From the NCBI GenBank assembly GCA_903868595.1, contig CAIPVV010000025.1:62001-126000 (forward strand): 64,000 bases of DNA, in the 5' to 3' direction. Source of the DNA: an uncultured Pseudomonadota bacterium. GTDB lineage: Bacteria > Pseudomonadota > Gammaproteobacteria > Steroidobacterales > Steroidobacteraceae. Positions 1 through 64,000 of this stretch are shown piece after piece (within the stretch, counting starts at the first letter, position 1; each line of letters starts with the position of its first letter). The notes under the pieces were generated by a model. It was not told where the DNA came from and ran no database searches. It saw only the letters and a program-made list of their open reading frames with translations. Made by a program: the position numbers and the translations under genes.

Positions 1-57
1 GGTGTTTCAATTAGGGTCCGAGGTAACCCGATTCACTTGTCGAACACCGCAGGCAGC
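1..57 (-). ncRNA. ssrS: 6S RNA, 5' part, cut by the window edge
   Basis: Read on the minus strand, the stretch just past the zapA stop contains TGCGGTGTTCG followed by GGGTTACCTCGGACCCTAA, which resembles the 5' arm of gammaproteobacterial 6S RNA. The zapA-ssrS order is the standard gammaproteobacterial arrangement. 6S RNA binds the sigma-70 RNA polymerase holoenzyme in stationary phase. Only the beginning is inside the window, so the closing stem cannot be checked. The 5' end near 57 is approximate. Confidence 0.55.
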
Positions 58-73
58 GCCCGCGGACATCTTA

Positions 74-394
74 CTACAGTTCCAGCTGGCGGCCTTTCTC
101 AAGCGCACCTTCCACCCGTTCCCGCAGCCCCTTGAGGCGCAGGCCGACGTCGCCCGCCAGGTGCTGCTCGCGGCCGCGCAGTTTCACCAGCTCGTTGGCC
201 ATGTTGAGCGCAGCGATCACCGCGATGCGATCGGCGCCGACGACCTTGCCGGTATCGCGAATCTCTCGCATCTTGCCGTTGAGGTAAGCCGCTGATTCCA
301 GAAGGTCGCTGCGCTCGTTGGCCGGGCAGGCGACGTGATACTCCTTGTCCAGGATGCGCACGCTGACGCGCGCGACATCGTCCGGACTGCTCAA
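74..394 (-). CDS. zapA: cell division protein ZapA
   Basis: This 106-residue protein has the ZapA pattern: an N-terminal globular part starting VSVRILDKEYHVACP, a helix with ALNMANEL, and a C-terminal coiled coil. ZapA binds FtsZ in the cytoplasm and bundles protofilaments at the Z ring. The length matches the family. Its ATG overlaps the stop of the upstream coiled-coil gene by 4 bases, so the two are translationally coupled. 6S RNA follows downstream, as in other gammaproteobacteria. Confidence 0.93.
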   Translation of the reverse strand: MSSPDDVARVSVRILDKEYHVACPANERSDLLESAAYLNGKMREIRDTGKVVGADRIAVIAALNMANELVKLRGREQHLAGDVGLRLKGLRERVEGALEKGRQLEL

Positions 395-621
395 GCGCCC
401 TGCTCCATGGTGCGCAGCCGCCCGATCATCGCCTCGACGCGGGCCCGCACCTGCTCATTCTTCTGCAGCAGCGAGGCGCGCTCGGTGGAGATCACATCCT
501 GGCGCTGGCGCAGGGCGCGGTTCTCCTCCTTGAGCTGAAGGACGGTGGCGAGCAGTTCGTCGACGCGTTGCTCGAGCCGCTTGAGCTCCAGCTCCACTAG
601 GGTGGTGTGTTGTTCTGGCAT
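391..621 (-). CDS. TIGR02449-type small coiled-coil protein (ZapB-like)
   Basis: A 76-residue, almost entirely helical protein with leucine heptads (LVELELKRLEQRVDELL) followed by a QLKEENRALRQRQ stretch. The family is usually encoded directly upstream of zapA and is thought to be a ZapB-like division factor. I chose the ATG at 621 (MPEQHTT) because homology starts there; an upstream in-frame start at 657 would add 12 residues without family character. It overlaps zapA by 4 bases. The exact function is inferred from its neighbour. Confidence 0.8.
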   Translation of the reverse strand: MPEQHTTLVELELKRLEQRVDELLATVLQLKEENRALRQRQDVISTERASLLQKNEQVRARVEAMIGRLRTMEQGA

Positions 622-692
622 GGCAAAACTATAGGGCCGCTGTCTCGCAGGGGTCAATCGCCGCGCGCGCCGTAGGGCATAATAGGGGGCGA

Positions 693-1250
693 ATGAACGA
701 GCTCAGCTACCCCGACTTCCAGCGCGCCCTGACCCAGTCCAAAGCGCTCTCCGACGCCGCCGAGGCCCACGGCACGCTCTCCGGGGCGCTCTGCGCCGCC
801 GGACCGTACTCGCTGGAGGACTGGCTGGCGGAGATTCTCCCCGACGGGCGTGCGCCGGCCGGGCAGAGGGACGGCCTGCGCGCGGTCTTCGACGCCACCC
901 GCGCCGCCCTGCAGGGCCGGCAGATGGACTTCCAGCCCCTGCTGCCGCAGGACGAGGACAGCCTCGCCGAGCGGACCACCGCGCTGGGGGAGTGGTGCCA
1001 CGGCTTCCTTTATGGTCTGGGCAGCGGGCAGGTGCAGAACCTGGACGCCGTCGACGGGGAGGTCAGCGAGATCATCCGCGACCTGACCCAGATCACCCAC
1101 GTCGACGTGGACCCTTCCGACTCGGAGGAATCCAACGAGCAAGCCTATGCCGAACTCGTGGAGTTCGTGCGGGTCGGCGTGCAGCTGCTGTTCGAACAGC
1201 TCGCCTCGCTGCGCGCGGCTCCCCGACCGACCGACCCACCGCTTCACTAG
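693..1250 (+). CDS. ygfB: UPF0149 family protein YgfB
   Basis: The 185-residue acidic protein fits the YgfB/UPF0149 family: an N-terminal helical part (SDAAEAHGTLSGALCA), the motif GEWCHGFLYGLG near residues 100-111, and a C-terminal helix ELVEFVRVGVQLLFEQL. It sits directly upstream of pepP-ubiH-ubiI, the order seen in E. coli and Pseudomonas. A purine-rich AGGGGG lies 5 bases before the ATG, and a CATAAT -10-like hexamer just upstream suggests a very short leader. The biochemical role of the family is poorly defined; in Pseudomonas it has been tied to regulation. Confidence 0.88.
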   Translation: MNELSYPDFQRALTQSKALSDAAEAHGTLSGALCAAGPYSLEDWLAEILPDGRAPAGQRDGLRAVFDATRAALQGRQMDFQPLLPQDEDSLAERTTALGEWCHGFLYGLGSGQVQNLDAVDGEVSEIIRDLTQITHVDVDPSDSEESNEQAYAELVEFVRVGVQLLFEQLASLRAAPRPTDPPLH

Positions 1251-1271
1251 ACCCGCAGGGAATCCGCGCGC

Positions 1272-2606
1272 ATGGCCAAACTCGAGCGACTCAAGAACGA
1301 AGAATTCGCCCGCCGCCGCCGCCAGCTGATGCGGATCATGGGCAAGGACTGCATCGCGATCATCCCCGCGGCGCCGGTGAGGCACCGCAACAATGACGTC
1401 GAGTATCCCTACCGCCAGGACAGCGACTTCCACTACCTGACCGGCTTTGGCGAACCGGAGGCGGTGGCGGTGCTGGTGCCGGGGCGCGAGGCGGCCGAAT
1501 ACATCCTCTTCGTGCGCGACCGGGATCCGCTGCGCGAGACCTGGGACGGGCGGCGCGCCGGTCCCGCCGGGGCGGTCGCGCAGTTCGACGCCGACGACGC
1601 CTTCCCGATCTCCGATATCGACGAGATCCTCCCGGGCCTGCTGGAGAACCGCGAGAAGGTCTACTACGCGATGGGCAGCCATCCGGAGTTCGACCAGCGC
1701 GTGGTCGCCTGGCTGCATGGCCTGCGCACCCAGGCGCGCAACGGCCGCCACCCGCCCCTGGAGATGGTGGCCCTGGACCACGTGCTGCACGACATGCGCC
1801 TCTACAAGAGTCGCGACGAGCTGCAGCTGCTGCGCACGGCCGGCCAGATCGCGGCTCAGGCCCACATCCGCGCGATGCGCCATTGCCGCCCCGGCGGCCA
1901 CGAGTACGGCATCGTCGCCGAGCTGCTGCACGAGTTCCGGCGCTACAACGCCGACACCTCCTACCAGCCCATCGTCGGCGGCGGCGCCAACAGCTGCATC
2001 CTGCATTACCGCGAGAACGACGCGCCGCTGGTCGATGGCGACCTGCTGCTGGTGGACGCCGGCTGCGAGTACGCCTACTACGCATCCGACATAACGCGCA
2101 CCTACCCGGTCAACGGCCGCTTCAGCCCGGCGCAACGCGAGATCTACGACATCGTGCTGGACGCGCAGCTGGCCGCCATCGAGCAGGTCCGCCCCGGCAA
2201 CCACTGGAACGCGCCGCACGACGCCGCGGTGGAGATCATCACCCGGGGGCTGCTGCGCATCGGCCTGCTCAAGGGCAAGGTACCGGCGCTCATCAAAGAG
2301 GGTGCCTACCGGCGCTTCTTCATGCACCGCACCGGGCACTGGCTGGGCATGGACGTACACGACGTCGGCGACTACAAGGTCGGCGATGAGTGGCGGGTGC
2401 TGGAGCCGGGCATGGTGATGACCGTGGAGCCGGGCATCTACATCCCGGCGGGCTCCCGCGCCGTTCCCAAGCGCTACTGGAACATCGGCATCCGCATCGA
2501 GGATGACGTGGCCGTCACCCGCGATGGCTACGAGGTGCTGACGGCCGGCGTGCCCAAGGTCGCGGCGGAGATCGAGGCACTGATGGCCGCCGCGGTGCCC
2601 GCCTAG
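1272..2606 (+). CDS. pepP: Xaa-Pro aminopeptidase
   Basis: A 444-residue aminopeptidase P that removes N-terminal residues preceding proline. The N-terminal creatinase-like domain (about 1-170) includes EYPYRQDSDFHYLTGF. The C-terminal pita-bread fold carries the dinuclear metal ligands: aspartates around residues 262 and 273 (VDAGCEYAYYASDITRTYP), the histidine in FFMHRTGHWLGMDVHD, and glutamates in VEPGIYIP and GIRIEDD. Length and motifs match E. coli PepP. It is second in the ygfB-pepP-ubiH-ubiI cluster and is followed by ubiH after 2 bases. Confidence 0.95.
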   Translation: MAKLERLKNEEFARRRRQLMRIMGKDCIAIIPAAPVRHRNNDVEYPYRQDSDFHYLTGFGEPEAVAVLVPGREAAEYILFVRDRDPLRETWDGRRAGPAGAVAQFDADDAFPISDIDEILPGLLENREKVYYAMGSHPEFDQRVVAWLHGLRTQARNGRHPPLEMVALDHVLHDMRLYKSRDELQLLRTAGQIAAQAHIRAMRHCRPGGHEYGIVAELLHEFRRYNADTSYQPIVGGGANSCILHYRENDAPLVDGDLLLVDAGCEYAYYASDITRTYPVNGRFSPAQREIYDIVLDAQLAAIEQVRPGNHWNAPHDAAVEIITRGLLRIGLLKGKVPALIKEGAYRRFFMHRTGHWLGMDVHDVGDYKVGDEWRVLEPGMVMTVEPGIYIPAGSRAVPKRYWNIGIRIEDDVAVTRDGYEVLTAGVPKVAAEIEALMAAAVPA

Positions 2607-2608
2607 CC

Positions 2609-3853
2609 ATGGACGCCACCCTGCAGCGCTGCGACGTGGCGATCGTGGGCGGCGGCCTGGTCGGCGCGAGCCTCGCGCTGGCGCTGCGCGGCACGGGCCT
2701 CTCCATCGCCGTCATCGAGGCCTTCGCACCGGAGTCCAGTGCGCAGCCAAGCTTCGATGAGCGCACCACGGCGCTGGGCAACGGCAGCCGCCGCGTGTTC
2801 GAGGCGCTGGGCGTGTGGCAGCAGCTCGCCCCGGAGGCCTCGCAGATCCGCCGCATCCACATCTCCGATGCCGGACGCTTTGGCTTCGCGCGCCTGGAGG
2901 CGCGCGACTTCGACCAGGACGCCCTGGGCTACGTCGTCGCCAACCGCGTCCTGGGGCGCGAGCTCTGGGCGGCGCTGCGCGCGCAGAGCGACGTGTCGCT
3001 GCGGATGCCCGCCCGCGTCACGCAGGTCACCCTGGACGCCGAGGAGGCGCGCCTTGCGGTGGAAGACGCATCGGGGCGCTACACACTCGGCGCGAAGCTG
3101 GTGGTCGCCGCCGACGGCGCGCAGTCGCTGGTGCGCCAGGCTGCCGGCATCGCGGTCACGCGCGATGACTACGCGCAGACGGCGATCGTGGCCGCCGTGC
3201 GCACCGACCAGGCCGACGACGGTACCGCGTACGAACGCTTCACCCAGGCCGGGCCGATGGCCCTGCTGCCGATCCGCACGCCGCAGGTCGGTCATTGGCG
3301 AACGCTGGTGTGGGCCGCCAAGCCCGAGGAGGCGGCGGCGCTCTTGGCACTGGAGGCGTCGCAGTTCCTCGCCCGCTGGCAGCAGGCCTTCGGCTGGCGC
3401 GCCGGGCGAGCGCTGCAGCTGGGCCATCGGGTCGCCTACCCCCTGTCGCTGGTGCGCGCCGGCGCAGGCATCGCGCAGCGCGCGGTGCTGCTGGGCAACG
3501 CCTCGCAGGCGCTGCACCCGGTCGCGGGGCAGGGTTTTAACCTCGGGCTGCGGGATGCCGCCGAGCTGGCCGAGCTGCTGGCTGCCGCCGCCCGGACGCG
3601 GGAGGACGTGGGCGGCGAGGCGCTGCTCGGGACGTTCAACGCGCACCGCGACGTGGATCGCAACGGCGTCGTGCGCTTCACCGACACCCTGGTGCGCACC
3701 TTCTCCGATGAGCGCGCCGGCATCGCATCGCTGCGGGACCTGGGCCTGCTGCTCTTCGACCTGCTGCCGCCGGCCAAGCGGGCCCTGAGCCGTGTGAGCT
3801 TCGGGTTCGGCGGACACAGCCCGCGCCTCACGCGTGGCCTGCCGCTGCAATGA
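2609..3853 (+). CDS. ubiH: 2-octaprenyl-6-methoxyphenol hydroxylase-type FAD monooxygenase
   Basis: A 414-residue class A flavoprotein monooxygenase. It has the Rossmann dinucleotide motif VAIVGGGLVGASLALAL at the N-terminus, the internal DG motif (VAADGAQSLVRQ) near residues 166-177, and the ribityl-binding GNASQALHPVAGQGFNLGL. The FDERTTALGNGSRRVFEALG segment is typical of UbiH rather than UbiI/UbiF. It hydroxylates a ubiquinone ring precursor at the membrane. The gene overlaps the next hydroxylase by 4 bases. Confidence 0.92.
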   Translation: MDATLQRCDVAIVGGGLVGASLALALRGTGLSIAVIEAFAPESSAQPSFDERTTALGNGSRRVFEALGVWQQLAPEASQIRRIHISDAGRFGFARLEARDFDQDALGYVVANRVLGRELWAALRAQSDVSLRMPARVTQVTLDAEEARLAVEDASGRYTLGAKLVVAADGAQSLVRQAAGIAVTRDDYAQTAIVAAVRTDQADDGTAYERFTQAGPMALLPIRTPQVGHWRTLVWAAKPEEAAALLALEASQFLARWQQAFGWRAGRALQLGHRVAYPLSLVRAGAGIAQRAVLLGNASQALHPVAGQGFNLGLRDAAELAELLAAAARTREDVGGEALLGTFNAHRDVDRNGVVRFTDTLVRTFSDERAGIASLRDLGLLLFDLLPPAKRALSRVSFGFGGHSPRLTRGLPLQ

Positions 3854-5043
3854 GTGCCATCGACTACGACGTGGCGATCGCCGGCGGTGGCCTGGTCGGC
3901 GCCGCACTGGGCGCGCTGCTGCTGCGCCACGGCCGCGTGGAGCCGCGTCGCGTGCTGCTGCTGGAGCGCGACTGGGTGGAGTCCCCCGCGGCCGGCGCGC
4001 CGCTGGACCTGCGCGTCTCCGCATACTCCGGCGCCAGCCGCCAGCTGCTCATCGATGCCGACGCCTGGCGCCGGCTGGATGCCGCGCGCGTCTGCCCGTA
4101 CGAGCGCATGCAGGTCTGGCACGAGGGCAGTGCGCCGGACAGCGCCGACTCGCTGCGCTTCGACGCCGCCGAGATCGCCGCGGCGGACCTGGGCGCCATC
4201 ATCGAGAACCGCGCCGTGCAGGCGGCGCTGCTGGCCGCCTACGTGGAGGCCGGCGGGCAGGTGCGCCGCGAGCGCCTGACGCAGCTCGTGCAGGAGCCGG
4301 GCGCCGTGGCGATCACGTCCGAGTCCGGCGTGTGCCGCGCGCGGCTGCTGGTGGGCGCCGACGGCGCTGCCTCCCAGGTGCGGAACCTCGCAGGCATCGC
4401 ATCGCGCGAGGCGAGCTACGGGGAGCGCGCGATCGTGGCGCTGATCCGCAGCGCCCAGCCGCATCGCGCCACGGCCTGGCAGAACTTCCTGTCCACCGGT
4501 CCGCTGGCGCTGTTGCCGATGGCCGATGGGCACTGCTCGATCGTGTGGTCGGCGCTGGATGCGGAGTCCGCGCGGCTCATGGCACTGGATGAGGCGGCGT
4601 TCAACCGCGCCCTGACCCGGGCCAGTGGCGGGGCGCTCGGGGAGCTGGCGCTTGCCAGCGAGCGGCTGGTCTTCCCGCTGCGGCGCATTGCCGCCGAGCG
4701 CTACGTGTCCGGGCGCTGCGCGCTGGTGGGCGATGCGGCGCATGTCATCCACCCGCTGGCCGGGCAGGGCGTGAACCAGGGGCTGCTGGATGCGGCGGCG
4801 CTGTGCCGCGCGATCGGCGCGCGCCCGGCGCGCGAGGACGTCGCGGCGCCACGCGTGCTGCGTGCCTACGAGCGAGAGCGGCGCAGTGGCAACGCGTTGA
4901 TGGGCGCCGTGGTGGACCAGATCGACGCCGTGTTCAAAGGCCCGCCCGGCCTGGCAGGGCGGTTTGCGCGCGAGGGTCTGGGCCTTGTGGCGCGCAGCGC
5001 CGCGCTGCGCCAGTTCTTCGCCCGTCAGGCCAACGGCAGCTGA
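3850..5043 (+). CDS. ubiI: UbiI/VisC-family ubiquinone biosynthesis hydroxylase
   Basis: A second 397-residue FAD monooxygenase of the ubiquinone pathway, paralogous to the preceding gene. Motifs are VAIAGGGLVGAALGALLL, VGADGAASQVR near the middle, and GDAAHVIHPLAGQGVNQGLLDAA. The DLRVSAYSGASRQLL segment is of the UbiI/UbiF/VisC type. In E. coli UbiI hydroxylates C5, but UbiI, UbiF and UbiL cannot be separated reliably by eye, so the exact ring position is inferred from synteny with visC. Its 3' end overlaps the convergent phhB by 19 bases. Confidence 0.88.
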   Translation: MSAIDYDVAIAGGGLVGAALGALLLRHGRVEPRRVLLLERDWVESPAAGAPLDLRVSAYSGASRQLLIDADAWRRLDAARVCPYERMQVWHEGSAPDSADSLRFDAAEIAAADLGAIIENRAVQAALLAAYVEAGGQVRRERLTQLVQEPGAVAITSESGVCRARLLVGADGAASQVRNLAGIASREASYGERAIVALIRSAQPHRATAWQNFLSTGPLALLPMADGHCSIVWSALDAESARLMALDEAAFNRALTRASGGALGELALASERLVFPLRRIAAERYVSGRCALVGDAAHVIHPLAGQGVNQGLLDAAALCRAIGARPAREDVAAPRVLRAYERERRSGNALMGAVVDQIDAVFKGPPGLAGRFAREGLGLVARSAALRQFFARQANGS

Positions 5044-5363
5044 TCGATCTTGGCGGCGCAGATAAAGTCGTTTTCCGACAGCCCGCGGATCGCATGCGTT
5101 GTAAAACGCACGCGGCAGTAGCCGTAGCCGACTTCCAGGTCCGGATGGTGGTCCTCCAGGTTCGCCACGTGCGCCAGCGCGTTCACGAAGCTCATCGTGC
5201 GGAAGAAATCCTTGAAGCGGAACTCGCGCTGGATGCTGGTGGCGTCCACGGCGAGCTGCCAGCCCTCATCCAGGCGCTCCAGCACCTCCTCGGCGGCGAC
5301 CCGAGACAACGGCGCCACGCCCCCCTCGCACGGTAGGCAGCGGCGCTCGGCTAGGTCGGTCAT
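5025..5363 (-). CDS. phhB: pterin-4a-carbinolamine dehydratase
   Basis: This 112-residue protein contains the PCD fold markers [29 protein letters not shown], including the paired histidines of EDHHPD, and the family C-terminus [20 protein letters not shown]. It dehydrates 4a-hydroxytetrahydropterin to recycle the cofactor of aromatic amino acid hydroxylases. The ATG at 5363 overlaps the ispG stop as ATGA, so the gene is probably cotranscribed with ispG. No phenylalanine hydroxylase lies in this window. The 3' end overlaps ubiI. Confidence 0.93.
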
Positions 5364-6598
5364 GCCTGCTCCCTGAGCGGATACTTGCGCTCGATGTAGC
5401 GTTCGATGAGGTCCTGGAATTCCTCGGCAATGCGCTCGCCCTTGAGCGTCACGGTCTTCTCGCCATCCTCGTAGACCGGCGCCACCGGCCGCTCGCCGGT
5501 GCCGGGCAGGCTGATGCCCAGGCTCGCGTGGCGGCTCTCCCCTGGCCCGTTCACCACGCAGCCCATCACCGCCACCGTCATCTGCTCGACGCCCACATGG
5601 CGCGCCCGCCACTGCGGCATGCGATGGCGGATGTGGCTCTGGATGCGCTGGGCCAGTTCCTGGAAGTAGGTGCTGGTGGTGCGGCCGCAGCCGGGGCAGG
5701 CCACCACCATCGGCAGGAAGGCGCGCAGGCCCATGGTCTGCAGGATCTCCTGCGCGACGATCACTTCCTGGGTGCGGTCCCCGCCCGGCTCCGGCGTGAG
5801 CGAGACACGGATCGTGTCGCCGATGCCTTCGGCCAGCAGCACGCCGATGCCGGCGGTGGAGGCGACGATACCCTTGGAGCCCATGCCGGCCTCGGTCAGC
5901 CCCAGGTGCAGGGGCAGGTCGCAGCGCGAGGCCAGGTTGCGGTACACGCTGATCAGGTCCTGCACGCCGCTGACCTTGGCCGAGAGGATGATGCGCTCGT
6001 GCGGCAGGCCCACGTCCTCGGCGAGCTGGGCGCTCTCCAGCGCCGAGCGCACGATGGCCTCGCGCATGACGCTCTGCGCGGTGGCCGGCACGTCGAGCTT
6101 GCTGTTCTCATCCATCAGGCGCGCCAGCAGCTCCGGGTCCAGGCTCCCCCAGTTCACGCCGATGCGCACCGGCTTCTGCTGGCGACAGGCGATCTCGATC
6201 ATCTCGGCGAACTGCGTGTCGCGCTTGGCACCACGGCCCACGTTGCCCGGGTTGATACGGTACTTGGCCAGGGCCTCGGCGCAGGCCGGGTACTCGCGCA
6301 GCAGCTTGTGGCCGTTGAAGTGGAAGTCTCCGATCAGCGGCACCTCGATACCGGCGGCGGCCAGCTGGTCGCGGATCAGCGGCACGGCGGCAGCGGCCTC
6401 GGCACTGTTGACCGTCACGCGCACCAGCTCGGAGCCGGCGCGCACCAGGGCGGCCACCTGCGCCACGGTGCCGGCGACATCCGCAGTGTCGGTGTTGGTC
6501 ATCGACTGCACGGCGATGGGCGCCTCGCTGCCGAGGCGCAGGGCCCCGACGGGGACGGTGATGGTCTTGCGGCGAGTAAAGCTCATGGTGGCCGCCAT
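5360..6598 (-). CDS. ispG: 4-hydroxy-3-methylbut-2-en-1-yl diphosphate synthase (IspG/GcpE)
   Basis: A 412-residue iron-sulfur enzyme of the MEP isoprenoid pathway. The TIM-barrel domain starts at [22 protein letters not shown]. The C-terminal [4Fe-4S] domain has the cysteines of [12 protein letters not shown] and [11 protein letters not shown]. Length is that of the bacterial two-domain form. An alternative ATG four codons downstream would give MSFTRRKT. The pairing with phhB, with overlapping stop and start codons, implies an operon. Confidence 0.96.
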
Positions 6599-6676
6599 TG
6601 TAGGGGCCTAGGCCGCCCCGACCCAAGCCTTGCTAGACTGCAGGCCTCTCAGCGCCAGTCCCCCAAGGTATTCCTG

Positions 6677-7039
6677 ATGCAGCGTCCCAAGCCCCGCGGG
6701 TTAACGCGGCTTTTCCGGGCCCTGAACTCCAGCCGCAAGGGCTTTATGGGGGCCTTCCGGGAGGAGGCCGCGTTCCGGCAGGAACTGCTGCTCGCCGTCG
6801 TGGTCTTCCCCTTGGGTCTTTACTGGGGCCACTCTGGCATCGAACGCGCCCTGCTGGTGGGCCCGATGTTCCTCGTCCTCATCGTGGAGCTGCTGAACAG
6901 CGCCGTGGAGGCCACCGTGGATCGCATTGGGCTGGAGCAGCACGCGCTCTCCGGGCTCGCCAAGGACCTGGGGTCCGCCGCCGTGCTGCTGTCGCTGGGC
7001 CTGCTCGTCACCACCTGGATACTTGTATTGTGGAAATAA
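6677..7039 (+). CDS. dgkA: diacylglycerol kinase
   Basis: A 120-residue integral membrane kinase that phosphorylates diacylglycerol, recycling the lipid left over from periplasmic glucan or LPS modification. It shows the family motif VELLNSAVEATVDRIG, the N-terminal amphipathic segment with NSRKGFMGAFREEAAFRQE, and three hydrophobic helices. I chose ATG 6677, which matches family length. The stop codon TAA shares bases with the ATG of the next gene (TAATG), so the two are probably translationally coupled. Confidence 0.94.
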   Translation: MQRPKPRGLTRLFRALNSSRKGFMGAFREEAAFRQELLLAVVVFPLGLYWGHSGIERALLVGPMFLVLIVELLNSAVEATVDRIGLEQHALSGLAKDLGSAAVLLSLGLLVTTWILVLWK

Positions 7040-9855
7040 TGAAAAACCCGATGCTGGCCCGAGTCTGCGGTGTGCTGCTGGTCCTGGCCATGGCACCGGC
7101 GCAGTCCCAGGTGCCGGCACGGGAGGATGCGACCTGGGCCGCGACGCTGGAGCGCATCGCGCAGAGCGTGGTGGCGATCGAGATCGACTCCACCCGCGCC
7201 TTCGACACCGAGTGGAGCACCTCCGCGCAGGCCACCGGCTTCGTGATCGACGCCGAGCAGGGCCTGATCCTCACCAACCGCCACGTCGTGACGCCGGGGC
7301 CGGTGACGGCGGAGGCGACCTTCCTGAACCGCGAGGAAGTGCAGCTCTACCCCGTGTACCGCGACCCGGTGCACGACTTCGGCCTGTACCGCTACGATCC
7401 GGCGAAGCTGAAGTTCATCAAGCCGCGCTCGCTGCCGCTGTACCCGGAAGGGGCGCAGATCGGGCGCGAGATCCGCGTGATCGGCAACAACGCGGGCGAG
7501 CAGCTCTCCATCCTCGCCGGCACGCTGGCGCGCCTGGACCGCGAGGCGCCCGCCTACGGGCTGGGCAAGTACAACGACTTCAACACCTTCTACCTGCAGG
7601 CGGCCTCCGGCACTTCCGGCGGATCCTCCGGCTCCCCGGTCGTGGACATCGAGGGCCGCGTCATCGCGCTGAACGCCGGCGGCGCCACCGGCAACGCTTC
7701 CAGCTTCTACCTGCCGCTGGGGCGCGTGCGTCGGGCGGTGGAGCTGATCCGCGCCGGCAAGCCCGTCACGCGGGGCACGCTGCAGACGGTGTTCACGTAC
7801 ACGCCGTTTGATGAGCTGCGCCGCCTGGGCCTGGATTCGGCCACGGAGGCGGCGATCCGCAAGGCCACCCCCGCCGGCATCGGCATGCTGGTGGTCAACG
7901 AGGTGCAGCCCGGCTCCCCCGCCTACGGGCAGTTGCAGCCCGGCGACGTGCTCGTGAAGGTCAATGACCGCTACATCACGCAGTTCGAGCCGCTGGAGGC
8001 GCTGCTGGATGATTCCATCGGCAAGACGGTGAACCTGGAGCTGCAGCGTGGCGGCCGCAGCGTCACCACGCCGCTGACGGTGGGCGACCTGGACGGCATC
8101 ACGCCCGCCGCGTTCATCGAGTTCGGCGAGGCGGTCGTCAACGACCTCTCCTACCAGCAGGCGCGGCACTTCAACCTGCCGGTGCGCGGCGTCTACGTCG
8201 CCAACCCCGGCTACGCGCTGTCGGCCGCGGGCGTGCCGCGCGGCGCGCTGATCACGACGGTCAATTCCCATCCGGTGGCGCGCCTGGCGGATTTCCGGGC
8301 GGCGCTGGATACACTGGGGGATGGGGATCGCGCGACGCTGCGCTACACCACCATCGATGACCCCAATGGCAGCGTGCTCAAGTCCTTCCGCATGGATCGA
8401 CGCTGGTTCCCGGCGCGTGAGTGCCACCGCGACGACGTGCTGGGCCTGTGGCCCTGCACGGACCTGCCGGCCGGTCCCGCGCCCAAGACGCAGGCCGTCG
8501 GCAGCACAAACTTCCCGACCAACCCCGACGCACTGATCACCAAGCTCGCCCCGTCGCTGGTGCACCTGACCTTCGACATGCCGTATCCGGTCTCCGGCAT
8601 CACCGAGCGCAACTACCACGGCACGGGTCTGGTCGTGGATGCGGCGCGGGGGCTGGTGGTGACCGATCGCAATACGGTACCCGTGTCGATCGGCGATGTG
8701 CGCATCACCTTCGCCGGCGCGATCGAGGTGCCCGGCAAGGTGGTGTTCATCCACCCGCTGCACAACCTGGCCGTGGTCTCCTACGACCCGGCGCTCATCG
8801 GCACGACGCCGGTGAGGAGCGCCAAGTTCGATACCCGCGGGCTGCACACCGGCAGCCCCATCACCGTCGTGGGCCTGGACGGCGACGGCGACATCAAGTC
8901 GCGCAACACCGTGATCGCCTCCAACGATCCGCTGCAGCTGCCGCTCTCCCGCACGATGCAGTTCCGCGACAGCAACATCGAGGTGGCGCAGCTGCTGAAC
9001 CCGCCCGCCGATTTCGACGGCGTACTCGCCGATCCGAAGGGCATCGTGCTGGGGCTCTGGTCCAGCTACGTGTTCGAGAACGGCCGCGAGACGCTGCAGG
9101 GCAACCGCGGCGTGCCGATCGACCTGGTGACGGACATGCTGGAGCACGTGCGCAGCGGCCAGCCGATGCACACGCTGGATGCAGACCTCACGCTGCAGCC
9201 GCTGGCCAACGGGCGCCGCCTGGGCTTGAGCGATGCCTGGGTGAGCAAGCTGGAGCAGGCCAACCCCGAGGGGCACCAGGTGCTCAGCATCTCGCGCCTG
9301 ACCGGCGGCTCGCAGGCCAGCAAGCTGCTGCAGCAGGGCGACCTGCTGCTGGCCGTCGCCGGCAAGCCCGTGACGCGCTTTCGGGAAGTGGAGCGCCTGG
9401 CCGAGGGCGCCGAGGCCGTGGACGTCACGGTGTGGCGCGGGGAGGGGGAGCTCACCTTGAAGGTGCCGACCACCGCGCTGCCGGGCACGGACCTGGACCG
9501 CATCGTGCACTGGGCCGGCGCCACCCTGCAGGCACCGCACCGCGCCATGAGTGCCCAGCGGGGCATGCGACCGGAGGGGGTTTATGTGGCGTACTACCAG
9601 TTCGGCTCGCCGGCGACGCGCTTTCACCTGCTCCCCGGGCGGCGGATCGTGGAGGTCGACGGCCAGCCCACCCCGAACCTGGATGCGTTCCTGAAGGTGG
9701 TGGCGGGTCGCCCGGACCGCGCCTCGATCCGCCTGCGCACCCTGACCTGGAATAACTCCCCGGAAGTCATCACCTTGAAGCTGGACCGGCACAACTGGCC
9801 GGCCTACGAGATGCGCCTGGGGCCTGTCGGCTGGGAGCGTCACGCCCTTGACTGA
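7039..9855 (+). CDS. exported double HtrA/PDZ serine protease resembling eukaryotic Nma111
   Basis: A 938-residue protein with an N-terminal signal peptide (cleavage likely after AQSQ). The first trypsin-like domain has an intact-looking triad: His82 (ILTNRHVV), Asp113 (YRDPVHDFG) and Ser197 in GGSSGSPVV. A PDZ-like region follows (about residues 280-360). A second, degenerate trypsin-like domain has Asn in place of His (VVTDRNTV) and no GNSGG equivalent, and is followed by more PDZ-like segments. The architecture and phrases such as YPVYRDPVHDFG resemble yeast Nma111 (a nuclear HtrA) far more than DegP. It is probably periplasmic or secreted. Coupling to dgkA suggests envelope function. Substrate unknown. 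Confidence 0.75.
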   Translation: MKNPMLARVCGVLLVLAMAPAQSQVPAREDATWAATLERIAQSVVAIEIDSTRAFDTEWSTSAQATGFVIDAEQGLILTNRHVVTPGPVTAEATFLNREEVQLYPVYRDPVHDFGLYRYDPAKLKFIKPRSLPLYPEGAQIGREIRVIGNNAGEQLSILAGTLARLDREAPAYGLGKYNDFNTFYLQAASGTSGGSSGSPVVDIEGRVIALNAGGATGNASSFYLPLGRVRRAVELIRAGKPVTRGTLQTVFTYTPFDELRRLGLDSATEAAIRKATPAGIGMLVVNEVQPGSPAYGQLQPGDVLVKVNDRYITQFEPLEALLDDSIGKTVNLELQRGGRSVTTPLTVGDLDGITPAAFIEFGEAVVNDLSYQQARHFNLPVRGVYVANPGYALSAAGVPRGALITTVNSHPVARLADFRAALDTLGDGDRATLRYTTIDDPNGSVLKSFRMDRRWFPARECHRDDVLGLWPCTDLPAGPAPKTQAVGSTNFPTNPDALITKLAPSLVHLTFDMPYPVSGITERNYHGTGLVVDAARGLVVTDRNTVPVSIGDVRITFAGAIEVPGKVVFIHPLHNLAVVSYDPALIGTTPVRSAKFDTRGLHTGSPITVVGLDGDGDIKSRNTVIASNDPLQLPLSRTMQFRDSNIEVAQLLNPPADFDGVLADPKGIVLGLWSSYVFENGRETLQGNRGVPIDLVTDMLEHVRSGQPMHTLDADLTLQPLANGRRLGLSDAWVSKLEQANPEGHQVLSISRLTGGSQASKLLQQGDLLLAVAGKPVTRFREVERLAEGAEAVDVTVWRGEGELTLKVPTTALPGTDLDRIVHWAGATLQAPHRAMSAQRGMRPEGVYVAYYQFGSPATRFHLLPGRRIVEVDGQPTPNLDAFLKVVAGRPDRASIRLRTLTWNNSPEVITLKLDRHNWPAYEMRLGPVGWERHALD

Positions 9856-9874
9856 GCGATCCGCTTGCTAGAAT
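9848..9874 (+). promoter_or_regulatory. candidate promoter giving a leaderless tsaC transcript
   Basis: TTGACT at 9848-9853 and an extended -10 (TGC-TAGAAT, hexamer 9869-9874) are separated by 15 bases, a short spacer tolerated by extended -10 promoters. Seven bases after the hexamer comes the A of the ATG at 9881, so transcription from here would yield a leaderless mRNA. No Shine-Dalgarno sequence is visible before the ATG. Confidence 0.4.
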
Positions 9875-9880
9875 CCACGG

Positions 9881-10906
9881 ATGGCAAAAGTGATCCGGGC
9901 AACGCAGGCGGAGCTGGAGGCGGCGGTGGAAGCGCTGCGCGATGGCGAACTGGTCGCGTTTCCGACCGAAACCGTCTACGGGCTGGGGGCCAACGCCTCC
10001 GATCCCGCGGCCGTGCGCAAGGTCTTTGCGGTCAAGGGCCGGCCGTCCACGCATCCGGTGATCGTGCACCTTGACGACGTGAAGTACCTGCGCCGCTGGG
10101 CACGCGAGGTGACCCCGGAGGCCCACCAGCTGGCCGAGGCCTTCTGGCCCGGCCCGCTCACGCTGGTGCTGCCACGTGCCGAGGGCGTGAACGACGTGGT
10201 CACCGGCGGCCAGGATACCGTGGCCGTCCGCATCCCCTCCCACCCGATGGCCCAGCAGCTGCTGACCGCCTTCGGCGGCGGCATCGCCGCGCCATCGGCC
10301 AATCGCTACGGGCGCCTGAGCGCCACCCGCGCCGAGCACGTGCGCGAGGAATTCGGCGACGAGGTGAAGGTGGTGCTGGATGGCGGGGAGTGCCAGGTGG
10401 GACTGGAGTCCACCATCGTCTCCTGCGAGCCCGGGCGCGTGCGGCTGCTGCGGCCCGGCTCGATCGGCATCGCCGCGCTGCGGCGCTGTGTCGGGGAGGT
10501 GCTGGTCGGCGCCGATGCCTCCTCGCCGCGCGTGCCGGGCAGCACGCTTGCGCACTACTCCCCACAGACGCCGGTGACGCTGGTGAGCGCCGGGGAGCTG
10601 GATGCGCGCGCCGAGGCGCTCTCGGAGGGCGGGCAGCGGGTGGCGGTGCTCGCCCAGCGCCTGCCCCTGAAGACCTACCAGTACGTGACCTGGATCAATG
10701 CCGGCAAGCGTGTCGATGCCTATGCGCACGACCTGTACGCCAACCTGCGCACGCTCGACAAGGCGGGCTGCACGCGCATCCTCGTGCAGGAGGTTCCCGG
10801 CGATGAGCGCTGGGATGCCGTGCGCGATCGCCTCGTGCGCGCGGCGGCCCGCGAGGCCCTCACCCCCGCGGACGACTCCACCATCTCATTGGGCGTCTTG
10901 CCCTAA
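9881..10906 (+). CDS. tsaC: L-threonylcarbamoyladenylate synthase, Sua5 type
   Basis: A 341-residue Sua5/YwlC/YrdC-fold enzyme making threonylcarbamoyl-AMP for the t6A37 tRNA modification. The YrdC domain (about 1-200) shows FPTETVYGLGANA, VKGRPSTHPVIVHL and the nucleotide-binding APSANRYGRLS. A further C-terminal Sua5 domain (about 230-341) makes it the long form, unlike the roughly 190-residue E. coli TsaC. It is cytoplasmic. No other t6A gene is nearby. Confidence 0.93.
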   Translation: MAKVIRATQAELEAAVEALRDGELVAFPTETVYGLGANASDPAAVRKVFAVKGRPSTHPVIVHLDDVKYLRRWAREVTPEAHQLAEAFWPGPLTLVLPRAEGVNDVVTGGQDTVAVRIPSHPMAQQLLTAFGGGIAAPSANRYGRLSATRAEHVREEFGDEVKVVLDGGECQVGLESTIVSCEPGRVRLLRPGSIGIAALRRCVGEVLVGADASSPRVPGSTLAHYSPQTPVTLVSAGELDARAEALSEGGQRVAVLAQRLPLKTYQYVTWINAGKRVDAYAHDLYANLRTLDKAGCTRILVQEVPGDERWDAVRDRLVRAAAREALTPADDSTISLGVLP

Positions 10907-10927
10907 GGCCATTGCTTCAGCACCGTC

Positions 10928-12091
10928 ATGTCCAACAACTACATCGATCCCTTCCAGCAGGCGCACATCGAGCGCTTGGTCGCCCAGTTCGGCTCGCCAC
11001 TGGTCATCGTCGACTGCGAGCGCGTGCGCTCGCAGTACCGCAGCCACGCCAAGGCCCTGCCGGGCGTGGAGCTGCACTACGCGCTCAAGCCGCTGCCGCA
11101 TCCGGCCGTGGTGCGGGCGGTGCTGGACTGCGGCGGCAGCCTGGACCTGGCGACCACGGGCGAGGTGCAGCTGGCGCAGCGCCTGGGTGCCGACCCGCGC
11201 CACAGCATCCACACGCATCCGATCAAGCGCGACAAGGACATCCGCAACGCGCTGGCCGGCGGCGTGCGCGTGTTCGTCGCCGACAATCCGGATGAGGTGC
11301 GCAAGTTCCGCCGCTACCGCAACGAGGCGGAGCTGCTGCTGCGCGTCTCCTTCCGCAGCCCCGGCGTGGTCAGCGACCTCTCGCGCAAGTTCGGCTGCGA
11401 TCCGGAGAGCGCGCTGGAGCTGGCGCGACTGGCCGCCTCCCTGGGGATCCCGCTGCGCGGCTTCTCCTTCCACGTCGGCTCCCAGGCTCTGGATGCCCGC
11501 AAGCACGTGGAGGCGATCGAAGTCTGCGCGCGGCTGCTGGCCGCGGCGCGGCGCGAGAAGCTCGGCAAGCTCGATACGCTGGATATCGGCGGCGGCTTCC
11601 CGATCGCCTACGGGGATGCAGTGCCGGACATTGGCCGCTTCTGCGCGCCGATCCGCAAGGCGCTCAAGCTGCTGCCCAAGCGCATCCGCGTGATCGCCGA
11701 GCCGGGCCGCTACATCGCCGGTCCGGCGGCAATCGCCGTGTCCGCGGTGATGGGCCGCGCGCAGCGCGGCGGCTTCTGGTGGTACTACCTGGACGACGGC
11801 GTCTACGGGTCCTACAGCGGCCAGCTGTACGACCACGCCCGCTACCCGATCCGCGCGCTGCGGCAGGGTCCGCTGCACGCCTCCGTGCTGGCCGGGCCCA
11901 CCTGCGACAGCATCGACGTGATCGCCGAGGACGTGCGCCTGCCCAAGCTCAAGGAGGGCGACCTGGTGGTCGGCAGCGCGATGGGCGCCTACACCTGGGC
12001 GACCGCCTCGGAATTTAACTTCTTCCCCAAGCCTACGGTCGTCTCGGTCAACGAGACGCCGGGCGACACGGGCACCGTGCTCGAAGTCTGA
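10928..12091 (+). CDS. type III PLP-dependent ornithine/lysine decarboxylase
   Basis: A 387-residue fold type III (alanine-racemase-like) decarboxylase. The PLP lysine is in HYALKPLPHP near residue 58. HVGSQ and the glycine loop DIGGGFP bind PLP. The C-terminal AGPTCDSIDVI carries the Cys-Asp pair of eukaryotic-type ornithine decarboxylases that acts across the dimer. It most likely forms putrescine from ornithine (or cadaverine from lysine) in the cytoplasm. Diaminopimelate decarboxylase is less likely because of the CDS motif. It starts 21 bases after tsaC and is followed closely by a comB-like gene. Confidence 0.85.
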   Translation: MSNNYIDPFQQAHIERLVAQFGSPLVIVDCERVRSQYRSHAKALPGVELHYALKPLPHPAVVRAVLDCGGSLDLATTGEVQLAQRLGADPRHSIHTHPIKRDKDIRNALAGGVRVFVADNPDEVRKFRRYRNEAELLLRVSFRSPGVVSDLSRKFGCDPESALELARLAASLGIPLRGFSFHVGSQALDARKHVEAIEVCARLLAAARREKLGKLDTLDIGGGFPIAYGDAVPDIGRFCAPIRKALKLLPKRIRVIAEPGRYIAGPAAIAVSAVMGRAQRGGFWWYYLDDGVYGSYSGQLYDHARYPIRALRQGPLHASVLAGPTCDSIDVIAEDVRLPKLKEGDLVVGSAMGAYTWATASEFNFFPKPTVVSVNETPGDTGTVLEV

Positions 12092-12096
12092 CGGCC

Positions 12097-12792
12097 GTGC
12101 GGCTGACCGTCAGTGACCATGTGGCCGGCGCCGCCGCAGAACGCTGCGTTGCGGTCATCATCGATGTGTTTCGCGCCGCCAGCGTGCAGTGCTATGCGTT
12201 CGCGCAGGGCGCCGAGCGCATCGTCCCGGTGGCCGCGGAGCAGGCGGCGCGGGACCTCAAGCAGGCCCATCCGGCGTGGCTGCTGGCCGGCGAGCGGTTC
12301 GGCATCCGCCTGCCGGGCTTTGAGCAGGGCAACTCGCCCTCCGACATCGCCCGGCTGGACCTGCGCGGTCGCACCCTGATCCAGACCACCCACGCCGGCA
12401 CGCAGGGCCTCGCCGCGGCGCGTAACGCCCAGGTCGTGCTGTCGGCGGCCCTGGTGAACGCGCCGGCCACGGCGCGCTATATCCGCTCGCTGGCGCCCGC
12501 CAGCGTGAGCCTGGTGCGCATGGGCATGCAGGGGCGCGAGCGGACTGAGGAGGATGACGTCTGCGCCCAATGGCTCTCGGCGCTGCTGACCGGCGCGCCG
12601 TATGATACGGACGCGATAGCGCCGCGCCTGCGGGCGGCGCCGTCGGCGCAGAAGTTCTTCGATGCGGCCTGCGACTGGGCGCCGGAGGCGGACTTCGCAC
12701 ATTGTCTGGCGCTGGGGCGATTTGATTTCGCGCTGCGCCTGGAGGGCCGCGACGGCGACCTTCCGTATCTGGCTACGAGGGACTGTTCATGA
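12097..12792 (+). CDS. comB: 2-phosphosulfolactate phosphatase (ComB) family protein
   Basis: A 231-residue protein of the ComB family, starting with GTG 5 bases after the decarboxylase stop. It shows IDVFRAASVQCYAF, AGERFGIRLPGFEQGNSPSD and RTLIQTTHAGTQGL, all conserved positions of the family. ComB removes phosphate from 2-phosphosulfolactate in archaeal coenzyme M synthesis, but bacterial homologues often lie outside any such pathway and no ComA or ComC is present here. The real substrate is therefore open. It overlaps the following gene by 4 bases. Confidence 0.8.
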   Translation: MRLTVSDHVAGAAAERCVAVIIDVFRAASVQCYAFAQGAERIVPVAAEQAARDLKQAHPAWLLAGERFGIRLPGFEQGNSPSDIARLDLRGRTLIQTTHAGTQGLAAARNAQVVLSAALVNAPATARYIRSLAPASVSLVRMGMQGRERTEEDDVCAQWLSALLTGAPYDTDAIAPRLRAAPSAQKFFDAACDWAPEADFAHCLALGRFDFALRLEGRDGDLPYLATRDCS

Positions 12793-13208
12793 GTTGGACC
12801 ATGGCCATTCTGGTGGGTGTCGCCGCCATGTCGCTGTTTCGCATCGTGGCGCAGTGGCGCCGGGCGACGCGCCCCAAGGACGATGACTGGGACGCGCGCT
12901 TCATCGGGCAGCTGCGCAAGGCCGGCATCGCGCCGTTCGAAGCCGTGCCGGTGGACTTCTTCTTCGACCTCCCGAACGAGCAGGCCAGTAACGAGGTCAC
13001 CGAGCTGCTGAAGGGCGAGGGCTACGAGGTCGACAGCCGCCCCGAGGCCGATTCCGGGCGCTATAGCCTGCACGCGACCTTCACGATGCGGCTGCTGGTG
13101 GATGAGATGAAGGCGCACACGCTGCGCTTTCGCGCGCTGGCGGAGGAGAAGGGTGGCAAGTACGACGGCTGGGCCGTCGGCAAGGGCCAGCCGCGCCGCG
13201 TGCGCTAG
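12789..13208 (+). CDS. RraB-family (RNase E inhibitor-like) protein with N-terminal membrane helix
   Basis: A 139-residue protein. Residues 4-22 (TMAILVGVAAMSLFRIVAQ) form a predicted membrane anchor. The rest matches the RraB fold: VDFFFDLPNEQASNEV, KGEGYEVDSRPE, MKAHTLRFRALAEEKGGKYDGW. E. coli RraB binds and inhibits RNase E. This variant lacks the long acidic tail and adds a membrane anchor, so it could act on membrane-bound RNase E, but that is inference. ATG overlaps the comB stop. Confidence 0.65.
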   Translation: MSWTMAILVGVAAMSLFRIVAQWRRATRPKDDDWDARFIGQLRKAGIAPFEAVPVDFFFDLPNEQASNEVTELLKGEGYEVDSRPEADSGRYSLHATFTMRLLVDEMKAHTLRFRALAEEKGGKYDGWAVGKGQPRRVR

Positions 13209-13257
13209 CTGAGAGGTTTCAGCAGAGTGTTCCCTGCCTCCGGGCAGCGGAAGCGGG

Positions 13258-13668
13258 TGTTGCGAGACGTCAGTTTCCCCACGCCAGGCGAGAGAACAAC
13301 CCTGCACCAGCCTGCTCGCCGGACCCCCGCGAAGCAGCGGCTACGGCGCTCTGGGGCCGAAGGCCTGGCGGGGGCTGCAGGACCGCTCCAGCCGTCCCCG
13401 TGCTGCGCTACCGGCGGGAACACCGCGGGGAGCTGATCCACCCGGATAGCCCAAAGCGGGCTCGGATCACCGGCATTGGCCATCGCCTCCAGGGCTGCCG
13501 GGACGCCGGCACGCAGCTGGAGGGGATCCGCCGCCCGCCTACCCGGCCCTTCAGGCCGGGATCCCCCGCTAGAGCGGGCACCGGCCGCACTCGGCGCTGG
13601 ACTACAAACCGCCCGTCCGCCAACTCGGCCTGGGCGGGAACATCCTGCTGAGGCTGCACCGCCAGGGC
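13258..13668 (+). pseudogene. decayed IS481-family transposase
   Basis: This stretch between rraB-like and gpmA has no intact gene but retains IS481-type transposase pieces in several frames. AEGLAG (near 13360) continues after a frameshift as LQDRSSRP. RYRREHRGELIHPDSPK with GIGHRLQG (13403-13490) matches the start of the catalytic domain, normally RYERxxPGELIHxDxKKLG. RPHSALDYKPPVRQLGLGG (from 13582) followed by NILLRLH is the family C-terminus in a different frame. Most of the catalytic core between these pieces is deleted. TGTTGCGAGACGTCAG at 13258 could be the left terminal repeat, but no matching right end was found. Confidence 0.8.
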
Positions 13669-13695
13669 ATGGCGGCGGGCCGACGGGGAATCGCC

Positions 13696-14445
13696 TTACT
13701 TCTTCTCGGTCTGCCGGCGCACGGCCTCGGCCGCCGCCTTGATCGCCTCCGGGTCGCCCAGATAGCGACTGGAGATCGGCTGGAGCGCTGAATCCAGCTC
13801 ATACAGCAGCGGCACGCCGGTGGGGATGTTCAGCTCGGTGATCTGCGCCTCGGACACGTTGTCGAGCATCTTCACCATCGCGCGCAGGCTGTTGCCGTGC
13901 GCGGCCACCAGCACGTTCTGCCCGCTGCGCAGGCGCGGCGCGATCTCCTCGTTCCACAGCGGCAGCACGCGCGCGAGCGTGTCCTTCAGCGACTCGGTGG
14001 CCGGCAGCAGCGCCGGGTCCAGGCTCGCGTAGCGCGGATCGTGCGAGGGATGGCGCTCATCGTCCACCGCCAGCGGCGGTGGCGGGATGTCGTAGCTGCG
14101 GCGCCAGATCTTCACCTGGGCCTCGCCGTGCTGGGCCACGGTCTGCGCCTTGTCCAGACCCTGCAGGGCACCGTAGTGGCGCTCGTTGAGCCGCCAGGTC
14201 TTCTCCACCGGCAGCCACAGGCGATCCATCTCGTCCAGGGCGATGTTCAGCGTGCGGATCGCGCGCTTGAGCACCGAGGTGTAGGCGTAGTCGAAGCGGA
14301 TGCCGGTGGCTTTGAGCTCGCGGCCCGCCTGGGCCGCTTCCTCGCGTCCCTGGTCCGACAGGTCGACGTCGGTCCAGCCGGTGAAGAGGTTCGCCACGTT
14401 CCAGATGCTCTGGCCATGCCGCACGAGGACGAGTTTGCCTGACAC
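13696..14445 (-). CDS. gpmA: 2,3-bisphosphoglycerate-dependent phosphoglycerate mutase
   Basis: A 249-residue glycolytic mutase. The phosphohistidine motif [12 protein letters not shown] lies at the N-terminus, followed by [15 protein letters not shown]. The core has [16 protein letters not shown], and the second catalytic histidine lies in [14 protein letters not shown] chose GTG 14445, which places the protein start just before the RHG motif as in the family. It interconverts 3- and 2-phosphoglycerate in the cytoplasm. Glutamate dehydrogenase lies upstream on the same strand. Confidence 0.95.
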
Positions 14446-14497
14446 TGAACGAGCTCCTGGATCGGGGGTGGCCGGGATTATCGCAGAACGGCGCGCG

Positions 14498-17400
14498 CTA
14501 GCGGTTGGCCAGCTTGCGCACGGCCTCGATGCCGACCGACAGGGCCGAGAAATCGATGACCGGCGCCGCTCGCAGCTGCAGCAGTTGGGCCTGCCAAGTG
14601 GCCAGGGCCTCCGGGCGGGCAGCCAGCAGCCGCGCGAGGCGCTGTGCGTCGGTGCCGGCGCCGCGCAGGGCCAGCTGCGTGAACTGCCGCTGCACCTGCC
14701 AGCTGGCATCCACCAGCGCCTCCCGCGCCGCCGCCTGCCAGCGGCCGATCGCCGCGAGGCCCAGGGCCCGGTGGCGCAGCCAGTCGATGCCCAGTTCGCT
14801 ACCCACCAGGGCGTGCAGCGCGGCCACGCGCAGCACCGGCGTTCGCCCGAGGCCCGCCGCCTCCACCAGGTCCAGCACGCACTTGTGCGCATCCAGCATC
14901 GCCACGCGCGCGGCGAGCCCCGGCGGAAGACCCGCCTTCTCGAACGCGGCACGCCGCGCCTGGTACTGCGCGAGCTCCGCGCCGCGCAGAAGCGAGGGCA
15001 GCTGGCGCTGCAGCTCCTGCAGCGGCTTGCCCAGCTCGCGCAGGCTTACCGCCACGTCCAGACGGCTGCGCCGCTGCTGCAGCAGCCAGGCGCAGAGCGT
15101 GCGCGTGAGCTCGATTGTCTCGCCGAACGCCAGGTACTGCGCCTCGGCGGGCACCTTGTTGTCCAGCGCCTCGATGTCGTTCCACAGCGCGCGCAGGCCC
15201 AGCGCCTCGCGCACGATCGTGTAGGCGCGGGCGATCTGCGGTGGCGTGGCGCCGCAGGACTCGGCCATCAGGCTCACGAACGTGGGGCCCATCCGGTTGA
15301 TGAGGCTGTTGCTGGTGGCCGTGGCGATGATCTCGCGGCGCAGGCGGTGGCGCTTGATGCCCGCCGCGTGGGCGCGGCGGACCGGGGCCGCGAAGTAGCG
15401 CTCCAGTTCCGCGGCGAAGTACGGATCCTCCGGCACGTCGCTGGCCAGCAGTTCCCGGTTCAGCGAGAGCTTCTGCCAGGACAGCAGCACCGCCAGCTCC
15501 GGGCGCGCAAGGCTCTTGCCGTGGCGGAAGCGCTCGGTGAGCTCATCGTCCTTGGGCAGACGCTCCAGGTCCGGATCCAGCCCCTCGATGCGCACCAGCG
15601 AGCGGATCAGCGACTGGTAGTCGTCGATGCGGACCGCCGCGTCGCGCTCCATGAGGCTCAGGGTCTGGCTCTGCAGGAAGTTGTTGCGCAGGACCTGCGC
15701 GGCGACGTCCTGGGTCACCTTGTGCAGCAGCCGGTTGCGCTGGGGCGTGGGCTGGGTGCCCAGCAGGATTTTGTAGTTCACCTCCACGTCGGAGGTGTTC
15801 ACGCCGGCAGAGTTGTCGATGGAGTCGGTGTTGAGGCGGCCGCCGGCGAGCGCGTACTCGATGCGGCCGCGCTGGGTGAGGCCCAGATTGCCGCCTTCGC
15901 CCACGACCCGCGCCCGCAGCTCGCGCCCGTCCACGCGCAGCGCATCGTTGCTGCGGTCGCCCACGTCCAGGTGGCTCTCGGCGCTGGCCTTCACGTAGGT
16001 GCCGATGCCGCCGTTCCACAGCAGGTCCACCGGCATGCGCAGGACGGCGCGGATGACCTCCGCGGGCGTGGCGCTCGACCTGCCGTCCAGGTGGGGGCTG
16101 AGCAGTTTCTGCACCTCGACCGACAGCGGGATGGACTTGGCGCTGCGCTCGAAGATGCCGCCGCCGCGGGAGATCAGCTTGCGGTTGTAGTCGGCCCAGC
16201 TGGAGCGCGGCAGTGCGAACAGCCGCTGGCGTTCGGCGAGGCTGGCGTTGGCATCCGGCGAGGGATCCAGGAACAGGTGCTGGTGGTTGAAGGCAGCCTG
16301 CAGTCGAATGTGCGGCGAGAGCAGCATGCCGTTGCCAAACACATCGCCGGCCATGTCGCCGATGCCGGCCACCGTGAAGTCCTGCGACTGGATGTCCAGG
16401 CCCAGCTCGCGGAAGTGGCGCTTGACGCACTCCCAGGCGCCGCGCGCCGTGATCCCGAGGGCCTTGTGGTCGTAGCCTGCGGATCCGCCGGAGGCAAAGG
16501 CATCGCCCAGCCAGAAGCCGCGCTGCAGAGCGATCGCGTTGGCGGTGTCGGAGAAGGTCGCTGTGCCCTTGTCCGCGGCCACGACCAGGTAGGGATCGTC
16601 CGTGTCGTAGCGCCGGGTACGCTCCGGCGGCACGAGCTTGCCGCCTACCAGATTGTCGGTGAGGTCCAGCAGTGCGTTGATGTACAGCGAGTAGCACGCG
16701 AGGACCTCCGCCTGCTGCGCCTCGCGCCCGGCCGGCGGGCGGCGCACGACGAAGCCGCCCTTGGCGCCCACCGGCACGATCAGCGAGTTCTTCACGTGCT
16801 GGGCCTTCAGGAGCCCCAGCACCTCGGTGCGAAAGTCGTAGGGACGGTCGGACCAGCGCAGGCCGCCGCGGGCCACGTGGTCCATCCGCAGGTGCACGCC
16901 CTCCACGCGCGACCCGTGCACGAAGATCTCAAAGCGCGGCACGGGCCGTGGCAGGTCGGGGAGCTGGTGCGGATCGACCTTGAAGGCCAGCGTCGCGGGC
17001 AGCGCGACCTGCGCGCTGTAGTAGTTGGTGCGGGTGATCGCCAGCACCAGGCTCAGCAGGCTGCGCAGGATGCGGTCATCCTCAAGGCTGGTGACCTTCT
17101 CCAGCTGGCCGCGGATGCCGCGCACGACGCGCCTGGCATCGCGCTGGGCGCCCTGGGCTACGAGCTTGGGGTCAAAGCGCAGCTGGAAGAGGTGCAGCAA
17201 CTGGCCCGCCACCAGGGGCTGCGCGGCCAGGGCGCGCTCCATGCTGGCCTGGGTCGTCGGCAGGCCCGTCTGCAGTAGATAGCGGCTGGCGGCGCGCAGC
17301 AGCTGTACCTCGCGCGCGCTGCACCCGGCCAGCAGCACCAGGCGATTGAAGCCGTCGTTGCCGGCATCGCCGGCGATGGTCCGCTGCAGCGTGTCCAGGA

Positions 17401-19306
17401 AGAACCGCGCCGGGATCTGCGCCGGATCGATGCGCAGGCCCTCGCGCTGTTCCAGCTCCAGGTCCTGGATGACGGCCGCGCCGCCCGTATCCAGCTGCAG
17501 TTCGTGCGCCCGCTCCACCAGCACGCGCAGGCCGAAGTTCTCCAGCAGCGGCAGGATGTCGGAGATGGGCGTTGCCTCCCCGAGCGCGACGCGCCGCAGG
17601 TGCACGCGCGGCGGCGGGTCGCCGGCGTGGTGCTCCAGCCGCAGGCGCGGCGGCGCGCCGTCGCGCAGGCGTTCCAGGTCCACGATGTCCGGCAGCGCCG
17701 CCGGCGGCGCGGTCTCCTCCTGGTAGGTGGGCGGCAGGATCTGTGCGTAGCGCCGGGCCAGCACCGCCGCGCGTGCCGTATCCGGATCCCCTGCGAGCAG
17801 CGCCTCGCGCAGCGCGTCCTGCCAGCGCACGGCGACCGCGCTGATCGCCTGCTCCAGCGCCGGCGCATCGACCTTGCGGTCGCGCCGCGCCGGGTCCACG
17901 CGCACCAGCAGCTGCACGCGCACCATCGTGGTGTCGAACATGCCCACTTCGGCCGTCACCTGGTAGCCGCCGCAGGTGGCGATCACCAGCTGCTCGATGC
18001 GGGCCAGCAGCTGCTCGTCGTAGCGCTCGCGCGGCACGAACACCAGCGCGGTGAAGAACCGGCGGAATCGCTCGCGGCGCAAGAGCACGACGACGCGGCG
18101 CCGCTCCTGCAGCGCGAGGATCTGCGTCGCGGCTGCCAGCAGCTCCGCGCTGTCGGCCTGCAGCAGCTCATCGCGCGGCCAGGTCTCCAGCACCTGCTGC
18201 AGTCGCCTGCCGTCGTGGCTGGAGGGGGCGAGGCGGAAGTGGCGCGCGACCTGCGAGAGCTTCTGGCGCAGCAGCGGCACCTCGAAGGGACTGGTGCGGT
18301 AGGCCGAGGAGGTCCACAGGCCCAGGAAGCGCCGTTCGCCCACGACCTTACCGCGCGCGTCGAACTGCTTGATGCCGACGTAGTCGAGCGGTCCCGGGCG
18401 GTGCACGGTGGAGGACTGGGCCCCCTTGGTGACCACCAGCAGCGTCTCGGCGCGGGCCTCGCGCCGCAGGTCCTCGGCACGGACGCGCGGTGCGTTGGCA
18501 TCGGCGGCGGGGATGCGCCGCCGGGGGCGCAGGATCCCCAGTTCGCTGCCGGCCACCGAGGCCAGCTGCGCCTTGGCGCCCTGGCCCGAGAGGCGTGAAC
18601 GGCGCGAACCGAGGAAGGTGAAGTGGTCGTCGAGCATCCACTCCAGGAAGGCGAGGCTCTCGGCCACCACGGCGGGTGGCAGCGGCGGCGGCGTGAGGCG
18701 CAGGCCGTCGATGATGCTGCGCAGCTCCTTGCGCATCGGCTGCCCGTCGCGGCAGGCCAGGCGCACGTCCAGCAGTGCGGCGCGCAGGCGCTTCTCCAGC
18801 TGCTCGCGCTGCGTCTCATCGGCAATGTGGTCGATCAGCAGGTACTGCCAGGACTCGGCGCGGCCGCGGGTGCCGGCCGCCTCGCCCACGGCGCGCAGCA
18901 CGCCGTGCGCATTGCGCGCGACGTTGAGGATCGGGTGGGCGATCACGTGCACGGCAAGGCCCGCGGCATCCAGGGCCATCACCTGCGTGTCGACCAGGAA
19001 GGGCATGTCGTCGCTGACCAGCTGCAAGATTGTGTGCAGCGAGCCATCGGCCGCGGGCTTTGAGGGGTTGGAGAGCCGCAGCAGCGTCTCGCCGCGGCGG
19101 CGCTTGAGGCCAAAGGCCAGGTGATCCAGCAGCGCCGCGGCCACTTCCCGCGGCGGGTGGGCGCGCAGGTCCTCGATCGGCAGCACCGCCAGGTACTCTG
19201 GTGCAAAGCGCGTGGCGAGGCTGGTGTGGCGGGCGCCCAGGCCGCTGCGCAGCTCGCCGAGGATGCGGGTGATGAGTGTGCGTCGACTACCGGCCTTGCG
19301 CCTCAT
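14498..19306 (-). CDS. gdhB: NAD-specific glutamate dehydrogenase, large (180 kDa) type
   Basis: A 1602-residue enzyme of the large bacterial GDH class, which oxidises glutamate to 2-oxoglutarate with NAD. It has a long N-terminal regulatory part with ACT-like segments (about 1-700), the catalytic domain with the substrate-binding stretch [20 protein letters not shown] and the lysine of [11 protein letters not shown] near residue 840, a Rossmann domain with [15 protein letters not shown], and a helical C-terminal part. The ATG at 19306 is preceded by GGGGGAG at a good distance; a GTG at 19333 is less likely. This class is typical of amino-acid-catabolising proteobacteria, which fits the adjacent bkd genes. 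Confidence 0.95.
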
Positions 19307-19334
19307 GCCTGCTCCCCCGAGAAAAGAACCCACC

Positions 19335-20525
19335 CTAGCTGCGCAGCTCCAGGTCGGCGATGACCGAGCCCAGCAGGCGCACGGCTTCCCCGCCGGTGAC
19401 GCAGCGATGGTCGAACGTCAGGGACAGGGGCATGCGGCGGTGTGCCTCGATGCGATCGCCGACGGCGACCACGTCGCGCGAGACCTTGCCTGCGCCCAGG
19501 ATCGCCACGGCCGGGGGCACGACCACGGGTGTGGCGTAGCGACCGGCCATGACGCCGAAGTTGGAGAGCATGAACGTGAAATCACGAAGGTCCGAGGCCG
19601 GCAGGGTGCGGTCGCGCGCCCCGACCTTCAGGCGGTTGATCTCGGCCCGAAGCTCCGGGGGCGTACGGCTGCCGACATCGCGGATGACCGGCACGAGCAG
19701 GCCGTCGGGCGTGTCCACCGCGATGCCCACGTCGATGTGGTTGAAGATGCGCCGGCCCTGGGACGCGCTGTCGAACCAGGCGTTCAGGCCGGGCTCCGCG
19801 CGGCAGCCCGCGGCGATCGCGCGCAGCAGGCGCGCGGTGTAGTCGGAGCCGTTCTCCCAGCACTCGATGTCCGCGTCGTCGCAGACCGTGCACTCCATGA
19901 CATTGTCTCGCGCCATGGACATGCTCTGGGCCATCGCGCGGCGCAGGCTCCGCAGCACCTCCAGCTCCCCCTCGTCGTGCGTGGGGCCGGCCGGGCGCAT
20001 CGCGCTGGGCGACTGCTGCAGGCCCAGCATCGGCGTGGCGCGTGGTGCGGCGTTCAGGCCACCGGCCATCACGTCGTCGACGGTCACCAGGCCGTCGCGG
20101 CCGGTGCCGGCGATGCCGGCGATATCGATGCCGAGGCGGCGTGCCAGGTCGCGCGCGGCCGGGACGGCGCGCGTGCGGGCGCTGCTGCCGGCAACCTGGC
20201 GGCGCACCGGCGTTTCGCGCAGCTCCTCGTCGCTGGTGGGCATGTGGCCGACCACGCCACCGGAGGAGGTGGTGGTGGCGGCGGCTTCGCTTTCGAGGCG
20301 AAAGTCCACCAGCGGCGCGCCCGTGGCGATGGTGTCGCCGGGCTTGCCGTGCAGGGCGGTGACGACGCCGGCGTAGGGCGAGGGCACCTCGACGACCGCC
20401 TTGGCGGTCTCCATCGCGACCATCGGCTGGTCGATCTCCACACGGTCGCCGACGGCGACGTGCCAGCGGACAATCTCCGCTTCTTGCAGGCCTTCACCGA
20501 GGTCAGGCAGATTGAAACGCGACAT
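19335..20525 (-). CDS. bkdB: 2-oxoacid dehydrogenase E2 (dihydrolipoyl acyltransferase), branched-chain type
   Basis: A 396-residue E2 core. The lipoyl domain (1-80) carries the lipoyl lysine at residue 42 in METAKAVVEVPSP. A peripheral-subunit-binding domain lies at about 115-150 (AARDLARRLGIDIAGIAGTG). The catalytic domain ends with FDHRCVTGGEAVRLL, catalytic His about 373. The usual HxxxDG motif reads HRCVTG, with Thr for Asp, a change I believe is shared by a subfamily of such E2 proteins. It transfers the acyl group from E1 to CoA. It is the third gene of the E1-alpha, E1-beta, E2 cluster; no E3 gene follows. Confidence 0.88.
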   Translation of the reverse strand: MSRFNLPDLGEGLQEAEIVRWHVAVGDRVEIDQPMVAMETAKAVVEVPSPYAGVVTALHGKPGDTIATGAPLVDFRLESEAAATTTSSGGVVGHMPTSDEELRETPVRRQVAGSSARTRAVPAARDLARRLGIDIAGIAGTGRDGLVTVDDVMAGGLNAAPRATPMLGLQQSPSAMRPAGPTHDEGELEVLRSLRRAMAQSMSMARDNVMECTVCDDADIECWENGSDYTARLLRAIAAGCRAEPGLNAWFDSASQGRRIFNHIDVGIAVDTPDGLLVPVIRDVGSRTPPELRAEINRLKVGARDRTLPASDLRDFTFMLSNFGVMAGRYATPVVVPPAVAILGAGKVSRDVVAVGDRIEAHRRMPLSLTFDHRCVTGGEAVRLLGSVIADLELRS

Positions 20526-20551
20526 TATGTAGTTCCTTCGACCCGTGTGCT

Positions 20552-21529
20552 TCAGGTCTTGACCGTCTCGCGAATACCGTCGGCAATCCGTGCGACACTG
20601 GGAATGTAGTCGTGCTCAAGGCGAAAGTAAGGCATCACGGTATCGTAGCCGGTGATGCGGCGTATGGGTGCGTGCAGGTCATACAGGCCGCGCTCGGCGA
20701 CCGTCGCGGCGATCTCCGCACCCACGCCGACGTTGCGGGCGGCCTCGTGAACGATGACCAGCCGCCCGGTATGGGCCACCGAGTCCAGGATCGTGTCGTG
20801 GTCGATCGGCGAGAGCGTGGCCAGGTCGATCACGTCGCAGCTGACCTTCTCCAGCGCCAGCTGTTCGGCCGCGCGCAGCACATCGTGGGTCATCGCCCCC
20901 CAAGTGACGACGGTGACGTCCTCGCCCTCGCGCAGGCGGTGGCAAGTGTCCAGCGGCAGTGCCAGGCCGTCGTCGAGCACCTCCTGGCGCGTCATGCGGT
21001 ACAGGCGCGTAGGCTCCAGGAAGATCACCGGGTCCGGGTCGCGGATGGCCGCCAGCAGCAGTCCATAGGCGCGCGCCGGGGAGGAGGGGCAGACCACGCG
21101 CAGGCCTGCGTGGTGGCAGAGCATCGCCTCCAGGCTCTCCGAATGGTGCTCCGGGGCGTGAATGCCGCCACCGTGCGGCATGCGCACGACGATCGGCATG
21201 GTCAGCCGGCCGCGGGTGCGGTTGCGCATGCGGGCCATGTGGTTGGCGATCTGGTCGATGGCCGGGTAGAGAAAACCCATGAACTGGATTTCCGCCACGG
21301 GCTTCATGCCCTGGGAGGCCAGGCCCACGGCCATGCCGGCGATCACGCCTTCCGCCAGCGGGGAGTCCTGCACGCGCAGCTTCCCGTAGCGCTCCTGCAG
21401 CCCGACCGTCGCGCGGAACACGCCGCCGTTCTTGCCGATGTCCTCGCCCAGCAGCACGACGTCGGGGTCGTTGGCGAGTTCCCAGTTCAGTGCCATGTTG
21501 ACGGCTTCGACCAGCGTTACCTTTGCCAT
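20552..21529 (-). CDS. bkdA2: 2-oxoacid dehydrogenase E1 component, beta subunit
   Basis: A 325-residue transketolase-type beta subunit. It starts MAKVTLVEAVNMALNWELANDPDVVLLGEDIG, has the cofactor-side motif VQDSPLAEGVIAGMAVGLA, and contains the PHGGGIHAPEHHSES region of substrate access. With the alpha subunit it decarboxylates branched-chain 2-oxoacids using thiamine diphosphate. It is 11 bases after the alpha gene and 26 before the E2 gene, so all three form one operon. Confidence 0.92.
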   Translation of the reverse strand: MAKVTLVEAVNMALNWELANDPDVVLLGEDIGKNGGVFRATVGLQERYGKLRVQDSPLAEGVIAGMAVGLASQGMKPVAEIQFMGFLYPAIDQIANHMARMRNRTRGRLTMPIVVRMPHGGGIHAPEHHSESLEAMLCHHAGLRVVCPSSPARAYGLLLAAIRDPDPVIFLEPTRLYRMTRQEVLDDGLALPLDTCHRLREGEDVTVVTWGAMTHDVLRAAEQLALEKVSCDVIDLATLSPIDHDTILDSVAHTGRLVIVHEAARNVGVGAEIAATVAERGLYDLHAPIRRITGYDTVMPYFRLEHDYIPSVARIADGIRETVKT

Positions 21530-21540
21530 GCGCCGGGTAC

Positions 21541-22617
21541 TCAGCCGTGTCCGCCGGCGTAGTGCCGGGCGGTTTCCCGCTGCTCGACCAGGTGGTCGGG
21601 CAGGGTTGCGAAGAGGAAGTCGAACATCGAGTCGGTCGTGGGCTTGGCGGTGGACTGGTAGACCTGCACGGCGGCATCGACCTCGGCGCTCAAGGACGCC
21701 CGCAAGGCCTTCTCGCGTGCCTCGTCCCAGGCGCCCAGCTGCTCAAGGTACGCCCGCAGGCGCAGGAGCGGCTCCAGCTTCCAGGCCGCCTCCAGTTCAC
21801 CGGCGGGGCGGTAGCGCGTGGCGTCATCGGCGGTTGTGTGGTCGCTCAGGCGATAGGTCAGCGCCTCCACCACCGTCGGGCCTTCGCCGGCGCGGGCGCG
21901 CGCCAGCGCCTTCTGCATCACGTCGCGAACGCCGATCACGTCGTTGCCGTCGACCTGCACGCCCGGGATGCCCGCGGCGATGGCCTTCTGGGCGAGCGTC
22001 TGCGCGGCGGTCTGCTCGCCCACCGGCACGGAGATCGCCCAGCCGTTGTTGACGATGACGAAGACCACCGGCAGCGCCTGTGCGCCCGCCACGTTCAGGG
22101 ACTCGTAGAACGCGCCCTGCGAGGTACCGCCGTCGCCGATGTAGACCACGGCGCAGCGCGGCTGCTTGCGGATCTTGAAGGCCATGGCGACGCCCGCGGC
22201 ATGCGGGGTCTGCGAGGCGATCGGCACGCACCACGGGAAGTCCTCCCGGGGCACGGCGAAGTGGGTGCCGCGCTCATCGCCTCCCCAGTAGATGAAGATC
22301 TCCGCCAGCGTCACGCCGCGCCACAGCTGCGTGCCGTATTCGCGGTAGACGGGGCAGAGGACATCCTCCTGGCGCATCGCCGCCCCCACGCCCACGTGCG
22401 TGGCCTCGTGGCCGGTGCAGGGCGCGTAGGTGCCGAGCTTGCCGGTGCGCTGCAGGTTGATGGCCTTGGCGTCGAACAGCCGGCACAGCGTCATTACCCG
22501 GTACATCTCTCGCAGTGAGTCTGCGTCCCGGGCGAAAGCCGGGAGCTCCCCGGTGGGCCGGCCCTCGGAATCAAGCAACTGCTGGTAGCCGATGCTGAAC
22601 TGCGCGACTGTCTTCAA
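21541..22617 (-). CDS. bkdA1: 2-oxoacid dehydrogenase E1 component, alpha subunit
   Basis: A roughly 358-residue thiamine-diphosphate-binding subunit. The ThDP motif is IGDGGTSQGAFYESLNVAG, ending in VNNGWAISVP. The phosphorylatable loop region reads YRLSDHTTADDATRYR, typical of branched-chain E1-alpha. I prefer the TTG at 22617 (KTVAQFS) because AGGAG lies 5 bases upstream; a GTG at 22623 overlaps that AGGAG and is less likely. It is the first gene of the bkd cluster. A pyruvate-specific role cannot be excluded by eye. Confidence 0.9.
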   Translation of the reverse strand: MKTVAQFSIGYQQLLDSEGRPTGELPAFARDADSLREMYRVMTLCRLFDAKAINLQRTGKLGTYAPCTGHEATHVGVGAAMRQEDVLCPVYREYGTQLWRGVTLAEIFIYWGGDERGTHFAVPREDFPWCVPIASQTPHAAGVAMAFKIRKQPRCAVVYIGDGGTSQGAFYESLNVAGAQALPVVFVIVNNGWAISVPVGEQTAAQTLAQKAIAAGIPGVQVDGNDVIGVRDVMQKALARARAGEGPTVVEALTYRLSDHTTADDATRYRPAGELEAAWKLEPLLRLRAYLEQLGAWDEAREKALRASLSAEVDAAVQVYQSTAKPTTDSMFDFLFATLPDHLVEQRETARHYAGGHG

Positions 22618-22718
22618 CGGCACTCCTGTAAGGCTGGGCGGCCAAGCCTGATAAACGACGATTATAAGCGTAGGATCGCAATCCCCGCTGCATTCGCGCA
22701 GTACCGTGCAGAGCTCCG

Positions 22719-23621
22719 ATGAGCCCGACCAGCCCGCGCGCCGGAATAGCCGCCGCAGCCATCGCCTACTTTACTTGGGGGCTGTTTCCACTGTATTGGA
22801 AGCTGCTGGCGTCGATCCCGACCTTCCAGCTGCTGGCGCACCGGGTCGCCTGGTGCGCGGTGGCCGTCTGGATCTACCTGTTGCTCAAGGGCGACGGTTC
22901 GTGGTGGCGGACGTTGCCCGCGCGGGTGATCGGCATGCTGCTTGCCAGCTCCGTGCTGATCTCCATCAACTGGGGCGTCTATATTGCCGGCGTCAACAGC
23001 GGTCACATCATCGATACCAGCCTGGGCTACTTCATCACCCCGCTGGCCAACGTGCTATTCGGCGTGGCGGTGTTGCGCGAGCGGCTTAATGCCCTGCAGT
23101 GGCTGGCGGTCGGGTGCGCCACGCTGGGGGTCGCCTACCTGGCGCTGAGCCTGGGCTCCCTGCCGTGGATCGCCCTGGTGCTGGCGCTGTCGTTCGGCGG
23201 CTACGGGCTGATCCGCAAGATGACGCCGGTGGACGCGGTCCACGGACTTGCCCTGGAGAGCACGATCCTGCTGCTGCCGTCCGCAGCCTACCTGCTGTGG
23301 TGCCAGGTCCAGGGCGAGGGCGCCTTCCTGCACCAGCCCGTGGGCCTGGACCTGCTGATCGTGGTGGGGGGGGCGATCACGGCGATCCCGCTGGTGCTGT
23401 TTGCCTTCGGCGCGCGACGCGTGCCGATGACGATGCTGGGCTTCCTGCAGTACATCGCGCCGACCGTGGGCCTGCTGCTGGCCGTGTTCCTGTTCCACGA
23501 GCCCTTCGGGCGCGTGCAGCTGGTGTCCTTTGGCTGCATCTGGCTGGCGCTGGCCATCTTCTCGGCCGACGCGCTGCGCCGTTATTTCCGCCAGCGCCGC
23601 CCGGGCCCGAGCTTCGCCTAG
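22719..23621 (+). CDS. rarD: RarD/EamA-family permease
   Basis: A 300-residue inner membrane protein with about ten hydrophobic helices. It starts AGIAAAAIAYFTWGLFPLYWKLL, which is characteristic of RarD, and contains two EamA repeats, the second ending in PLVLFAFGARRVPMTMLGFLQYIAPT. RarD is related to drug/metabolite exporters; its substrate is not established. It is divergent from the bkd operon, and its 3' end overlaps the end of zapE by 4 bases. Confidence 0.88.
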   Translation: MSPTSPRAGIAAAAIAYFTWGLFPLYWKLLASIPTFQLLAHRVAWCAVAVWIYLLLKGDGSWWRTLPARVIGMLLASSVLISINWGVYIAGVNSGHIIDTSLGYFITPLANVLFGVAVLRERLNALQWLAVGCATLGVAYLALSLGSLPWIALVLALSFGGYGLIRKMTPVDAVHGLALESTILLLPSAAYLLWCQVQGEGAFLHQPVGLDLLIVVGGAITAIPLVLFAFGARRVPMTMLGFLQYIAPTVGLLLAVFLFHEPFGRVQLVSFGCIWLALAIFSADALRRYFRQRRPGPSFA

Positions 23622-24751
23622 GCGGCGGCGCGGTGCTCGCGCGCCAGGTACTCGCGGCTGCGCATCTCGATCAGGCGGCTCGCGGTGCGCTCGAAGGCGA
23701 AGGCGAGCCGTTCGCCGGCGTAAAGCTCCGGCGGCTCGGCCGCCGCGCCGATCACCAGCTTCACGCTGCGGTCGTAGAACTCATCCACCAGCGCGATGAA
23801 GCGGCGGGCGGCATCGTCCTCCAGTGCGGTGAGCACCGGCACGCCGCTCAGGAACACCGTGTGCAGTTCGCGCGCGATCTCGATGTAGTCCAGCTGGCTG
23901 CGCGGGCCTTCGCACAGCGCGGCAAACTCGAACCAGGCCATGCCGCTGGCCGCCTTGAGCACCGGGATGGCGCGGCCCTCCACGCGCATCTCCCGTGTGC
24001 CGGACGCCCTCCCGCCGCCGTTGCGCTCCTCGTTGGCCAGGCGCTCAAACAGCGCCCCCAGGCGCGCCGTGGCCTCGGCGTCTGAGCCGACCACGTAGGT
24101 GCTGGCCTGCTCGAGCTGGCGTAAGCGGTAGTCGACGCCGTCGCCCATGTGCACCACCTGCAGGTGCGTTTCCAGCAGCGCGATGGCGGGCAGGAAGCGC
24201 TCGCGCTGCAGTCCCCCCGCGTACAGCCCGGAGGGTGGCACGTTGGAGGTGACCACCAGCGTCACGCCCTCGCGGAGCAGTCCCGCCAGCAGGCCATGCA
24301 GGATCATCGCGTCGCCGATGTCGGAGATGAACAGCTCATCCAGGCACAGCAGCCGCGAGCGCGCCGCGATCCAGCGCGCGACATGCTCCAGCGGCCGCGT
24401 CGTGCGCATGATCCCCGCCACGTGGTTGTGCACGTCGCGCATGAGGTGGTGGAAGTGGCTGCGGCTGCGCGGCTCCACGCCCACGTGGCTGTAGAACAGG
24501 TCCATCAGCCAGGTCTTGCCGCGGCCGACACTGCCCCACAGGTAGATGCCGCGGGGCGCGGGCAGCGGCCAGCGGCGGGGGAACATCCGGGCCAGGCGCC
24601 GCCGCAGCGCGCCGGGCGGGCGTGCGGCGGCCAGCTGGTCGGCCAGTTGCCCCAGTTGCGTCACGACGGCCTGCTGGGCGGGGTCGGGCGCCAAGCCACG
24701 CTCGTGCAGGAGGCGCTCGTAAGCGCTCTGCAGTGACACGGCCCTGGTCAC
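23618..24751 (-). CDS. zapE: cell division AFG1-family ATPase ZapE
   Basis: A 377-residue P-loop ATPase. Walker A is GSVGRGKT at residues 73-80, Walker B is RLLCLDELFISDIGDA, and TSNVPPSGLYAGGLQRERFLPAI is the AFG1 sensor region. ZapE is a Z-ring-associated ATPase needed under some stress conditions in E. coli. The GTG start at 24751 overlaps the rapZ stop (GTGA), so it is translationally coupled to rapZ, a position where other gammaproteobacteria have npr or unrelated genes. Confidence 0.9.
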   Translation of the reverse strand: MTRAVSLQSAYERLLHERGLAPDPAQQAVVTQLGQLADQLAAARPPGALRRRLARMFPRRWPLPAPRGIYLWGSVGRGKTWLMDLFYSHVGVEPRSRSHFHHLMRDVHNHVAGIMRTTRPLEHVARWIAARSRLLCLDELFISDIGDAMILHGLLAGLLREGVTLVVTSNVPPSGLYAGGLQRERFLPAIALLETHLQVVHMGDGVDYRLRQLEQASTYVVGSDAEATARLGALFERLANEERNGGGRASGTREMRVEGRAIPVLKAASGMAWFEFAALCEGPRSQLDYIEIARELHTVFLSGVPVLTALEDDAARRFIALVDEFYDRSVKLVIGAAAEPPELYAGERLAFAFERTASRLIEMRSREYLAREHRAAA

Positions 24752-25650
24752 TTGCTCGCGGTACTGGTCGCGCTCGGCAGGAAGACTTCCGAGCCGGGGA
24801 GGCTGGAGTGCCGGGCGGTCACGTTGTTGTACTTGGCCGCGAATCGCGTGGCCAGGCGCTCCACGATATACACGGAGCGGTGCCGGCCGCCGGTGCAGCC
24901 CACGGCCACCGTCAGGTAGCGGCGGTTGCTCCCCTGGTACTCGGGAATGCGCCCCTCGATGAATGACTCGATATCGCCAATCAGGCGGGCCACGGCGTCG
25001 TGGCGCTCCAGGAAACGGGCCACGTCGGCATCGCGGCCGGTAAGTCCCCGCAGCGCCGCGTCCCAGTACGGGTTGGGCAGCGTGCGGGCGTCGAAGACGA
25101 AGTCGGCATCGCCGGGGATGCCATGCTTGAAGCCAAAGGACTCGAACTGGATCGACATGCGCGCGTGCTGGCGGTTTTCCACGCGGCGGCGCATGAGCTC
25201 CCGCAGGTCGTGCACGCCGATCCGCGAGGTGTCGATGGTCAGGTCCGCGGCGTTGATGATCGGCTCCAGCAGCTCCCGCTCCAGCGCGATCGCCTCGCGC
25301 AGGCTCTCGCCGTTGCGGCTCAGGGGGTGCTTGCGGCGCGTCTCGGCGAAACGCCTGAGCAGCTCCTCGTCGTTGGCGACGAGGTAGATCAGTTCGCAGG
25401 CGATGCCCGAGCGCTTTAGTTCGTCGATCAGCGTCGGCACCGTGGCGATCTCCGCCGCGGTGTTGCGCGCATCCAGTCCCACGGCAGTCCGCCGGTAGAC
25501 GGAGTCGTTGCTCTGGATCGTGTGGGAGATGAAGGGCTTGAGCAGCGCGGCCGGTATGTTGTCCACGCAATAGAAATCAAGGTCCTCGAGCATGTTCAGT
25601 GCCACGCTCTTGCCGGATCCGGAGAGACCGCTGACGAATACCAGCCGCAT
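24748..25650 (-). CDS. rapZ: RNase adapter protein RapZ
   Basis: A 300-residue nucleotide- and RNA-binding protein. The Walker A motif GLSGSGKS is at residues 8-15. Further markers are DLTIDTSRIGVHDLRELM, FESFGFKHGIPGDADFVFD and the C-terminal VAVGCTGGRHRSVYIVERLA. In enterobacteria RapZ delivers the sRNA GlmZ to RNase E to control glmS; in other groups it is tied to PTS regulation. It follows hpf after 14 bases without the usual ptsN in between. Confidence 0.95.
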   Translation of the reverse strand: MRLVFVSGLSGSGKSVALNMLEDLDFYCVDNIPAALLKPFISHTIQSNDSVYRRTAVGLDARNTAAEIATVPTLIDELKRSGIACELIYLVANDEELLRRFAETRRKHPLSRNGESLREAIALERELLEPIINAADLTIDTSRIGVHDLRELMRRRVENRQHARMSIQFESFGFKHGIPGDADFVFDARTLPNPYWDAALRGLTGRDADVARFLERHDAVARLIGDIESFIEGRIPEYQGSNRRYLTVAVGCTGGRHRSVYIVERLATRFAAKYNNVTARHSSLPGSEVFLPSATSTASK

Positions 25651-25664
25651 TGCCCGTTCGCTCC

Positions 25665-25985
25665 CTACAGACGCGCCGTCTTGCGCGCCTCGCTGGCGTG
25701 ATGGTCGCGGATCTTTTCCTTGTGCTTGGTCACGGCGCGATCCAGCTTGTCACACAGCGCGTCGATCGCCGGGTACATGTTGGCATCCACGGCCACTGCA
25801 TGGATGTTGTTGCCGCTCACGTGCAACGTCGCTTCGGCCTTTTGTTCGAGTTTTTCGACAGTCAGGACAACGTGGATGTCGATAAGTTGGTCAAAGTGGC
25901 GCGAGAGGCGTTCCAGTCGCTTCTCTATGTACGTGCGCAGAGCCTCGGTCAGTTCGACATGATGTCCGGTGAGCTTCAGCTGCAT
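25665..25985 (-). CDS. hpf: ribosome hibernation promoting factor
   Basis: A 106-residue short HPF, starting MQLKLTGHHVELTEALRTYI, with GNNIHAVAVDANMYPAIDAL and a basic tail. It binds the 30S subunit between the A and P sites and promotes 100S dimers in stationary phase. AAGGAG lies 6 bases before the ATG. It directly follows rpoN, the conserved order. Confidence 0.95.
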   Translation of the reverse strand: MQLKLTGHHVELTEALRTYIEKRLERLSRHFDQLIDIHVVLTVEKLEQKAEATLHVSGNNIHAVAVDANMYPAIDALCDKLDRAVTKHKEKIRDHHASEARKTARL

Positions 25986-25998
25986 GAGCTTCTCCTTG

Positions 25999-27477
25999 TT
26001 ACTGGCGCGTTCCTGCGCGCTTGCGTTCATTCGACGGTGCGATTCCCATGGCCTCCCGGTACTTGGCGACCGTGCGCCGAGCCACCGTGATCCCCTCCCT
26101 TGAGAGCATTTCCGCGATGCGGCTGTCACTGAGCGGCGCACCGGGGGGTTCTTCGCGGATGAGCTTGCGGATCTTCGCGCGGATGGCGGTGGAGGAGGTC
26201 TCCGAACCGTCGGCGCTCTCGACATGGCTCGAGAAGAAGAATCGCAGCTCGAACACGCCGCGCGGCGTGTGCATGTACTTGCCGGCGGTCACGCGCGAGA
26301 TCGTCGACTCGTGCATGCCGATGGCCTCGGCGATGTCCCGCAGGATCATCGGCTTCATGAATTCATCGCCCTGCTCGAGGAACGCCGTCTGGCGCTCCAC
26401 GATCGAGCGGGCGACCTTCATCAGCGTGTCGTGGCGGATTTCCAGGCTCCTGAGCAGCCAGCGTGCCTCCTGCAGCTGCGTCCGCATGGTGGCGTGGCTG
26501 GCAGTGCGACCGATGAGGTTGGCGTAGCCCTGGTTCAGGCGCACGCGCGGCAGGGTCGCGGGGTTCATCTCCACCGTCCAGCCGGTGGGCGTGCGGCGCA
26601 CGAACACGTCGGGAACGATGTACTCGGCCTTGGAGGGGCTGATCTGGGAGCCGGGGCGCGGGTGGCAGCCGCGCACCAGCGCGAGTGCCTGCTCGATTTC
26701 CTCGTCACCGCAGCCCAGCACGCGCCGCAGGGACGCCATCTCCCGGTGCGCCACCAGTTCCAGGTGGTTGGCGGCAATCTGCAGCGCGCAGGCCAGGCCC
26801 GGCGTTGAGGGCTCCAGCTGCTTGAGCTGCAGCGTGACGCACTCGCTGACCGAGCGGGCGCCGACGCCCAGCGGATCCAAGCCCTGCACGATGGCCAGCA
26901 CCGTGCCGATCTCCTCGTCGCTGGCATGGATCTCCGGCTTGAGGGTCGCGGCGATCACGTCGAAGGGCTCGGTCAGGTAGCCGTCGTCGTTGATCGCATC
27001 GAGGATCGCGCGCCCGATGCTCAGCTGCCGCGGCTCCAGCTTCGCCATCTCCAGCTGCCAACTCAGGTGTTCCTGCAGCGTCTCGCCGCTGGCGTCCTGG
27101 AATTCCTGCTGGCGATCATCATCGTCGTTGTTGTAAGGCGAGTCGGAGGGGTTGGCGGAAGGGTTTTCCCAGGCATCGTCGATGACTTCGACGGTGGCCT
27201 CCGGTTCCGGCGGCGGCGCGGCCTCCGGCTCGCCCTCCTCGCCCAGCGAGGGCGGGGCGGCCTGCTCGTTGGGATCGGAGCCGAGCTCCTCGAAGCTCAT
27301 CGTGCCGTCGCTCTCGCCCTCATCCTCGGCCTCCAACATCACGTTGGATTCAAGCAGCTCGCGAATGTGTGCCTGCAGCTCCTGGGCCGGCATTTGGAGT
27401 AGGCGGATGGCCTGCTGCAGCTGGGGGGTCATGGTCAGCTGCTGGCTCATCCTGAGCTGCAGCGATGTCTTAAGCAT
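25999..27477 (-). CDS. rpoN: RNA polymerase sigma-54 factor
   Basis: A 492-residue sigma-54. Region I is the glutamine-rich LKTSLQLRMSQQLTMTPQLQ. An acidic region II (about 55-125) follows, then the core-binding domain, the helix-turn-helix, and the RpoN box ARRTVAKYRE at about 466-475 that reads the -24 element. I chose the ATG at 27477 because region I starts there; a TTG at 27513 would add 12 unrelated residues. Neither has a strong ribosome binding site. It lies between lptB and hpf as in most gammaproteobacteria. Confidence 0.95.
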   Translation of the reverse strand: MLKTSLQLRMSQQLTMTPQLQQAIRLLQMPAQELQAHIRELLESNVMLEAEDEGESDGTMSFEELGSDPNEQAAPPSLGEEGEPEAAPPPEPEATVEVIDDAWENPSANPSDSPYNNDDDDRQQEFQDASGETLQEHLSWQLEMAKLEPRQLSIGRAILDAINDDGYLTEPFDVIAATLKPEIHASDEEIGTVLAIVQGLDPLGVGARSVSECVTLQLKQLEPSTPGLACALQIAANHLELVAHREMASLRRVLGCGDEEIEQALALVRGCHPRPGSQISPSKAEYIVPDVFVRRTPTGWTVEMNPATLPRVRLNQGYANLIGRTASHATMRTQLQEARWLLRSLEIRHDTLMKVARSIVERQTAFLEQGDEFMKPMILRDIAEAIGMHESTISRVTAGKYMHTPRGVFELRFFFSSHVESADGSETSSTAIRAKIRKLIREEPPGAPLSDSRIAEMLSREGITVARRTVAKYREAMGIAPSNERKRAGTRQ

Positions 27478-27574
27478 GAACCGTGCCCGGTTGTTGGGCG
27501 CATCCTGCGCCAACGACCATTAAGGGTCTAATAACCCATTGAAAGAGACCGGATTTTACCAACGCTTGCAACCA

Positions 27575-28300
27575 TTACATTCTGAAATTCTGACCCAAGT
27601 ACACCTCACGGACTTGGGCGTTGGCAAGGATTTCTTCCGCCGTTCCGGAGGCGATCACGGTGCCCCTGTCTACGATGTACGCCCGACCGCAAACGCCGAG
27701 GGTTTCCCGGACATTGTGGTCGGTAATCAGTACGCCGATGCCCTTTTGCGCCAGCTCCGTGATGATGTGCTGGATATCCAGCACCGATATCGGATCGACG
27801 CCCGCGAACGGCTCATCCAGCAGGATGAACCGCGGTGCAGCAGCCAGCGCCCTGGCAATCTCCACCCGCCGGCGCTCGCCGCCGGAGAGGGCCTGCCCGG
27901 CGCTGTCGCGGACGTGATCGATGCGCAGTTCGCCCAGCAGCTCCTCTAGGCGGGCCTCGCGGCCGTTGCGGTCGAGGTCCTCGCGGGTCTCCAGGATCGC
28001 CATGATGTTGTCGGCCACCGAGAGGCGGCGGAAGATCGAGGCCTCCTGCGGCAGGTAGCCGATGCCGCGCTGCGCGCGGCGGTGCATCGGCAGTCCTGTC
28101 AGGTCCTCCTCGTCCAGGTGAATGCTGCCGGCGTCGCTGCCGAGCAGGCCCACGATCATGTAGAAGGCGGTGGTCTTGCCGGCCCCGTTGGGGCCCAGCA
28201 GGCCCACGACCTCTCCGGCATGCAGCGCCAGCGACAGGTCGTCCACGACCCGGCGGCCCTTGTAGGACTTGCGCAGGTTCTGGGCGCTGAGCGTACTCAT
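27575..28300 (-). CDS. lptB: LPS export ABC transporter ATP-binding protein LptB
   Basis: A 241-residue ATPase. Walker A is GPNGAGKT at residues 36-43, the ABC signature is [15 protein letters not shown], and Walker B is [14 protein letters not shown]. It powers LptFG extraction of lipopolysaccharide from the inner membrane. The ATG overlaps the lptA stop by 4 bases. It is the last gene of kdsD-kdsC-lptC-lptA-lptB; rpoN follows after 97 bases. Confidence 0.97.
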
Positions 28301-28950
28301 GGGTGACTTGCTGCCGGTTGCGTCTCCACCGCGCCGTCCGGGCGGATCGTCATGTGCACGCGGCCCGTGGTGCCGGGCGGGGTCTCGTTCTTCGCGATCT
28401 GCTCCTTGATCGAGTACAGCAGCGCCGGGCTGTTCATCTCGTTGCGGCCATCAAAGAGCCAGGCATCGTCCGCCAGCCGGATGGTCTGCGCCAGGATGTC
28501 GAAGTCGATGTTGCCCGCGTGGCCGCGCACCGGGCGCGGCATGCTCGCGAGCTTCTGCTCGAACTGCGCGGGCGTGCCCGTGGCCTGGGCCTGCGCGATG
28601 CGGTTGCCGGAGAAGCGCACGTTGGCCTCGTTGGCCTGCAGGTTGCCCGTCTCAAAGGTGATCTGCACGTTGCCGCTGAACTGCCAGTGGCTGTCGTCGA
28701 ACTTCAGGCCCGTGCCGTCGGCCACGGCCTTGTCCGCCTTGATCTTCAGGTCCCCCTGTCCGATGGTCACGTCGTTGAACGTCAGGCGGTTGGCCGCGTA
28801 GTCGATCTGCGAGTCCTTGGCGTCCAGGACGATGTCCTGCGTGGCTGCGGCACGGGCCTCGGCGCGCGGCGCGGCGGCCTGGGCCGGCAAGACGCAGCAG
28901 AGCAGGCCAGCGATCAACGCTGCCCGCAGCTCAGTGGGAGAAGCGGCCAT
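28297..28950 (-). CDS. lptA: LPS transport periplasmic protein LptA
   Basis: A 217-residue periplasmic bridge protein with a signal peptide ending near LPAQAAA. The OstA-like beta-jellyroll carries repeats typical of Lpt[45 protein letters not shown]. It polymerises between LptC and LptD to carry LPS across the periplasm. It overlaps the end of lptC by 20 bases. Confidence 0.93.
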
Positions 28951-29491
28951 GTACCTCTGATTCTAGGCGCAGTTGGTCCTGCTTCAAGTTGGCGGTGAGG
29001 CCGCGTGCATCCAGTTGCTGGCCGTTCCAGCGAATCGTCACGGGCAGCGGCGTGGTCAGGTCCTGCGTATGGGTGTCGAAGTCCAGGCGCTGGGTGTTGA
29101 TCTGCGCGGCTACGCTGGCCCCCGGGGGCTTGCCGCGGACCTGCACGTCGCCCTTGAGGCGAATGCGGTCGCTGCCAGCTGGCAAGGCGCCGTCGTGGGC
29201 CGAGAGCACCCACGGGCGCGCGGGGTCGGCCACGTAGTGGACCGTGACGGTGGTGGCGCTGACGTCGCCGCTGACCGGGTCCTGCGCGATGCGGGCCGCG
29301 CTGAAGGTGTAGAGCGGCTTGCCCTGCTCGGTGGTCTGCAGCATCTGTGCGTCCAGCGCCACGTAGCCATAGTCAGCCTGCTGGCCGGTCGCATCCGCCG
29401 GCGTCCCGGGGGTATTGCCCTCATGGCCCAGCAGGTACGCGGCCGCCAGCACCAGCAGGGCGCCGCAGCCCAGCAGCAGCCGGAAGTTCAC
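28931..29491 (-). CDS. lptC: LPS export system protein LptC
   Basis: A 186-residue bitopic protein: an N-terminal membrane anchor (about residues 3-22, RLLLGCGALLVLAAAYLLG) and a periplasmic beta-jellyroll. It receives LPS from LptBFG and hands it to LptA. Its start overlaps the kdsC stop by 4 bases. Identification rests on weak family signals (AQDPVSGDVSATTVTVHY, LTTPLPVTI) and on its position. Confidence 0.9.
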   Translation of the reverse strand: MNFRLLLGCGALLVLAAAYLLGHEGNTPGTPADATGQQADYGYVALDAQMLQTTEQGKPLYTFSAARIAQDPVSGDVSATTVTVHYVADPARPWVLSAHDGALPAGSDRIRLKGDVQVRGKPPGASVAAQINTQRLDFDTHTQDLTTPLPVTIRWNGQQLDARGLTANLKQDQLRLESEVHGRFSH

Positions 29492-30003
29492 GCGCGGCTC
29501 CGCGCATCCAGCAGCCAGTCACAGACTTCGCGCACGGCGCCGCGCCCGCCGGGCAGGGTGGTGATGCGGTGTGCGGCGGCGCGCGCCAGCGGGTGCGCGT
29601 CGGCCACGGCCACGGCGAAGGCGGCGCGCGCGAACACCGGGATATCCGGCGTGTCATCGCCGATGCAGGCCAGCTGCGGGCCGGTGAGCTTCAGGCGCTT
29701 GAGCAGGGTATCCAGGGCGCGCGACTTGTTGTCGATGCCCTGGAAGACGTGGCGGATCCCCAGGTCGCGGCAGCGCTTGGCGACCGCGGCGGACTTGCGC
29801 CCGGAGATCACCGCTACCTGGATCCCGGCGGCCTGCACGAGCTTGATGCCGTGGCCGTCGCGCACGTGGAAGACCTTCAGCTGCTCGCCCCGCGCGCCGA
29901 AGTACAGTGCGCCGTCGGTCATCACGCCATCCACGTCCAGCACCAGCAGCCGCAGGCCGGCCGCCAGCCTGGGCTCCGGTGCGACGCGGCGGCGGGCGGC
30001 CAT
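29488..30003 (-). CDS. kdsC: 3-deoxy-D-manno-octulosonate 8-phosphate phosphatase
   Basis: A 171-residue HAD phosphatase of the C0 (capless) type. Motif I is LVLDVDGVMTDG, motif II VAVISGRKS, and motif III is in ACIGDDTPDIPVF. It removes phosphate from Kdo-8-phosphate in Kdo synthesis. The start ATG shares a base with the kdsD stop (TGATG). Confidence 0.95.
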   Translation of the reverse strand: MAARRRVAPEPRLAAGLRLLVLDVDGVMTDGALYFGARGEQLKVFHVRDGHGIKLVQAAGIQVAVISGRKSAAVAKRCRDLGIRHVFQGIDNKSRALDTLLKRLKLTGPQLACIGDDTPDIPVFARAAFAVAVADAHPLARAAAHRITTLPGGRGAVREVCDWLLDARSRA

Positions 30004-30997
30004 CAGACGACGCCCGCGCGCAGCAGGTCGTGGATGTTGAGCGCCCCGACCAGGCGCTGCGCGGCGTCGACCACCAGGAGCCCGGTGATGCCGTGCTGCT
30101 CCATCTTGTTCACGGCCTCGGCGGCCAGCGCCTGCGGCTCGATCGTGCGCGGCGCGAGGGTCATGACCTCGCGCATGGGCGTGGTCCGCAGGTCCACCTG
30201 GCGGTCCAGCACGCGGCGCAGGTCGCCATCGGTGAAGATGCCCACGACGCGGTCCTGCGAATCGACCACCGCGGTCAGCCCCAGCCCCTTGCGACTCATC
30301 TCCAGCAGGCCCGCGGCCAGCGCCGTCTCGGCCCCGACGCGCGGCAGGCTCTCCCCGCTGCGCATCACGTCGCAGACATGCAGCAGCAGCTTGCGGCCCA
30401 GGCTCCCGCCGGGATGGGAGCGCGCGAAATCCTCCGGCGTGAAGCCGCGGGCCTCCAGCAGCGCGATCGCCAGCGCGTCGCCCATGGCCAGCGTCGCGGT
30501 CGTACTGGCGGTCGGGGCGAGGTTGTGGGGGCAGGCCTCCTCGGCGACGCTGACGTCCAGGTTCACGTCCGCGTCGCGGGCGAGCGTGGAGCCGCTGCCG
30601 CCGGTGATGGAAATGACCGGAGTGCCCAGGCGCTTGAGGTGCGGGAGCAGCATCAGCAGCTCCGGCGTCTCGCCGGAATTGGAGATCGCCAGCACGACGT
30701 CGCCCCGGGAGATCATTCCCAGGTCCCCGTGGCTGGCCTCGGCGGCGTGCAGGAAGAACGAGGGGTGCCGGTGCTGGCCAAGGTGGCGGCGATCTTGCTG
30801 CCAACGTGCCCCGATTTGCCCAGTCCCGTGACCACCACCCGGCCCTGGCTGGCCAGGCACAGCTGGCAGGCGCGGGCGAAGTCCGCGCCCACGCGGGCGG
30901 CCAGCTCGGTGACTGCCCGGGCCTCGATCGCGATGGTGCGGCGGCCGGCCGCGATCAGGTCAGCCGGGAGGAAGGCGCTGTGGGCGGCGGTGTTCAT
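30003..30997 (-). pseudogene. kdsD: D-arabinose-5-phosphate isomerase, split by an apparent frameshift
   Basis: The reading frame from ATG 30997 encodes the KdsD start and SIS domain up to GLGKSGHVGSKIAATLASTGTP and then runs out of frame. The rest, from SFFLHAAEASHGDLGMISRGD through both CBS domains to the stop at 30003, continues in another frame. The junction lies at the G run (C run on the coding strand) near 30761-30765, where one base appears missing. The full product would be about 330 residues, the family length. It could be a real mutation, a slippage site or a sequencing error; Kdo synthesis usually needs this enzyme, so an error or another copy is likely. Confidence 0.85.
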
Positions 30998-31056
30998 GTT
31001 TGCTGCGGCATCATAGCTTAAGATCCGCCGTTCCGAATTGGTGCGAGAGACCCCTT

Positions 31057-32566
<1,510 letters not shown>

Positions 32567-32577
32567 AAGCCCGGTGG

Positions 32578-32594
32578 GGCGCGCCTAGCGCGCC
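32578..32594. terminator. hairpin between convergent murA and algW
   Basis: A perfect 7-base stem (GGCGCGC/GCGCGCC) with a 3-base loop lies where murA and algW converge, and overlaps the algW stop codon. There is no T-tract, so a terminator role is a guess from position. Confidence 0.3.
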
Positions 32595-33865
32595 GTGGGG
32601 GTGTCGATCGCCGTCAGTTCCAGCGAGAACGGCTGCGTGCCGCGGGTGCCGGTGATCTTCACCACGGAGCCCGGCTTGTGGTTGGCAATCTGCACCAGCG
32701 TGTCCTGCGAGCCGCGCACGGGTTTGCCGTCGATGGTGAGGATGCGGTCGTTGATCGCCAGGCCCGCGCGCATCGCCGGGGACCCTATATACATGTCGTC
32801 GATCACGACGCTGTCGGCCGGGTAGCCCAGTTGGGCGGCGCGCTCCGGCTCCAGCTGCTGCGGCAGGATCCCGATCCAGCCGCGCACGACGCGGCCCTTC
32901 TCCAGGATCTCGCGCATCACGCCGCGCACCAGGTCCACCGGGATGGCCACGCCGATGCCTTCGGCGCCGCGGTTCTTGCCCAGCACGGCGGTGTTGATGC
33001 CGATCAGTTCGCCGCGCACGTTCACCAGCGCGCCGCCCGAGTTGCCCTCGTTGATCGCCGCGTCCGTCTGGATAAAGTTCTCGAAGGTCGCCACGCCAAG
33101 CTGCGCCCGCCCGGTGGCGCTGATGATGCCGTGGGTCACGGTCTGCTGCAGGCCCAGCGGGCTGCCGATGGCCAGCACGATGTCGCCGACCTGCAGGTGG
33201 TCCGAGCGGCCCAGCTGCATCACCGGCAGGCGCGTTAGGCGGATGCGCAGCACGGCAAGGTCCGTGTCCGGGTCGCGACCCACGACCTCGGCCACGGCGT
33301 CACGACCGTCGGCCAGCTGGATCTGGATCTTGTCCGCACCCGCGATGACATGGTTGTTGGTGACGATGTGGCCGGCCGAGTCCACCAGCACCCCGGAGCC
33401 CAGGCTCTGCTGGACGCGCTGGCGGTAGCGGGGCAGGACTCGGCCCGGGAAGAGCTGCTCCAGCCCGCTGGGCGGCAGCTGCTCGGTGACTTTCCGCTCG
33501 GCGAAGATATTCACCACCGCCGGCGCGCTGGCGCGCACGGCCGGTGCGTAGCTGGCCACCACCGGCAGCCCGCCCGTCTGCTCCGCCGGGCCGTAGGGCG
33601 CGGATAGGGGCGCATCGTCCGGGGTGACGGCCGCGCTGGCGGCCGCCACGCGGGCCTGCGGCGCGGGCGTCGGGGTGGCGAGGGGCGCCGTGGCGGCGGC
33701 CGGCTGCGCCGTCATGGCCCGGGGGGCTTCGCTGCCGGGCCGGTCGGCCGCCTCCCGGCCGAGCAGCCCCGGCCAGAGCACCACGGCCAGCAAGGCCAGC
33801 ACCAGTCCGACGGTGACTGACCCGCCCAAAAAGAGCGCTCCGCGTTTGATCTCGTTACCTGTCAT
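32585..33865 (-). CDS. algW: membrane-anchored Do-family serine protease AlgW/DegS
   Basis: A 426-residue HtrA protease. Residues 9-33 form a membrane anchor, followed by a long Ala/Pro-rich linker to about residue 105. The catalytic triad is His172 (IVTNNHVI), Asp202 (DPDTDLAVL) and Ser276 (EGNSGGAL). A single PDZ domain (about 315-415) senses misfolded outer-membrane proteins. One PDZ plus a membrane anchor fits DegS/AlgW, which begins RseA/MucA cleavage. The linker is longer than in E. coli DegS. It is divergent from petA. Confidence 0.9.
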
Positions 33866-33899
33866 GGCCTGCAGCGTCCGAAGCCCCGATTCGATCGTG

Positions 33900-33905
33900 T
33901 ATAAT
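33900..33905 (+). promoter_or_regulatory. -10 element of the petABC promoter
   Basis: A perfect TATAAT preceded directly by TG lies 31 bases upstream of the petA ATG. A start near 33912 would give a leader of about 24 bases. No good -35 hexamer is visible at 17 bases. Confidence 0.55.
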
Positions 33906-33935
33906 GCGACAGTTTCCTGTCACGAGCCGATATCC

Positions 33936-34577
33936 ATGAGCGACAACAGCGGCGCCGCAATTCACGGCAGCCCAGGATCGACTGACGCGGTGGACCAGAG
34001 CCGTCGCGGTTTTCTAACCATGGCGACCACAGCCACCGGCATCGTTGGCGCCGCGTTTGCTGCGGTTCCCTTCATCGCCTCCTGGAGCCCGTCTGAGCGC
34101 GCCCGCGCCCTCGGCGCGCCCATCGAGATCGATGTCTCCAAGATCGAGCCCGGCCAGATGGTCACGATGACCTGGCGCAAGCAGGCCATCTATGTCGTGC
34201 ATCGCACGCCGGAGATGATCGCCAAGCTGCCGGGCCATGATGCCAGCTTGAAGGACCCGGCTTCAAAGGCCTCCGACCAGCCGGCCTATGCCGCCAACGC
34301 CAAGCGCGCGGTCCGGGACGATTTCCTGGTGGTGATCGGCAACTGCACGCACCTGGGCTGCCTGCCCAAGACGCGCTTCGAGCCGGGCCAGCCCGAACTG
34401 GGCGCCGACTGGCCGGGTGGTTTCTTCTGCCCCTGCCACGGTTCGCGCTTTGACCTGGCGGGCCGGGTGTTCAATGGCTCGCCGGCCTCGGTGAACCTGC
34501 GTATCCCGCCGTATTCCTTCACCAATGACGCAACGCTGGTCATCGGCCAGGATACCGTCGCCAAGGGAGCCGCATAA
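33936..34577 (+). CDS. petA: ubiquinol-cytochrome c reductase iron-sulfur (Rieske) subunit
   Basis: A 213-residue Rieske protein of the cytochrome bc1 complex. A Tat-type signal anchor has twin arginines at 23-24 (QSRRGFLTMA) followed by a membrane helix. The [2Fe-2S] ligands are Cys137 and His139 (NCTHLGC) and Cys165 and His168 (CPCHGS), with Cys142 and Cys167 for the disulfide. It takes electrons from ubiquinol on the periplasmic face. Its stop overlaps the petB start (TAATG). Confidence 0.97.
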   Translation: MSDNSGAAIHGSPGSTDAVDQSRRGFLTMATTATGIVGAAFAAVPFIASWSPSERARALGAPIEIDVSKIEPGQMVTMTWRKQAIYVVHRTPEMIAKLPGHDASLKDPASKASDQPAYAANAKRAVRDDFLVVIGNCTHLGCLPKTRFEPGQPELGADWPGGFFCPCHGSRFDLAGRVFNGSPASVNLRIPPYSFTNDATLVIGQDTVAKGAA

Positions 34578-35830
34578 TGGCCGGCAACAATGACAGCCCC
34601 CTGCCGGTGCGCACGGGCTTCCTCGGCTGGCTCAACAAGCGCCTGCCGGTCGACGTCTTCGTCCGCAACCAGCTGACGGGCTACTACGCGCCGAAGAACT
34701 TCAACTTCTGGTACTTCTTCGGCTCCCTGGCCCTGCTCGTGCTGGTGATGCAGCTGCTCACCGGCGTCTTCCTCACCATGCACTACAAGGTGGGTGAGCT
34801 GACGGCCTTCGACTCGGTCGAGTACATCATGCGCGAGGTGCCCTACGGCTGGCTCCTGCGCTACCTGCACTCCACCGGCGCGTCGGCCTTCTTCATCGTC
34901 GTCTACCTGCACATGTTCCGCGCGATGCTATACGGCTCGTACAAATCGCCGCGCGAACTGCTGTGGCTGTTCGGCATGGTGATCTACCTCGCACTGATGG
35001 CCGAGGCCTTCATGGGCTACGTGCTGCCGTGGGGCAACATGTCCTTCTGGGGCGCGCAGGTCATCGTGAACCTCTTCGGCACGATCCCGGTCATCGGCCC
35101 GGGCCTGGTGGAGTGGATCCGCGGGGATTACGGCATCGCCGATGCCACGCTCAACCGCTTCTTCTCGCTGCACGTGGTCGCCGTGCCGCTCGTCCTGCTG
35201 CTGCTGGTGACATTGCACCTGGTGGCGCTGCACGAGTCCGGCTCGAACAACCCTGACGGCGTGGAGATCAAGGAGAAGAAGGACGCCAAGGGCAATCCGC
35301 TCGACGGCATCCCCTTCCATCCCTACTACACGGTCAAGGACATCGTCGGCGTTGGCGTCTTCCTGACGCTGTTCTGCGCGGTGGTGTTCTTCATGCCGAC
35401 GTTCGGTGGCATCTTCCTGGAGAAGCCGAACTTCGAGATAGCCAACCCGATGTCCACCCCGGAGCACATCGCCCCGGTGTGGTACTTCACGCCGTTCTAC
35501 GCGATCCTGCGCGCGGTGCCGGACCAGCAGATGGGTGCGCTACTGATGGCGCTGTCCCTGGTCTGCTTCTTCCTGCTGCCGTGGCTGGACCGCTCGCCGG
35601 TCAAGTCCACCCGCTACCGCGGCTGGATCTGGAAGTCGGCGCTGACGATCTTCGTGATCTCCTTCATCGGGCTGGGCTACCTGGGCCTGGAGCCGCCGTC
35701 GGGGTTGTACACGATGCTCGCCCGGATCTTCTCGGTGACCTACTTCGCGTTCTTCGTGCTGATGCCTTGGTATTCGAAGATCGATCCCGTGAAGCCGGTG
35801 CCTGAACGAGTGACTAACGACCATGGTTGA
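34577..35830 (+). CDS. petB: cytochrome b subunit of the bc1 complex
   Basis: A 417-residue polytopic protein. The heme-ligating histidine pairs are in RYLHSTGASAFFIVVYLHMF and in SLHVVAVPLVLLLLVTLHLVALH. The quinol-oxidation motif PEW appears as PEHIAPVWYF near residue 296. The full-length form includes the C-terminal helices. It is central in petABC. Confidence 0.97.
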   Translation: MAGNNDSPLPVRTGFLGWLNKRLPVDVFVRNQLTGYYAPKNFNFWYFFGSLALLVLVMQLLTGVFLTMHYKVGELTAFDSVEYIMREVPYGWLLRYLHSTGASAFFIVVYLHMFRAMLYGSYKSPRELLWLFGMVIYLALMAEAFMGYVLPWGNMSFWGAQVIVNLFGTIPVIGPGLVEWIRGDYGIADATLNRFFSLHVVAVPLVLLLLVTLHLVALHESGSNNPDGVEIKEKKDAKGNPLDGIPFHPYYTVKDIVGVGVFLTLFCAVVFFMPTFGGIFLEKPNFEIANPMSTPEHIAPVWYFTPFYAILRAVPDQQMGALLMALSLVCFFLLPWLDRSPVKSTRYRGWIWKSALTIFVISFIGLGYLGLEPPSGLYTMLARIFSVTYFAFFVLMPWYSKIDPVKPVPERVTNDHG

Positions 35831-36644
35831 ATCACTGATGCACCGTAACCCCCTGGGCCGCACCGCCGGCCGCCTCGCAATGGTCGGCGCCAGTCTCGCA
35901 CTGGGCGTCGTGCTGCTCTGCTCCCCCGCAGTGCGTGCGGCCGAGACCGCCGCCGCGGGTGAGGCGGAACATGCCGTGGAATGGAAGAGCTGGAAGGCCG
36001 GCAATTCCATTGCCGATACAGCCTCGCTGCAGCGAGGCGCGGCCAACTTCACCAACTACTGCCTCGGGTGCCATTCGCTGAAGTACCTGCGCTACGAGCG
36101 CCTGGGTAAGGATCTGAACATCTCGCCGGAGCTGCTGCGCAAGAACCTGATGCCTGCGGCCGCCAAGCCGACGGATTACATCCTGAGCAGCTTCCCGAAG
36201 GCCGACGGTGAGGCCTGGTTCGGCCGCTCGCCGCCGGACCTGTCGCTGATTACGCGCTCCAAGGGCACGGACTACGTCTACCAGTTCCTCAAGACGTTCT
36301 ACGTGGACGACTCGCGTCCCACCCACAGCAACAACCTGGCCCTGGAGGGCGCTGCCATGCCGGCCGTGCTGTCGGACCTGGAAGGCGTGAAGCGCGCCGT
36401 GTTCAGCAGCGCGACGGGCGGGGAAGGCAAGATGCTGGAGCGCTTCGAGCAGGTGGCTCCCGGCCAGCTGACTGCGGCCCAGTACGATGCCTTCGTGCGC
36501 GACACCGCGAACTTCCTGCAGTATGTCGGCGAGCCGACGCAGGTCGAGCGCGAAGGCCTGGGCATCTGGGTTGTCCTGTTCCTGTTGGTGTTCACCTGGT
36601 TCGCGTGGCTGCTGAAGCGCGAATACTGGAAAGATGTCCACTAG
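35823..36644 (+). CDS. petC: cytochrome c1 of the bc1 complex
   Basis: A 273-residue c-type cytochrome with a signal peptide ending near AVRAAE. Heme attachment is CLGCH at residues 80-84. The axial methionine lies in the middle part and a C-terminal anchor reads GLGIWVVLFLLVFTWFAWLL. The ATG at 35823 overlaps petB; an ATG at 35838 is an alternative. It ends the petABC operon and is followed by a strong hairpin. Confidence 0.96.
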   Translation: MVESLMHRNPLGRTAGRLAMVGASLALGVVLLCSPAVRAAETAAAGEAEHAVEWKSWKAGNSIADTASLQRGAANFTNYCLGCHSLKYLRYERLGKDLNISPELLRKNLMPAAAKPTDYILSSFPKADGEAWFGRSPPDLSLITRSKGTDYVYQFLKTFYVDDSRPTHSNNLALEGAAMPAVLSDLEGVKRAVFSSATGGEGKMLERFEQVAPGQLTAAQYDAFVRDTANFLQYVGEPTQVEREGLGIWVVLFLLVFTWFAWLLKREYWKDVH

Positions 36645-36680
36645 GACGTCTGCCGGCTGGCGCAGCAGCCGTTGATCGAA

Positions 36681-36702
36681 GGTCCCCGCTACGGCGGGGA
36701 CC
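36681..36702 (+). terminator. terminator after petABC
   Basis: A perfect 9-base stem (GGTCCCCGC/GCGGGGACC) closes a stable TACG tetraloop. It lies 37 bases after the petC stop and is followed by a pyrimidine-rich CCCTCTCACTTT rather than a clean T-run. Confidence 0.6.
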
Positions 36703-36759
36703 CCCTCTCACTTTGCTGTGCCTGTCCGATGATTTGAACTCTCCAAGGAGAACACTCTG

Positions 36760-37383
36760 GTGTCGAGTCGACGTTCCATCATGACGCTGTTCTCGTCGCC
36801 AACGGATCCTGCCAGTCACCGCACGCGCATCGTGCTGAGTGAGAAGGGCATCGAGATCGAGGTGGTCAGCGTAACGCCTGGCCGCTTCCCCGAGGATCTG
36901 CTCGACCTGAACCCCGACCATGCCCTGCCCACGCTGGTCGATCGCGACCTCGTGCTCTACGACTCGCGCGTCATCATGGAATACCTGGATGAGCGCTTCC
37001 CTCATCCGCCGCTGATGCCGGTCGACCCGGTGTCCCGCGCCCAGTTCCGCCTCGCCCTGCATCGCATCGAGCGGGACTGGTACGGACTGGCCGCGCAGAT
37101 CGACAAGGAAGGGCAGGGCAAGGGCGGCGCCAAGCTGCGCAGCGACCTGCGCGACCTGGTGCTGCAGACCACCGACTTCTTCAAGGTGAAGCCGTACTTC
37201 CTGAGCGATGACTTCTCGCTCGTGGATGCGAGCATCGCGCCCATCCTGTGGCGCCTGCCGCACTACGAGATCGAGATTCCCAAGGACAACATCGCGTTGC
37301 TGAAGTACCAGGCGCGGGTATTCGCCCGGCCGGCCTTCCGCGCGAGCCTGTCCGAGCAGGAAAGGGAGATGCGCTTTGCCTGA
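36760..37383 (+). CDS. sspA: stringent starvation protein A
   Basis: A 207-residue glutathione-S-transferase-fold protein that binds RNA polymerase and influences transcription in starvation. It shows MTLFSSPTDPASHRTRIVLSEKG and the thioredoxin-like LNPDHALPTLVDRDLVLYDSRVI. The GTG start at 36760 is preceded by AAGGAG. It follows petABC, the usual gammaproteobacterial order. Confidence 0.95.
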   Translation: MSSRRSIMTLFSSPTDPASHRTRIVLSEKGIEIEVVSVTPGRFPEDLLDLNPDHALPTLVDRDLVLYDSRVIMEYLDERFPHPPLMPVDPVSRAQFRLALHRIERDWYGLAAQIDKEGQGKGGAKLRSDLRDLVLQTTDFFKVKPYFLSDDFSLVDASIAPILWRLPHYEIEIPKDNIALLKYQARVFARPAFRASLSEQEREMRFA

Positions 37384-37807
37384 GCTCTCGCGGCGCCCGT
37401 ACCTGCTCCGCGCGATGCATGAATGGATGATCGACTGCGGCCATACGCCGCATGCGATCGTCGATGCGTCGCAGGAAGGGGTGCAGGTGCCGCAGGCCTT
37501 CGTAACCGACGGGAGGATCGTGCTGAACCTCTCGCCGAATGCGACGCAGGCGCTGCTCATCGGTCCGGACGTCATGGAATTCAACGCCCGTTTCTCGGGT
37601 GTCAGCCACTACATCCGCGTGCCCCTGAACGCCATCCTGGGCATCTACGCCCGCGAGACGGGCGAGGGCATGGTGTTTGCGGAGGACGGTGCGCAACCGG
37701 ACGGCGAGCCGGATCCGAATGCGCCGCCGCGACCCCCGACCGCCCCCAAGCCTGCCCCCACGACCCCGACGCCGTCCAAGCGTCCGTCGCTCAAGGTCGT
37801 CAAGTAA
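37376..37807 (+). CDS. sspB: ClpXP protease specificity-enhancing factor SspB
   Basis: A 143-residue adaptor that binds ssrA-tagged and other substrates and delivers them to ClpXP. The folded domain (1-105) includes RPYLLRAMHEWMIDCGHTPH and FNARFSGVSHYIRVPLNAILGIYARE. A Pro-rich linker and the ClpX-docking tail RPSLKVVK end the protein. The TTG start at 37376 overlaps sspA by 8 bases. Confidence 0.96.
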   Translation: MPELSRRPYLLRAMHEWMIDCGHTPHAIVDASQEGVQVPQAFVTDGRIVLNLSPNATQALLIGPDVMEFNARFSGVSHYIRVPLNAILGIYARETGEGMVFAEDGAQPDGEPDPNAPPRPPTAPKPAPTTPTPSKRPSLKVVK

Positions 37808-38185
37808 GCCCCTGCGGCTCGCCGGGCATCGGCCCGTTGAGCCCAGTGTGTTCAGGCGGGCACGAGAAGCACGACCTTCAGGGTCCGGCCGCTGTGCGAC
37901 GTGCAGGGGGGATTGCGCCTACCCGCAGCGGCCGCGCTGCCGTCTGCCGCGGGCCGCTTCCAGCTGATCGCCACCCGCTGCAGCGCGCACCACGGGCTGC
38001 ACGGGGGCGCTGCGCTGCGCGCGCTGCACGCGCTGCAGGCAGCCGCTTCGCGCAAGGCATGGGAGCGCCTGCAGCGGGAGCCCGATGGGTCGGTCAGCCG
38101 GCGGGTTGGCCTATACTGGGCCTAGGCGACCCGGGGGCTTGCGCTGGCGTGACCCCGGTAAACGGTGAGGTCAGGAGGGGGGCTA
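37808..38185. other. 378-base spacer between sspB and the Rieske oxygenase
   Basis: No recognised gene or RNA is seen. A short GC-rich hairpin near 37822-37840 could end sspAB. The stretch holds one plausible small ORF (37901-38125), listed separately. Toward the right end, AGGAGGGGGG (about 38173-38182) is the ribosome binding site of the next gene. Confidence 0.5.
37901..38125 (+). CDS. possible small hypothetical protein
   Basis: A 74-codon frame from GTG with mostly G or C at third positions, like the real genes here. It encodes GRFQLIATRCSAHHGLHG and a helical stretch ALRALHALQAAASRKAWERL, ending RRVGLYWA. No ribosome binding site is seen before the GTG and no family is recognised. It could be a gene remnant. 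Confidence 0.28.
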   Translation: MQGGLRLPAAAALPSAAGRFQLIATRCSAHHGLHGGAALRALHALQAAASRKAWERLQREPDGSVSRRVGLYWA

Positions 38186-39232
38186 TTGAACGCGACGAGT
38201 AACGCATTTCCTCAAGGCCGCTGGTGGGTCGCCGGTTTCGCCTGGGAGCTGGGCGAGAAGCCGCTGGCGCGCACCTTCCTGGATCACGCGATGGTGTTGT
38301 TCCGCACGCCCGATGGTGCGGTATCGGCGCTGGAGGATCGCTGCTGCCACAAGGAGTTGCCGCTCTCCATGGGAGCGGTGGAGCCCCGTGGCCTGCGCTG
38401 TGGCTACCACGGGCTGCTGTTTGATCACGGTGGCGGCTGCATCGAGGTGCCTGGCCTGGAGCGCATCCCCGGGCGGGCCCGGGTGCGCGCCTACCCGCTG
38501 CGTGAACGTGACCAGATCCTGTGGGTGTGGATCGGTGCGCAGGACGCGTCACCGCGCGATGAACCGCCTGCGTATTCCTTCCACAGCGACCCGCGCTACA
38601 CGTTCGGGGGCGATGCCTTCCACTACGATGCCCCGTACCAGCTGATCCACGACAACGTGCTGGACCTCAGCCACCTGGGCTACGTGCACCTGAAGACCAT
38701 CGGCGGCAACCCCGGCGTGCACACGAGCGCCCAGCTCATCACCACCTCGACGCCCAACCGCGTGCGGGTCGTGCGCTGGATGCCGAACTCCGCGCCGCCC
38801 CCGACCTACACCGCAGCCTGGCCGTTCAGGGGCGCGGTGGACCGGTGGCAGGAAGTGGACTTCAGTCTCTCGCACTGCGAGATCTGGACCGGTGCCATGG
38901 ATGCCGGCAGCGGCAGCCTCGAGGATCCCCAGCGGGGCGGCTTCCACATGCGCGGATTCCACGGCGTGACACCGGAGACCGCCCACACCGCGCACTACTT
39001 CTGGACCGTCGCCACCAATCCGCATCCCGACAAGCAGGATGTCACGCAGCTGGTCGTGCAGCAGACGGCGCTCACCTTCGAGGAGGACAAGGTGGTGATC
39101 GAGGCGCAGTGGCGCAACCAGTGCCGCTTCCCGGGCCGCTCGCAGCTCTATATCCCCATCGACGACGGCCCGACGCGGGCCCGGCGGATGATCGACGCAC
39201 TGCTGCGGGAGGATGCAGCGGTCACGCGCTGA
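38186..39232 (+). CDS. Rieske non-heme iron oxygenase (ring-hydroxylating/O-demethylase type)
   Basis: A 348-residue oxygenase alpha subunit. The Rieske cluster ligands are Cys53, His55 (CCH), Cys72 and His75 (CGYH). The mononuclear iron motif is DNVLDLSHLGYVH, with His163 and His168. Size and spacing resemble vanillate O-demethylase (VanA) and related phthalate/phenoxybenzoate oxygenases. It adds one or two oxygens to an aromatic or similar substrate and needs an electron-transfer reductase, which is not encoded next to it. I chose TTG 38186 because an unusually strong AGGAGG lies upstream; GTG 38165 is the alternative. The substrate cannot be told. Confidence 0.88.
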   Translation: MNATSNAFPQGRWWVAGFAWELGEKPLARTFLDHAMVLFRTPDGAVSALEDRCCHKELPLSMGAVEPRGLRCGYHGLLFDHGGGCIEVPGLERIPGRARVRAYPLRERDQILWVWIGAQDASPRDEPPAYSFHSDPRYTFGGDAFHYDAPYQLIHDNVLDLSHLGYVHLKTIGGNPGVHTSAQLITTSTPNRVRVVRWMPNSAPPPTYTAAWPFRGAVDRWQEVDFSLSHCEIWTGAMDAGSGSLEDPQRGGFHMRGFHGVTPETAHTAHYFWTVATNPHPDKQDVTQLVVQQTALTFEEDKVVIEAQWRNQCRFPGRSQLYIPIDDGPTRARRMIDALLREDAAVTR

Positions 39233-39241
39233 AGGCGAACG

Positions 39242-39269
39242 GCCCTGCGACGCGATCGGTTTGCAGGGC
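39242..39269. terminator. hairpin between convergent oxygenase and esterase genes
   Basis: GCCCTGC (39242-39248) pairs with GCAGGGC (39263-39269) around a 14-base loop. It lies in the only gap between the two convergent genes. No T-run follows, so termination is inferred from position only. Confidence 0.3.
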
Positions 39270-39294
39270 AAAGTCCCCTCGGCGCGCGGCGCCC

Positions 39295-40779
39295 TTAGTG
39301 CCGCTGTGCCGCGTCCGCCACCGCGGCGGCCTCCGCGGCATCGACCTCGGCCTTGCGCGGATCCACGCCGCCAACGGCGGTGCCGTCCTTGCTGAGCTCC
39401 AGGAGCAATGCGCCGCTGGCCGTCTGCCGCGGCCAGGTCGGCAGGCCGGCGCCGTTGGGATCGCCCTTCTTCACGAAGTTCGCCAGATACGTGGCTGCAA
39501 GCTTGCCGGTCGCGGCGTCCTGGGGCGAGAGATTGGCACCGTACTTGGCGGCCACTGTGTTGAAGAAGAACGGGATGTCGCTGGCGTGCGGCGCGCCATT
39601 CTTGGTTTCCGCGGCCACCGAGTCCGCGATGTAGGAGAAGCGGTACAGGTAGCTGTTGAGTCCTTGCTGCGCAAACAGGCGGGACACGTAGCGCGCCGGC
39701 TCGCCCATTACCGTGTCTCCACCGATGTCGCCGCTGGTGGAGCCGACCAGGAGGTCCGCGCGGTTGAACTTGCCGGTGACGTAGAGCTTGTCCGGCGCGC
39801 TGCTGACGATGCGGCCGTCGCGCATGGGTCCGCTGTAGGTCGGTGCGGCCTTATCCATGCGTCCCATCGTCGCGATGTTGAGGCCTGCCACGACCTGGTC
39901 CGCCGGCAGGGCGCGCAGCTTGGCCAGAGCGGCCGCATCCTTGCCCTGGATGCCGACGCTGGCTGCGAAGTTCAGGCCAATGCGCTCGCCCGATGGCAGG
40001 CCCGGCCTGTCGGCCTTGATGTCGCGCTCGCCCATGAGGCTGCCGCGTCCGCCGCCGGACTGCACCACTGCGCGCTGGAAGAGGCCCTTGGCCGCAGGCG
40101 CGGCCAGCAGCATGTGCACCGAGCCGCCACCGGCCGATTCCCCCACGATGGTGACCTGCGAGGCGTCGCCGCCGAAGCGCGCGACGTTGTGACGCACCCA
40201 GTGCAGCGCCAGCAGCTGGTCCAGGTAGGCGTAGTTGCCCAGCGGTTCGCGGCCGTGTTTCTCCGCGCTCAGCGCCGGATGCGCGAAGAACCCAAAGCGC
40301 CCCAGGCGATAGTTGAAGCTCACGAAGACCACGCCCTGGCGTGCAAATTCGCTGCCGTCGTAGACGGCCGGCGAGGAGCCGCCGTTGACGAAGCCGCCTC
40401 CGTAGATCCACACCAGGACCGGTGCCTTGCGGGTCTGGGGGTTGGCCGGACGCCAGACGTTCATCACAAGGCAGTCCTCGGCAGGCTCGGTGCCCAGTGG
40501 CGCCGCGTCGCTGGGGAAAGGCAGCTGCATGCAGTCATGGCCCGGCTGGTTGGCCTCGCGCACGCCCTGCCATGGCATCACCGGCTGCGGCGCGCGCCAG
40601 CGCAGGTTGCCGACCGGCGGCTGCGCGAACGGGATGCCCTTGAACGACAGCACGTCCCCGTCCACGACGCCCCGTATGCGTCCCCCCGTCACCCTGACGG
40701 TGCTCACGTCGGTGGCCGCCCGGGTGGCTGCACTGCCCAGGGTCAGCGCGAGCAGGAGTATTGCCGTGGCGGTGCGCAT
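39295..40779 (-). CDS. exported type B carboxylesterase
   Basis: A 494-residue alpha/beta hydrolase with a signal peptide (cleavage near ATRAAT). Family B markers are FKGIPFAQPPVGNLRWRAPQ, EDCLVMNVWRP, the oxyanion-hole VWIYGGGFVNGG and the nucleophile in GESAGGGSVHMLL (serine near residue 218). The likely catalytic histidine is in GAPHASDIPFFF. It hydrolyses esters in the periplasm or outside. It is 11 bases from the end of the upstream family 3 glycosidase on the same strand, suggesting an operon, perhaps to deacylate decorated plant glycosides. Confidence 0.9.
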   Translation of the reverse strand: MRTATAILLLALTLGSAATRAATDVSTVRVTGGRIRGVVDGDVLSFKGIPFAQPPVGNLRWRAPQPVMPWQGVREANQPGHDCMQLPFPSDAAPLGTEPAEDCLVMNVWRPANPQTRKAPVLVWIYGGGFVNGGSSPAVYDGSEFARQGVVFVSFNYRLGRFGFFAHPALSAEKHGREPLGNYAYLDQLLALHWVRHNVARFGGDASQVTIVGESAGGGSVHMLLAAPAAKGLFQRAVVQSGGGRGSLMGERDIKADRPGLPSGERIGLNFAASVGIQGKDAAALAKLRALPADQVVAGLNIATMGRMDKAAPTYSGPMRDGRIVSSAPDKLYVTGKFNRADLLVGSTSGDIGGDTVMGEPARYVSRLFAQQGLNSYLYRFSYIADSVAAETKNGAPHASDIPFFFNTVAAKYGANLSPQDAATGKLAATYLANFVKKGDPNGAGLPTWPRQTASGALLLELSKDGTAVGGVDPRKAEVDAAEAAAVADAAQRH

Positions 40780-40790
40780 GGCGAGGTCCT

Positions 40791-42986
40791 CTATTTCCAG
40801 TGACGGGCAGGCAGCGGGACCTCAACGCCGGTGCCGAGGTCACTGGCGGAGCGTCCGGTGGCGAACTGGTAGCGGCCGGCGCTCATCTCCCAGCCGGCGT
40901 TCTGCCACTGCGCGAGCAGCCGCGGATCCACCGGCAGCGTGACCGCGCGGGATTCGCCGGCGGCGAGGCTGACGCGCTGGTAGGCGACGAGCCGCTGCAC
41001 GGGCTTGCCCGCGGCGGACGTCAGGTACACCTGCACGAGCTCGGTGCCGGCCCGGTCCCCGGTGTTTCGCACGGTGCAATCCACGGTTATGGCCTTGCCA
41101 GAGCCTACCTTGAGGAGCGTGGTTTCGAAGTTCGTGTAGGAGAGCCCGTGGCCGAACGCGAAGAGCGGCGTCTGGTGCGTGCGCGCATACCAGCGGTAGC
41201 CCACGTCGGCGCCTTCGATGTTGTAGTCGATGTCGAGCGTCTGCCCGGGCTTGCCGCGTCCCTGGAAGTTCGGCTCCACGGTGTCTGCGCCCGGTAGCGT
41301 CGGGCGGGGCAGTTGCGCGGTGCTCGCCGGGAAGGTCAGCGGCAGGTGGCCCGAGGGGTTCTCCTCGCCGAACAGCACGGCGGTGATGGCCTCGGCGCCG
41401 CGGGCGCCCGGGTACCAGGCCTCCAGTACGGCACCGGTGCTGGCCAGCCACGGCATGAGCACCGGACCGCCGGTCTCCAGCACGACGATGGTGCGCGGAT
41501 TGGCGGCGGTGACGGCCGCGATGAGCGCGTCCTGGCCATCGGGCAGGCTCAGGTCCGGTGCATCGATACCCTCGGTGGCCCATTGCGTCGCGAACACGAT
41601 GGCCACGTCCGCGCGGCGAGCGGCCTCCACGGCGTCGGTGAGGTAGCGGCCGTTGCGGAAGACCACCTCGGCGCCGGGCAGGCGCTGGCGGAGGGCCTTC
41701 AGCGGCACCGAGCGGTGGTAGTTCTCCGCCAGCAGCGCGGCCGGCTGCGTGTCCCCGCCGAAGGAGCGCGTGGCGGCCGGGCCCCCTTCGCCCTGCACCT
41801 GGCTTGAGCCGCCCCCGGAAAGCACGCCCGAATCGGCAAAGCCGCCGATGACGGCGATGCGCTTCAGCTGGTCGCTGAGCGGCAGCAGGTGCGTCGGGTT
41901 GTGCAGCAGCACGATGCCCTCGCGGGCCACCTGCTCGGCCACGTCGGCGTCGGCCTTGGCGTTGATGGCGCGCTTCTGCGGAGGGAACTGATCCACGCCC
42001 ACGGCGAACAGGGAGCGCAGGATGCGGTGGTTCATGTCCAGGATACGCGCTGCATAGGCCGGATTGCTCGTCGCGGCATCCTGCAGCGGTTGGTCGAAGA
42101 ACACCTCTGGATCCAGCTGCTGGCCTGACTGCTGGTCCAGGCCCTTCAGCGCATAGTCCAGCGCATGCACGGCGCCCCAGTCCGACATCACCCAGCCCTT
42201 GTAGTCCCAGTCCTTCTTCAGCACCTGGTTGAGCAGCATGTCGTTGCCACAGCCATAGGCGCCGTTGATGAGGTTGTAGGCGCACATCACGGCGCCCGGC
42301 TGGCCGCTCTCGATGGCCAGCTCAAAGGCCAGCAGGTCGCTTTCGCGCGCGGCTTTCTCGCTGATCACGGCGTTGTAGAACTGCCGGCCGGTCTCCTGGT
42401 TGTTCAGCGCGTAGTGCTTGGCCGTGGAGATGACGTGCGCGGACTGAATGCCCTTGATGGACGTGCCGGCCAGCGTACCCGCCAGCAGCGGATCCTCGCC
42501 CAGGTACTCGAAGTTACGGCCGTTGCGGGGTTCGCGCGCGAGGTTCATGCCGCCCGCCAGCAGCACGTTGAACCCCTTGGCGTGCGCCTCGGAGGCGATC
42601 ATCGCGCCGCCGCGCTGCAGGAGCGTGGGGTCCCAGCTGGCGGCCATGGCGACGCCGGAGGGCAGGGCGGTGGCGCCGTCATGGCGAAGGCCCATCACGT
42701 AGGCCACGCCCAGGCTCGCGTCGGACTCCGTCAGCGGCGGGATCCCCAGGCGGGGCAGCCCTGCGATGTACCCCGCGCCGGGAATGGAGCCTTCCGGCGC
42801 GCCATACGGTCCGAAGGGCATGGCCATCGGGCCATGCAGCAACTGCGTGCGTTCCGCCGGCGTCATCAGCTGGATCAGGGCTGCAGCGCGCGCATCCGGG
42901 TCGCTGCTCGCCGCGGGCGTCGCCGCCTGCGTCGTGGCCGCCAGTGCGATGGCGGTCCAGGTCGCAAAAAGGATATTCCGGTCCAC
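40791..42986 (-). CDS. glycoside hydrolase family 3, probable beta-glucosidase/xylosidase
   Basis: A 731-residue exported GH3 enzyme: signal peptide to about residue 21, the (beta/alpha)8 domain with LAREPRNGRNFEYLGEDP and STAKHYALNNQE, and the nucleophile aspartate near residue 270 in GWVMSDWGAVHA. Then come the alpha/beta sandwich domain and a C-terminal fibronectin-like domain (VQVYLTSAAGKPVQRLVAY). The GTG start has GGAG 5 bases upstream. It is divergent from a LacI-type regulator and shares operator-like sites with it. The sugar specificity cannot be fixed from sequence alone. Confidence 0.92.
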   Translation of the reverse strand: MDRNILFATWTAIALAATTQAATPAASSDPDARAAALIQLMTPAERTQLLHGPMAMPFGPYGAPEGSIPGAGYIAGLPRLGIPPLTESDASLGVAYVMGLRHDGATALPSGVAMAASWDPTLLQRGGAMIASEAHAKGFNVLLAGGMNLAREPRNGRNFEYLGEDPLLAGTLAGTSIKGIQSAHVISTAKHYALNNQETGRQFYNAVISEKAARESDLLAFELAIESGQPGAVMCAYNLINGAYGCGNDMLLNQVLKKDWDYKGWVMSDWGAVHALDYALKGLDQQSGQQLDPEVFFDQPLQDAATSNPAYAARILDMNHRILRSLFAVGVDQFPPQKRAINAKADADVAEQVAREGIVLLHNPTHLLPLSDQLKRIAVIGGFADSGVLSGGGSSQVQGEGGPAATRSFGGDTQPAALLAENYHRSVPLKALRQRLPGAEVVFRNGRYLTDAVEAARRADVAIVFATQWATEGIDAPDLSLPDGQDALIAAVTAANPRTIVVLETGGPVLMPWLASTGAVLEAWYPGARGAEAITAVLFGEENPSGHLPLTFPASTAQLPRPTLPGADTVEPNFQGRGKPGQTLDIDYNIEGADVGYRWYARTHQTPLFAFGHGLSYTNFETTLLKVGSGKAITVDCTVRNTGDRAGTELVQVYLTSAAGKPVQRLVAYQRVSLAAGESRAVTLPVDPRLLAQWQNAGWEMSAGRYQFATGRSASDLGTGVEVPLPARHWK

Positions 42987-43080
42987 GTCGACTCCGGTTC
43001 TTGCCGTCGGGTCCCGGCCCGATGGGGTTGGTGGTCGCAGTGTGCCTGCGTCTTGTTTGGCAGACAGGCTAGGGATTTTT

Positions 43081-43094
43081 AGATATCGTTGTCA
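43081..43094. promoter_or_regulatory. LacI-type operator 1
   Basis: On the minus strand this reads TGACAACGATATCT, close to the LacI-family palindrome with a central CG (TGNNAACGNTNNCA type). The TTGACA within it (minus strand, 43095-43090) would be a consensus -35 for the glycosidase gene, so binding here should block its promoter. Confidence 0.55.
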
Positions 43095-43165
43095 ATCGGA
43101 ATGTGACGGTAGCATCTTGTATTTGTCCGTCGCTTTCATTGCCCCTGCAACGCGTCGTGGATATA

Positions 43166-43179
43166 TGACATCGTTGGCA
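43166..43179. promoter_or_regulatory. LacI-type operator 2
   Basis: TGACATCGTTGGCA is an imperfect palindrome around a central CG. It resembles operator 1 on the opposite strand (TGCCAACGATGTCA) and lies 61 bases before the regulator start. It probably serves autoregulation and cooperative looping with operator 1. Confidence 0.55.
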
Positions 43180-43239
43180 AGCAGGAATTCCGGGTTACCA
43201 TCCGATCGCGCCGGGGCATACAAGAAGAACTAGGAAGCG

Positions 43240-44256
43240 ATGCGCGTAACGATTGTGGAGGTCGCCAAGCTGGCCGGGGTGTCGATCAAGACGGTCTCGC
43301 GGGTGATCAACCGCGAGCCGCATGTACGCCCCGCGCTGCGCGAGAAGGTCGAGCGTGCCGTGACGCGGCTGGGCTTCGTGCCGAATGCCGCGGCCCGCGC
43401 GCTCTCGGGTAGCCGTTCCTACGCGATCGCCGCGTTGTACCGCAATCCCTCCCTCTACTACATCTCGGAGCTGCAGAAAGGCGCGCTCAGGGTCTGTCGC
43501 CAGCGCGGCTACCACCTGATGATCGAGGAGGTCGCAACCGACACCGCCGAGCAGCGGGGCAACTTCGAAGCCTTCCTGCGCGGCGTGCAACTGGACGGTG
43601 CGATCCTCTCGCCGCCGCTGACCGATGACTCGCCTGTGCTCAGGCGCCTGGATGCGGCCGGCATCCCCTACGTGCGGCTGGCCCCCTCGGCCGATCCCCT
43701 GCGCTCCCCTGCAATCTTCTCCGATGACGGTGGCGGCGCGGCCTTGCTGGCCCGCCACCTGCTCGGCCTGGGCCACCGGCGAATCGGGTTGGTGGCGGGG
43801 CCGGAGGATCACCTGGCCTCGCGCGACCGCCGCAGCGGTTTCCTGGCCGAGCTTGAGCGCGGCGGTGTCTCCGCCGAGCGCGTGCAGTGCGTCCCCGGCG
43901 ACTTCTCCTTCGCCAGTGGCATGGCCGCCGGCATCGAGCTTCTGGCGCGCGAGCCGCGCGTGACGGCCGTGTTTGCCTGCAATGACGACATGGCCTCCGG
44001 CGTGCTGGCGGCGGCGGCGCGACTGGGCGTCGCGGTGCCGGAGGCGCTCTCGGTCGTTGGCTACGACGACAGTCCCATCGCGACCCAGGTCTGGCCGCCG
44101 ATCACCACCGTGCGACAGCCCATCGGCGATATGGCGGCCGAGGCCGCGCGGCTGTTGATCGAACAGGAGTCCTCGGTGCAGCCTGTGACGCAGCGCTATG
44201 GCATCGAGTTCATCGATCGCAGGTCCACGGCCATCAATTGCGAACTCAAACGCTGA
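43240..44256 (+). CDS. LacI-family transcriptional regulator
   Basis: A 338-residue repressor. The helix-turn-helix lies at about residues 3-25 (VTIVEVAKLAGVSIKTVSRVIN), followed by the hinge helix with AARALSGSRSYAIA. The periplasmic-binding-protein-like effector domain includes LGHRRIGLVAGPEDHLASRDRR and VFACNDDMASGVL. It most likely represses the divergent glycosidase-esterase genes and the following transporter, and responds to a sugar. Two palindromic sites lie in its upstream region. Confidence 0.93.
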   Translation: MRVTIVEVAKLAGVSIKTVSRVINREPHVRPALREKVERAVTRLGFVPNAAARALSGSRSYAIAALYRNPSLYYISELQKGALRVCRQRGYHLMIEEVATDTAEQRGNFEAFLRGVQLDGAILSPPLTDDSPVLRRLDAAGIPYVRLAPSADPLRSPAIFSDDGGGAALLARHLLGLGHRRIGLVAGPEDHLASRDRRSGFLAELERGGVSAERVQCVPGDFSFASGMAAGIELLAREPRVTAVFACNDDMASGVLAAAARLGVAVPEALSVVGYDDSPIATQVWPPITTVRQPIGDMAAEAARLLIEQESSVQPVTQRYGIEFIDRRSTAINCELKR

Positions 44257-44282
44257 CAATCCGCCACGGAGGCGCAAGCATC

Positions 44283-45575
44283 ATGCATCTCGACACCGCC
44301 GATACCTCATCCACTGATCCGGTCCCGGGCGACTCGGCACCGCATTCTGGCGTCGATGCACCGGACCTGCGCGTCTTCGTGTTCGCGCTGTTCTTCGTCT
44401 TCGGTGGCATCACCAGCCTGAACGACGTCATCATTCCCAAGCTCAAGGACCTCTTCACGCTGAGCTATGGGCAGGCCATGCTGGTGCAGTCGGCGTTCTT
44501 CGCCGCGTACTTCCTGGTGTCACTACCCGCCTCCAGCATCGTGCGGCGCATTGGTTACCTGCGCTCGGCCTCGCTCGGCGTACTGACGATGGCGATCGGC
44601 TGCCTGCTGTTCATTCCGGCCTCGCGCTCGGGCCTGTTCGCCGTGTTCCTGGTCGCGCTGTTCGTGCTGGCCGCCGGCATCACCATCGTGCAGGTCGTGG
44701 CCAACCCCCTGATCTCGGTGCTGGGTGCGCCGCGCACGGCGCACAGCCGACTGACCTTTGCACAGGCCTTCAATTCCCTGGGCACGACCGTTTTCCCGTT
44801 CTTCGGTTCGATCCTGATCCTGGGCGCCCTGGCCAGCGTCGCGCCGGACCCGAAGGACCTGGCCGCGCTCAGCGCGTATCGCACGCAGGAAACGCAGGTC
44901 GTCGTGAATACCTACTTGGGACTTGCCGTGGCGCTACTGCTGCTCTCGCTGGTGATCTGGCTGCGACGCCACCGGTTGCGGGAATCCCATGGCAAACCGA
45001 TGCGCCTGGTGCATGCACTGGACCTGCTGCGCCAGACCCGCTTTGGCTGGGGTGCAGCCTGCATCTTCCTGTACGTCGGCGCGGAGGTGGCGATCGGATC
45101 GCTGCTGGTGAACTACCTCATGCAGGCCTCGACGCTGGGGCTGGCCGAGCAGGCGGCGGGCAAGCACGTGCCGTACTACTGGGGCGGCGCGCTCATCGGC
45201 CGCTTCATCGGCGCCTGGCTGCTGCGCATCGCCTCACCGGGCAAGGTGCTGGGCACGGCGGCGAGCGGATCCATCCTGCTGATCGTGGCGTCCATGGCGA
45301 CGCAAGGCAGCGTGTCCGGCTGGACGCTGCTGGCGGTGGGCCTGTGCAACTCGATCATGTTCCCGACCATCTTCAGCCTGGCCAGCGAGGGCCTCGGGCG
45401 CCGGGCCGCGGAGGGTTCGGGGCTGATCTGCGTGGCGATCGTCGGTGGCGCGATCATCCCGCCGCTGACCGGTCACCTGGCGGACCTGACCAACCTGCGT
45501 ACGGCGCTGTGCTTGCCGGCACTCTGCTATGCAGTCATCGCCGCTTATGGCGTGTACGCGCGCAAGCCGCTGTAG
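44283..45575 (+). CDS. MFS sugar transporter, FucP/GluP type
   Basis: A 430-residue, 12-helix transporter. FVFALFFVFGGITSLNDVIIPKLKDLF and the TFAQAFNSLGTTVFPFFGSILIL region match the fucose/glucose-galactose:H+ symporter family. It starts 26 bases after the lacI-type gene, with GGAGG about 10 bases before the ATG, and so is probably co-regulated. It would import the monosaccharide released by the glycosidase. Whether the sugar is glucose, galactose, fucose or another hexose is unknown. Confidence 0.88.
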   Translation: MHLDTADTSSTDPVPGDSAPHSGVDAPDLRVFVFALFFVFGGITSLNDVIIPKLKDLFTLSYGQAMLVQSAFFAAYFLVSLPASSIVRRIGYLRSASLGVLTMAIGCLLFIPASRSGLFAVFLVALFVLAAGITIVQVVANPLISVLGAPRTAHSRLTFAQAFNSLGTTVFPFFGSILILGALASVAPDPKDLAALSAYRTQETQVVVNTYLGLAVALLLLSLVIWLRRHRLRESHGKPMRLVHALDLLRQTRFGWGAACIFLYVGAEVAIGSLLVNYLMQASTLGLAEQAAGKHVPYYWGGALIGRFIGAWLLRIASPGKVLGTAASGSILLIVASMATQGSVSGWTLLAVGLCNSIMFPTIFSLASEGLGRRAAEGSGLICVAIVGGAIIPPLTGHLADLTNLRTALCLPALCYAVIAAYGVYARKPL

Positions 45576-46236
45576 GGCGGCCTCGCGTACGCGGGCACCG
45601 CGTGCGCGGCCCGGCTAGGGGAAGGCGACGCCCCAGCAGTGCGAACTTGCTGCCCTGCGGATCACGCGCCTGCAGCACCCAGCCGCCGCGCGGCACCTCG
45701 TGCGGCGGCTGTAGCAGCGCGCCGCCACCGGCGACGAGGCGCTCTGCCGCTGCATCGATGTCGACAACCTGGAAGTAGTAGAGCCATTCGGCGGACCGGG
45801 TTGCGGGAGTGTTGAACATGCCGCCGAGTCCGTCCTGCCCGGTGGTGTACACCTGGTAGCGACCCATCGGGCCCATGTCGTGCGCCTGTGCCTTCACCCA
45901 CCCCAGCAGGCTGCCGTAGAAATCCGTCGCGGCGGGCCAGTCGCTCGTGTGCAGTTCGCGCCACCCGAGCGTGCCTGCGTGGTGCGACGGCAGGGGCTGC
46001 TGCGGGCGCAGGGGCTTGAAGAGGTTGAACACGGCGCCCTGTGGATCAGCCACTGTCGCGGAGCGACCCGTGTCGGGGATTTCCACCGGCGCATGCAGAA
46101 CGCGCCCGCCCAGGCGCAGCAGGCGCGCCACGGAGGCATCCACGTCGTCCACGCAGATGTATCCCACCCAGGCCGGGTCGACACCGGCCTGGCGCGCCCC
46201 CCATAAGACCGGGGCCTCCCGTGAGGCCCCTGGCAA
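45535..46236 (-). pseudogene. VOC (glyoxalase-like) protein lacking its native N-terminus and stop
   Basis: This open frame matches the second half of the first VOC module (PAWVGYICVDDVDASVARL to VADPQGAVFNLFKPL) and a complete second module (LGWRELHTSDWPAATDFYGSLLGW to DPQGSKFALLG). The roughly 65 residues that should open the first module are absent. The frame begins instead inside the terminator hairpin of the neighbouring lipoprotein gene, with only TTG 46236 or an internal GTG as a start. After FALLG, where relatives stop, it runs about 33 residues of Arg-rich noise and overlaps the end of the transporter gene. It looks like a fragment left by deletion at both ends. VOC proteins are metal-dependent lyases/dioxygenases or antibiotic-binding proteins. 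Confidence 0.7.
46211..46230 (-). terminator. terminator of the lipoprotein gene
   Basis: A perfect 8-base stem (GGGGCCTC/GAGGCCCC) with a 4-base loop starts 33 bases past the lipoprotein stop. On the minus strand it is followed by GGTCTTATG, a weak T-tract. It overlaps the start of the truncated VOC frame. Confidence 0.5.
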
Positions 46237-46263
46237 GGTGACCCGTCGCGGGTCTGTCAGCCA

Positions 46264-48186
46264 TCAGCTCACCGGGAGGTCCCCGGTGAAGTAGATCAGC
46301 GTGTAGGCCTTGAGCGTGCCATTGGCCAGCGGCACCCCGGAGACCTTGACCTTGGTGCCGACGCTCAGCGCGTTGGTCAGGGTCGTCAGTCCCGCTGCGC
46401 TGCTGATATCCACGGGGCTCACCGTGAGTACGCCGGCGTTGCGGTCCACCTGGTACACCAGGGTCGCCGAGCCGCTGGTCGTCGTGACGGTGAGGGTGGC
46501 CGGCACGGTGCCGCCCAGGATGTTGGCCGTGAACTGGTTGTTCACGAGCCCGGTGGCCACGCTGCCCAGCGGCAGCTTGTGCGGCATCAGCACGACCCAG
46601 GGCGCGTACCAGCCCGTGGCGTTGCTTGCCCCATCACCCCACTGCACGTGGCTGGCGCCCTCCACGTTCACGGCGCCGATCACGCCGCCCAGGTTCACGC
46701 TGCCAGTGGTCGTGGTCACGAAATCCCCGATGGCGGTCGTGCCGCTGGACACCAGCGTGGGGAAGGCGAAGTTCCAGTACTTGAAGCCGGTGATCGCGTT
46801 GCCGCTGGCGTCGCTCCCATTGGCGGCGGTGCTGGCGAGGTAGCCCAGGGACTGGCTGTAGTCGTCGGTGGGCGTGTGGTAGTTGCGCGTGTAGGTGAAG
46901 CCGCTGGTGCTGGCCGCGCTGATGCGGCCCTCGTACATGGCGGACTGGATCTCCACGGTCTGCGCGACCAGTGGCGAGGCCAGGGGGTCCACGACGCTCA
47001 CCTGCACCTTGAAGCCGCGAACCAGCTGGTGGTTGGCCAGGAAGCTCGTGCCGGTGCCCAGCGTCGTGCTGCCGGAGACGAACTCCGTGCTGCCGTTGAC
47101 CAGGATCGGTACCGGGATGCCGGCCTCGTTGGCCACCACGATGCGGCTGTTGGCGGCATCCACGTGCAGTACGTGGCCCTCGGGGCTGACACGGATCTTG
47201 TTGAAGTCAGTGCTGGCCCAGATGCGTGTGGCCACCAGGCTGCCGTTGCTCTGGTAGCGCGCGGCCACGCGCAGCTGCTTGCCACCGATGCTGGCGGACT
47301 GGTGCGAGAAGTCCTTGATCACTTCCACCGTGCCCGCATCCAGGTCCCGGTAGATCGTGCCGTTGGCGGCATCGGCCAGGATCGCAAGCGACTGGGCGGT
47401 GGAGACCGCCACTTCCGGCGTCTGCAGCGGCAGGGCGGGCAGTTCCTTGGTGACGCTGATCGAGCTGTTGTCGCTGGCCACCGACGTCACGACGCCGTAC
47501 AGGTGGCGCAGCACCAAGCGGGTCAGGTCCGCGATGCGATGGTGGCGCACGGGACCCTTGAAGCTCACGGCCCACTTGGTACCGCCCGTGTTGGCGGTGT
47601 GCCCGACGATGAACACCGGGTGGTCGAGCGCGAACTCCAGGTCCAGCGGCGTGCTCTGGCCACTGGTCACGACCAGCGGGCTCTCCAGCTGCACGGTGAT
47701 CGGGCTGGTGAGGCTGCCGGCGCTGCCCTGTGCGCCCTGCACGCGGATGTCGGCGCTGGCGACGGTTGCGCCCGCGGTGCCGGCAAAGCCCGCCTCCGGG
47801 TCGCTGGAGGCGGTCAGCAGGACGTCGCCGGGGTTGGCGCTCAGGGTGAGCACCGCGGCGGTGTAGGTGCCGGCGGGGATCTGCGCCTTGGCCAGCACGT
47901 CGCTGATCTGGTCCAGCTCCGCCAGGTTCAGCAGCGGGGCGTTGCTGGCGGCGGTGTACACCGTGACGTTGCTGCCGCCACCCTGCGGCACGAGCGCGAC
48001 GCCCAGCAGCTTCACGCCGATCGTGGCCCAGTCCTCGGAGGCATCATCGCTCAGGCTCAGGGACACGCTGCCCGGTGCAGCGGTCGGCGTCGGTCCCTGG
48101 GAGGCCGCGCCGCCCCCGCCCCCGCAGGCCGCCAGGCCCGTGAGCGTCAAGCCGAAGAGCGCGCCGTTCAGCGTGTGAGATTTCAT
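46264..48186 (-). CDS. DUF4382-type surface or periplasmic lipoprotein
   Basis: A 640-residue lipoprotein. The signal peptide ends in the lipobox LTGLAAC, followed by a Gly-rich tether. Residues about 45-200 (SVSLSLSDDASEDWATIGVKLLGVALVP with LLNLAELDQISDVLAKAQIPAGTYT) match the DUF4382 pattern. The rest is a run of beta-rich DUF5666-like segments dealing with small ligand-free repeats such as VRVSPEGHVLHVDAANSRIVV-type strands. No catalytic motif is seen. I chose ATG 48186 because the signal peptide starts there. It is downstream of a promoter covered by a ModE-like palindrome, so it may be controlled by molybdate. The function is unknown. Confidence 0.75.
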   Translation of the reverse strand: MKSHTLNGALFGLTLTGLAACGGGGGAASQGPTPTAAPGSVSLSLSDDASEDWATIGVKLLGVALVPQGGGSNVTVYTAASNAPLLNLAELDQISDVLAKAQIPAGTYTAAVLTLSANPGDVLLTASSDPEAGFAGTAGATVASADIRVQGAQGSAGSLTSPITVQLESPLVVTSGQSTPLDLEFALDHPVFIVGHTANTGGTKWAVSFKGPVRHHRIADLTRLVLRHLYGVVTSVASDNSSISVTKELPALPLQTPEVAVSTAQSLAILADAANGTIYRDLDAGTVEVIKDFSHQSASIGGKQLRVAARYQSNGSLVATRIWASTDFNKIRVSPEGHVLHVDAANSRIVVANEAGIPVPILVNGSTEFVSGSTTLGTGTSFLANHQLVRGFKVQVSVVDPLASPLVAQTVEIQSAMYEGRISAASTSGFTYTRNYHTPTDDYSQSLGYLASTAANGSDASGNAITGFKYWNFAFPTLVSSGTTAIGDFVTTTTGSVNLGGVIGAVNVEGASHVQWGDGASNATGWYAPWVVLMPHKLPLGSVATGLVNNQFTANILGGTVPATLTVTTTSGSATLVYQVDRNAGVLTVSPVDISSAAGLTTLTNALSVGTKVKVSGVPLANGTLKAYTLIYFTGDLPVS

Positions 48187-48283
48187 GATCCTGCCCTGTG
48201 TCGACGGGCCCGGGGGGAGGGCCCTGTGCAGGAGTAAACGCAGGGGCGCAGGATCGGTTGACACGCGTGCCCACCGGGCCGGG

Positions 48284-48421
48284 CTAGAACTTGCCGCGCA
48301 CCGTCACCCCGACACGGCTGTTCCCGGCCCGCTTCGGGGTGGACGGGACGAGGACGAGTGTCAGGGCGTTCGTCCCGCAGGGGAGCGCGAGGCAGCGCCT
48401 GCGATAACGGAGGGGGCTCAT
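48284..48421 (-). CDS. 45-residue mini-ORF ending like an outer-membrane beta-barrel
   Basis: ATG 48421 is preceded by TTGGAG at a good distance and lies about 20 bases after the predicted start of a ModE-covered promoter. The product begins MSPLRYRRRC and ends NSRVGVTVRGKF, an alternating strand with a terminal Phe as in outer-membrane barrels. It has no signal peptide and is far too short to be a barrel. It is probably the scar of an internally deleted outer-membrane receptor or porin gene, or else a leader ORF for the lipoprotein 97 bases downstream. Confidence 0.4.
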   Translation of the reverse strand: MSPLRYRRRCLALPCGTNALTLVLVPSTPKRAGNSRVGVTVRGKF

Positions 48422-48443
48422 CGTGCTCCAAGGGGGCTTGGGC

Positions 48444-48471
48444 ATCACTATATATGAATGGATACAGCGAT
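48444..48471. promoter_or_regulatory. ModE-type operator 1
   Basis: ATCACTATAT, an 8-base spacer, then ATACAGCGAT. The arms are inverted copies with 8 of 10 positions matching, in the style of the E. coli ModE box (a CGnTATAT half, a spacer of 6-8, and its complement). It lies between the modE gene and the minus-strand lipoprotein cluster. Confidence 0.65.
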
Positions 48472-48477
48472 AGGCAA
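48449..48477 (-). promoter_or_regulatory. sigma-70 promoter inside the ModE-like operator
   Basis: On the minus strand TTGCCT (48477-48472) and TATATA (48454-48449) are separated by exactly 17 bases. Transcription would start near 48442 and run into the mini-ORF and the lipoprotein gene. The ModE-like palindrome covers the whole spacer and the -10, which is the layout of a repressed promoter. Confidence 0.6.
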
Positions 48478-48524
48478 TAGCCGGGCTTCTGTTGGCGCGT
48501 CGCCGGATCGCTACGGCGACGCTG

Positions 48525-48941
48525 CTAGGGGCCGCGTTTGGGGATCGGGACTGCGACGGCTCGGCGGAGTGCGCGGCGCGTGTCGCCGGAGTCGCCGGCT
48601 GGCGTGCGACTGGGACGGACGCCGGAAAAAGCCTTGATGGTCAACGCGTCGACCGCCGTCTCCAGGCTGCGGTAGGTATCCACCAGCTGGCGCCCAAAGG
48701 CCGTGAGTCTGGCGCCGCCGCCGTCCCGTCCGCCGACACTGAGCGCCACTGCCGCTTCCGTGAAGCCCGTGTTTACGCTATGCAGCAGCAGCCAGGCTCT
48801 TCGGTAGCTCATGCCCAGAGCGCGAGCGGCCGAGGACAGCGATCCGGTTCGCTCGATGGTTTCCAGAAGCACAATCTTGCCGGGCCCGAGGGCGCAGCTC
48901 TCGGAGAAGTCGATTCGAATATGTGCCTGCGGTTTCTGCAT
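48525..48941 (-). CDS. modE: ModE-type molybdate-responsive regulator without TOBE domains
   Basis: A 138-residue winged-helix protein. LGPGKIVLLETIERTGSLSSAARALGMSYRRAWLLLHSVN is the ModE N-terminal DNA-binding domain, with a helix-turn-helix at about 33-55, followed by the VGGRDGGGARLTAFG wing. The C-terminal molybdate-binding TOBE pair of E. coli ModE is absent, so how it senses molybdate is unclear; such short forms are common. It is divergent from modA, with palindromes on both sides of the gene. Confidence 0.85.
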   Translation of the reverse strand: MQKPQAHIRIDFSESCALGPGKIVLLETIERTGSLSSAARALGMSYRRAWLLLHSVNTGFTEAAVALSVGGRDGGGARLTAFGRQLVDTYRSLETAVDALTIKAFSGVRPSRTPAGDSGDTRRALRRAVAVPIPKRGP

Positions 48942-48985
48942 GAATACAGTCTATAGGTCCGGCCGAGAGCCTTGCCAGCGACCTG

Positions 48986-49013
48986 TCGGAAATATCTAGT
49001 AAGATATAGCGAA
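48986..49013. promoter_or_regulatory. ModE-type operator 2, upstream of modA
   Basis: TCGGAAATAT, an 8-base spacer, then ATATAGCGAA. The right arm is close to the ModE half-site and the left arm is degenerate (6 of 10 positions inverted-matching). The spacer length is the same as in operator 1. It lies in the modE/modA divergent region, 23 bases before the modA ATG. Confidence 0.55.
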
Positions 49014-49036
49014 CGCAGTGGCCTCACTTGGATTGT

Positions 49037-49801
49037 ATGTTGCGCAAGTCCCTGGGCATTGCCCTGTTGGTCCTGTCGATGCCGGGCGGCCCGGCTTGGG
49101 CGGCAGACAGGGTGCTGACCGTGTTCGCCGCGGCATCGCTCACCGATGTCCTGCGGCAGGTGGGTGATGCCTACACCAGTGACACCCGGCAGACGGTGCG
49201 CTTTTCCTTTGCCGCCAGTTCCACGCTGGCCCGGCAGGTCGAAGCCGGCTCGCCGGCGGACGTTTTCGTCTCGGCCGACGAGGCGTGGATGGATTACTTG
49301 CAGTCGCGCCACCTCCTGGCGGCGGTGCCACCCATCGATATCGCGGGTAATGAACTGGTGCTCATCGCGCCGGCCGACAGCACCGTCTCCTTAAGCATCA
49401 CCGGCGGGTTCCCGATTGCCGCTGCGCTGGGGTCCGCCGGACGCCTCGCCATCGGTGACCCCGTATCGGTCCCGGCGGGCAAGTACGCCCGGGAGGCGCT
49501 TACCCATCTGGGCGTCTGGCGAACGGTCGAGGCGCGCACGGTAGCCGCGGACAACGTACGCACGGCGCTTAATTTCGTCGCGCGCGGGGAGGCCCCGTTG
49601 GGAATCGTCTACGCGACCGATGCGCGCAGCGAGCCGCGGGTACGGGTGGTGGACGTGTTCCCGGAGGCAGCGCACCAGCCGATTACCTACCCCGCGGCAA
49701 TGGTGCGGGGCGCCAACGCGCATGCCGCTGATTTCTTGAAGTTCCTGCAGGGCGCCAGGGCGAGGCGCATTTTCGAGCGGGCTGGCTTTACGAGGCCCTG
49801 A
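49037..49801 (+). CDS. modA: molybdate ABC transporter substrate-binding protein
   Basis: A roughly 254-residue periplasmic binding protein with a signal peptide cleaved near AWAA. ModA landmarks are VFAAASLTDVLRQV, FSFAASSTLARQVEAGSPADVFVSAD, and GNELVLIAP. The C-terminal part has NFVARGEAPLGIVYATDA. It captures molybdate or tungstate. ATG 49037 is preferred to the upstream TTG 49028. The expected modB and modC do not follow; the next gene is an unrelated cytochrome. Confidence 0.9.
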   Translation: MLRKSLGIALLVLSMPGGPAWAADRVLTVFAAASLTDVLRQVGDAYTSDTRQTVRFSFAASSTLARQVEAGSPADVFVSADEAWMDYLQSRHLLAAVPPIDIAGNELVLIAPADSTVSLSITGGFPIAAALGSAGRLAIGDPVSVPAGKYAREALTHLGVWRTVEARTVAADNVRTALNFVARGEAPLGIVYATDARSEPRVRVVDVFPEAAHQPITYPAAMVRGANAHAADFLKFLQGARARRIFERAGFTRP

Positions 49802-49863
49802 ATTGTCGGCACTTGGGGTACATTTGCCGCGCTAAAGAACAATCACCGAAGGTGGGATCCAGC

Positions 49864-51579
49864 ATGTTCAAACACTATGCCGCCGCGGCACTGCTCGCGG
49901 CCGTCATTTCAGCCCCGTCGTTTGGCGCCGACGCCAACGCCGGCAAGACGGTGTTCCGTGCGCAGTGCGCGCTGTGCCACAGCGCCCAGAAGGATGACGG
50001 CGGCGGCGCGCAGGGACCGGCGCTGATCGGCGTGTTCGGCCGCCCGGCGGCCGCGAACCCCGCCTTCTCCTACACCAAGCCGCTGAAGGCCTCCAAGCTC
50101 GTGTGGAACGCGGCCACGCTGGATCGCTTCCTGGCCTCCCCGACCACCGTGGTGCCGGGGTCGGCCATGGTCGTGGCGATCGCCGACAAGAACGACCGCG
50201 AAAACGTGGTCGCCTACTTCCAGGCGCTGAAGGACGGCAGCTTCAAGGAAGCGCCGCCGCCGGAGGGTTTCCGCCCACCACCGTCCACGGCTGCGGCAGG
50301 CCCGGCGAAGGGCGAGGCCGACTGGAAGAAGGACGTGCCGGGCCGCAAGCACCGCATTGACCTCGCGACGCTGCCGGCGCCCTATGACACGCCGTCCGCC
50401 AGCAATTTCCCCAAGTTCATCGACAAGCCGGCCAATGCGAAGCTGTCAGTACCGGCGGGCTTCAAGGTCGACGTCTGGGCCAGGGACCTGCCGGGCGCCC
50501 GGGCGATGCGCGTGGCTCCCAATGGCGATGTCTTCCTGAGCGAGACGCAGACGGGTCGCATCGTGGTGCTGCGCCCGTCCGCGGATGGCAGCAAGGCGGA
50601 GAAGGTCACCACCTTCGCGCAGGGCCTGCTGCTGCCCTTCGGCATCCAGTTCTATCCAAGCGGCAGCGATCCCAAGTGGCTGTATGTCGCCGAGACCAAC
50701 CGCGTCGTGCGCTACGCCTACAAGGTGGGGCAGGCCGTGGCAACGGGCGTACCGGAAGTCGTGGTGCCGCAGCTGGCGCCGACGGCCGGTGGCGGACACT
50801 TCACGCGGGACATCGCCTTCTCGCTCGACGGCAAGCGGATGTTCGTGTCGGTAGGCTCCTCCTCCAATGTCGCCGAGGACATGCCGAAGAAGACCGCGGC
50901 GGAGGTCAAGGCCTGGGAGGCCGACCATGCGCTGGGTTCCACCTGGGGCGGGGAAGAGCGCCGTGCCGACGTGCTCGTCTATGAAGTGGGCATGGACAAG
51001 CCGGGCAAGGTCTTTGCGACCGGTATCCGCAACTGCGTGGGTCTCACGATCCAGCCGGTGCAGGGGGACCTGTGGTGCACGACCAATGAGCGCGACATGC
51101 TGGGCGATGACCTGGTGCCCGACTACTCCACGCGCGTGAAGGAAGGGGCCTTCTACGGCTGGCCGTGGATGTACATGGGCAAGTACGAGGACCCGCGGCA
51201 CGCGGGCGAGCGTCCGGACTTGGTGGGCAAGGTCACCGCGCCGGACGTGCCCTACCAGGCGCACTCGGCCGCGTTGAACCTGGCCTTCTATACCGCCACC
51301 AGCGGCGCCTCGGCCTTCCCCAAGGGATACGTGGGTGACGGCTTCGCCGTGCTGCACGGTTCCTGGAACCGCGCCTTCCGCACCGGCCACAAGGTCGTGC
51401 GCGTTCGCATGAAGGACGGCGCGCCCACGGGCGAGTACGAGGACTTCATGGTCGGCATGATCGCCGATGACGGCAACGCCTGGGGTCGCCCGGTTGGTGC
51501 GGCGGTGGCGAAGGATGGATCGCTGCTCATCAGCGACGATGGCGCGAACCTCATTTACCGCATCTCCTACAAGCCGTAA
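49864..51579 (+). CDS. exported cytochrome c fused to sorbosone/glucose-dehydrogenase-like beta-propeller
   Basis: A 571-residue exported protein. A signal peptide (to about residue 22) is followed by a class I cytochrome c domain with CALCH at 35-39. An Ala/Pro linker (about 135-165) leads to a six-bladed propeller of the PQQ sugar dehydrogenase (sorbosone dehydrogenase) type: GFKVDVWARDLPGARAM, FAQGLLLPFGIQFYP, FVSVGSSSN, and HGSWNRAFRTGHKVVR near the end. The fusion suggests a dehydrogenase that passes electrons directly to its own heme. Whether it binds PQQ and which sugar it oxidises is not visible. Confidence 0.85.
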   Translation: MFKHYAAAALLAAVISAPSFGADANAGKTVFRAQCALCHSAQKDDGGGAQGPALIGVFGRPAAANPAFSYTKPLKASKLVWNAATLDRFLASPTTVVPGSAMVVAIADKNDRENVVAYFQALKDGSFKEAPPPEGFRPPPSTAAAGPAKGEADWKKDVPGRKHRIDLATLPAPYDTPSASNFPKFIDKPANAKLSVPAGFKVDVWARDLPGARAMRVAPNGDVFLSETQTGRIVVLRPSADGSKAEKVTTFAQGLLLPFGIQFYPSGSDPKWLYVAETNRVVRYAYKVGQAVATGVPEVVVPQLAPTAGGGHFTRDIAFSLDGKRMFVSVGSSSNVAEDMPKKTAAEVKAWEADHALGSTWGGEERRADVLVYEVGMDKPGKVFATGIRNCVGLTIQPVQGDLWCTTNERDMLGDDLVPDYSTRVKEGAFYGWPWMYMGKYEDPRHAGERPDLVGKVTAPDVPYQAHSAALNLAFYTATSGASAFPKGYVGDGFAVLHGSWNRAFRTGHKVVRVRMKDGAPTGEYEDFMVGMIADDGNAWGRPVGAAVAKDGSLLISDDGANLIYRISYKP

Positions 51580-51590
51580 GCATCCGCGCC

Positions 51591-52565
51591 ATGAAGAAGA
51601 CCAATCAGACCTCCGTGCGACTTGCGGGGCTCGCGGCCGCGGGCGCCGCGCTGCTGGGCGTATCGGCCCAGGCGGCGGTACCGCAGGCGATCCTCATCCC
51701 GGGCGACAAGGTGTTCCCGGAGAGCATGACCTCCACGCCCGAGGGCGCGGTGATCATTGGCAGCATCGGCACGGGCCAGATCTACCGTGCCAAGGCCGGC
51801 TCCGGCGCCGCGCAGGTGTGGATCCTCGCCGGTGCGGATGCGCCGGCGGGCTACCTGGGCGTGTTCGCCGACCCACAGCACGAGACGCTATGGGCCTGTT
51901 CGCTGCCCGTTGCGGGCCCGGGCGTCGCCAAGCCCGTGCCGTCGATGCTGCATGCCTATGACCTCACGACCGGCAGGGCCAAGGGCCACTACCCGTATCC
52001 CACGGCCGGTGGCGTCTGCAACGATGCGGCGGTTGGCGCCGATGGCACGATCTACGCGACCGACACCAGCAACATGCAGGTGCTGCGCCTGAAGCCCGGC
52101 GCCGCGGCGCTGGAAGTCTGGGCGGGCGAGGGGGGCTTCGGCCCCGTCGGCGGCGTGCTGGACGGCATTGCGGTCCTTGGCAATCGCGTGATCGTCAATG
52201 CACTGGCCACCAGCAAGCTCTTCAGCGTGCCGGTGGGCAAGGCGGGCAAGGCCGGCAAGATCACCGAGGTGAAACTGGACCAGCCGCTCGACCGCCCGGA
52301 CGGCATGCGCTCCTTCGGCAAGAACAGCCTCCTGGTCGCCCAGGGCGGTTCGGCCGGCAAGGGCAAGCTCTCCCGGGTCACGCTCAAGGGTGACCAGGGC
52401 ACGGTCCAGGTGCTGAGCGAAGGCTATCCGGACGGCGCGGTGGCGGTCACGGTCGTGGGCACGACCGCCTACGTGCTGGAAGCGCAGTTCGCGGCGATGC
52501 GCGGACCCAACCCGGTACCGGTCAAGCCGTTCCAGGCGACGGCCGTGGAAGTCGGCAAGCCCTGA
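51591..52565 (+). CDS. exported beta-propeller protein (SMP-30/NHL-like)
   Basis: A 324-residue protein with a signal peptide ending near SAQAAV. Repeated blades such as TSTPEGAVIIGSIGTGQIYR, DAAVGADGTIYATDTSNMQVLRL and RPDGMRSFGKNSLLVAQGG give a propeller like gluconolactonase/SMP-30 or NHL proteins. It starts 12 bases after the cytochrome-propeller gene, so it is likely an operon partner, perhaps a lactonase acting on the sugar lactone product. This role is inferred from the pairing only. Confidence 0.7.
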   Translation: MKKTNQTSVRLAGLAAAGAALLGVSAQAAVPQAILIPGDKVFPESMTSTPEGAVIIGSIGTGQIYRAKAGSGAAQVWILAGADAPAGYLGVFADPQHETLWACSLPVAGPGVAKPVPSMLHAYDLTTGRAKGHYPYPTAGGVCNDAAVGADGTIYATDTSNMQVLRLKPGAAALEVWAGEGGFGPVGGVLDGIAVLGNRVIVNALATSKLFSVPVGKAGKAGKITEVKLDQPLDRPDGMRSFGKNSLLVAQGGSAGKGKLSRVTLKGDQGTVQVLSEGYPDGAVAVTVVGTTAYVLEAQFAAMRGPNPVPVKPFQATAVEVGKP

Positions 52566-52574
52566 CGGGCAACG

Positions 52575-52601
52575 CGGCGCATCCGGTCCCCGGATGCGCC
52601 G
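52575..52601 (+). terminator. terminator after the propeller operon
   Basis: A perfect 12-base stem (CGGCGCATCCGG/CCGGATGCGCCG) with a 3-base loop starts 10 bases past the stop, followed by TTACC. The stem is very stable, but the T-tract is weak. Confidence 0.6.
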
Positions 52602-52716
52602 TTACCGCATCGATGCGTTGTGGATCCGTCCACCGCGGCCAGGCGGGGGTTCGCGCGCACCCGGCTGGGCGGGCTCCACACCCTGCCGACACGCCGGGCG
52701 GCTCACCGCCGCAGTG
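52602..52716 (-). pseudogene. yraN: possible C-terminal remnant of yraN
   Basis: Directly downstream of lpoA, where yraN normally lies, the minus strand still reads ACRQGVEPAQPG and, further on, RIHNA followed after a one-base loss by DAV. This recalls the YraN end (CRFDVVxxE ... WIxNAFDA). The first two thirds of the gene would be deleted. Matches are short, so the call leans on synteny. Confidence 0.35.
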
Positions 52717-54582
52717 CTACGGGGCGGGCAGACCCATCGGCACCGGCTTGCCGTTGCGGATTTGCGCCCAGTCCAGTTCGCGGTGCAATCGATGCTCACG
52801 GTCGGGTGCGAGGCGGCCGGTCACGCCGGCGAGCGGCCATTGCCACTGCGGGCTGCGCAGCGCGAGCACCAGCTGGCCCGCGTCATAGCCGAAGGCAAAG
52901 AGGCGCGGCAGGCGCGGACCCTTGTCGCTCCACGCGGCCTGGGTCAGTGAGCGCGTATCGGCGATGGAGCCCTGTTCCTGCAGCATCCACGGCATGTCCG
53001 GGAACAGCATCCCGTCGAGGTCGCGATTGGCGTTGACGTCCGGGTCGAAGGCGTCCGACGTCATGTAGGTCGGTACATCACCGGCGTAGAAGAAGCGCAG
53101 CTGCGGGCGGATCTGCCGCAGCGCCACCGGCGCGCCGGCGGCAAAGATCAGGTCCACGTCGGCCCGGCGCCGGGGCTCGAAGTTGAGCTTGCCGCCGACG
53201 ATCTGCTCCACGCGCTTGAAGCGGGCGCGACTCTCATCCACGTGCAGCGTGGCGGTGATCTGCGTGGTGATCAGCTCGCTGTGCTGGGGATCGTAGGTCG
53301 CCTGCGTGAGGATCGCGCCACCGCCCGCCAGCAGTTCCTCGCGGAACGCCGCGACGACGCGCATGCCCCAGTCGCCACTCGGGGCGAGGATGATCGCCCG
53401 TCGCTGACCCTGAGCGAGCGCGCGGCGCGCCACCTGGCGGGCCTCATCCTCCGGCGAGAGCGCGAACTGCCAGACGTTGGCGGGCACGCCCTGCTCCGGC
53501 GGCAGGTTGTTCAGGACCAGCATCGGCGTGCGCCGCGTATTCTCGTTGACGGCCGTCACGGCCTCCTCGCGCGTCAGGGGACCCACGAGGAAGCTCGCGC
53601 CCTCCGCCTGCGCGGTGTTGAGCGCCGCGGACACGCTGTCCTCGCCGGTATCGTAGATCTTCACGACGGGGCGCTGGGCGGGGGGCAGCTGGCTGATCGC
53701 GGCCAGGAAGCCATCGCGTACGAGCGCGGCCGGCGTTGCCTGGCGGCCGGAGAGGGGCAGCAGCAGCGCGATCTGCGTGCCGGAAACGCTCGTCAGGGTG
53801 GCGGGCCCGGAAGGCCCCATGATTTCTGCCATTGCGATACTGCTACCTGGGTGTCCGGGATAATGACTGCGCCAGCGATCCACGTCGCGGGCGGCATTGA
53901 GGGGGCTGCGGGCCGCCTGCGCGGCGATCGCACCAAGTTCCAGCCAGCCGCGAACCGGCGCGTCCTTCACGCTCTGCGGCTCCAGCTTCACGCCGCGCTC
54001 CACGGCCCGGCGTAGCTGCAGCAGCAGGTCGCGGCGCGCGCTGTTGCGCTCGGCATCGCTGCTGCTCAGGCGATCCAGCGCCATCGCGGCGCGCACGGCA
54101 TCGGTGGGGCGGTTGGCGGCGAAGGCCGCGCGCTCCTGCAGCTGCAGGGCCGCCGCGTCGCGCGGCTCGGGCAGGGTGCTGGCGAGCCGCCAGGCGTCCG
54201 CGCCCTGGTTGCGGACCAGCAGCACCTCGATTTCCGCGCGGCGCCGCTGCTGTGCCAGGGCGGCGTCGGCCGGCACGGGCAGCGCGGTGATCACGCGCTG
54301 CGCATCCTCCGCGCGGTTGGCCGCCAGCCACTCCCGCACGGCGCTCAAGGACAGCTGCACGCTGTCGGGCGGCGAGTTCACCGCCGCCAGGCGCTCGTAC
54401 ATGTCGGCGGCCGCGGCATGGTTGCCCTGGCCGGAGAGCTGCGCCGCGCGGTCCACCGACGGCGGCAGCGTGGCCGGATTGCTGCTGCAGGCCGCCAGGA
54501 CCGCCAGCAGCGCGCAGCACGCCGCCGCGAGCGCACGCGGCGCGCGACGGATGCGACGATGGACGGGTTGCTTCGATGTCAT
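52717..54582 (-). CDS. lpoA: penicillin-binding protein activator LpoA
   Basis: A 621-residue outer-membrane lipoprotein with signal peptide and lipobox LAVLAAC. The N-terminal helical TPR-like part (about 35-270) is followed by a periplasmic-binding-protein-like LppC domain starting GTQIALLLPLSGRQATPAALVRDGF, with AILAPSGDWGMRVVAAFREEL and FAAGAPVALRQIRPQLRFFY. LpoA reaches through peptidoglycan to stimulate PBP1A. I chose ATG 54582, directly before the signal peptide. It is divergent from rsmI, the canonical order. Confidence 0.92.
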   Translation of the reverse strand: MTSKQPVHRRIRRAPRALAAACCALLAVLAACSSNPATLPPSVDRAAQLSGQGNHAAAADMYERLAAVNSPPDSVQLSLSAVREWLAANRAEDAQRVITALPVPADAALAQQRRRAEIEVLLVRNQGADAWRLASTLPEPRDAAALQLQERAAFAANRPTDAVRAAMALDRLSSSDAERNSARRDLLLQLRRAVERGVKLEPQSVKDAPVRGWLELGAIAAQAARSPLNAARDVDRWRSHYPGHPGSSIAMAEIMGPSGPATLTSVSGTQIALLLPLSGRQATPAALVRDGFLAAISQLPPAQRPVVKIYDTGEDSVSAALNTAQAEGASFLVGPLTREEAVTAVNENTRRTPMLVLNNLPPEQGVPANVWQFALSPEDEARQVARRALAQGQRRAIILAPSGDWGMRVVAAFREELLAGGGAILTQATYDPQHSELITTQITATLHVDESRARFKRVEQIVGGKLNFEPRRRADVDLIFAAGAPVALRQIRPQLRFFYAGDVPTYMTSDAFDPDVNANRDLDGMLFPDMPWMLQEQGSIADTRSLTQAAWSDKGPRLPRLFAFGYDAGQLVLALRSPQWQWPLAGVTGRLAPDREHRLHRELDWAQIRNGKPVPMGLPAP

Positions 54583-54637
54583 GCTGCGGGGCAAGCTGCC
54601 GGGATTCCTGGCCAGGTGGCGCGATGAGGGGATTATA

Positions 54638-55510
54638 GTGGTAGCTGCACGGGGCCGGATCGATGTCGTCGCCACACCCATCGGCAACTTGGCCGATCTC
54701 TCGCCGCGGGCGCGCGACAGCCTGGCCGGGGCCGCGGTGATCGCGGCCGAGGATACCCGGCATACGGGCCACCTGCTGCATGCGCTGGGCCTTTCCAAGC
54801 CGTTGGTTTCCTTGCACGAACACAACGAGCGACAGCGCGTCGAGGAGCTGCTGGCGCGCCTGGAGCGCGGTGAAACCATTGCACTGGTCAGCGATGCGGG
54901 TACGCCGCTCGTGTCGGACCCGGGCTACGCGCTGATTTCCGCGGCGCTGGCCGCCGGCTACACGGTGCAGGCGATCCCGGGGCCCTCGGCCGTGCTGGCC
55001 GCGCTCTCCATCGCCGGCCTGCCGACCGACCGCTTCTGCTTCGAGGGTTTCCTGCCGACGCGCGAGGCCGCGCGCCGGGAGCGCTGCCGGGAGCTGGCGC
55101 ATGAGCCGCGCACGCTGGTGTTCTTCGAGGCGCCGCACCGGATCGTGGAGACGCTGCAGGCCCTGGCGGCGGCCTGCGGGCCGCAGCGCCGGGCCGCCGT
55201 GGCCCGCGAGCTCTCCAAGGCCTACGAAACGGTCTACCGGGGCACGCTCGCGGAGCTGCTGGAGATGGCGGCCAGGGATCCGAATTTCGCGCGGGGCGAA
55301 ATCACCCTCGTGCTGGAGGGGCAGCCGGCCACCCACAGCGCGCCGGACGATGCGTTCGTGCGCCGTGCGCTGGAGCTGCTGCGCGATGAGCTGCCAACCT
55401 CCCGCGCGGCGGCCGTGGTGGCGCAGCTCACCGGCCGGCGCAAATCTGACGTGTACGCGATGGCCCTGGCACAGGGCGCGGCGGCGTCGGAGGAGAAGTC
55501 CGAGGAGTAA
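54638..55510 (+). CDS. rsmI: 16S rRNA (cytidine1402-2'-O)-methyltransferase
   Basis: A 290-residue tetrapyrrole-methylase-fold enzyme. Motifs are DVVATPIGNLADLSPRA, IAAEDTRHTGHLL, LVSDAGTPLVSDPGY and PGPSAVLAALSIAGLP. It methylates the ribose of C1402 in the 30S P site with SAM. I chose GTG 54638 because GAGGGG lies 6 bases upstream and the product has family length; an ATG at 54581 would overlap lpoA on the other strand. It is normally followed by rnpB, but here about 7 kb intervene. Confidence 0.95.
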   Translation: MVAARGRIDVVATPIGNLADLSPRARDSLAGAAVIAAEDTRHTGHLLHALGLSKPLVSLHEHNERQRVEELLARLERGETIALVSDAGTPLVSDPGYALISAALAAGYTVQAIPGPSAVLAALSIAGLPTDRFCFEGFLPTREAARRERCRELAHEPRTLVFFEAPHRIVETLQALAAACGPQRRAAVARELSKAYETVYRGTLAELLEMAARDPNFARGEITLVLEGQPATHSAPDDAFVRRALELLRDELPTSRAAAVVAQLTGRRKSDVYAMALAQGAAASEEKSEE

Positions 55511-55612
55511 GGCCGGGCACGTCTCGGTAAGGCGCAATACTCAGGGGGCGGCACACGGGCGTACAGTCCATCCGATGGCGGTTGTCGGTTTCGCACGCTG
55601 AGGAATTCGAGC

Positions 55613-56530
55613 TTGCAGTACAAAGACTACTATCAGGTGATGGGCGTCGCGCGTGACGCGACCCAGGACGAGATCAAGAAGTCCTATCGCCGCCTGGCGC
55701 GCAAATACCATCCGGACGTGAGCAAGGAGAAGGACGCCGAGGTGCGCTTCAAGGAGCTGGGCGAGGCCTACGAGGTGCTCAAGGATCCCGAGAAGCGCGC
55801 CGCGTACGACCAGTTGGGCAAAGGCCCGCCGCCAGGCCAGGACTTCCAGCCGCCGCCGGACTGGGGCAGCGGCTTTGAGTTCCGCGGCGACGGGGCCGCG
55901 GACTCGGATGACTTCTTCGAGAGCCTCTTCGGGCACCATTTCCGCGGCGCCGGCGCCGGGGCGGGCGCCAGTAGCGACCACCACGCGAAGATGCAGGTCG
56001 ACCTGGAAGCCTCGCTGCAGGGGGCAACCCGCACCTTCACCTTGAAGATGCCGGGCGTGGATGCCGGCGGTCATCTGGCGAGCACCGAGCGTACGCTCAC
56101 GGTGAAGATTCCCAAGGGCATCCTGGCGGGCCAGCAGATCCGACTGGCGGGCCAGGGTGCCCCGGCCCGCGGCAAGCATCCGGCGGGCGACCTGTACATC
56201 GAGATGAGCTTCGCCCCGCACCGGCTGTACCGGGTGGAGGGGAGGGACCTGTACCTGGAGCTGCCCGTGGCTCCCTGGGAGGCGGCGCTGGGCGCCACCG
56301 TTCGCGTGCCGACGCCGGAAGGCAGCGTGGACCTGAAGATCCCGGCCGGCGCGCAGGGCGGGGCGAAACTGCGGCTCAAGGGGCGCGGCATGCCGGCGCG
56401 CGAGCCGGGGGATCTCTATGCGGTACTGAAGATCGTGCTGCCCGCCGCGACGAGTGAGGCGGCCAAGGCGGCTTACGCAGCGTTTGCCGAAGCGTTGCCC
56501 TTTGACGCCCGAGCCGGGCTGGGAGGCTAG
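55613..56530 (+). CDS. cbpA: curved DNA-binding protein CbpA (DnaJ-like co-chaperone)
   Basis: A 305-residue J-domain protein. The J domain (1-70) has the HPD motif at residues 33-35. A Gly/Phe/acidic linker follows, then two C-terminal substrate-binding domains (KIPKGILAGQQIRLAGQGAPA and VDLKIPAGAQGGAKLRLKGRGMP). It lacks the DnaJ zinc finger, as CbpA should. It stimulates DnaK and binds DNA. TTG start with AGGA upstream. CbpM follows 4 bases after the stop. Confidence 0.93.
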   Translation: MQYKDYYQVMGVARDATQDEIKKSYRRLARKYHPDVSKEKDAEVRFKELGEAYEVLKDPEKRAAYDQLGKGPPPGQDFQPPPDWGSGFEFRGDGAADSDDFFESLFGHHFRGAGAGAGASSDHHAKMQVDLEASLQGATRTFTLKMPGVDAGGHLASTERTLTVKIPKGILAGQQIRLAGQGAPARGKHPAGDLYIEMSFAPHRLYRVEGRDLYLELPVAPWEAALGATVRVPTPEGSVDLKIPAGAQGGAKLRLKGRGMPAREPGDLYAVLKIVLPAATSEAAKAAYAAFAEALPFDARAGLGG

Positions 56531-56534
56531 AGAC

Positions 56535-56837
56535 ATGAGCAATCCGGGTCTTGAGGTCTTCGAGGGCGAATTGCTGGGCGAGCAGGCTGCGCTGAGCCTG
56601 GAGGAGCTGTGCCGGCAGTTCGCGGTACCGCGCGAGCATGTGGTGGCGCTGGTCGAGGAGGGCGTGGTGCGTGCCGATGCCGGCAGCGGGCAATGGCACT
56701 TCGATCTCCACGCCGTGCGACGTGTGCGCATTGCCGTGCGCCTGCAGCGCGACCTGGAGGTGAACCTCGCCGGCGTCGCGCTGGTGCTGGACCTGCTGGA
56801 GGAGTTGGAGTCGCTGCGCGGTCAGTTGCGCGGCTGA
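56535..56837 (+). CDS. cbpM: chaperone modulator CbpM
   Basis: A 100-residue MerR-like helical protein. LSLEELCRQFAVPREHVVALVEEGVV is the winged-helix part, and the C-terminal helix VRIAVRLQRDLEVNLAGVALVLDLLEELE is the family hallmark. It binds the J domain of CbpA and blocks its co-chaperone activity. ATG 56535 gives the normal length. Confidence 0.92.
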   Translation: MSNPGLEVFEGELLGEQAALSLEELCRQFAVPREHVVALVEEGVVRADAGSGQWHFDLHAVRRVRIAVRLQRDLEVNLAGVALVLDLLEELESLRGQLRG

Positions 56838-57061
56838 TCGAACCCGTCGCCGGGGAACCCTTCCGGCCCCCAGCAGTCAAACGGCAACGACAAGCGCCGA
56901 CCGCCGCTTGCAGCTGCCGCCCGGCACTGCAAATGCGACTGATTTGAGTCTGCGGGGCGCGCGCCAGGTCAGGGCTGGGCAGCGCCCCTGCGGCGACTGC
57001 GGCGAGGCGCTACCATGCGGACTGCCGGCGGGTAACAGATTCATCATTTCGGGGGTTGAGC

Positions 57062-57829
57062 ATGCTGTTTTCTATGCGGAAGGCTGCCTTGGCCTCCTGT
57101 CTGGTCCTGGGTTTCAGCCAGGCTGTCCAGGCCGCTGCGGCGGACCTCTCCGGCGTCTGGACGGCGAACCTCGAGGGTCGCGGTGGACCGGCGCTGGATG
57201 CCTTCGGACCGACCTTCGCCACCAAGGCGAGCTACACGCCGCTGGCCAAGGCCCACATGGCGGAGTACCGGCAGCTGGTGGACGCCGCCGGCGACTCGCC
57301 GGGCGCGCACTGCGTCCCGACCGGCATGCCCGGAGCGTTGCTGCTGAGCGGTGGCTACCCGATGGAATTCATCCAGCGGCCCGAGCAGGTCACCATCATC
57401 TACGAGGCGCACGGCGAGATTCGCCGCGTCTACCTGGCCGGACCCAAGGTCGACCCGGCCGACCTCATCCCCAGCCGCGATGGCTACTCCACCGGGCACT
57501 GGGAGGGCGATACACTGGTGGTGGAGACCACGGGTCTGAAGGAGTCCGTCGACCAGACCACGGCGCACAGCGAGGAGGCCAAGATCATCGAGCGATACTC
57601 GGTCATCAAGGATCCGGCCACCGGCAAACGCCTGCTCAACGGCGAGGTGACGATCATCGATCCGCTCTTCTACAGCAAGGTCGAGAAGTTCACGCGCCAG
57701 TGGGCGCCCCTGGCCAATGGTCGCATGATGGCCTACGACTGCACGGAGCCCGCGTGGGAAGACCACCTGGATGAACTGCGCAAGCAGGCCCAGCCCAAGG
57801 TCAGCGGCAAGTCATCCCGAGGAGAATGA
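57062..57829 (+). CDS. exported protein of unknown function
   Basis: A 255-residue protein with a signal peptide (MRKAALASCLVLGFSQAVQAA). Recognisable segments are DLSGVWTANLEGRGGPALDA, CVPTGMPGALLLSGGYPMEFIQRPEQ and TGHWEGDTLVVETTGLKESVD, a pattern I associate with uncharacterised, often multi-copy periplasmic proteins of gammaproteobacteria and sphingomonads. No catalytic motif is recognised. The start could be ATG 57062 or 57074. It is followed by a small exported DUF6152-like protein after 4 bases, and a strong terminator closes the pair. Confidence 0.7.
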   Translation: MLFSMRKAALASCLVLGFSQAVQAAAADLSGVWTANLEGRGGPALDAFGPTFATKASYTPLAKAHMAEYRQLVDAAGDSPGAHCVPTGMPGALLLSGGYPMEFIQRPEQVTIIYEAHGEIRRVYLAGPKVDPADLIPSRDGYSTGHWEGDTLVVETTGLKESVDQTTAHSEEAKIIERYSVIKDPATGKRLLNGEVTIIDPLFYSKVEKFTRQWAPLANGRMMAYDCTEPAWEDHLDELRKQAQPKVSGKSSRGE

Positions 57830-57833
57830 GTCC

Positions 57834-58193
57834 ATGAAGACCCCGATCAAGACCCTGCTCGCAGGCCTCCTGCTGGCCGCCTCCCTGCCGCTGGCCGCCC
57901 ACCACTCGGCCGCCCAGTTTGATTTCGCCCAGAACGTGACCGTGGAAGGCACCGTTAAGCACATCCGCGTGGCCAATCCGCACATGGAGCTTACGCTGGA
58001 GGTGGCCGACGCCAAGGGCAAGCGCGAGATCGCCTACGAGGGCCACAGCGCCAACAATATCTACCGCCTGGGATGGCGCAAGGATATGGTCAAGGATGGC
58101 GACACGGTCACGATCGTCATTGCGCCGCGCCGCGATGGCGCCGACGGCGGCTACGTGAAGAGCGTAACGACGTCCGACGGCCACAAGTTTTAA
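57834..58193 (+). CDS. small exported DUF6152-type protein
   Basis: A 119-residue protein with a signal peptide ending LPLAAHH. The mature part is one small beta-barrel-like module: FDFAQNVTVEGTVKHIRVANPHMELTLEV, RLGWRKDMVKDGDTVTIVIAPRRDG and GYVKSVTTSDG. Such domains resemble OB-type folds; no ligand is known. The histidine pair at the mature N-terminus (AAHHSAA) might bind a metal, which is speculation. It forms an operon with the preceding gene. Confidence 0.7.
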   Translation: MKTPIKTLLAGLLLAASLPLAAHHSAAQFDFAQNVTVEGTVKHIRVANPHMELTLEVADAKGKREIAYEGHSANNIYRLGWRKDMVKDGDTVTIVIAPRRDGADGGYVKSVTTSDGHKF

Positions 58194-58207
58194 CTAGACT
58201 GTGCGAG

Positions 58208-58246
58208 GGGGCGTCCCGGCTGAAACACGCCGGGGCGCCCTTTTTT
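58208..58246 (+). terminator. rho-independent terminator
   Basis: The stem GGGCGTCCCGGC pairs with GCCGGGGCGCCC (one G-T wobble) around a short A-rich loop and is followed directly by six Ts at 58241-58246. It ends the two-gene exported-protein operon and separates it from the efflux genes. Confidence 0.88.
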
Positions 58247-58279
58247 CATGGCGCCTCTGAATCGCGTAACGAGATCTGC

Positions 58280-59446
58280 ATGACGACCCCAATAGCCCGC
58301 CTTGCCCTTGCCCCTTTGATGCTGGCCGCCCTGGCGCTGGCCGGCTGCGGAAACGCCGCCAAACCCGGCGCGCCGCCGTCGCAGGCCCCGGAAGTCGGGG
58401 TGGTGACGATTACGCCGCAGCGGGTGAGGCTTACCAGCGAATTGCCGGGGCGCACCGCCGCCTACCGCATCGCCGAGGTACGCCCGCAGGTCGGCGGGAT
58501 TCTGCTGCAGCGGCTGTTCACGGAAGGGGCCGAGGTCAAGGCCGGCCAGGCGCTCTACCAGATCGACCCGGCGAGCTACCGTGCGGCGGAGTCCGGCGCG
58601 CGCGCCCAGCTGGCGGCCGCCGAGGCGCAGGCCGCCAATGCGCGCGCGCTGGCCGAACGCACCCAGAGCCTGCTGGCCTCCAAGGTGATCAGCCAGCAGG
58701 ACTACGACAACGCCCAGGCCGCGCGCCGGGCGGCGGACGCCAACGTGCTGGTCGCCAAGGCCGCGCTGGAGAGCGCCCGCATCAACCTGACCTACACCCG
58801 CCTGACCGCCCCGATCAGCGGCCGGATCGGCCGCTCGGCGGTCACCGAGGGTGCGCTGCTGAAGGCCGTGCAGGACGATTCCATCGCCACCGTGCAGCAG
58901 CTGGATCCGATCTACGTGGACGTCACCCAGTCCAGCACGGAACTGCTGGCCCTGCAGCGCGAACTCGCGGCGGGCCACCTCAAGGTCGACAAGTCGGCCA
59001 AGGCCGCCGTCACGCTGACGCTGGAGGATGGCTCGGCGTACGAGCAGGAAGGACGCCTGGAGCTCACCGAGGTCTCGGTCGACCGCGGTACCGGCACGGT
59101 GGTGCTGCGTGCCGTCTTCCCCAACCCCAACCGCGAGCTGCTGCCGGGCATGTTCGTGCGCGCACACGTGGGCGAGGCGGTCGCCGAGGCGGCGCTGCTG
59201 GTGCCGCAGGCCGGCGTGTCGCGCAATGCCCGCGGCGAGGCCACGGTACTGGTGGTGGGCGAGGGCGACGTGGTGAGCGAGCGCGTCGTGAAGACCTCCC
59301 GCGTGATCAACAACCAGTGGCTCGTCACCGACGGGCTCAAGGGCGGCGAGCGCGTGATCGTGGAGGGCCTGCAGAAGGCCAAGGCCGGCATCACGGTGCA
59401 TGCCGTGCCGGCCGGCGAGAAGGCTGTCGCCCGGGCCCAGGGCTGA
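58280..59446 (+). CDS. RND efflux periplasmic adaptor (AcrA/MexA type lipoprotein)
   Basis: A 388-residue membrane fusion protein. Its lipobox is LALAGC with Cys23. The barrel-sandwich part reads YRIAEVRPQVGGILLQRLFTEGAEVKAGQALYQIDP, a coiled-coil hairpin spans about 95-170, and the second half-motif is LTYTRLTAPISGRIGRSAVTEGALL. It links the inner-membrane pump to an outer-membrane channel. It precedes the permease by 6 bases. No regulator gene is adjacent. Confidence 0.94.
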   Translation: MTTPIARLALAPLMLAALALAGCGNAAKPGAPPSQAPEVGVVTITPQRVRLTSELPGRTAAYRIAEVRPQVGGILLQRLFTEGAEVKAGQALYQIDPASYRAAESGARAQLAAAEAQAANARALAERTQSLLASKVISQQDYDNAQAARRAADANVLVAKAALESARINLTYTRLTAPISGRIGRSAVTEGALLKAVQDDSIATVQQLDPIYVDVTQSSTELLALQRELAAGHLKVDKSAKAAVTLTLEDGSAYEQEGRLELTEVSVDRGTGTVVLRAVFPNPNRELLPGMFVRAHVGEAVAEAALLVPQAGVSRNARGEATVLVVGEGDVVSERVVKTSRVINNQWLVTDGLKGGERVIVEGLQKAKAGITVHAVPAGEKAVARAQG

Positions 59447-59452
59447 GCCGCC

Positions 59453-62400
59453 GTGCTGTCGCGCTTCTTCATTGATCGTCCCGTCTTCGCCTGGGTCATC
59501 GCGCTGGTACTGATGCTGGGCGGCGGCCTGGCGGTGGTGAAGCTGCCCGTGATGCAGTACCCCGGCATCGCTCCGCCGCAGGTCTCCATCCAGGCCAGCT
59601 ACCCCGGAGCCTCGGCGCAGACCGTGCAGGACAGCGTCGTGCAGGTCATCGAGCAGCAGCTCAATGGCATCGACGGCCTGGCCTATATCACTTCCGAGAG
59701 CAACGCCGACGGCTCGGCCAGCGTCACGCTCACCTTCGCGCAGGGCACCGACCCGGACATCGCCCAGGTGCAGGTACAGAACAAGCTGCAGGCGGCGACG
59801 CCGTTGCTGCCGGCCGAGGTGCAGCAGCAGGGGCTGCGCGTGGCCAAGCCGACGCGCAACTTCCTGGTGGTCATGGGCTTTCGTTCCACGGATAACTCCC
59901 TCAGCAGCGAGGACATCAACAACTACGTCGCCTCCAACGTCGTCGACCAGGTCAGCCGCACGGCGGGCGTGGGCGACGTGCAGCTGTTCGGCGCGCAGTT
60001 CGCCATGCGCATCTGGCTGGACCCCTCGCGCATGGCCAACTACGCAGTCACCGCGGCAGACGTCATCGCCGCCATCCGCGCGCAGAACGTGCAGGTCTCC
60101 GCGGGGCAGATCGGCGGATTGCCGGCCGTCCCGGCGCAGGCGCTGAACGCCACGATCGTCGGCCCCTCGCGCCTCTCAACGCCGGCGCAGTTCGGTGCAA
60201 TCCTGCTGCGCGTCAACGCCGGTGGCTCGCCGCTGCGCATCCGCGACGTCGCGCGGGTCGACTTGAGCGCCGAGAACTACACGCGCGAGGTGCACTACAA
60301 CGGCCAGGCAGGCGCCGCCATGGCGGTAAGGCTCGCGATCGGCCAGAACGCGCTCGACACGGTGGATGCCATCGACAAGACGGTGGAGCGCCTGAAGCCC
60401 TTCTTCCCGGCGAGCCTGGAAGTCGTCTACCCGGTGGATACCTCGCCGTTCGTGCGCACCTCGATCCGCGAGGTCGCCAAGACCCTGCTCGAGGCTATCG
60501 TGCTGGTGTTCCTGGTGATGTACCTGTTCCTGCAGAACATCCGTGCAACGCTCATTCCTACCATCGCGGTGCCGGTGGTAATGCTGGGCACCTTCGGCGT
60601 GCTCGCCGCCTTCGGCTTCTCCATCAATACGCTGACCATGTTCGGTATGGCGCTCTCCATCGGCCTGCTGGTGGATGACGCGATCGTGGTCGTGGAGAAC
60701 GTGGAGCGCCTGATGTCGGAGGAGGGCCTGCCCCCGAAGCAGGCGACCCGCAAGTCCATGGACCAGATCACCGGCGCGCTGGTTGGCATCGCGCTGGTGC
60801 TGGCGGCCGTGTTCGTGCCCATGGCCTTCTTCGGTGGCTCGGTGGGCGTGATCTATCGCCAGTTCTCCATCACGCTGGTCTCCGCGATGCTGCTGTCGGT
60901 GCTGGTAGCGCTCATCCTGACCCCCGCGCTGTGCGGCACGATCCTCAAGCCCCTGAAGAAGGGCGAGCAGCACAGCTCGCGCGGCTTCTTCGGCTGGTTC
61001 AATCGCTTCTTCGCGCGCAGCAACCTGGGCTACCACAACCGCCTGAAGTCGATGCTGGGGCGACCGGGCCGCTTCCTGCTGCTGTACGTGGCGCTGGTCG
61101 TGTTGATGGGGCTGCTGTTCGTGCGCATCCCGACGGCCTTCCTGCCCGACGAGGACGCCGGCACCCTGAACGGCATCGTGCAGACGCCGCCGGGAGCGAC
61201 CAAGGAGCGCACGGCCCGGGCGCTCGAGCAGGCGCAGAACTACTTCCTGGACCATGAGAAAGACACCGTTGAATCGGTGATGACGGTCAACGGCTTCAAC
61301 TTCGCCGGCACCGGCCAGAACATGGGCTTGGTGTTCGTGAAGCTGAAGAACTGGGATGAGCGCAAGCAGGCGTCCCAGAAGGTCAAGGCGATCGCGCAGC
61401 GAGCCGGGGCGTTCTTCGCGCGCATCAAGGACGCCTCGATCTTCGTGATCGTGCCGCCGGCGGTGACCGAGCTGGGCAATGCCTCCGGCTTCGACCTGCA
61501 GCTGCAGGACCGCGCCGGCGTGGGCCGGGAGGTCCTGCTGGCGGCGCGCAACCAGCTGCTGGGCATGGCGGCCAAGGAGCCCGCGCTCGCCGGCGTGCGT
61601 CCCAACGGCGTGGAGGATGCGCCGCAGTACCTGCTCGACATCGACCAGGAGAAGGCCGGCGCGCTGGGCGTGCCGCTCACGGACGTGAACCTGACGCTGT
61701 CGGCGGCCTGGGGCTCCACCTACGTGAATGACTTTCTGGATCGCGGGCGCGTGAAGCGCGTGTACGTGCAGGGCGAGCCCGCCACGCGCATGCAGCCGGA
61801 TGACCTCGCGCGCTGGTACGTGCGCAACACGCAGGGCGCGATGGTACCGTTCTCCGCCTTCGCCAGCGGCAAGTGGGGCTTCGGGCCGCAGAAGCTGGTG
61901 CGCTACAACGGGGTGCCTGCGCTCAACATCCAGGGCCAGGCCGCGCCCGGCCATGCCACGGGCGAGGCGATGCAGGTGATGGAGTCGCTGGTGGCCAAGC
62001 TCCCGCCGGGCATCGGCTACGAGTGGACGGGCGTGTCGTACGAGGAGCGCCTGTCCGGCTCCAAGGCCCCTGCGCTCTACGCGGTGTCGCTGGCCGTGGT
62101 GTTCCTGTGCCTGGCCGCGCTGTACGAGAGCTGGTCGATCCCGGTGACCGTGCTGCTGGTGGTGCCGCTGGGCGTTCTGGGCGCGGTGATCGCCACGCTC
62201 TCGCGAGGCCTCTCCAACGATGTGTTCTTCCAGGTCGGCCTGCTGACCACCATGGGCCTGGCGGCCAAGAGCGCCATCCTGATCGTGGAGTTCGCCAAGG
62301 ACTACTTCGACCGCGGCGTGGACCTGCACGAGTCCGTGCTGCGCGCCGCGCACCAGCGCCTGCGCCCGATCCTCATGACCTCCCTCGCGTTCATGTTCGG

Positions 62401-62611
62401 CGTGCTGCCGCTGGCGCTCTCCAGTGGCGCCGGTTCCGGCGCGCAGAACGCCGTCGGCACCGGGGTCATCGGCGGCATGCTCGCCTCCACGTTCCTGGCG
62501 ATCTTTTTCGTGCCGTTGTTCTTCGTGGTCGTGCTGCGCCGCTTCGGGGTGAAGCCGGGGCACCTGGATCCCAACACGGCTTCCAAGTGGGCGCCCGAGG
62601 TATCGACCTAG
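59453..62611 (+). CDS. RND multidrug efflux permease (AcrB/MexB type, HAE1)
   Basis: A 1052-residue proton-driven pump. It begins [37 protein letters not shown]. The proton-relay aspartates are in [18 protein letters not shown] (about residues 405-407), with the matching charged helix in the second half. The two large periplasmic loops carry the HAE1 signature. It starts with GTG. No outer-membrane factor gene follows, so the pump probably uses a TolC encoded elsewhere. Drug range cannot be predicted. Confidence 0.95.
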
Positions 62612-62697
62612 CAGGCTGCCTCGGCATCCGGCGATACGCGCCCCCGGGGCCTGCGGTGGCCGCGGGAAAAGGGGGAATTCAGGGCGCGTGGAACTGG

Positions 62698-62703
62698 TAA
62701 CCT
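62698..62703 (+). promoter_or_regulatory. -10 element of the rnpB promoter
   Basis: An extended -10 (TGG-TAACCT) lies so that transcription would begin 7 bases later at 62710, which is where the RNase P RNA stem P1 begins. No clear -35 was found. Confidence 0.45.
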
Positions 62704-62709
62704 TGCGGC

Positions 62710-63096
<387 letters not shown>

Positions 63097-63116
63097 CTTC
63101 TTCAAGTCCGCGATTC

Positions 63117-63141
63117 GCGGCCTGCCCCGGCGGCAGGCCGC
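63117..63141. terminator. hairpin between convergent rnpB and the small monooxygenase-like gene
   Basis: A perfect 10-base stem (GCGGCCTGCC/GGCAGGCCGC) with a 5-base loop lies 20 bases past rnpB. No T-run follows, but its position between convergent genes fits a bidirectional stop. Confidence 0.45.
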
Positions 63142-63155
63142 TGGCGCTGCCGCGC

Positions 63156-63518
63156 CTAGTTGCGGAAGCCATACTCCAGGGCGAAGAACTGGGGATTGAG
63201 CCCGGCGAGCGGCCCGCGCAGCTTTGCCAGCTCCGATTCCGGACCGTGGATCTCCAGGCGCGCGATGTCCGCGATCTTCAGGGCCTGGGCCAGCAGGTCG
63301 CCCACGTTGGCCAGGTGGGCGAGCAGGGCCTCCGCATCGCCGTAACCCTCGCGGCAATGCACCTGGTCTTCCAGGAACGTGAATGCGTAGTACAGGCACT
63401 TGGGCTCGGTCTTCGTCTTGGCTACGAACTGGACGCACAGCGCCTTGAAGGCGTCCATCTGCCCGGCGTGTACCTTGAAATACGGGGCCAGCGAACAGCA
63501 GCGATCATCGGTTGCCAT
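63156..63518 (-). CDS. antibiotic-biosynthesis-monooxygenase-fold small protein
   Basis: A 120-residue protein starting MATDDRCCSLAPYFKVHAGQMDAFKALCVQF, with YYAFTFLEDQVHCREGYGDAEALLAHLANVG. The ferredoxin-like ABM pattern (EGY...ALLAH) resembles quinol monooxygenases and heme-degrading relatives. It is a cytoplasmic single-domain protein with no neighbour that gives a substrate. The start at 63518 was chosen from the family length. Confidence 0.6.
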   Translation of the reverse strand: MATDDRCCSLAPYFKVHAGQMDAFKALCVQFVAKTKTEPKCLYYAFTFLEDQVHCREGYGDAEALLAHLANVGDLLAQALKIADIARLEIHGPESELAKLRGPLAGLNPQFFALEYGFRN

Positions 63519-63629
63519 GGTGCACCTCGGCCAAGATTGGAAGGGACTGCGCCCGAGACTAACAGAGGATGCGTGACACGACGGCCAGCGTCCGCATAAT
63601 GGCCTGATCACTCGTGACGGGAGGGCGGC

Positions 63630-64000
63630 ATGGCGATTTCCTTTGTCGTAAACGGTGAGGCGCGCTCGGTGGATGCCGATGCCGATACGCCCCTGCTCTG
63701 GGTCCTGCGCGAGAACCTGGGCCTGACCGGCACCAAGTTCGGCTGTGGCATTTCCGCCTGCGGCGCCTGCACGGTGCACGTCAACGGCGCGCCGGTGCGC
63801 GCCTGCGTGGTGCCGATCGCGACGCTCCAGGGCGCCTCGATCACCACGATCGAGGGGCTGGCGCCCCAGGATGCGCCGCACCCGGTGCAGATCGCGTGGA
63901 TTGCGCAGCAGGTGCCGCAGTGCGGCTACTGTCAGTCCGGCATGATCATGGCGGTGAGCGCGCTGCTGGCGCACAACCCCAATCCCAGCGACGAGGAAAT
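63630..64000 (+). CDS. iorA: molybdenum hydroxylase [2Fe-2S] small subunit (isoquinoline 1-oxidoreductase alpha type), cut by the window edge
   Basis: The first 123 residues of a (2Fe-2S)-binding subunit. The plant-ferredoxin-like cluster cysteines are 39, 44, 47 and 59 ([22 protein letters not shown]). The second-cluster domain begins with Cys98 and Cys101 in [12 protein letters not shown] 63630 has GGGAGG upstream. The partner is normally a large molybdopterin-cytosine-dinucleotide subunit that hydroxylates N-heterocycles or aldehydes. It would lie just outside the window. Its need for molybdenum links it to the modA/modE block. Confidence 0.9.

Follow-up and report, generated by a model that had tools for sequence, protein, structure and literature searches.

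A bacterial double-HtrA protein with a degenerate second protease module, a signal-like N-terminus and a conserved hinge cysteine pair

Introduction

The gene described here lies in a 64,000-nucleotide stretch of DNA (the window) from an uncultured Pseudomonadota bacterium of the family Steroidobacteraceae, and it probably encodes an envelope protease/chaperone of the double-Deg type represented by plant DEG7, with a dead second module that scaffolds the trimer and a disulfide-bonded hinge. The encoded chain is organised as trypsin-PDZ-PDZ followed by degenerate trypsin-PDZ-PDZ. The new element is a bacterial branch of double-Deg proteins that combines an export signal, as judged from the N-terminus, with a pair of hinge cysteines.

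Proteins of this layout have been described in plants. DEG7 is arranged as PD-PDZ-PDZ-PDia-PDZ-PDZ, and its inactive protease domain is involved in trimerisation (PMC3473262). The composition of DEG7 suggests duplication of the whole gene and subsequent degeneration (PMC4754418). DEG7 has been placed in the stroma, nucleus, mitochondrion or cytosol, and the fungal protein has been called its putative orthologue (PMC4130198). A serine motif of the form GXSXS is given for fungal Nma111 (PMC7804941), for which Bir1 is a reported substrate. In the literature searched, which was mostly open-access, no account of a bacterial double-Deg protein was found among the matches listed and within the parts of the sources at hand. 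Bacterial members may already be listed uncommented in public family databases.

Methods

The window protein was searched against Pfam at a maximum E-value of 1. Residue columns were counted over 117 other bacterial loci, which include contigs counted twice and comprise 109 distinct sequences. The AlphaFold2 alignment contained the window protein and 57 of the best 80 of at least 491 confirmed loci; L051 and L083 were excluded owing to a stop inside the match, and 21 more loci were omitted for size. The protease-domain tree was built from 15 first protease domains (PD1), 15 second protease domains (PD2) and 28 ordinary HtrA domains of the class, including those of the same genome and of E. coli K-12. 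Five further ordinary HtrA loci (L128, L133, L135, L138 and L139) gave no open reading frame by the motif filter and are absent from this tree.

The sequences of yeast Nma111 and Arabidopsis DEG7 used here are approximate, and comparisons with them serve as a lead and not as a test. The domain tree that contains these rows omits L018, L027, L140 and L141, and the tree used for the AU test omits L018 and L027. Gene neighbours were counted in flanks of up to 4 kb, which in a few loci were too short to reveal DgkA. Outside Pseudomonadota, coverage consisted of 14 control genomes and the best 80 of at least 491 loci.

Results

The coding sequence of the double-HtrA protein (7039..9855, + strand) specifies 938 aa from an ATG, and a GTG located 9 nt upstream is an alternative start that would yield 941 aa. 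The gene is the single match in its own genome. PD1, the first trypsin-like (HtrA) domain (7138..7773, + strand; approximately residues 34-245), was detected by the Pfam family Trypsin_2 with an E-value of 6.3e-29 and a best stretch at residues 65-211. Its catalytic residues are His82 (7282..7284, + strand), present in 116/117 other loci with L083 not covered at this position, and Asp113 (7375..7377, + strand) and Ser197 (7627..7629, + strand), both present in 117/117. Each of the three was invariant in 15/15 and in 58/58 aligned sequences, the window's own included, thereby confirming the His82/Asp113/Ser197 triad proposed in an earlier sequence-only reading. The triad is kept across deep divergence, down to 31% identity in L145. 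Ser197 lies in a GXSXS motif, which reads GGSSGSP in the window protein and appears as the variant GSSGA in L144. With its triad intact, the first module is predicted to be proteolytically active.

The second half of the chain contains a degenerate trypsin-like domain (PD2; 8521..9174, + strand; approximately residues 495-712), delimited by the AlphaFold2 model and VIA-align. PD2 is weak by sequence, with Trypsin_2 scores of 25.1 or 22.5 bits against a cut-off of 27.6, and the repeat between the two halves amounts to 28% identity over the aligned stretches. The AlphaFold2 model of the protein had a mean pLDDT of 83.4 and a pTM of 0.79, and its top Foldseek matches were DegP and DegQ. In VIA-align, residues 496-713 were superposed on the DegP protease domain 3mh5_A (Z 18.3, rmsd 2.8, 183 aligned), residues 495-814 on 8kic_A (Z 22.2, rmsd 4.8, 285 aligned) and residues 494-914 on DegP 3otp_D (Z 21.9, rmsd 7.5, 357 aligned). 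These rows mostly concern the second module; the first appears in 1/50 rows (7xs0_A), which is no argument against PD1. On this modelled structure and its superposition on DegP, we regard the second trypsin fold as settled despite the weak sequence match. Both trypsin-like modules of the earlier reading are thus recovered, the first by Pfam and the second by structure.

The active site of PD2 is lost at all three positions. The place of the catalytic His is occupied by Asn545 (8671..8673, + strand), with Asn in 103/117 other loci, no locus with His, and Ser, Asp, Thr, Tyr or Gly in the remainder; the place of the catalytic Asp is occupied by Asn576 (8764..8766, + strand), with Asn in 112/117 other loci and Asp in 5. 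Among 15 diverse sequences, the window protein included, N545 was found in 12/15 and N576 in 14/15. PD2 has no serine motif, and F659, beside a gap, stands at the Ser column of the module-to-module alignment. The degeneracy noted from the sequence, namely Asn for His and a missing serine motif, is therefore upheld, and the change at the Asp position, which had been overlooked, extends it.

The model is weakest around the first active site, with pLDDT below 50 at residues 82-86, 154-195 and 215-222. HtrA proteases are known for a disorder-to-order switch, and the low values at these loops may reflect such a switch or a shallow alignment.

Each trypsin-like domain is followed by two PDZ domains, which gives substance to the several PDZ-like segments seen at the outset. 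PDZ 1 (7891..8049, + strand; residues 285-337) is of the PDZ_6 type, PDZ 2 (8098..8316, + strand; residues 354-426) of the PDZ_1/PF12812 type, PDZ 3 (9265..9480, + strand; approximately residues 743-814) of the PDZ/PDZ_6 type and PDZ 4 (9496..9720, + strand; residues 820-894) again of the PDZ_1/PF12812 type; in total, Pfam returned two PDZ_1 (PF12812) and four PDZ_6 stretches. PDZ_1 is stated to occur in few fungi and archaea (PMC6411480). PF12812 was considered as a private mark of double-HtrA proteins and rejected, as it also matches weakly in DegP-like proteins of approximately 500 aa. In a survey of 398 genomes, 52 matched PF12812 at 1e-4 and 21 exceeded the cut-off. Ten of the loci were inspected, and four with frames longer than 900 aa were double HtrA and six of approximately 500 aa were ordinary DegP-like proteins. 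None of the 14 control genomes reached the cut-off; one, Bacteroides ihuae, matched below it.

The N-terminus resembles a signal peptide (7039..7110, + strand; approximately residues 1-24, with the end estimated by eye). By a simple rule, signal-like N-termini were present in 71/78 testable relatives among the best 80 of at least 491 loci, the other two of the 80 being cut off in this region. The remaining 7/78 had no clear signal, and the start of some perhaps lies further upstream. L022 and L144 have a lipobox-like Cys after the signal and are lipoprotein-like. The signal peptide of the earlier reading is supported to this extent, and the double-HtrA protein is predicted to be exported to the envelope.

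The hinge between the modules (W456-C473; 8404..8457, + strand) contains C462 (8422-8424) and C473 (8455-8457), both of which were conserved in 117/117 other bacterial loci. In 102/109 distinct sequences no further cysteine occurs from residue 33 onwards. The AlphaFold2 model places them in two short strands (460-463 and 473-475), and this placement fits a disulfide in the model. The genome itself has four matches above the DsbA-family cut-off, which is evidence at the level of the family and no proof of a DsbA enzyme. A C462/C473 disulfide would suit an oxidising compartment and would be absent in reducing ones.

In the protease-domain tree, which contained neither of the approximate eukaryotic sequences, PD1 formed one side of a branch supported at 100/99, PD2 likewise at 100/99, and the ordinary HtrA domains at 94/89. 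PD1 therefore constitutes its own clade outside DegP/DegQ/DegS. Neither of the two outcomes that would have counted against the earlier reading, a placement inside ordinary DegP/Q proteases and a structure devoid of a second trypsin fold, was observed. The tree program flagged the PD1 and PD2 branches as long at their junction, which makes their position relative to one another uncertain. DegP/DegQ/MucD and DegS share the HtrA trypsin fold and PDZ domains with the window protein but have a single protease module, lack the second dead module and fall in a separate tree group. In DegP/DegQ the one protease domain is joined to one or two PDZ domains. The serine motif is mostly of the GNSGG type among the DegP/DegQ/MucD and DegS sequences examined, in contrast to GGSSGSP. 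To ordinary HtrA proteins the window protein was mostly 23-28% identical, over partial stretches, in the twelve rows listed. The same genome also encodes a DegP/MucD-like protein (L108) and a DegS-like protein at positions 32585-33865 of the window (- strand), both placed by the tree.

The gene is order-wide in its own order and patchy elsewhere in the class. At 1e-20, 173/196 genomes of the order matched, nearly always once, and its presence in so many makes a recent transfer into the window genome, as had been entertained, unlikely. A draw from the class gave matches at 1e-30 in 16/229 genomes, three of which belong to the same order; a draw from the phylum gave 2/299, one being the window's own genome. 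In another family of the class 10/59 genomes matched, and in all the gene was seen in several families of the class besides its own. By their record titles, the best 80 of at least 491 confirmed loci comprised 79 from Proteobacteria/Pseudomonadota and one from Actinobacteria, with relatives in Steroidobacteraceae, Peristeroidobacter and Woeseiaceae. Bacterial members showed 32-61% full-length identity to the window protein. Among viral contigs, none of 169 pattern matches was confirmed as a relative. Seven plasmid records covered 33-45% of the query at 26-28% identity and gave no lead.

The upstream gene (6677..7039, + strand), which we take, with the first reading, to be dgkA, ends with a stop codon (7037-7039) that overlaps the ATG of the double-HtrA gene (7039-7041) by 1 base. 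The coupling to dgkA proposed earlier thus holds at this locus but is not a family trait. Among the best 80 of at least 491 loci, a DgkA match was found upstream in 50/80 within flanks of up to 4 kb and in 29/80 it ended no more than 361 nt away from the protein match, and other relatives have other neighbours. A dgkA-specific function was accordingly rejected; the link is local, and the operon-like arrangement therefore gives no functional clue. The downstream gene (9881..10906, + strand), presumably of the Sua5/TsaC type, was the commonest of the neighbours looked for. For the same best 80 of at least 491 loci and flanks of up to 4 kb, a Sua5-type gene was downstream in 63/80 and a LysA-labelled gene in 46/80. 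Five other loci (L077, L087, L097, L103 and L107) have an upstream gene that we take to resemble gcvPB, and all of these except L087 have a downstream gene that presumably resembles DUF4124 proteins. Scans for promoters (0 found, 0.2 in shuffles) and terminators (1 found, 1.1 in shuffles) gave no lead.

The architecture had been assigned to the Nma111 type. The double-HtrA part of this assignment stands; the published layout that matches is that of plant DEG7, and Nma111 was compared through an approximate sequence. DEG7 (Arabidopsis At3g03380; Deg clade III) is likewise approximately 1000 aa long, with an active and a degenerate trypsin domain and four PDZ domains in identical order (PMC3473262; PMC4754418). 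Its intracellular placements differ from the export signal and hinge cysteine pair of the bacterial form. Nma111 shares the GXSXS motif. Its two-module layout is assumed here from the approximate sequence. By the title of a 2004 report by Fahrenkrog, Nma111 is reportedly nuclear in yeast, whereas the bacterial form has a signal-peptide-like N-terminus; the window protein is thus set apart from fungal Nma111 proper, a nuclear and pro-apoptotic protein.

Against the approximate eukaryotic sequences, the window protein showed 35% identity to yeast Nma111 over 913 collinear residues, and 49% over 492 residues (first half) and 32% over 493 residues to DEG7. At the two hinge positions these approximate sequences have Tyr/Tyr in Nma111 and Tyr/Ala in DEG7. 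When these approximate rows were included, PD1 grouped with PD1 (99/97) and PD2 with PD2 (100/100), which would place the duplication before the bacterial and eukaryotic forms separated. In trees with a DegP/Q-type outgroup, the bacterial and approximate eukaryotic forms made up one clade (100/100) with no resolution of its inner order, and the AU test gave p = 0.0545 for a bacteria-only clade and p = 0.164 for the two approximate eukaryotic rows together.

Discussion

The double-HtrA protein probably arose when two copies of a trypsin-PDZ-PDZ unit were fused, an event likely to predate the separation of its bacterial and eukaryotic forms, insofar as the approximate eukaryotic sequences can be trusted. 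Its N-terminal sequence would direct the protein out of the cytoplasm. There the PDZ domains may capture polypeptides that are exposed or misfolded and hand them to the first protease domain, which has an intact triad and is predicted to be active. By analogy with DEG7, the catalytically dead second module would act as a scaffold for the trimer and contribute two extra PDZ domains. A C462/C473 disulfide in the oxidising envelope would hold the two halves in a fixed mutual arrangement. The likely role is envelope protein quality control beside the DegP/MucD-like and DegS-like proteins of the same genome.

An ordinary DegP/DegQ protein duplicated recently in this lineage, with a convergent likeness to DEG7 and Nma111, would also account for the HtrA-family sequence matches in the PDB and for the hit to NCBIfam degP_htrA_DO (TIGR02037; E 1.6e-39). 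However, this hit reaches 136.1 bits, below the cut-off of 416.2, and identity to ordinary HtrA is lower than the 35% and 49% to the approximate eukaryotic forms. The tree largely refutes such an origin, with PD1 outside all 28 DegP/Q/S-type domains; PD1 and PD2 each form one group across the sampled families, and the duplication is therefore old. We consider a recent duplication most improbable. Acquisition of the gene by bacteria from eukaryotes is also distinctly unlikely. It would be compatible with a layout described for plants and a fungal putative orthologue, in the literature cited, and the trees with the approximate rows give no direction; against it stand the presence in 173/196 genomes of the order, nearly always once, the occurrence in several families of the class besides this one, and a divergence among bacteria (32-61% identity) comparable to that from the approximate plant DEG7 (49% and 32% for its two halves).

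It is similarly unlikely, if somewhat less so, that the first module has ceased to be a protease in vivo and that the protein acts chiefly as a chaperone or scaffold equipped with PDZ domains. Chaperone activity of yeast Ynm3/Nma111 is published (PMC4877387), and the monomer model shows poor order in the active-site loops. Yet the triad is retained in PD1 at 117/117 (D113 and S197) and 116/117 (H82) while the second module has lost its own, which argues against a dead first module, since its triad would be expected to drift too. The DEG7-type envelope protease/chaperone remains our preferred reading. More tentatively, the nuclear and plastid proteases Nma111 and DEG7 could descend from a bacterial periplasmic double-HtrA protein and could have lost the signal peptide and the hinge disulfide in reducing compartments; the bacterial disulfide would then serve as a redox clamp between the dead scaffold and the active module, coupling the one to the other.

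A conserved bacterial branch of this kind would offer a simple system for studying the function of a dead protease module, the tuning of such a protein by a disulfide and the origin of the eukaryotic genes. For the bacteria themselves, it would mean an additional HtrA-type component of envelope quality control in most members of an order.

HtrA genes of the genome and the conserved stretch

All three HtrA genes detected by a Trypsin_2 search of the genome were located on a single contig. One of them, on the reverse strand (32585-33865), encodes a DegS-like HtrA protease of 426 aa with a GNSGG motif, and is flanked by what we take to be a gene resembling murA on one side and a Rieske/cytochrome b pair on the other. 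In the double-HtrA protein, residues 154-195 (7498-7623), the stretch running up to the active serine, were strongly conserved and ranked among the lowest-confidence parts of the structure model.

Relatives of the double-HtrA protein

An alternative gene neighbourhood was observed in five loci carrying relatives (L077, L087, L097, L103 and L107), where a presumed gcvPB-like gene lies upstream and, except in L087, a small exported protein that we assume to resemble DUF4124 is encoded downstream; L103 is a MAG with Woeseiaceae in its title. The copy in L029, a MAG titled Actinobacteria, was 71% identical to that of the window and had DgkA- and Sua5-like neighbours; the title or the binning of this MAG is probably wrong. 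Two further members, L022 and L144, carried Thr or Ser rather than Asn at the second-module His position, and a lipobox-like Cys followed their signal (TSC, TAC), so both are probably lipoproteins.

Follow-up and report, generated by a model that had tools for sequence, protein, structure and literature searches.

In the genome studied here, a ModE-controlled receptor gene located behind modE has probably collapsed to an in-frame relic of 45 codons, and the DUF4382 lipoprotein gene that follows would be a separate unit with its own promoter. The window, by which we mean the whole 64,000-nucleotide stretch of DNA that was analysed, contains the following features in this region.

46264-48186, minus strand: DUF4382 lipoprotein gene, 640 residues (Pfam, E = 1.7e-8), not a conserved ModE target and probably a separate transcription unit
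48237-48263, minus strand: putative ECF-sigma-type promoter of the lipoprotein gene, TGTCAACC-N15-CGTT, with a motif conserved in homologues
48284-48421, minus strand: 45-codon open reading frame (ORF), read from its tail signature, GC3 and position as what probably remains, in frame, of a gene for an outer-membrane receptor
48444-48471, minus strand: ModE box with the minus-strand reading ATCGCTGTAT-N8-ATATAGTGAT, matching the printed consensus
48449-48477, minus strand: weak promoter resembling the sigma-70 type, TTGCCT-17-TATATA, lying under the box and read from the sequence
48525-48941, minus strand: gene of a modE-type regulator, 138 residues, with the DNA-binding domain only, assigned by structure and profile matches
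48988-49011, unstranded: second ModE box, between the divergent modE and modA, assigned by consensus match
49028-49801, plus strand: modA, molybdate-binding protein (TIGR01256, 194 bits)
49813-51579, plus strand: gene of a cytochrome c-GSDH protein behind modA, with homologues by ModE boxes in genomes G033, G072 and G087

The inverted repeat ATCACTATAT-N8-ATACAGCGAT at 48444-48471, which occurs as a single exact copy in the whole 3.03-Mb genome, was likened to a ModE box in an earlier note on this DNA. The ModE consensus has been printed as atCGnTATATA-N6-TATATAnCGat (PMC545781), and by its letters the repeat is the same element. The pattern CGNTATAT-N8-ATATANCG with up to three mismatches is found at two sites in the window, 48444-48471 and 48988-49011, compared to 0.13 expected by chance, and a ModE-type regulator gene lies by a molybdate transport gene, which bears out the likeness. 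The minus-strand promoter that the earlier note placed inside the repeat can also be read directly, with TTGCCT at 48477-48472, a 17-base spacer and TATATA at 48454-48449; it is weak, matching 8 of 12 consensus bases, and falls below the threshold of a consensus scan. An Rfam search of the whole window returned RNase P only and found no molybdenum-cofactor riboswitch. Within the genus, a DNA search with the intergenic stretch retrieved only a 33-base match of 85% in G001, located in an unrelated gene region.

The modE gene, which ends 53 bases upstream of the 48444-48471 box, had been missed in the earlier note, and so had the second box and the divergent modA. The closest solved structure to the modE product is 2ijl (E = 4e-23), and the product scores 75.7 bits against TIGR00637, which is under the model cut-off of 98.5. 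On its content of modE, modA and two ModE boxes, we take this to be a molybdate locus. Three genomes from a different genus carry, beside a ModE box, homologues of the cytochrome c-GSDH protein encoded behind modA (63-70% identical; L121, L123 and L127), which makes its gene a recurrent, unexplained ModE-associated one.

A search of relatives for a full-length TonB receptor behind the box, as the earlier note had proposed, found one in the same-genus genome G003, in which modE is followed by a zero-mismatch ModE box and then by a full-length TonB-dependent receptor with both domains (Plug, 5.9e-20; barrel, 3.1e-43). G003 is the only same-genus genome with an intact receptor at this position, and in no genome did the search find modE, an intact receptor and DUF4382 in exactly this order. 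Gene order is variable, and other genes adjoin modE in G005 and G007. In G007, an orthologue of the G003 receptor (76-78% identical) is located behind a box, in pieces on two contigs, and G099, which belongs to another genus, has a relative behind a perfect ModE box. Including these, ModE-boxed TonB-dependent receptors are present in ten genomes (G003, G007, G074, G170, G061, G106, G099, G028, G033 and G171), and the deleted receptor that the earlier note had offered as one of its two readings fits both G003 and this wider set.

Across the family, the ModE pattern with at most one mismatch occurs at 95 sites in 61 of 150 genomes (tallied from tables), compared to 21 sites for a reversed control pattern, approximately half of these being true boxes displaced by a single base. 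Approximately 50 boxes were inspected, and the adjoining genes encode TonB-dependent receptors, porins of the Alginate_exp, OprD and Porin_4 types, molybdate-type binding proteins and the cytochrome c-GSDH protein. ModE boxes in this Steroidobacteraceae-like family thereby appear to reach outer-membrane receptors, porins and the cytochrome c-GSDH protein. The subfamily of boxed receptors is not represented in the window genome (G000), a 61-contig assembly that is 94% complete, and the gene may be missing from the assembly only. When up to three mismatches are allowed, this genome yields, besides the present box, the modA site, two weak matches and no other convincing box.

Further genes were seen beside ModE boxes in the relatives. 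In G005 (L029, 1581-3399), a ModE box is followed, in the direction away from modE, by the gene of a small secreted protein and then by that of a di-haem oxidoreductase (DHOR); small proteins resembling the secreted one are encoded near modA in G007 (L027) and, in G171 (L130), following a perfect box. Thioredoxin-like proteins adjoin perfect ModE boxes in two genera (L119 in G009, and L129 in G171, the latter accompanied by a DsbD-like domain). In addition, the G003 receptor frame runs into a TAG just ahead of a typical last strand (L028, 11590-11650), beside a transposase-like gene; this receptor may be decaying as well, or the assembly may be wrong here.

The 45-codon ORF starts at an ATG at 48421, 22 bases past the ModE box and preceded by GGAGC, in agreement with the start and ribosome binding site described earlier at about 20 bases past the predicted start of transcription. 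Its C-terminal end, SRVGVTVRGKF, had been compared to the last strand of an outer-membrane barrel, and the comparison holds: with a scoring matrix built from receptor tails, from which the ORF itself was left out, it has the highest score among the 1,462 stop-anchored tails of the window (19.0 bits, with the next at 9.6) and is also the best terminal-strand match in a larger background of 18,174. The GC3 in the ORF frame is 0.91, compared to 0.60-0.62 at the other positions (base-shuffle p = 0.0024), and it is even along the ORF (0.87-0.93). The ORF has no match in Pfam and hence neither a Plug nor a barrel domain, so that, as judged from its sequence, it can only be a receptor remnant and not a member of the TonB-dependent receptor family. 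It is not matched by a profile built on the C-terminal 75 residues of the boxed subfamily. Scored over its full length against receptor tails, the ORF ranks 2 of 752 when compared with the closest subfamily and 18 of 752 when compared with all receptors, and these scores overlap chance; its distinctiveness is confined to the last strand, and the remainder has no measurable receptor similarity. Because the whole-ORF similarity is not significant, we infer that the ORF derives from a receptor rather than read this from an alignment. Alignments of the ORF with receptor tails made by eye (NAL..TL.L..TP..GNS) are attractive, but they are no better than those of stop-anchored control segments. A frameshifted receptor was also considered, and the even GC3 along one frame favours an in-frame remnant instead.

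The 640-residue DUF4382-type lipoprotein reported earlier after the ORF was confirmed by its Pfam match. Between the ORF and this gene lies the putative ECF-type promoter (48263-48237), which the earlier note had missed. Homologues of the lipoprotein were found at 69 loci in a named-species collection, nearly all of them in gammaproteobacterial or other proteobacterial metagenome assemblies. GTCAAC together with CG[C/T] at ECF-promoter spacing is present upstream of 46 of 62 homologues, compared to 0.4 in base-shuffled upstream regions, where the 62 are the homologues with a resolvable start, include the window and contain about four repeats from genomes that occur in two collections, and where the motif was first noticed on five of those later counted. 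It is mostly located 70-120 bases before the homologue start. No description of the ECF motif TGTCAAC was found in the literature, and DUF4382 is named in a single paper, according to a word search that had most subscription papers outside its reach. The form GTCAACC-N15-CGTT precedes not only the lipoprotein gene but also, at other places in the genome, the genes of a 461-residue protein and of a pair of related small secreted proteins (L244, L246 and L248), which suggests a regulon of an ECF sigma factor, with the pattern being short and having 16 matches in the genome, about half of them inside genes.

Because no ModE box (up to two mismatches), modE or modA was found in the 69 homologous lipoprotein loci (594 kb), a molybdate-regulated lipoprotein is not supported, and the lipoprotein is not a conserved molybdate target. 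The earlier proposal of a molybdate-regulated outer-envelope locus is therefore upheld in its ModE box and adjacent modE and modA, while the molybdate role assigned to the lipoprotein falls away. At most, the lipoprotein gene would receive read-through from the ModE promoter. Such read-through is the core of an alternative in which the receptor was lost and its promoter captured the lipoprotein gene, placing it under molybdate regulation in this lineage only. The ORF and the lipoprotein gene do lie on the same strand, 98 bases apart from stop to start, and a scan found no terminator-like site between them; however, the lipoprotein gene retains its conserved ECF-type promoter, the homologous loci have no ModE link and a full-length copy of the lipoprotein is absent from the other same-genus genomes, all of which makes this alternative unlikely.

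Another alternative, the second of the two readings in the earlier note, is that the ORF encodes a genuine mini-protein or leader peptide under molybdate control. The good start with its ribosome binding site, the coding-like GC3 throughout the frame and the ModE-covered promoter directly ahead would suit such a product, but we regard it as quite unlikely, given a search of 217 family genomes that returned only noise, the lack of a domain and a tail of the receptor last-strand type. A further alternative is that the frame stands open by chance in intergenic DNA rich in GC, and that the ModE box ahead of it serves either no gene or only the distant lipoprotein. This agrees with the non-significant whole-ORF similarity, but it is very unlikely, as both the codon-position pattern and the first-ranked tail would have to be accidents. 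The tail signature, the GC3, the lack of a homologue and the position together favour an in-frame receptor relic.

According to this relic reading, the site would be a ModE-repressed promoter, and its original gene would have encoded an outer-membrane TonB-dependent receptor directly behind modE. Molybdate-bound ModE would sit on the -10 element and spacer, closing the promoter, whereas molybdate shortage would lead to the receptor and ModA being made together. The receptor presumably imported molybdate or a molybdate carrier. Its gene would subsequently have been lost by an internal deletion that left 45 in-frame codons, consisting of the start region and the last barrel strand, so that the ModE promoter would now drive the relic, and the lipoprotein gene would be governed separately by its ECF-sigma-type promoter.

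To our knowledge, the outer-membrane passage of molybdate has been little studied. We tentatively suggest, as a possibility that we hold at somewhat less than even chances, that ModE controls a dedicated outer-membrane uptake step for molybdate, or for a molybdate carrier, in this gammaproteobacterial family through boxed TonB-dependent receptors and porins of the three types named above, and that some lineages, like this one, lost the receptor but kept the switch. Word searches, which had most subscription papers outside their reach, found no literature linking ModE to TonB-dependent receptors. The recurrent ModE boxes ahead of these receptors and porins would define a candidate gene set for the outer-membrane passage of molybdate. 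The locus also offers a caution, since a regulatory box is poor evidence on the next large gene, which in the case of the DUF4382 gene has a conserved promoter of its own.

Compared to TonB-dependent receptors (PF00593/PF07715), the ORF shares the last-strand signature, but it would be a 45-codon remnant only, with neither plug nor barrel. In Pseudomonas aeruginosa, molybdate is delivered at the outer membrane by secreted ModA and IcmP in a manner dependent on the type VI secretion system (mentioned in PMC11734730); an outer-membrane step in molybdate uptake would be common to both systems, but that account needs type VI secretion and involves no ModE-boxed receptor. Single-domain ModE proteins (structure 2ijl; Desulfovibrio, PMC545781) have only the DNA-binding domain and lack the C-terminal domains that bind molybdate, as here; in Desulfovibrio, however, the protein was paired with another motif, CGGTCACG-N14-CGTGACCG, whereas here the E. 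coli-type box is kept. The ModE-controlled molybdate transport promoters with E. coli-type boxes (PMC545781) have the same box, the same regulator type, a box over the promoter and modA as a neighbour. The present locus differs from them in that its ModE has the DNA-binding domain only, and in that one of its two boxes is located downstream of modE, at a position occupied in a relative by the gene of an outer-membrane receptor.
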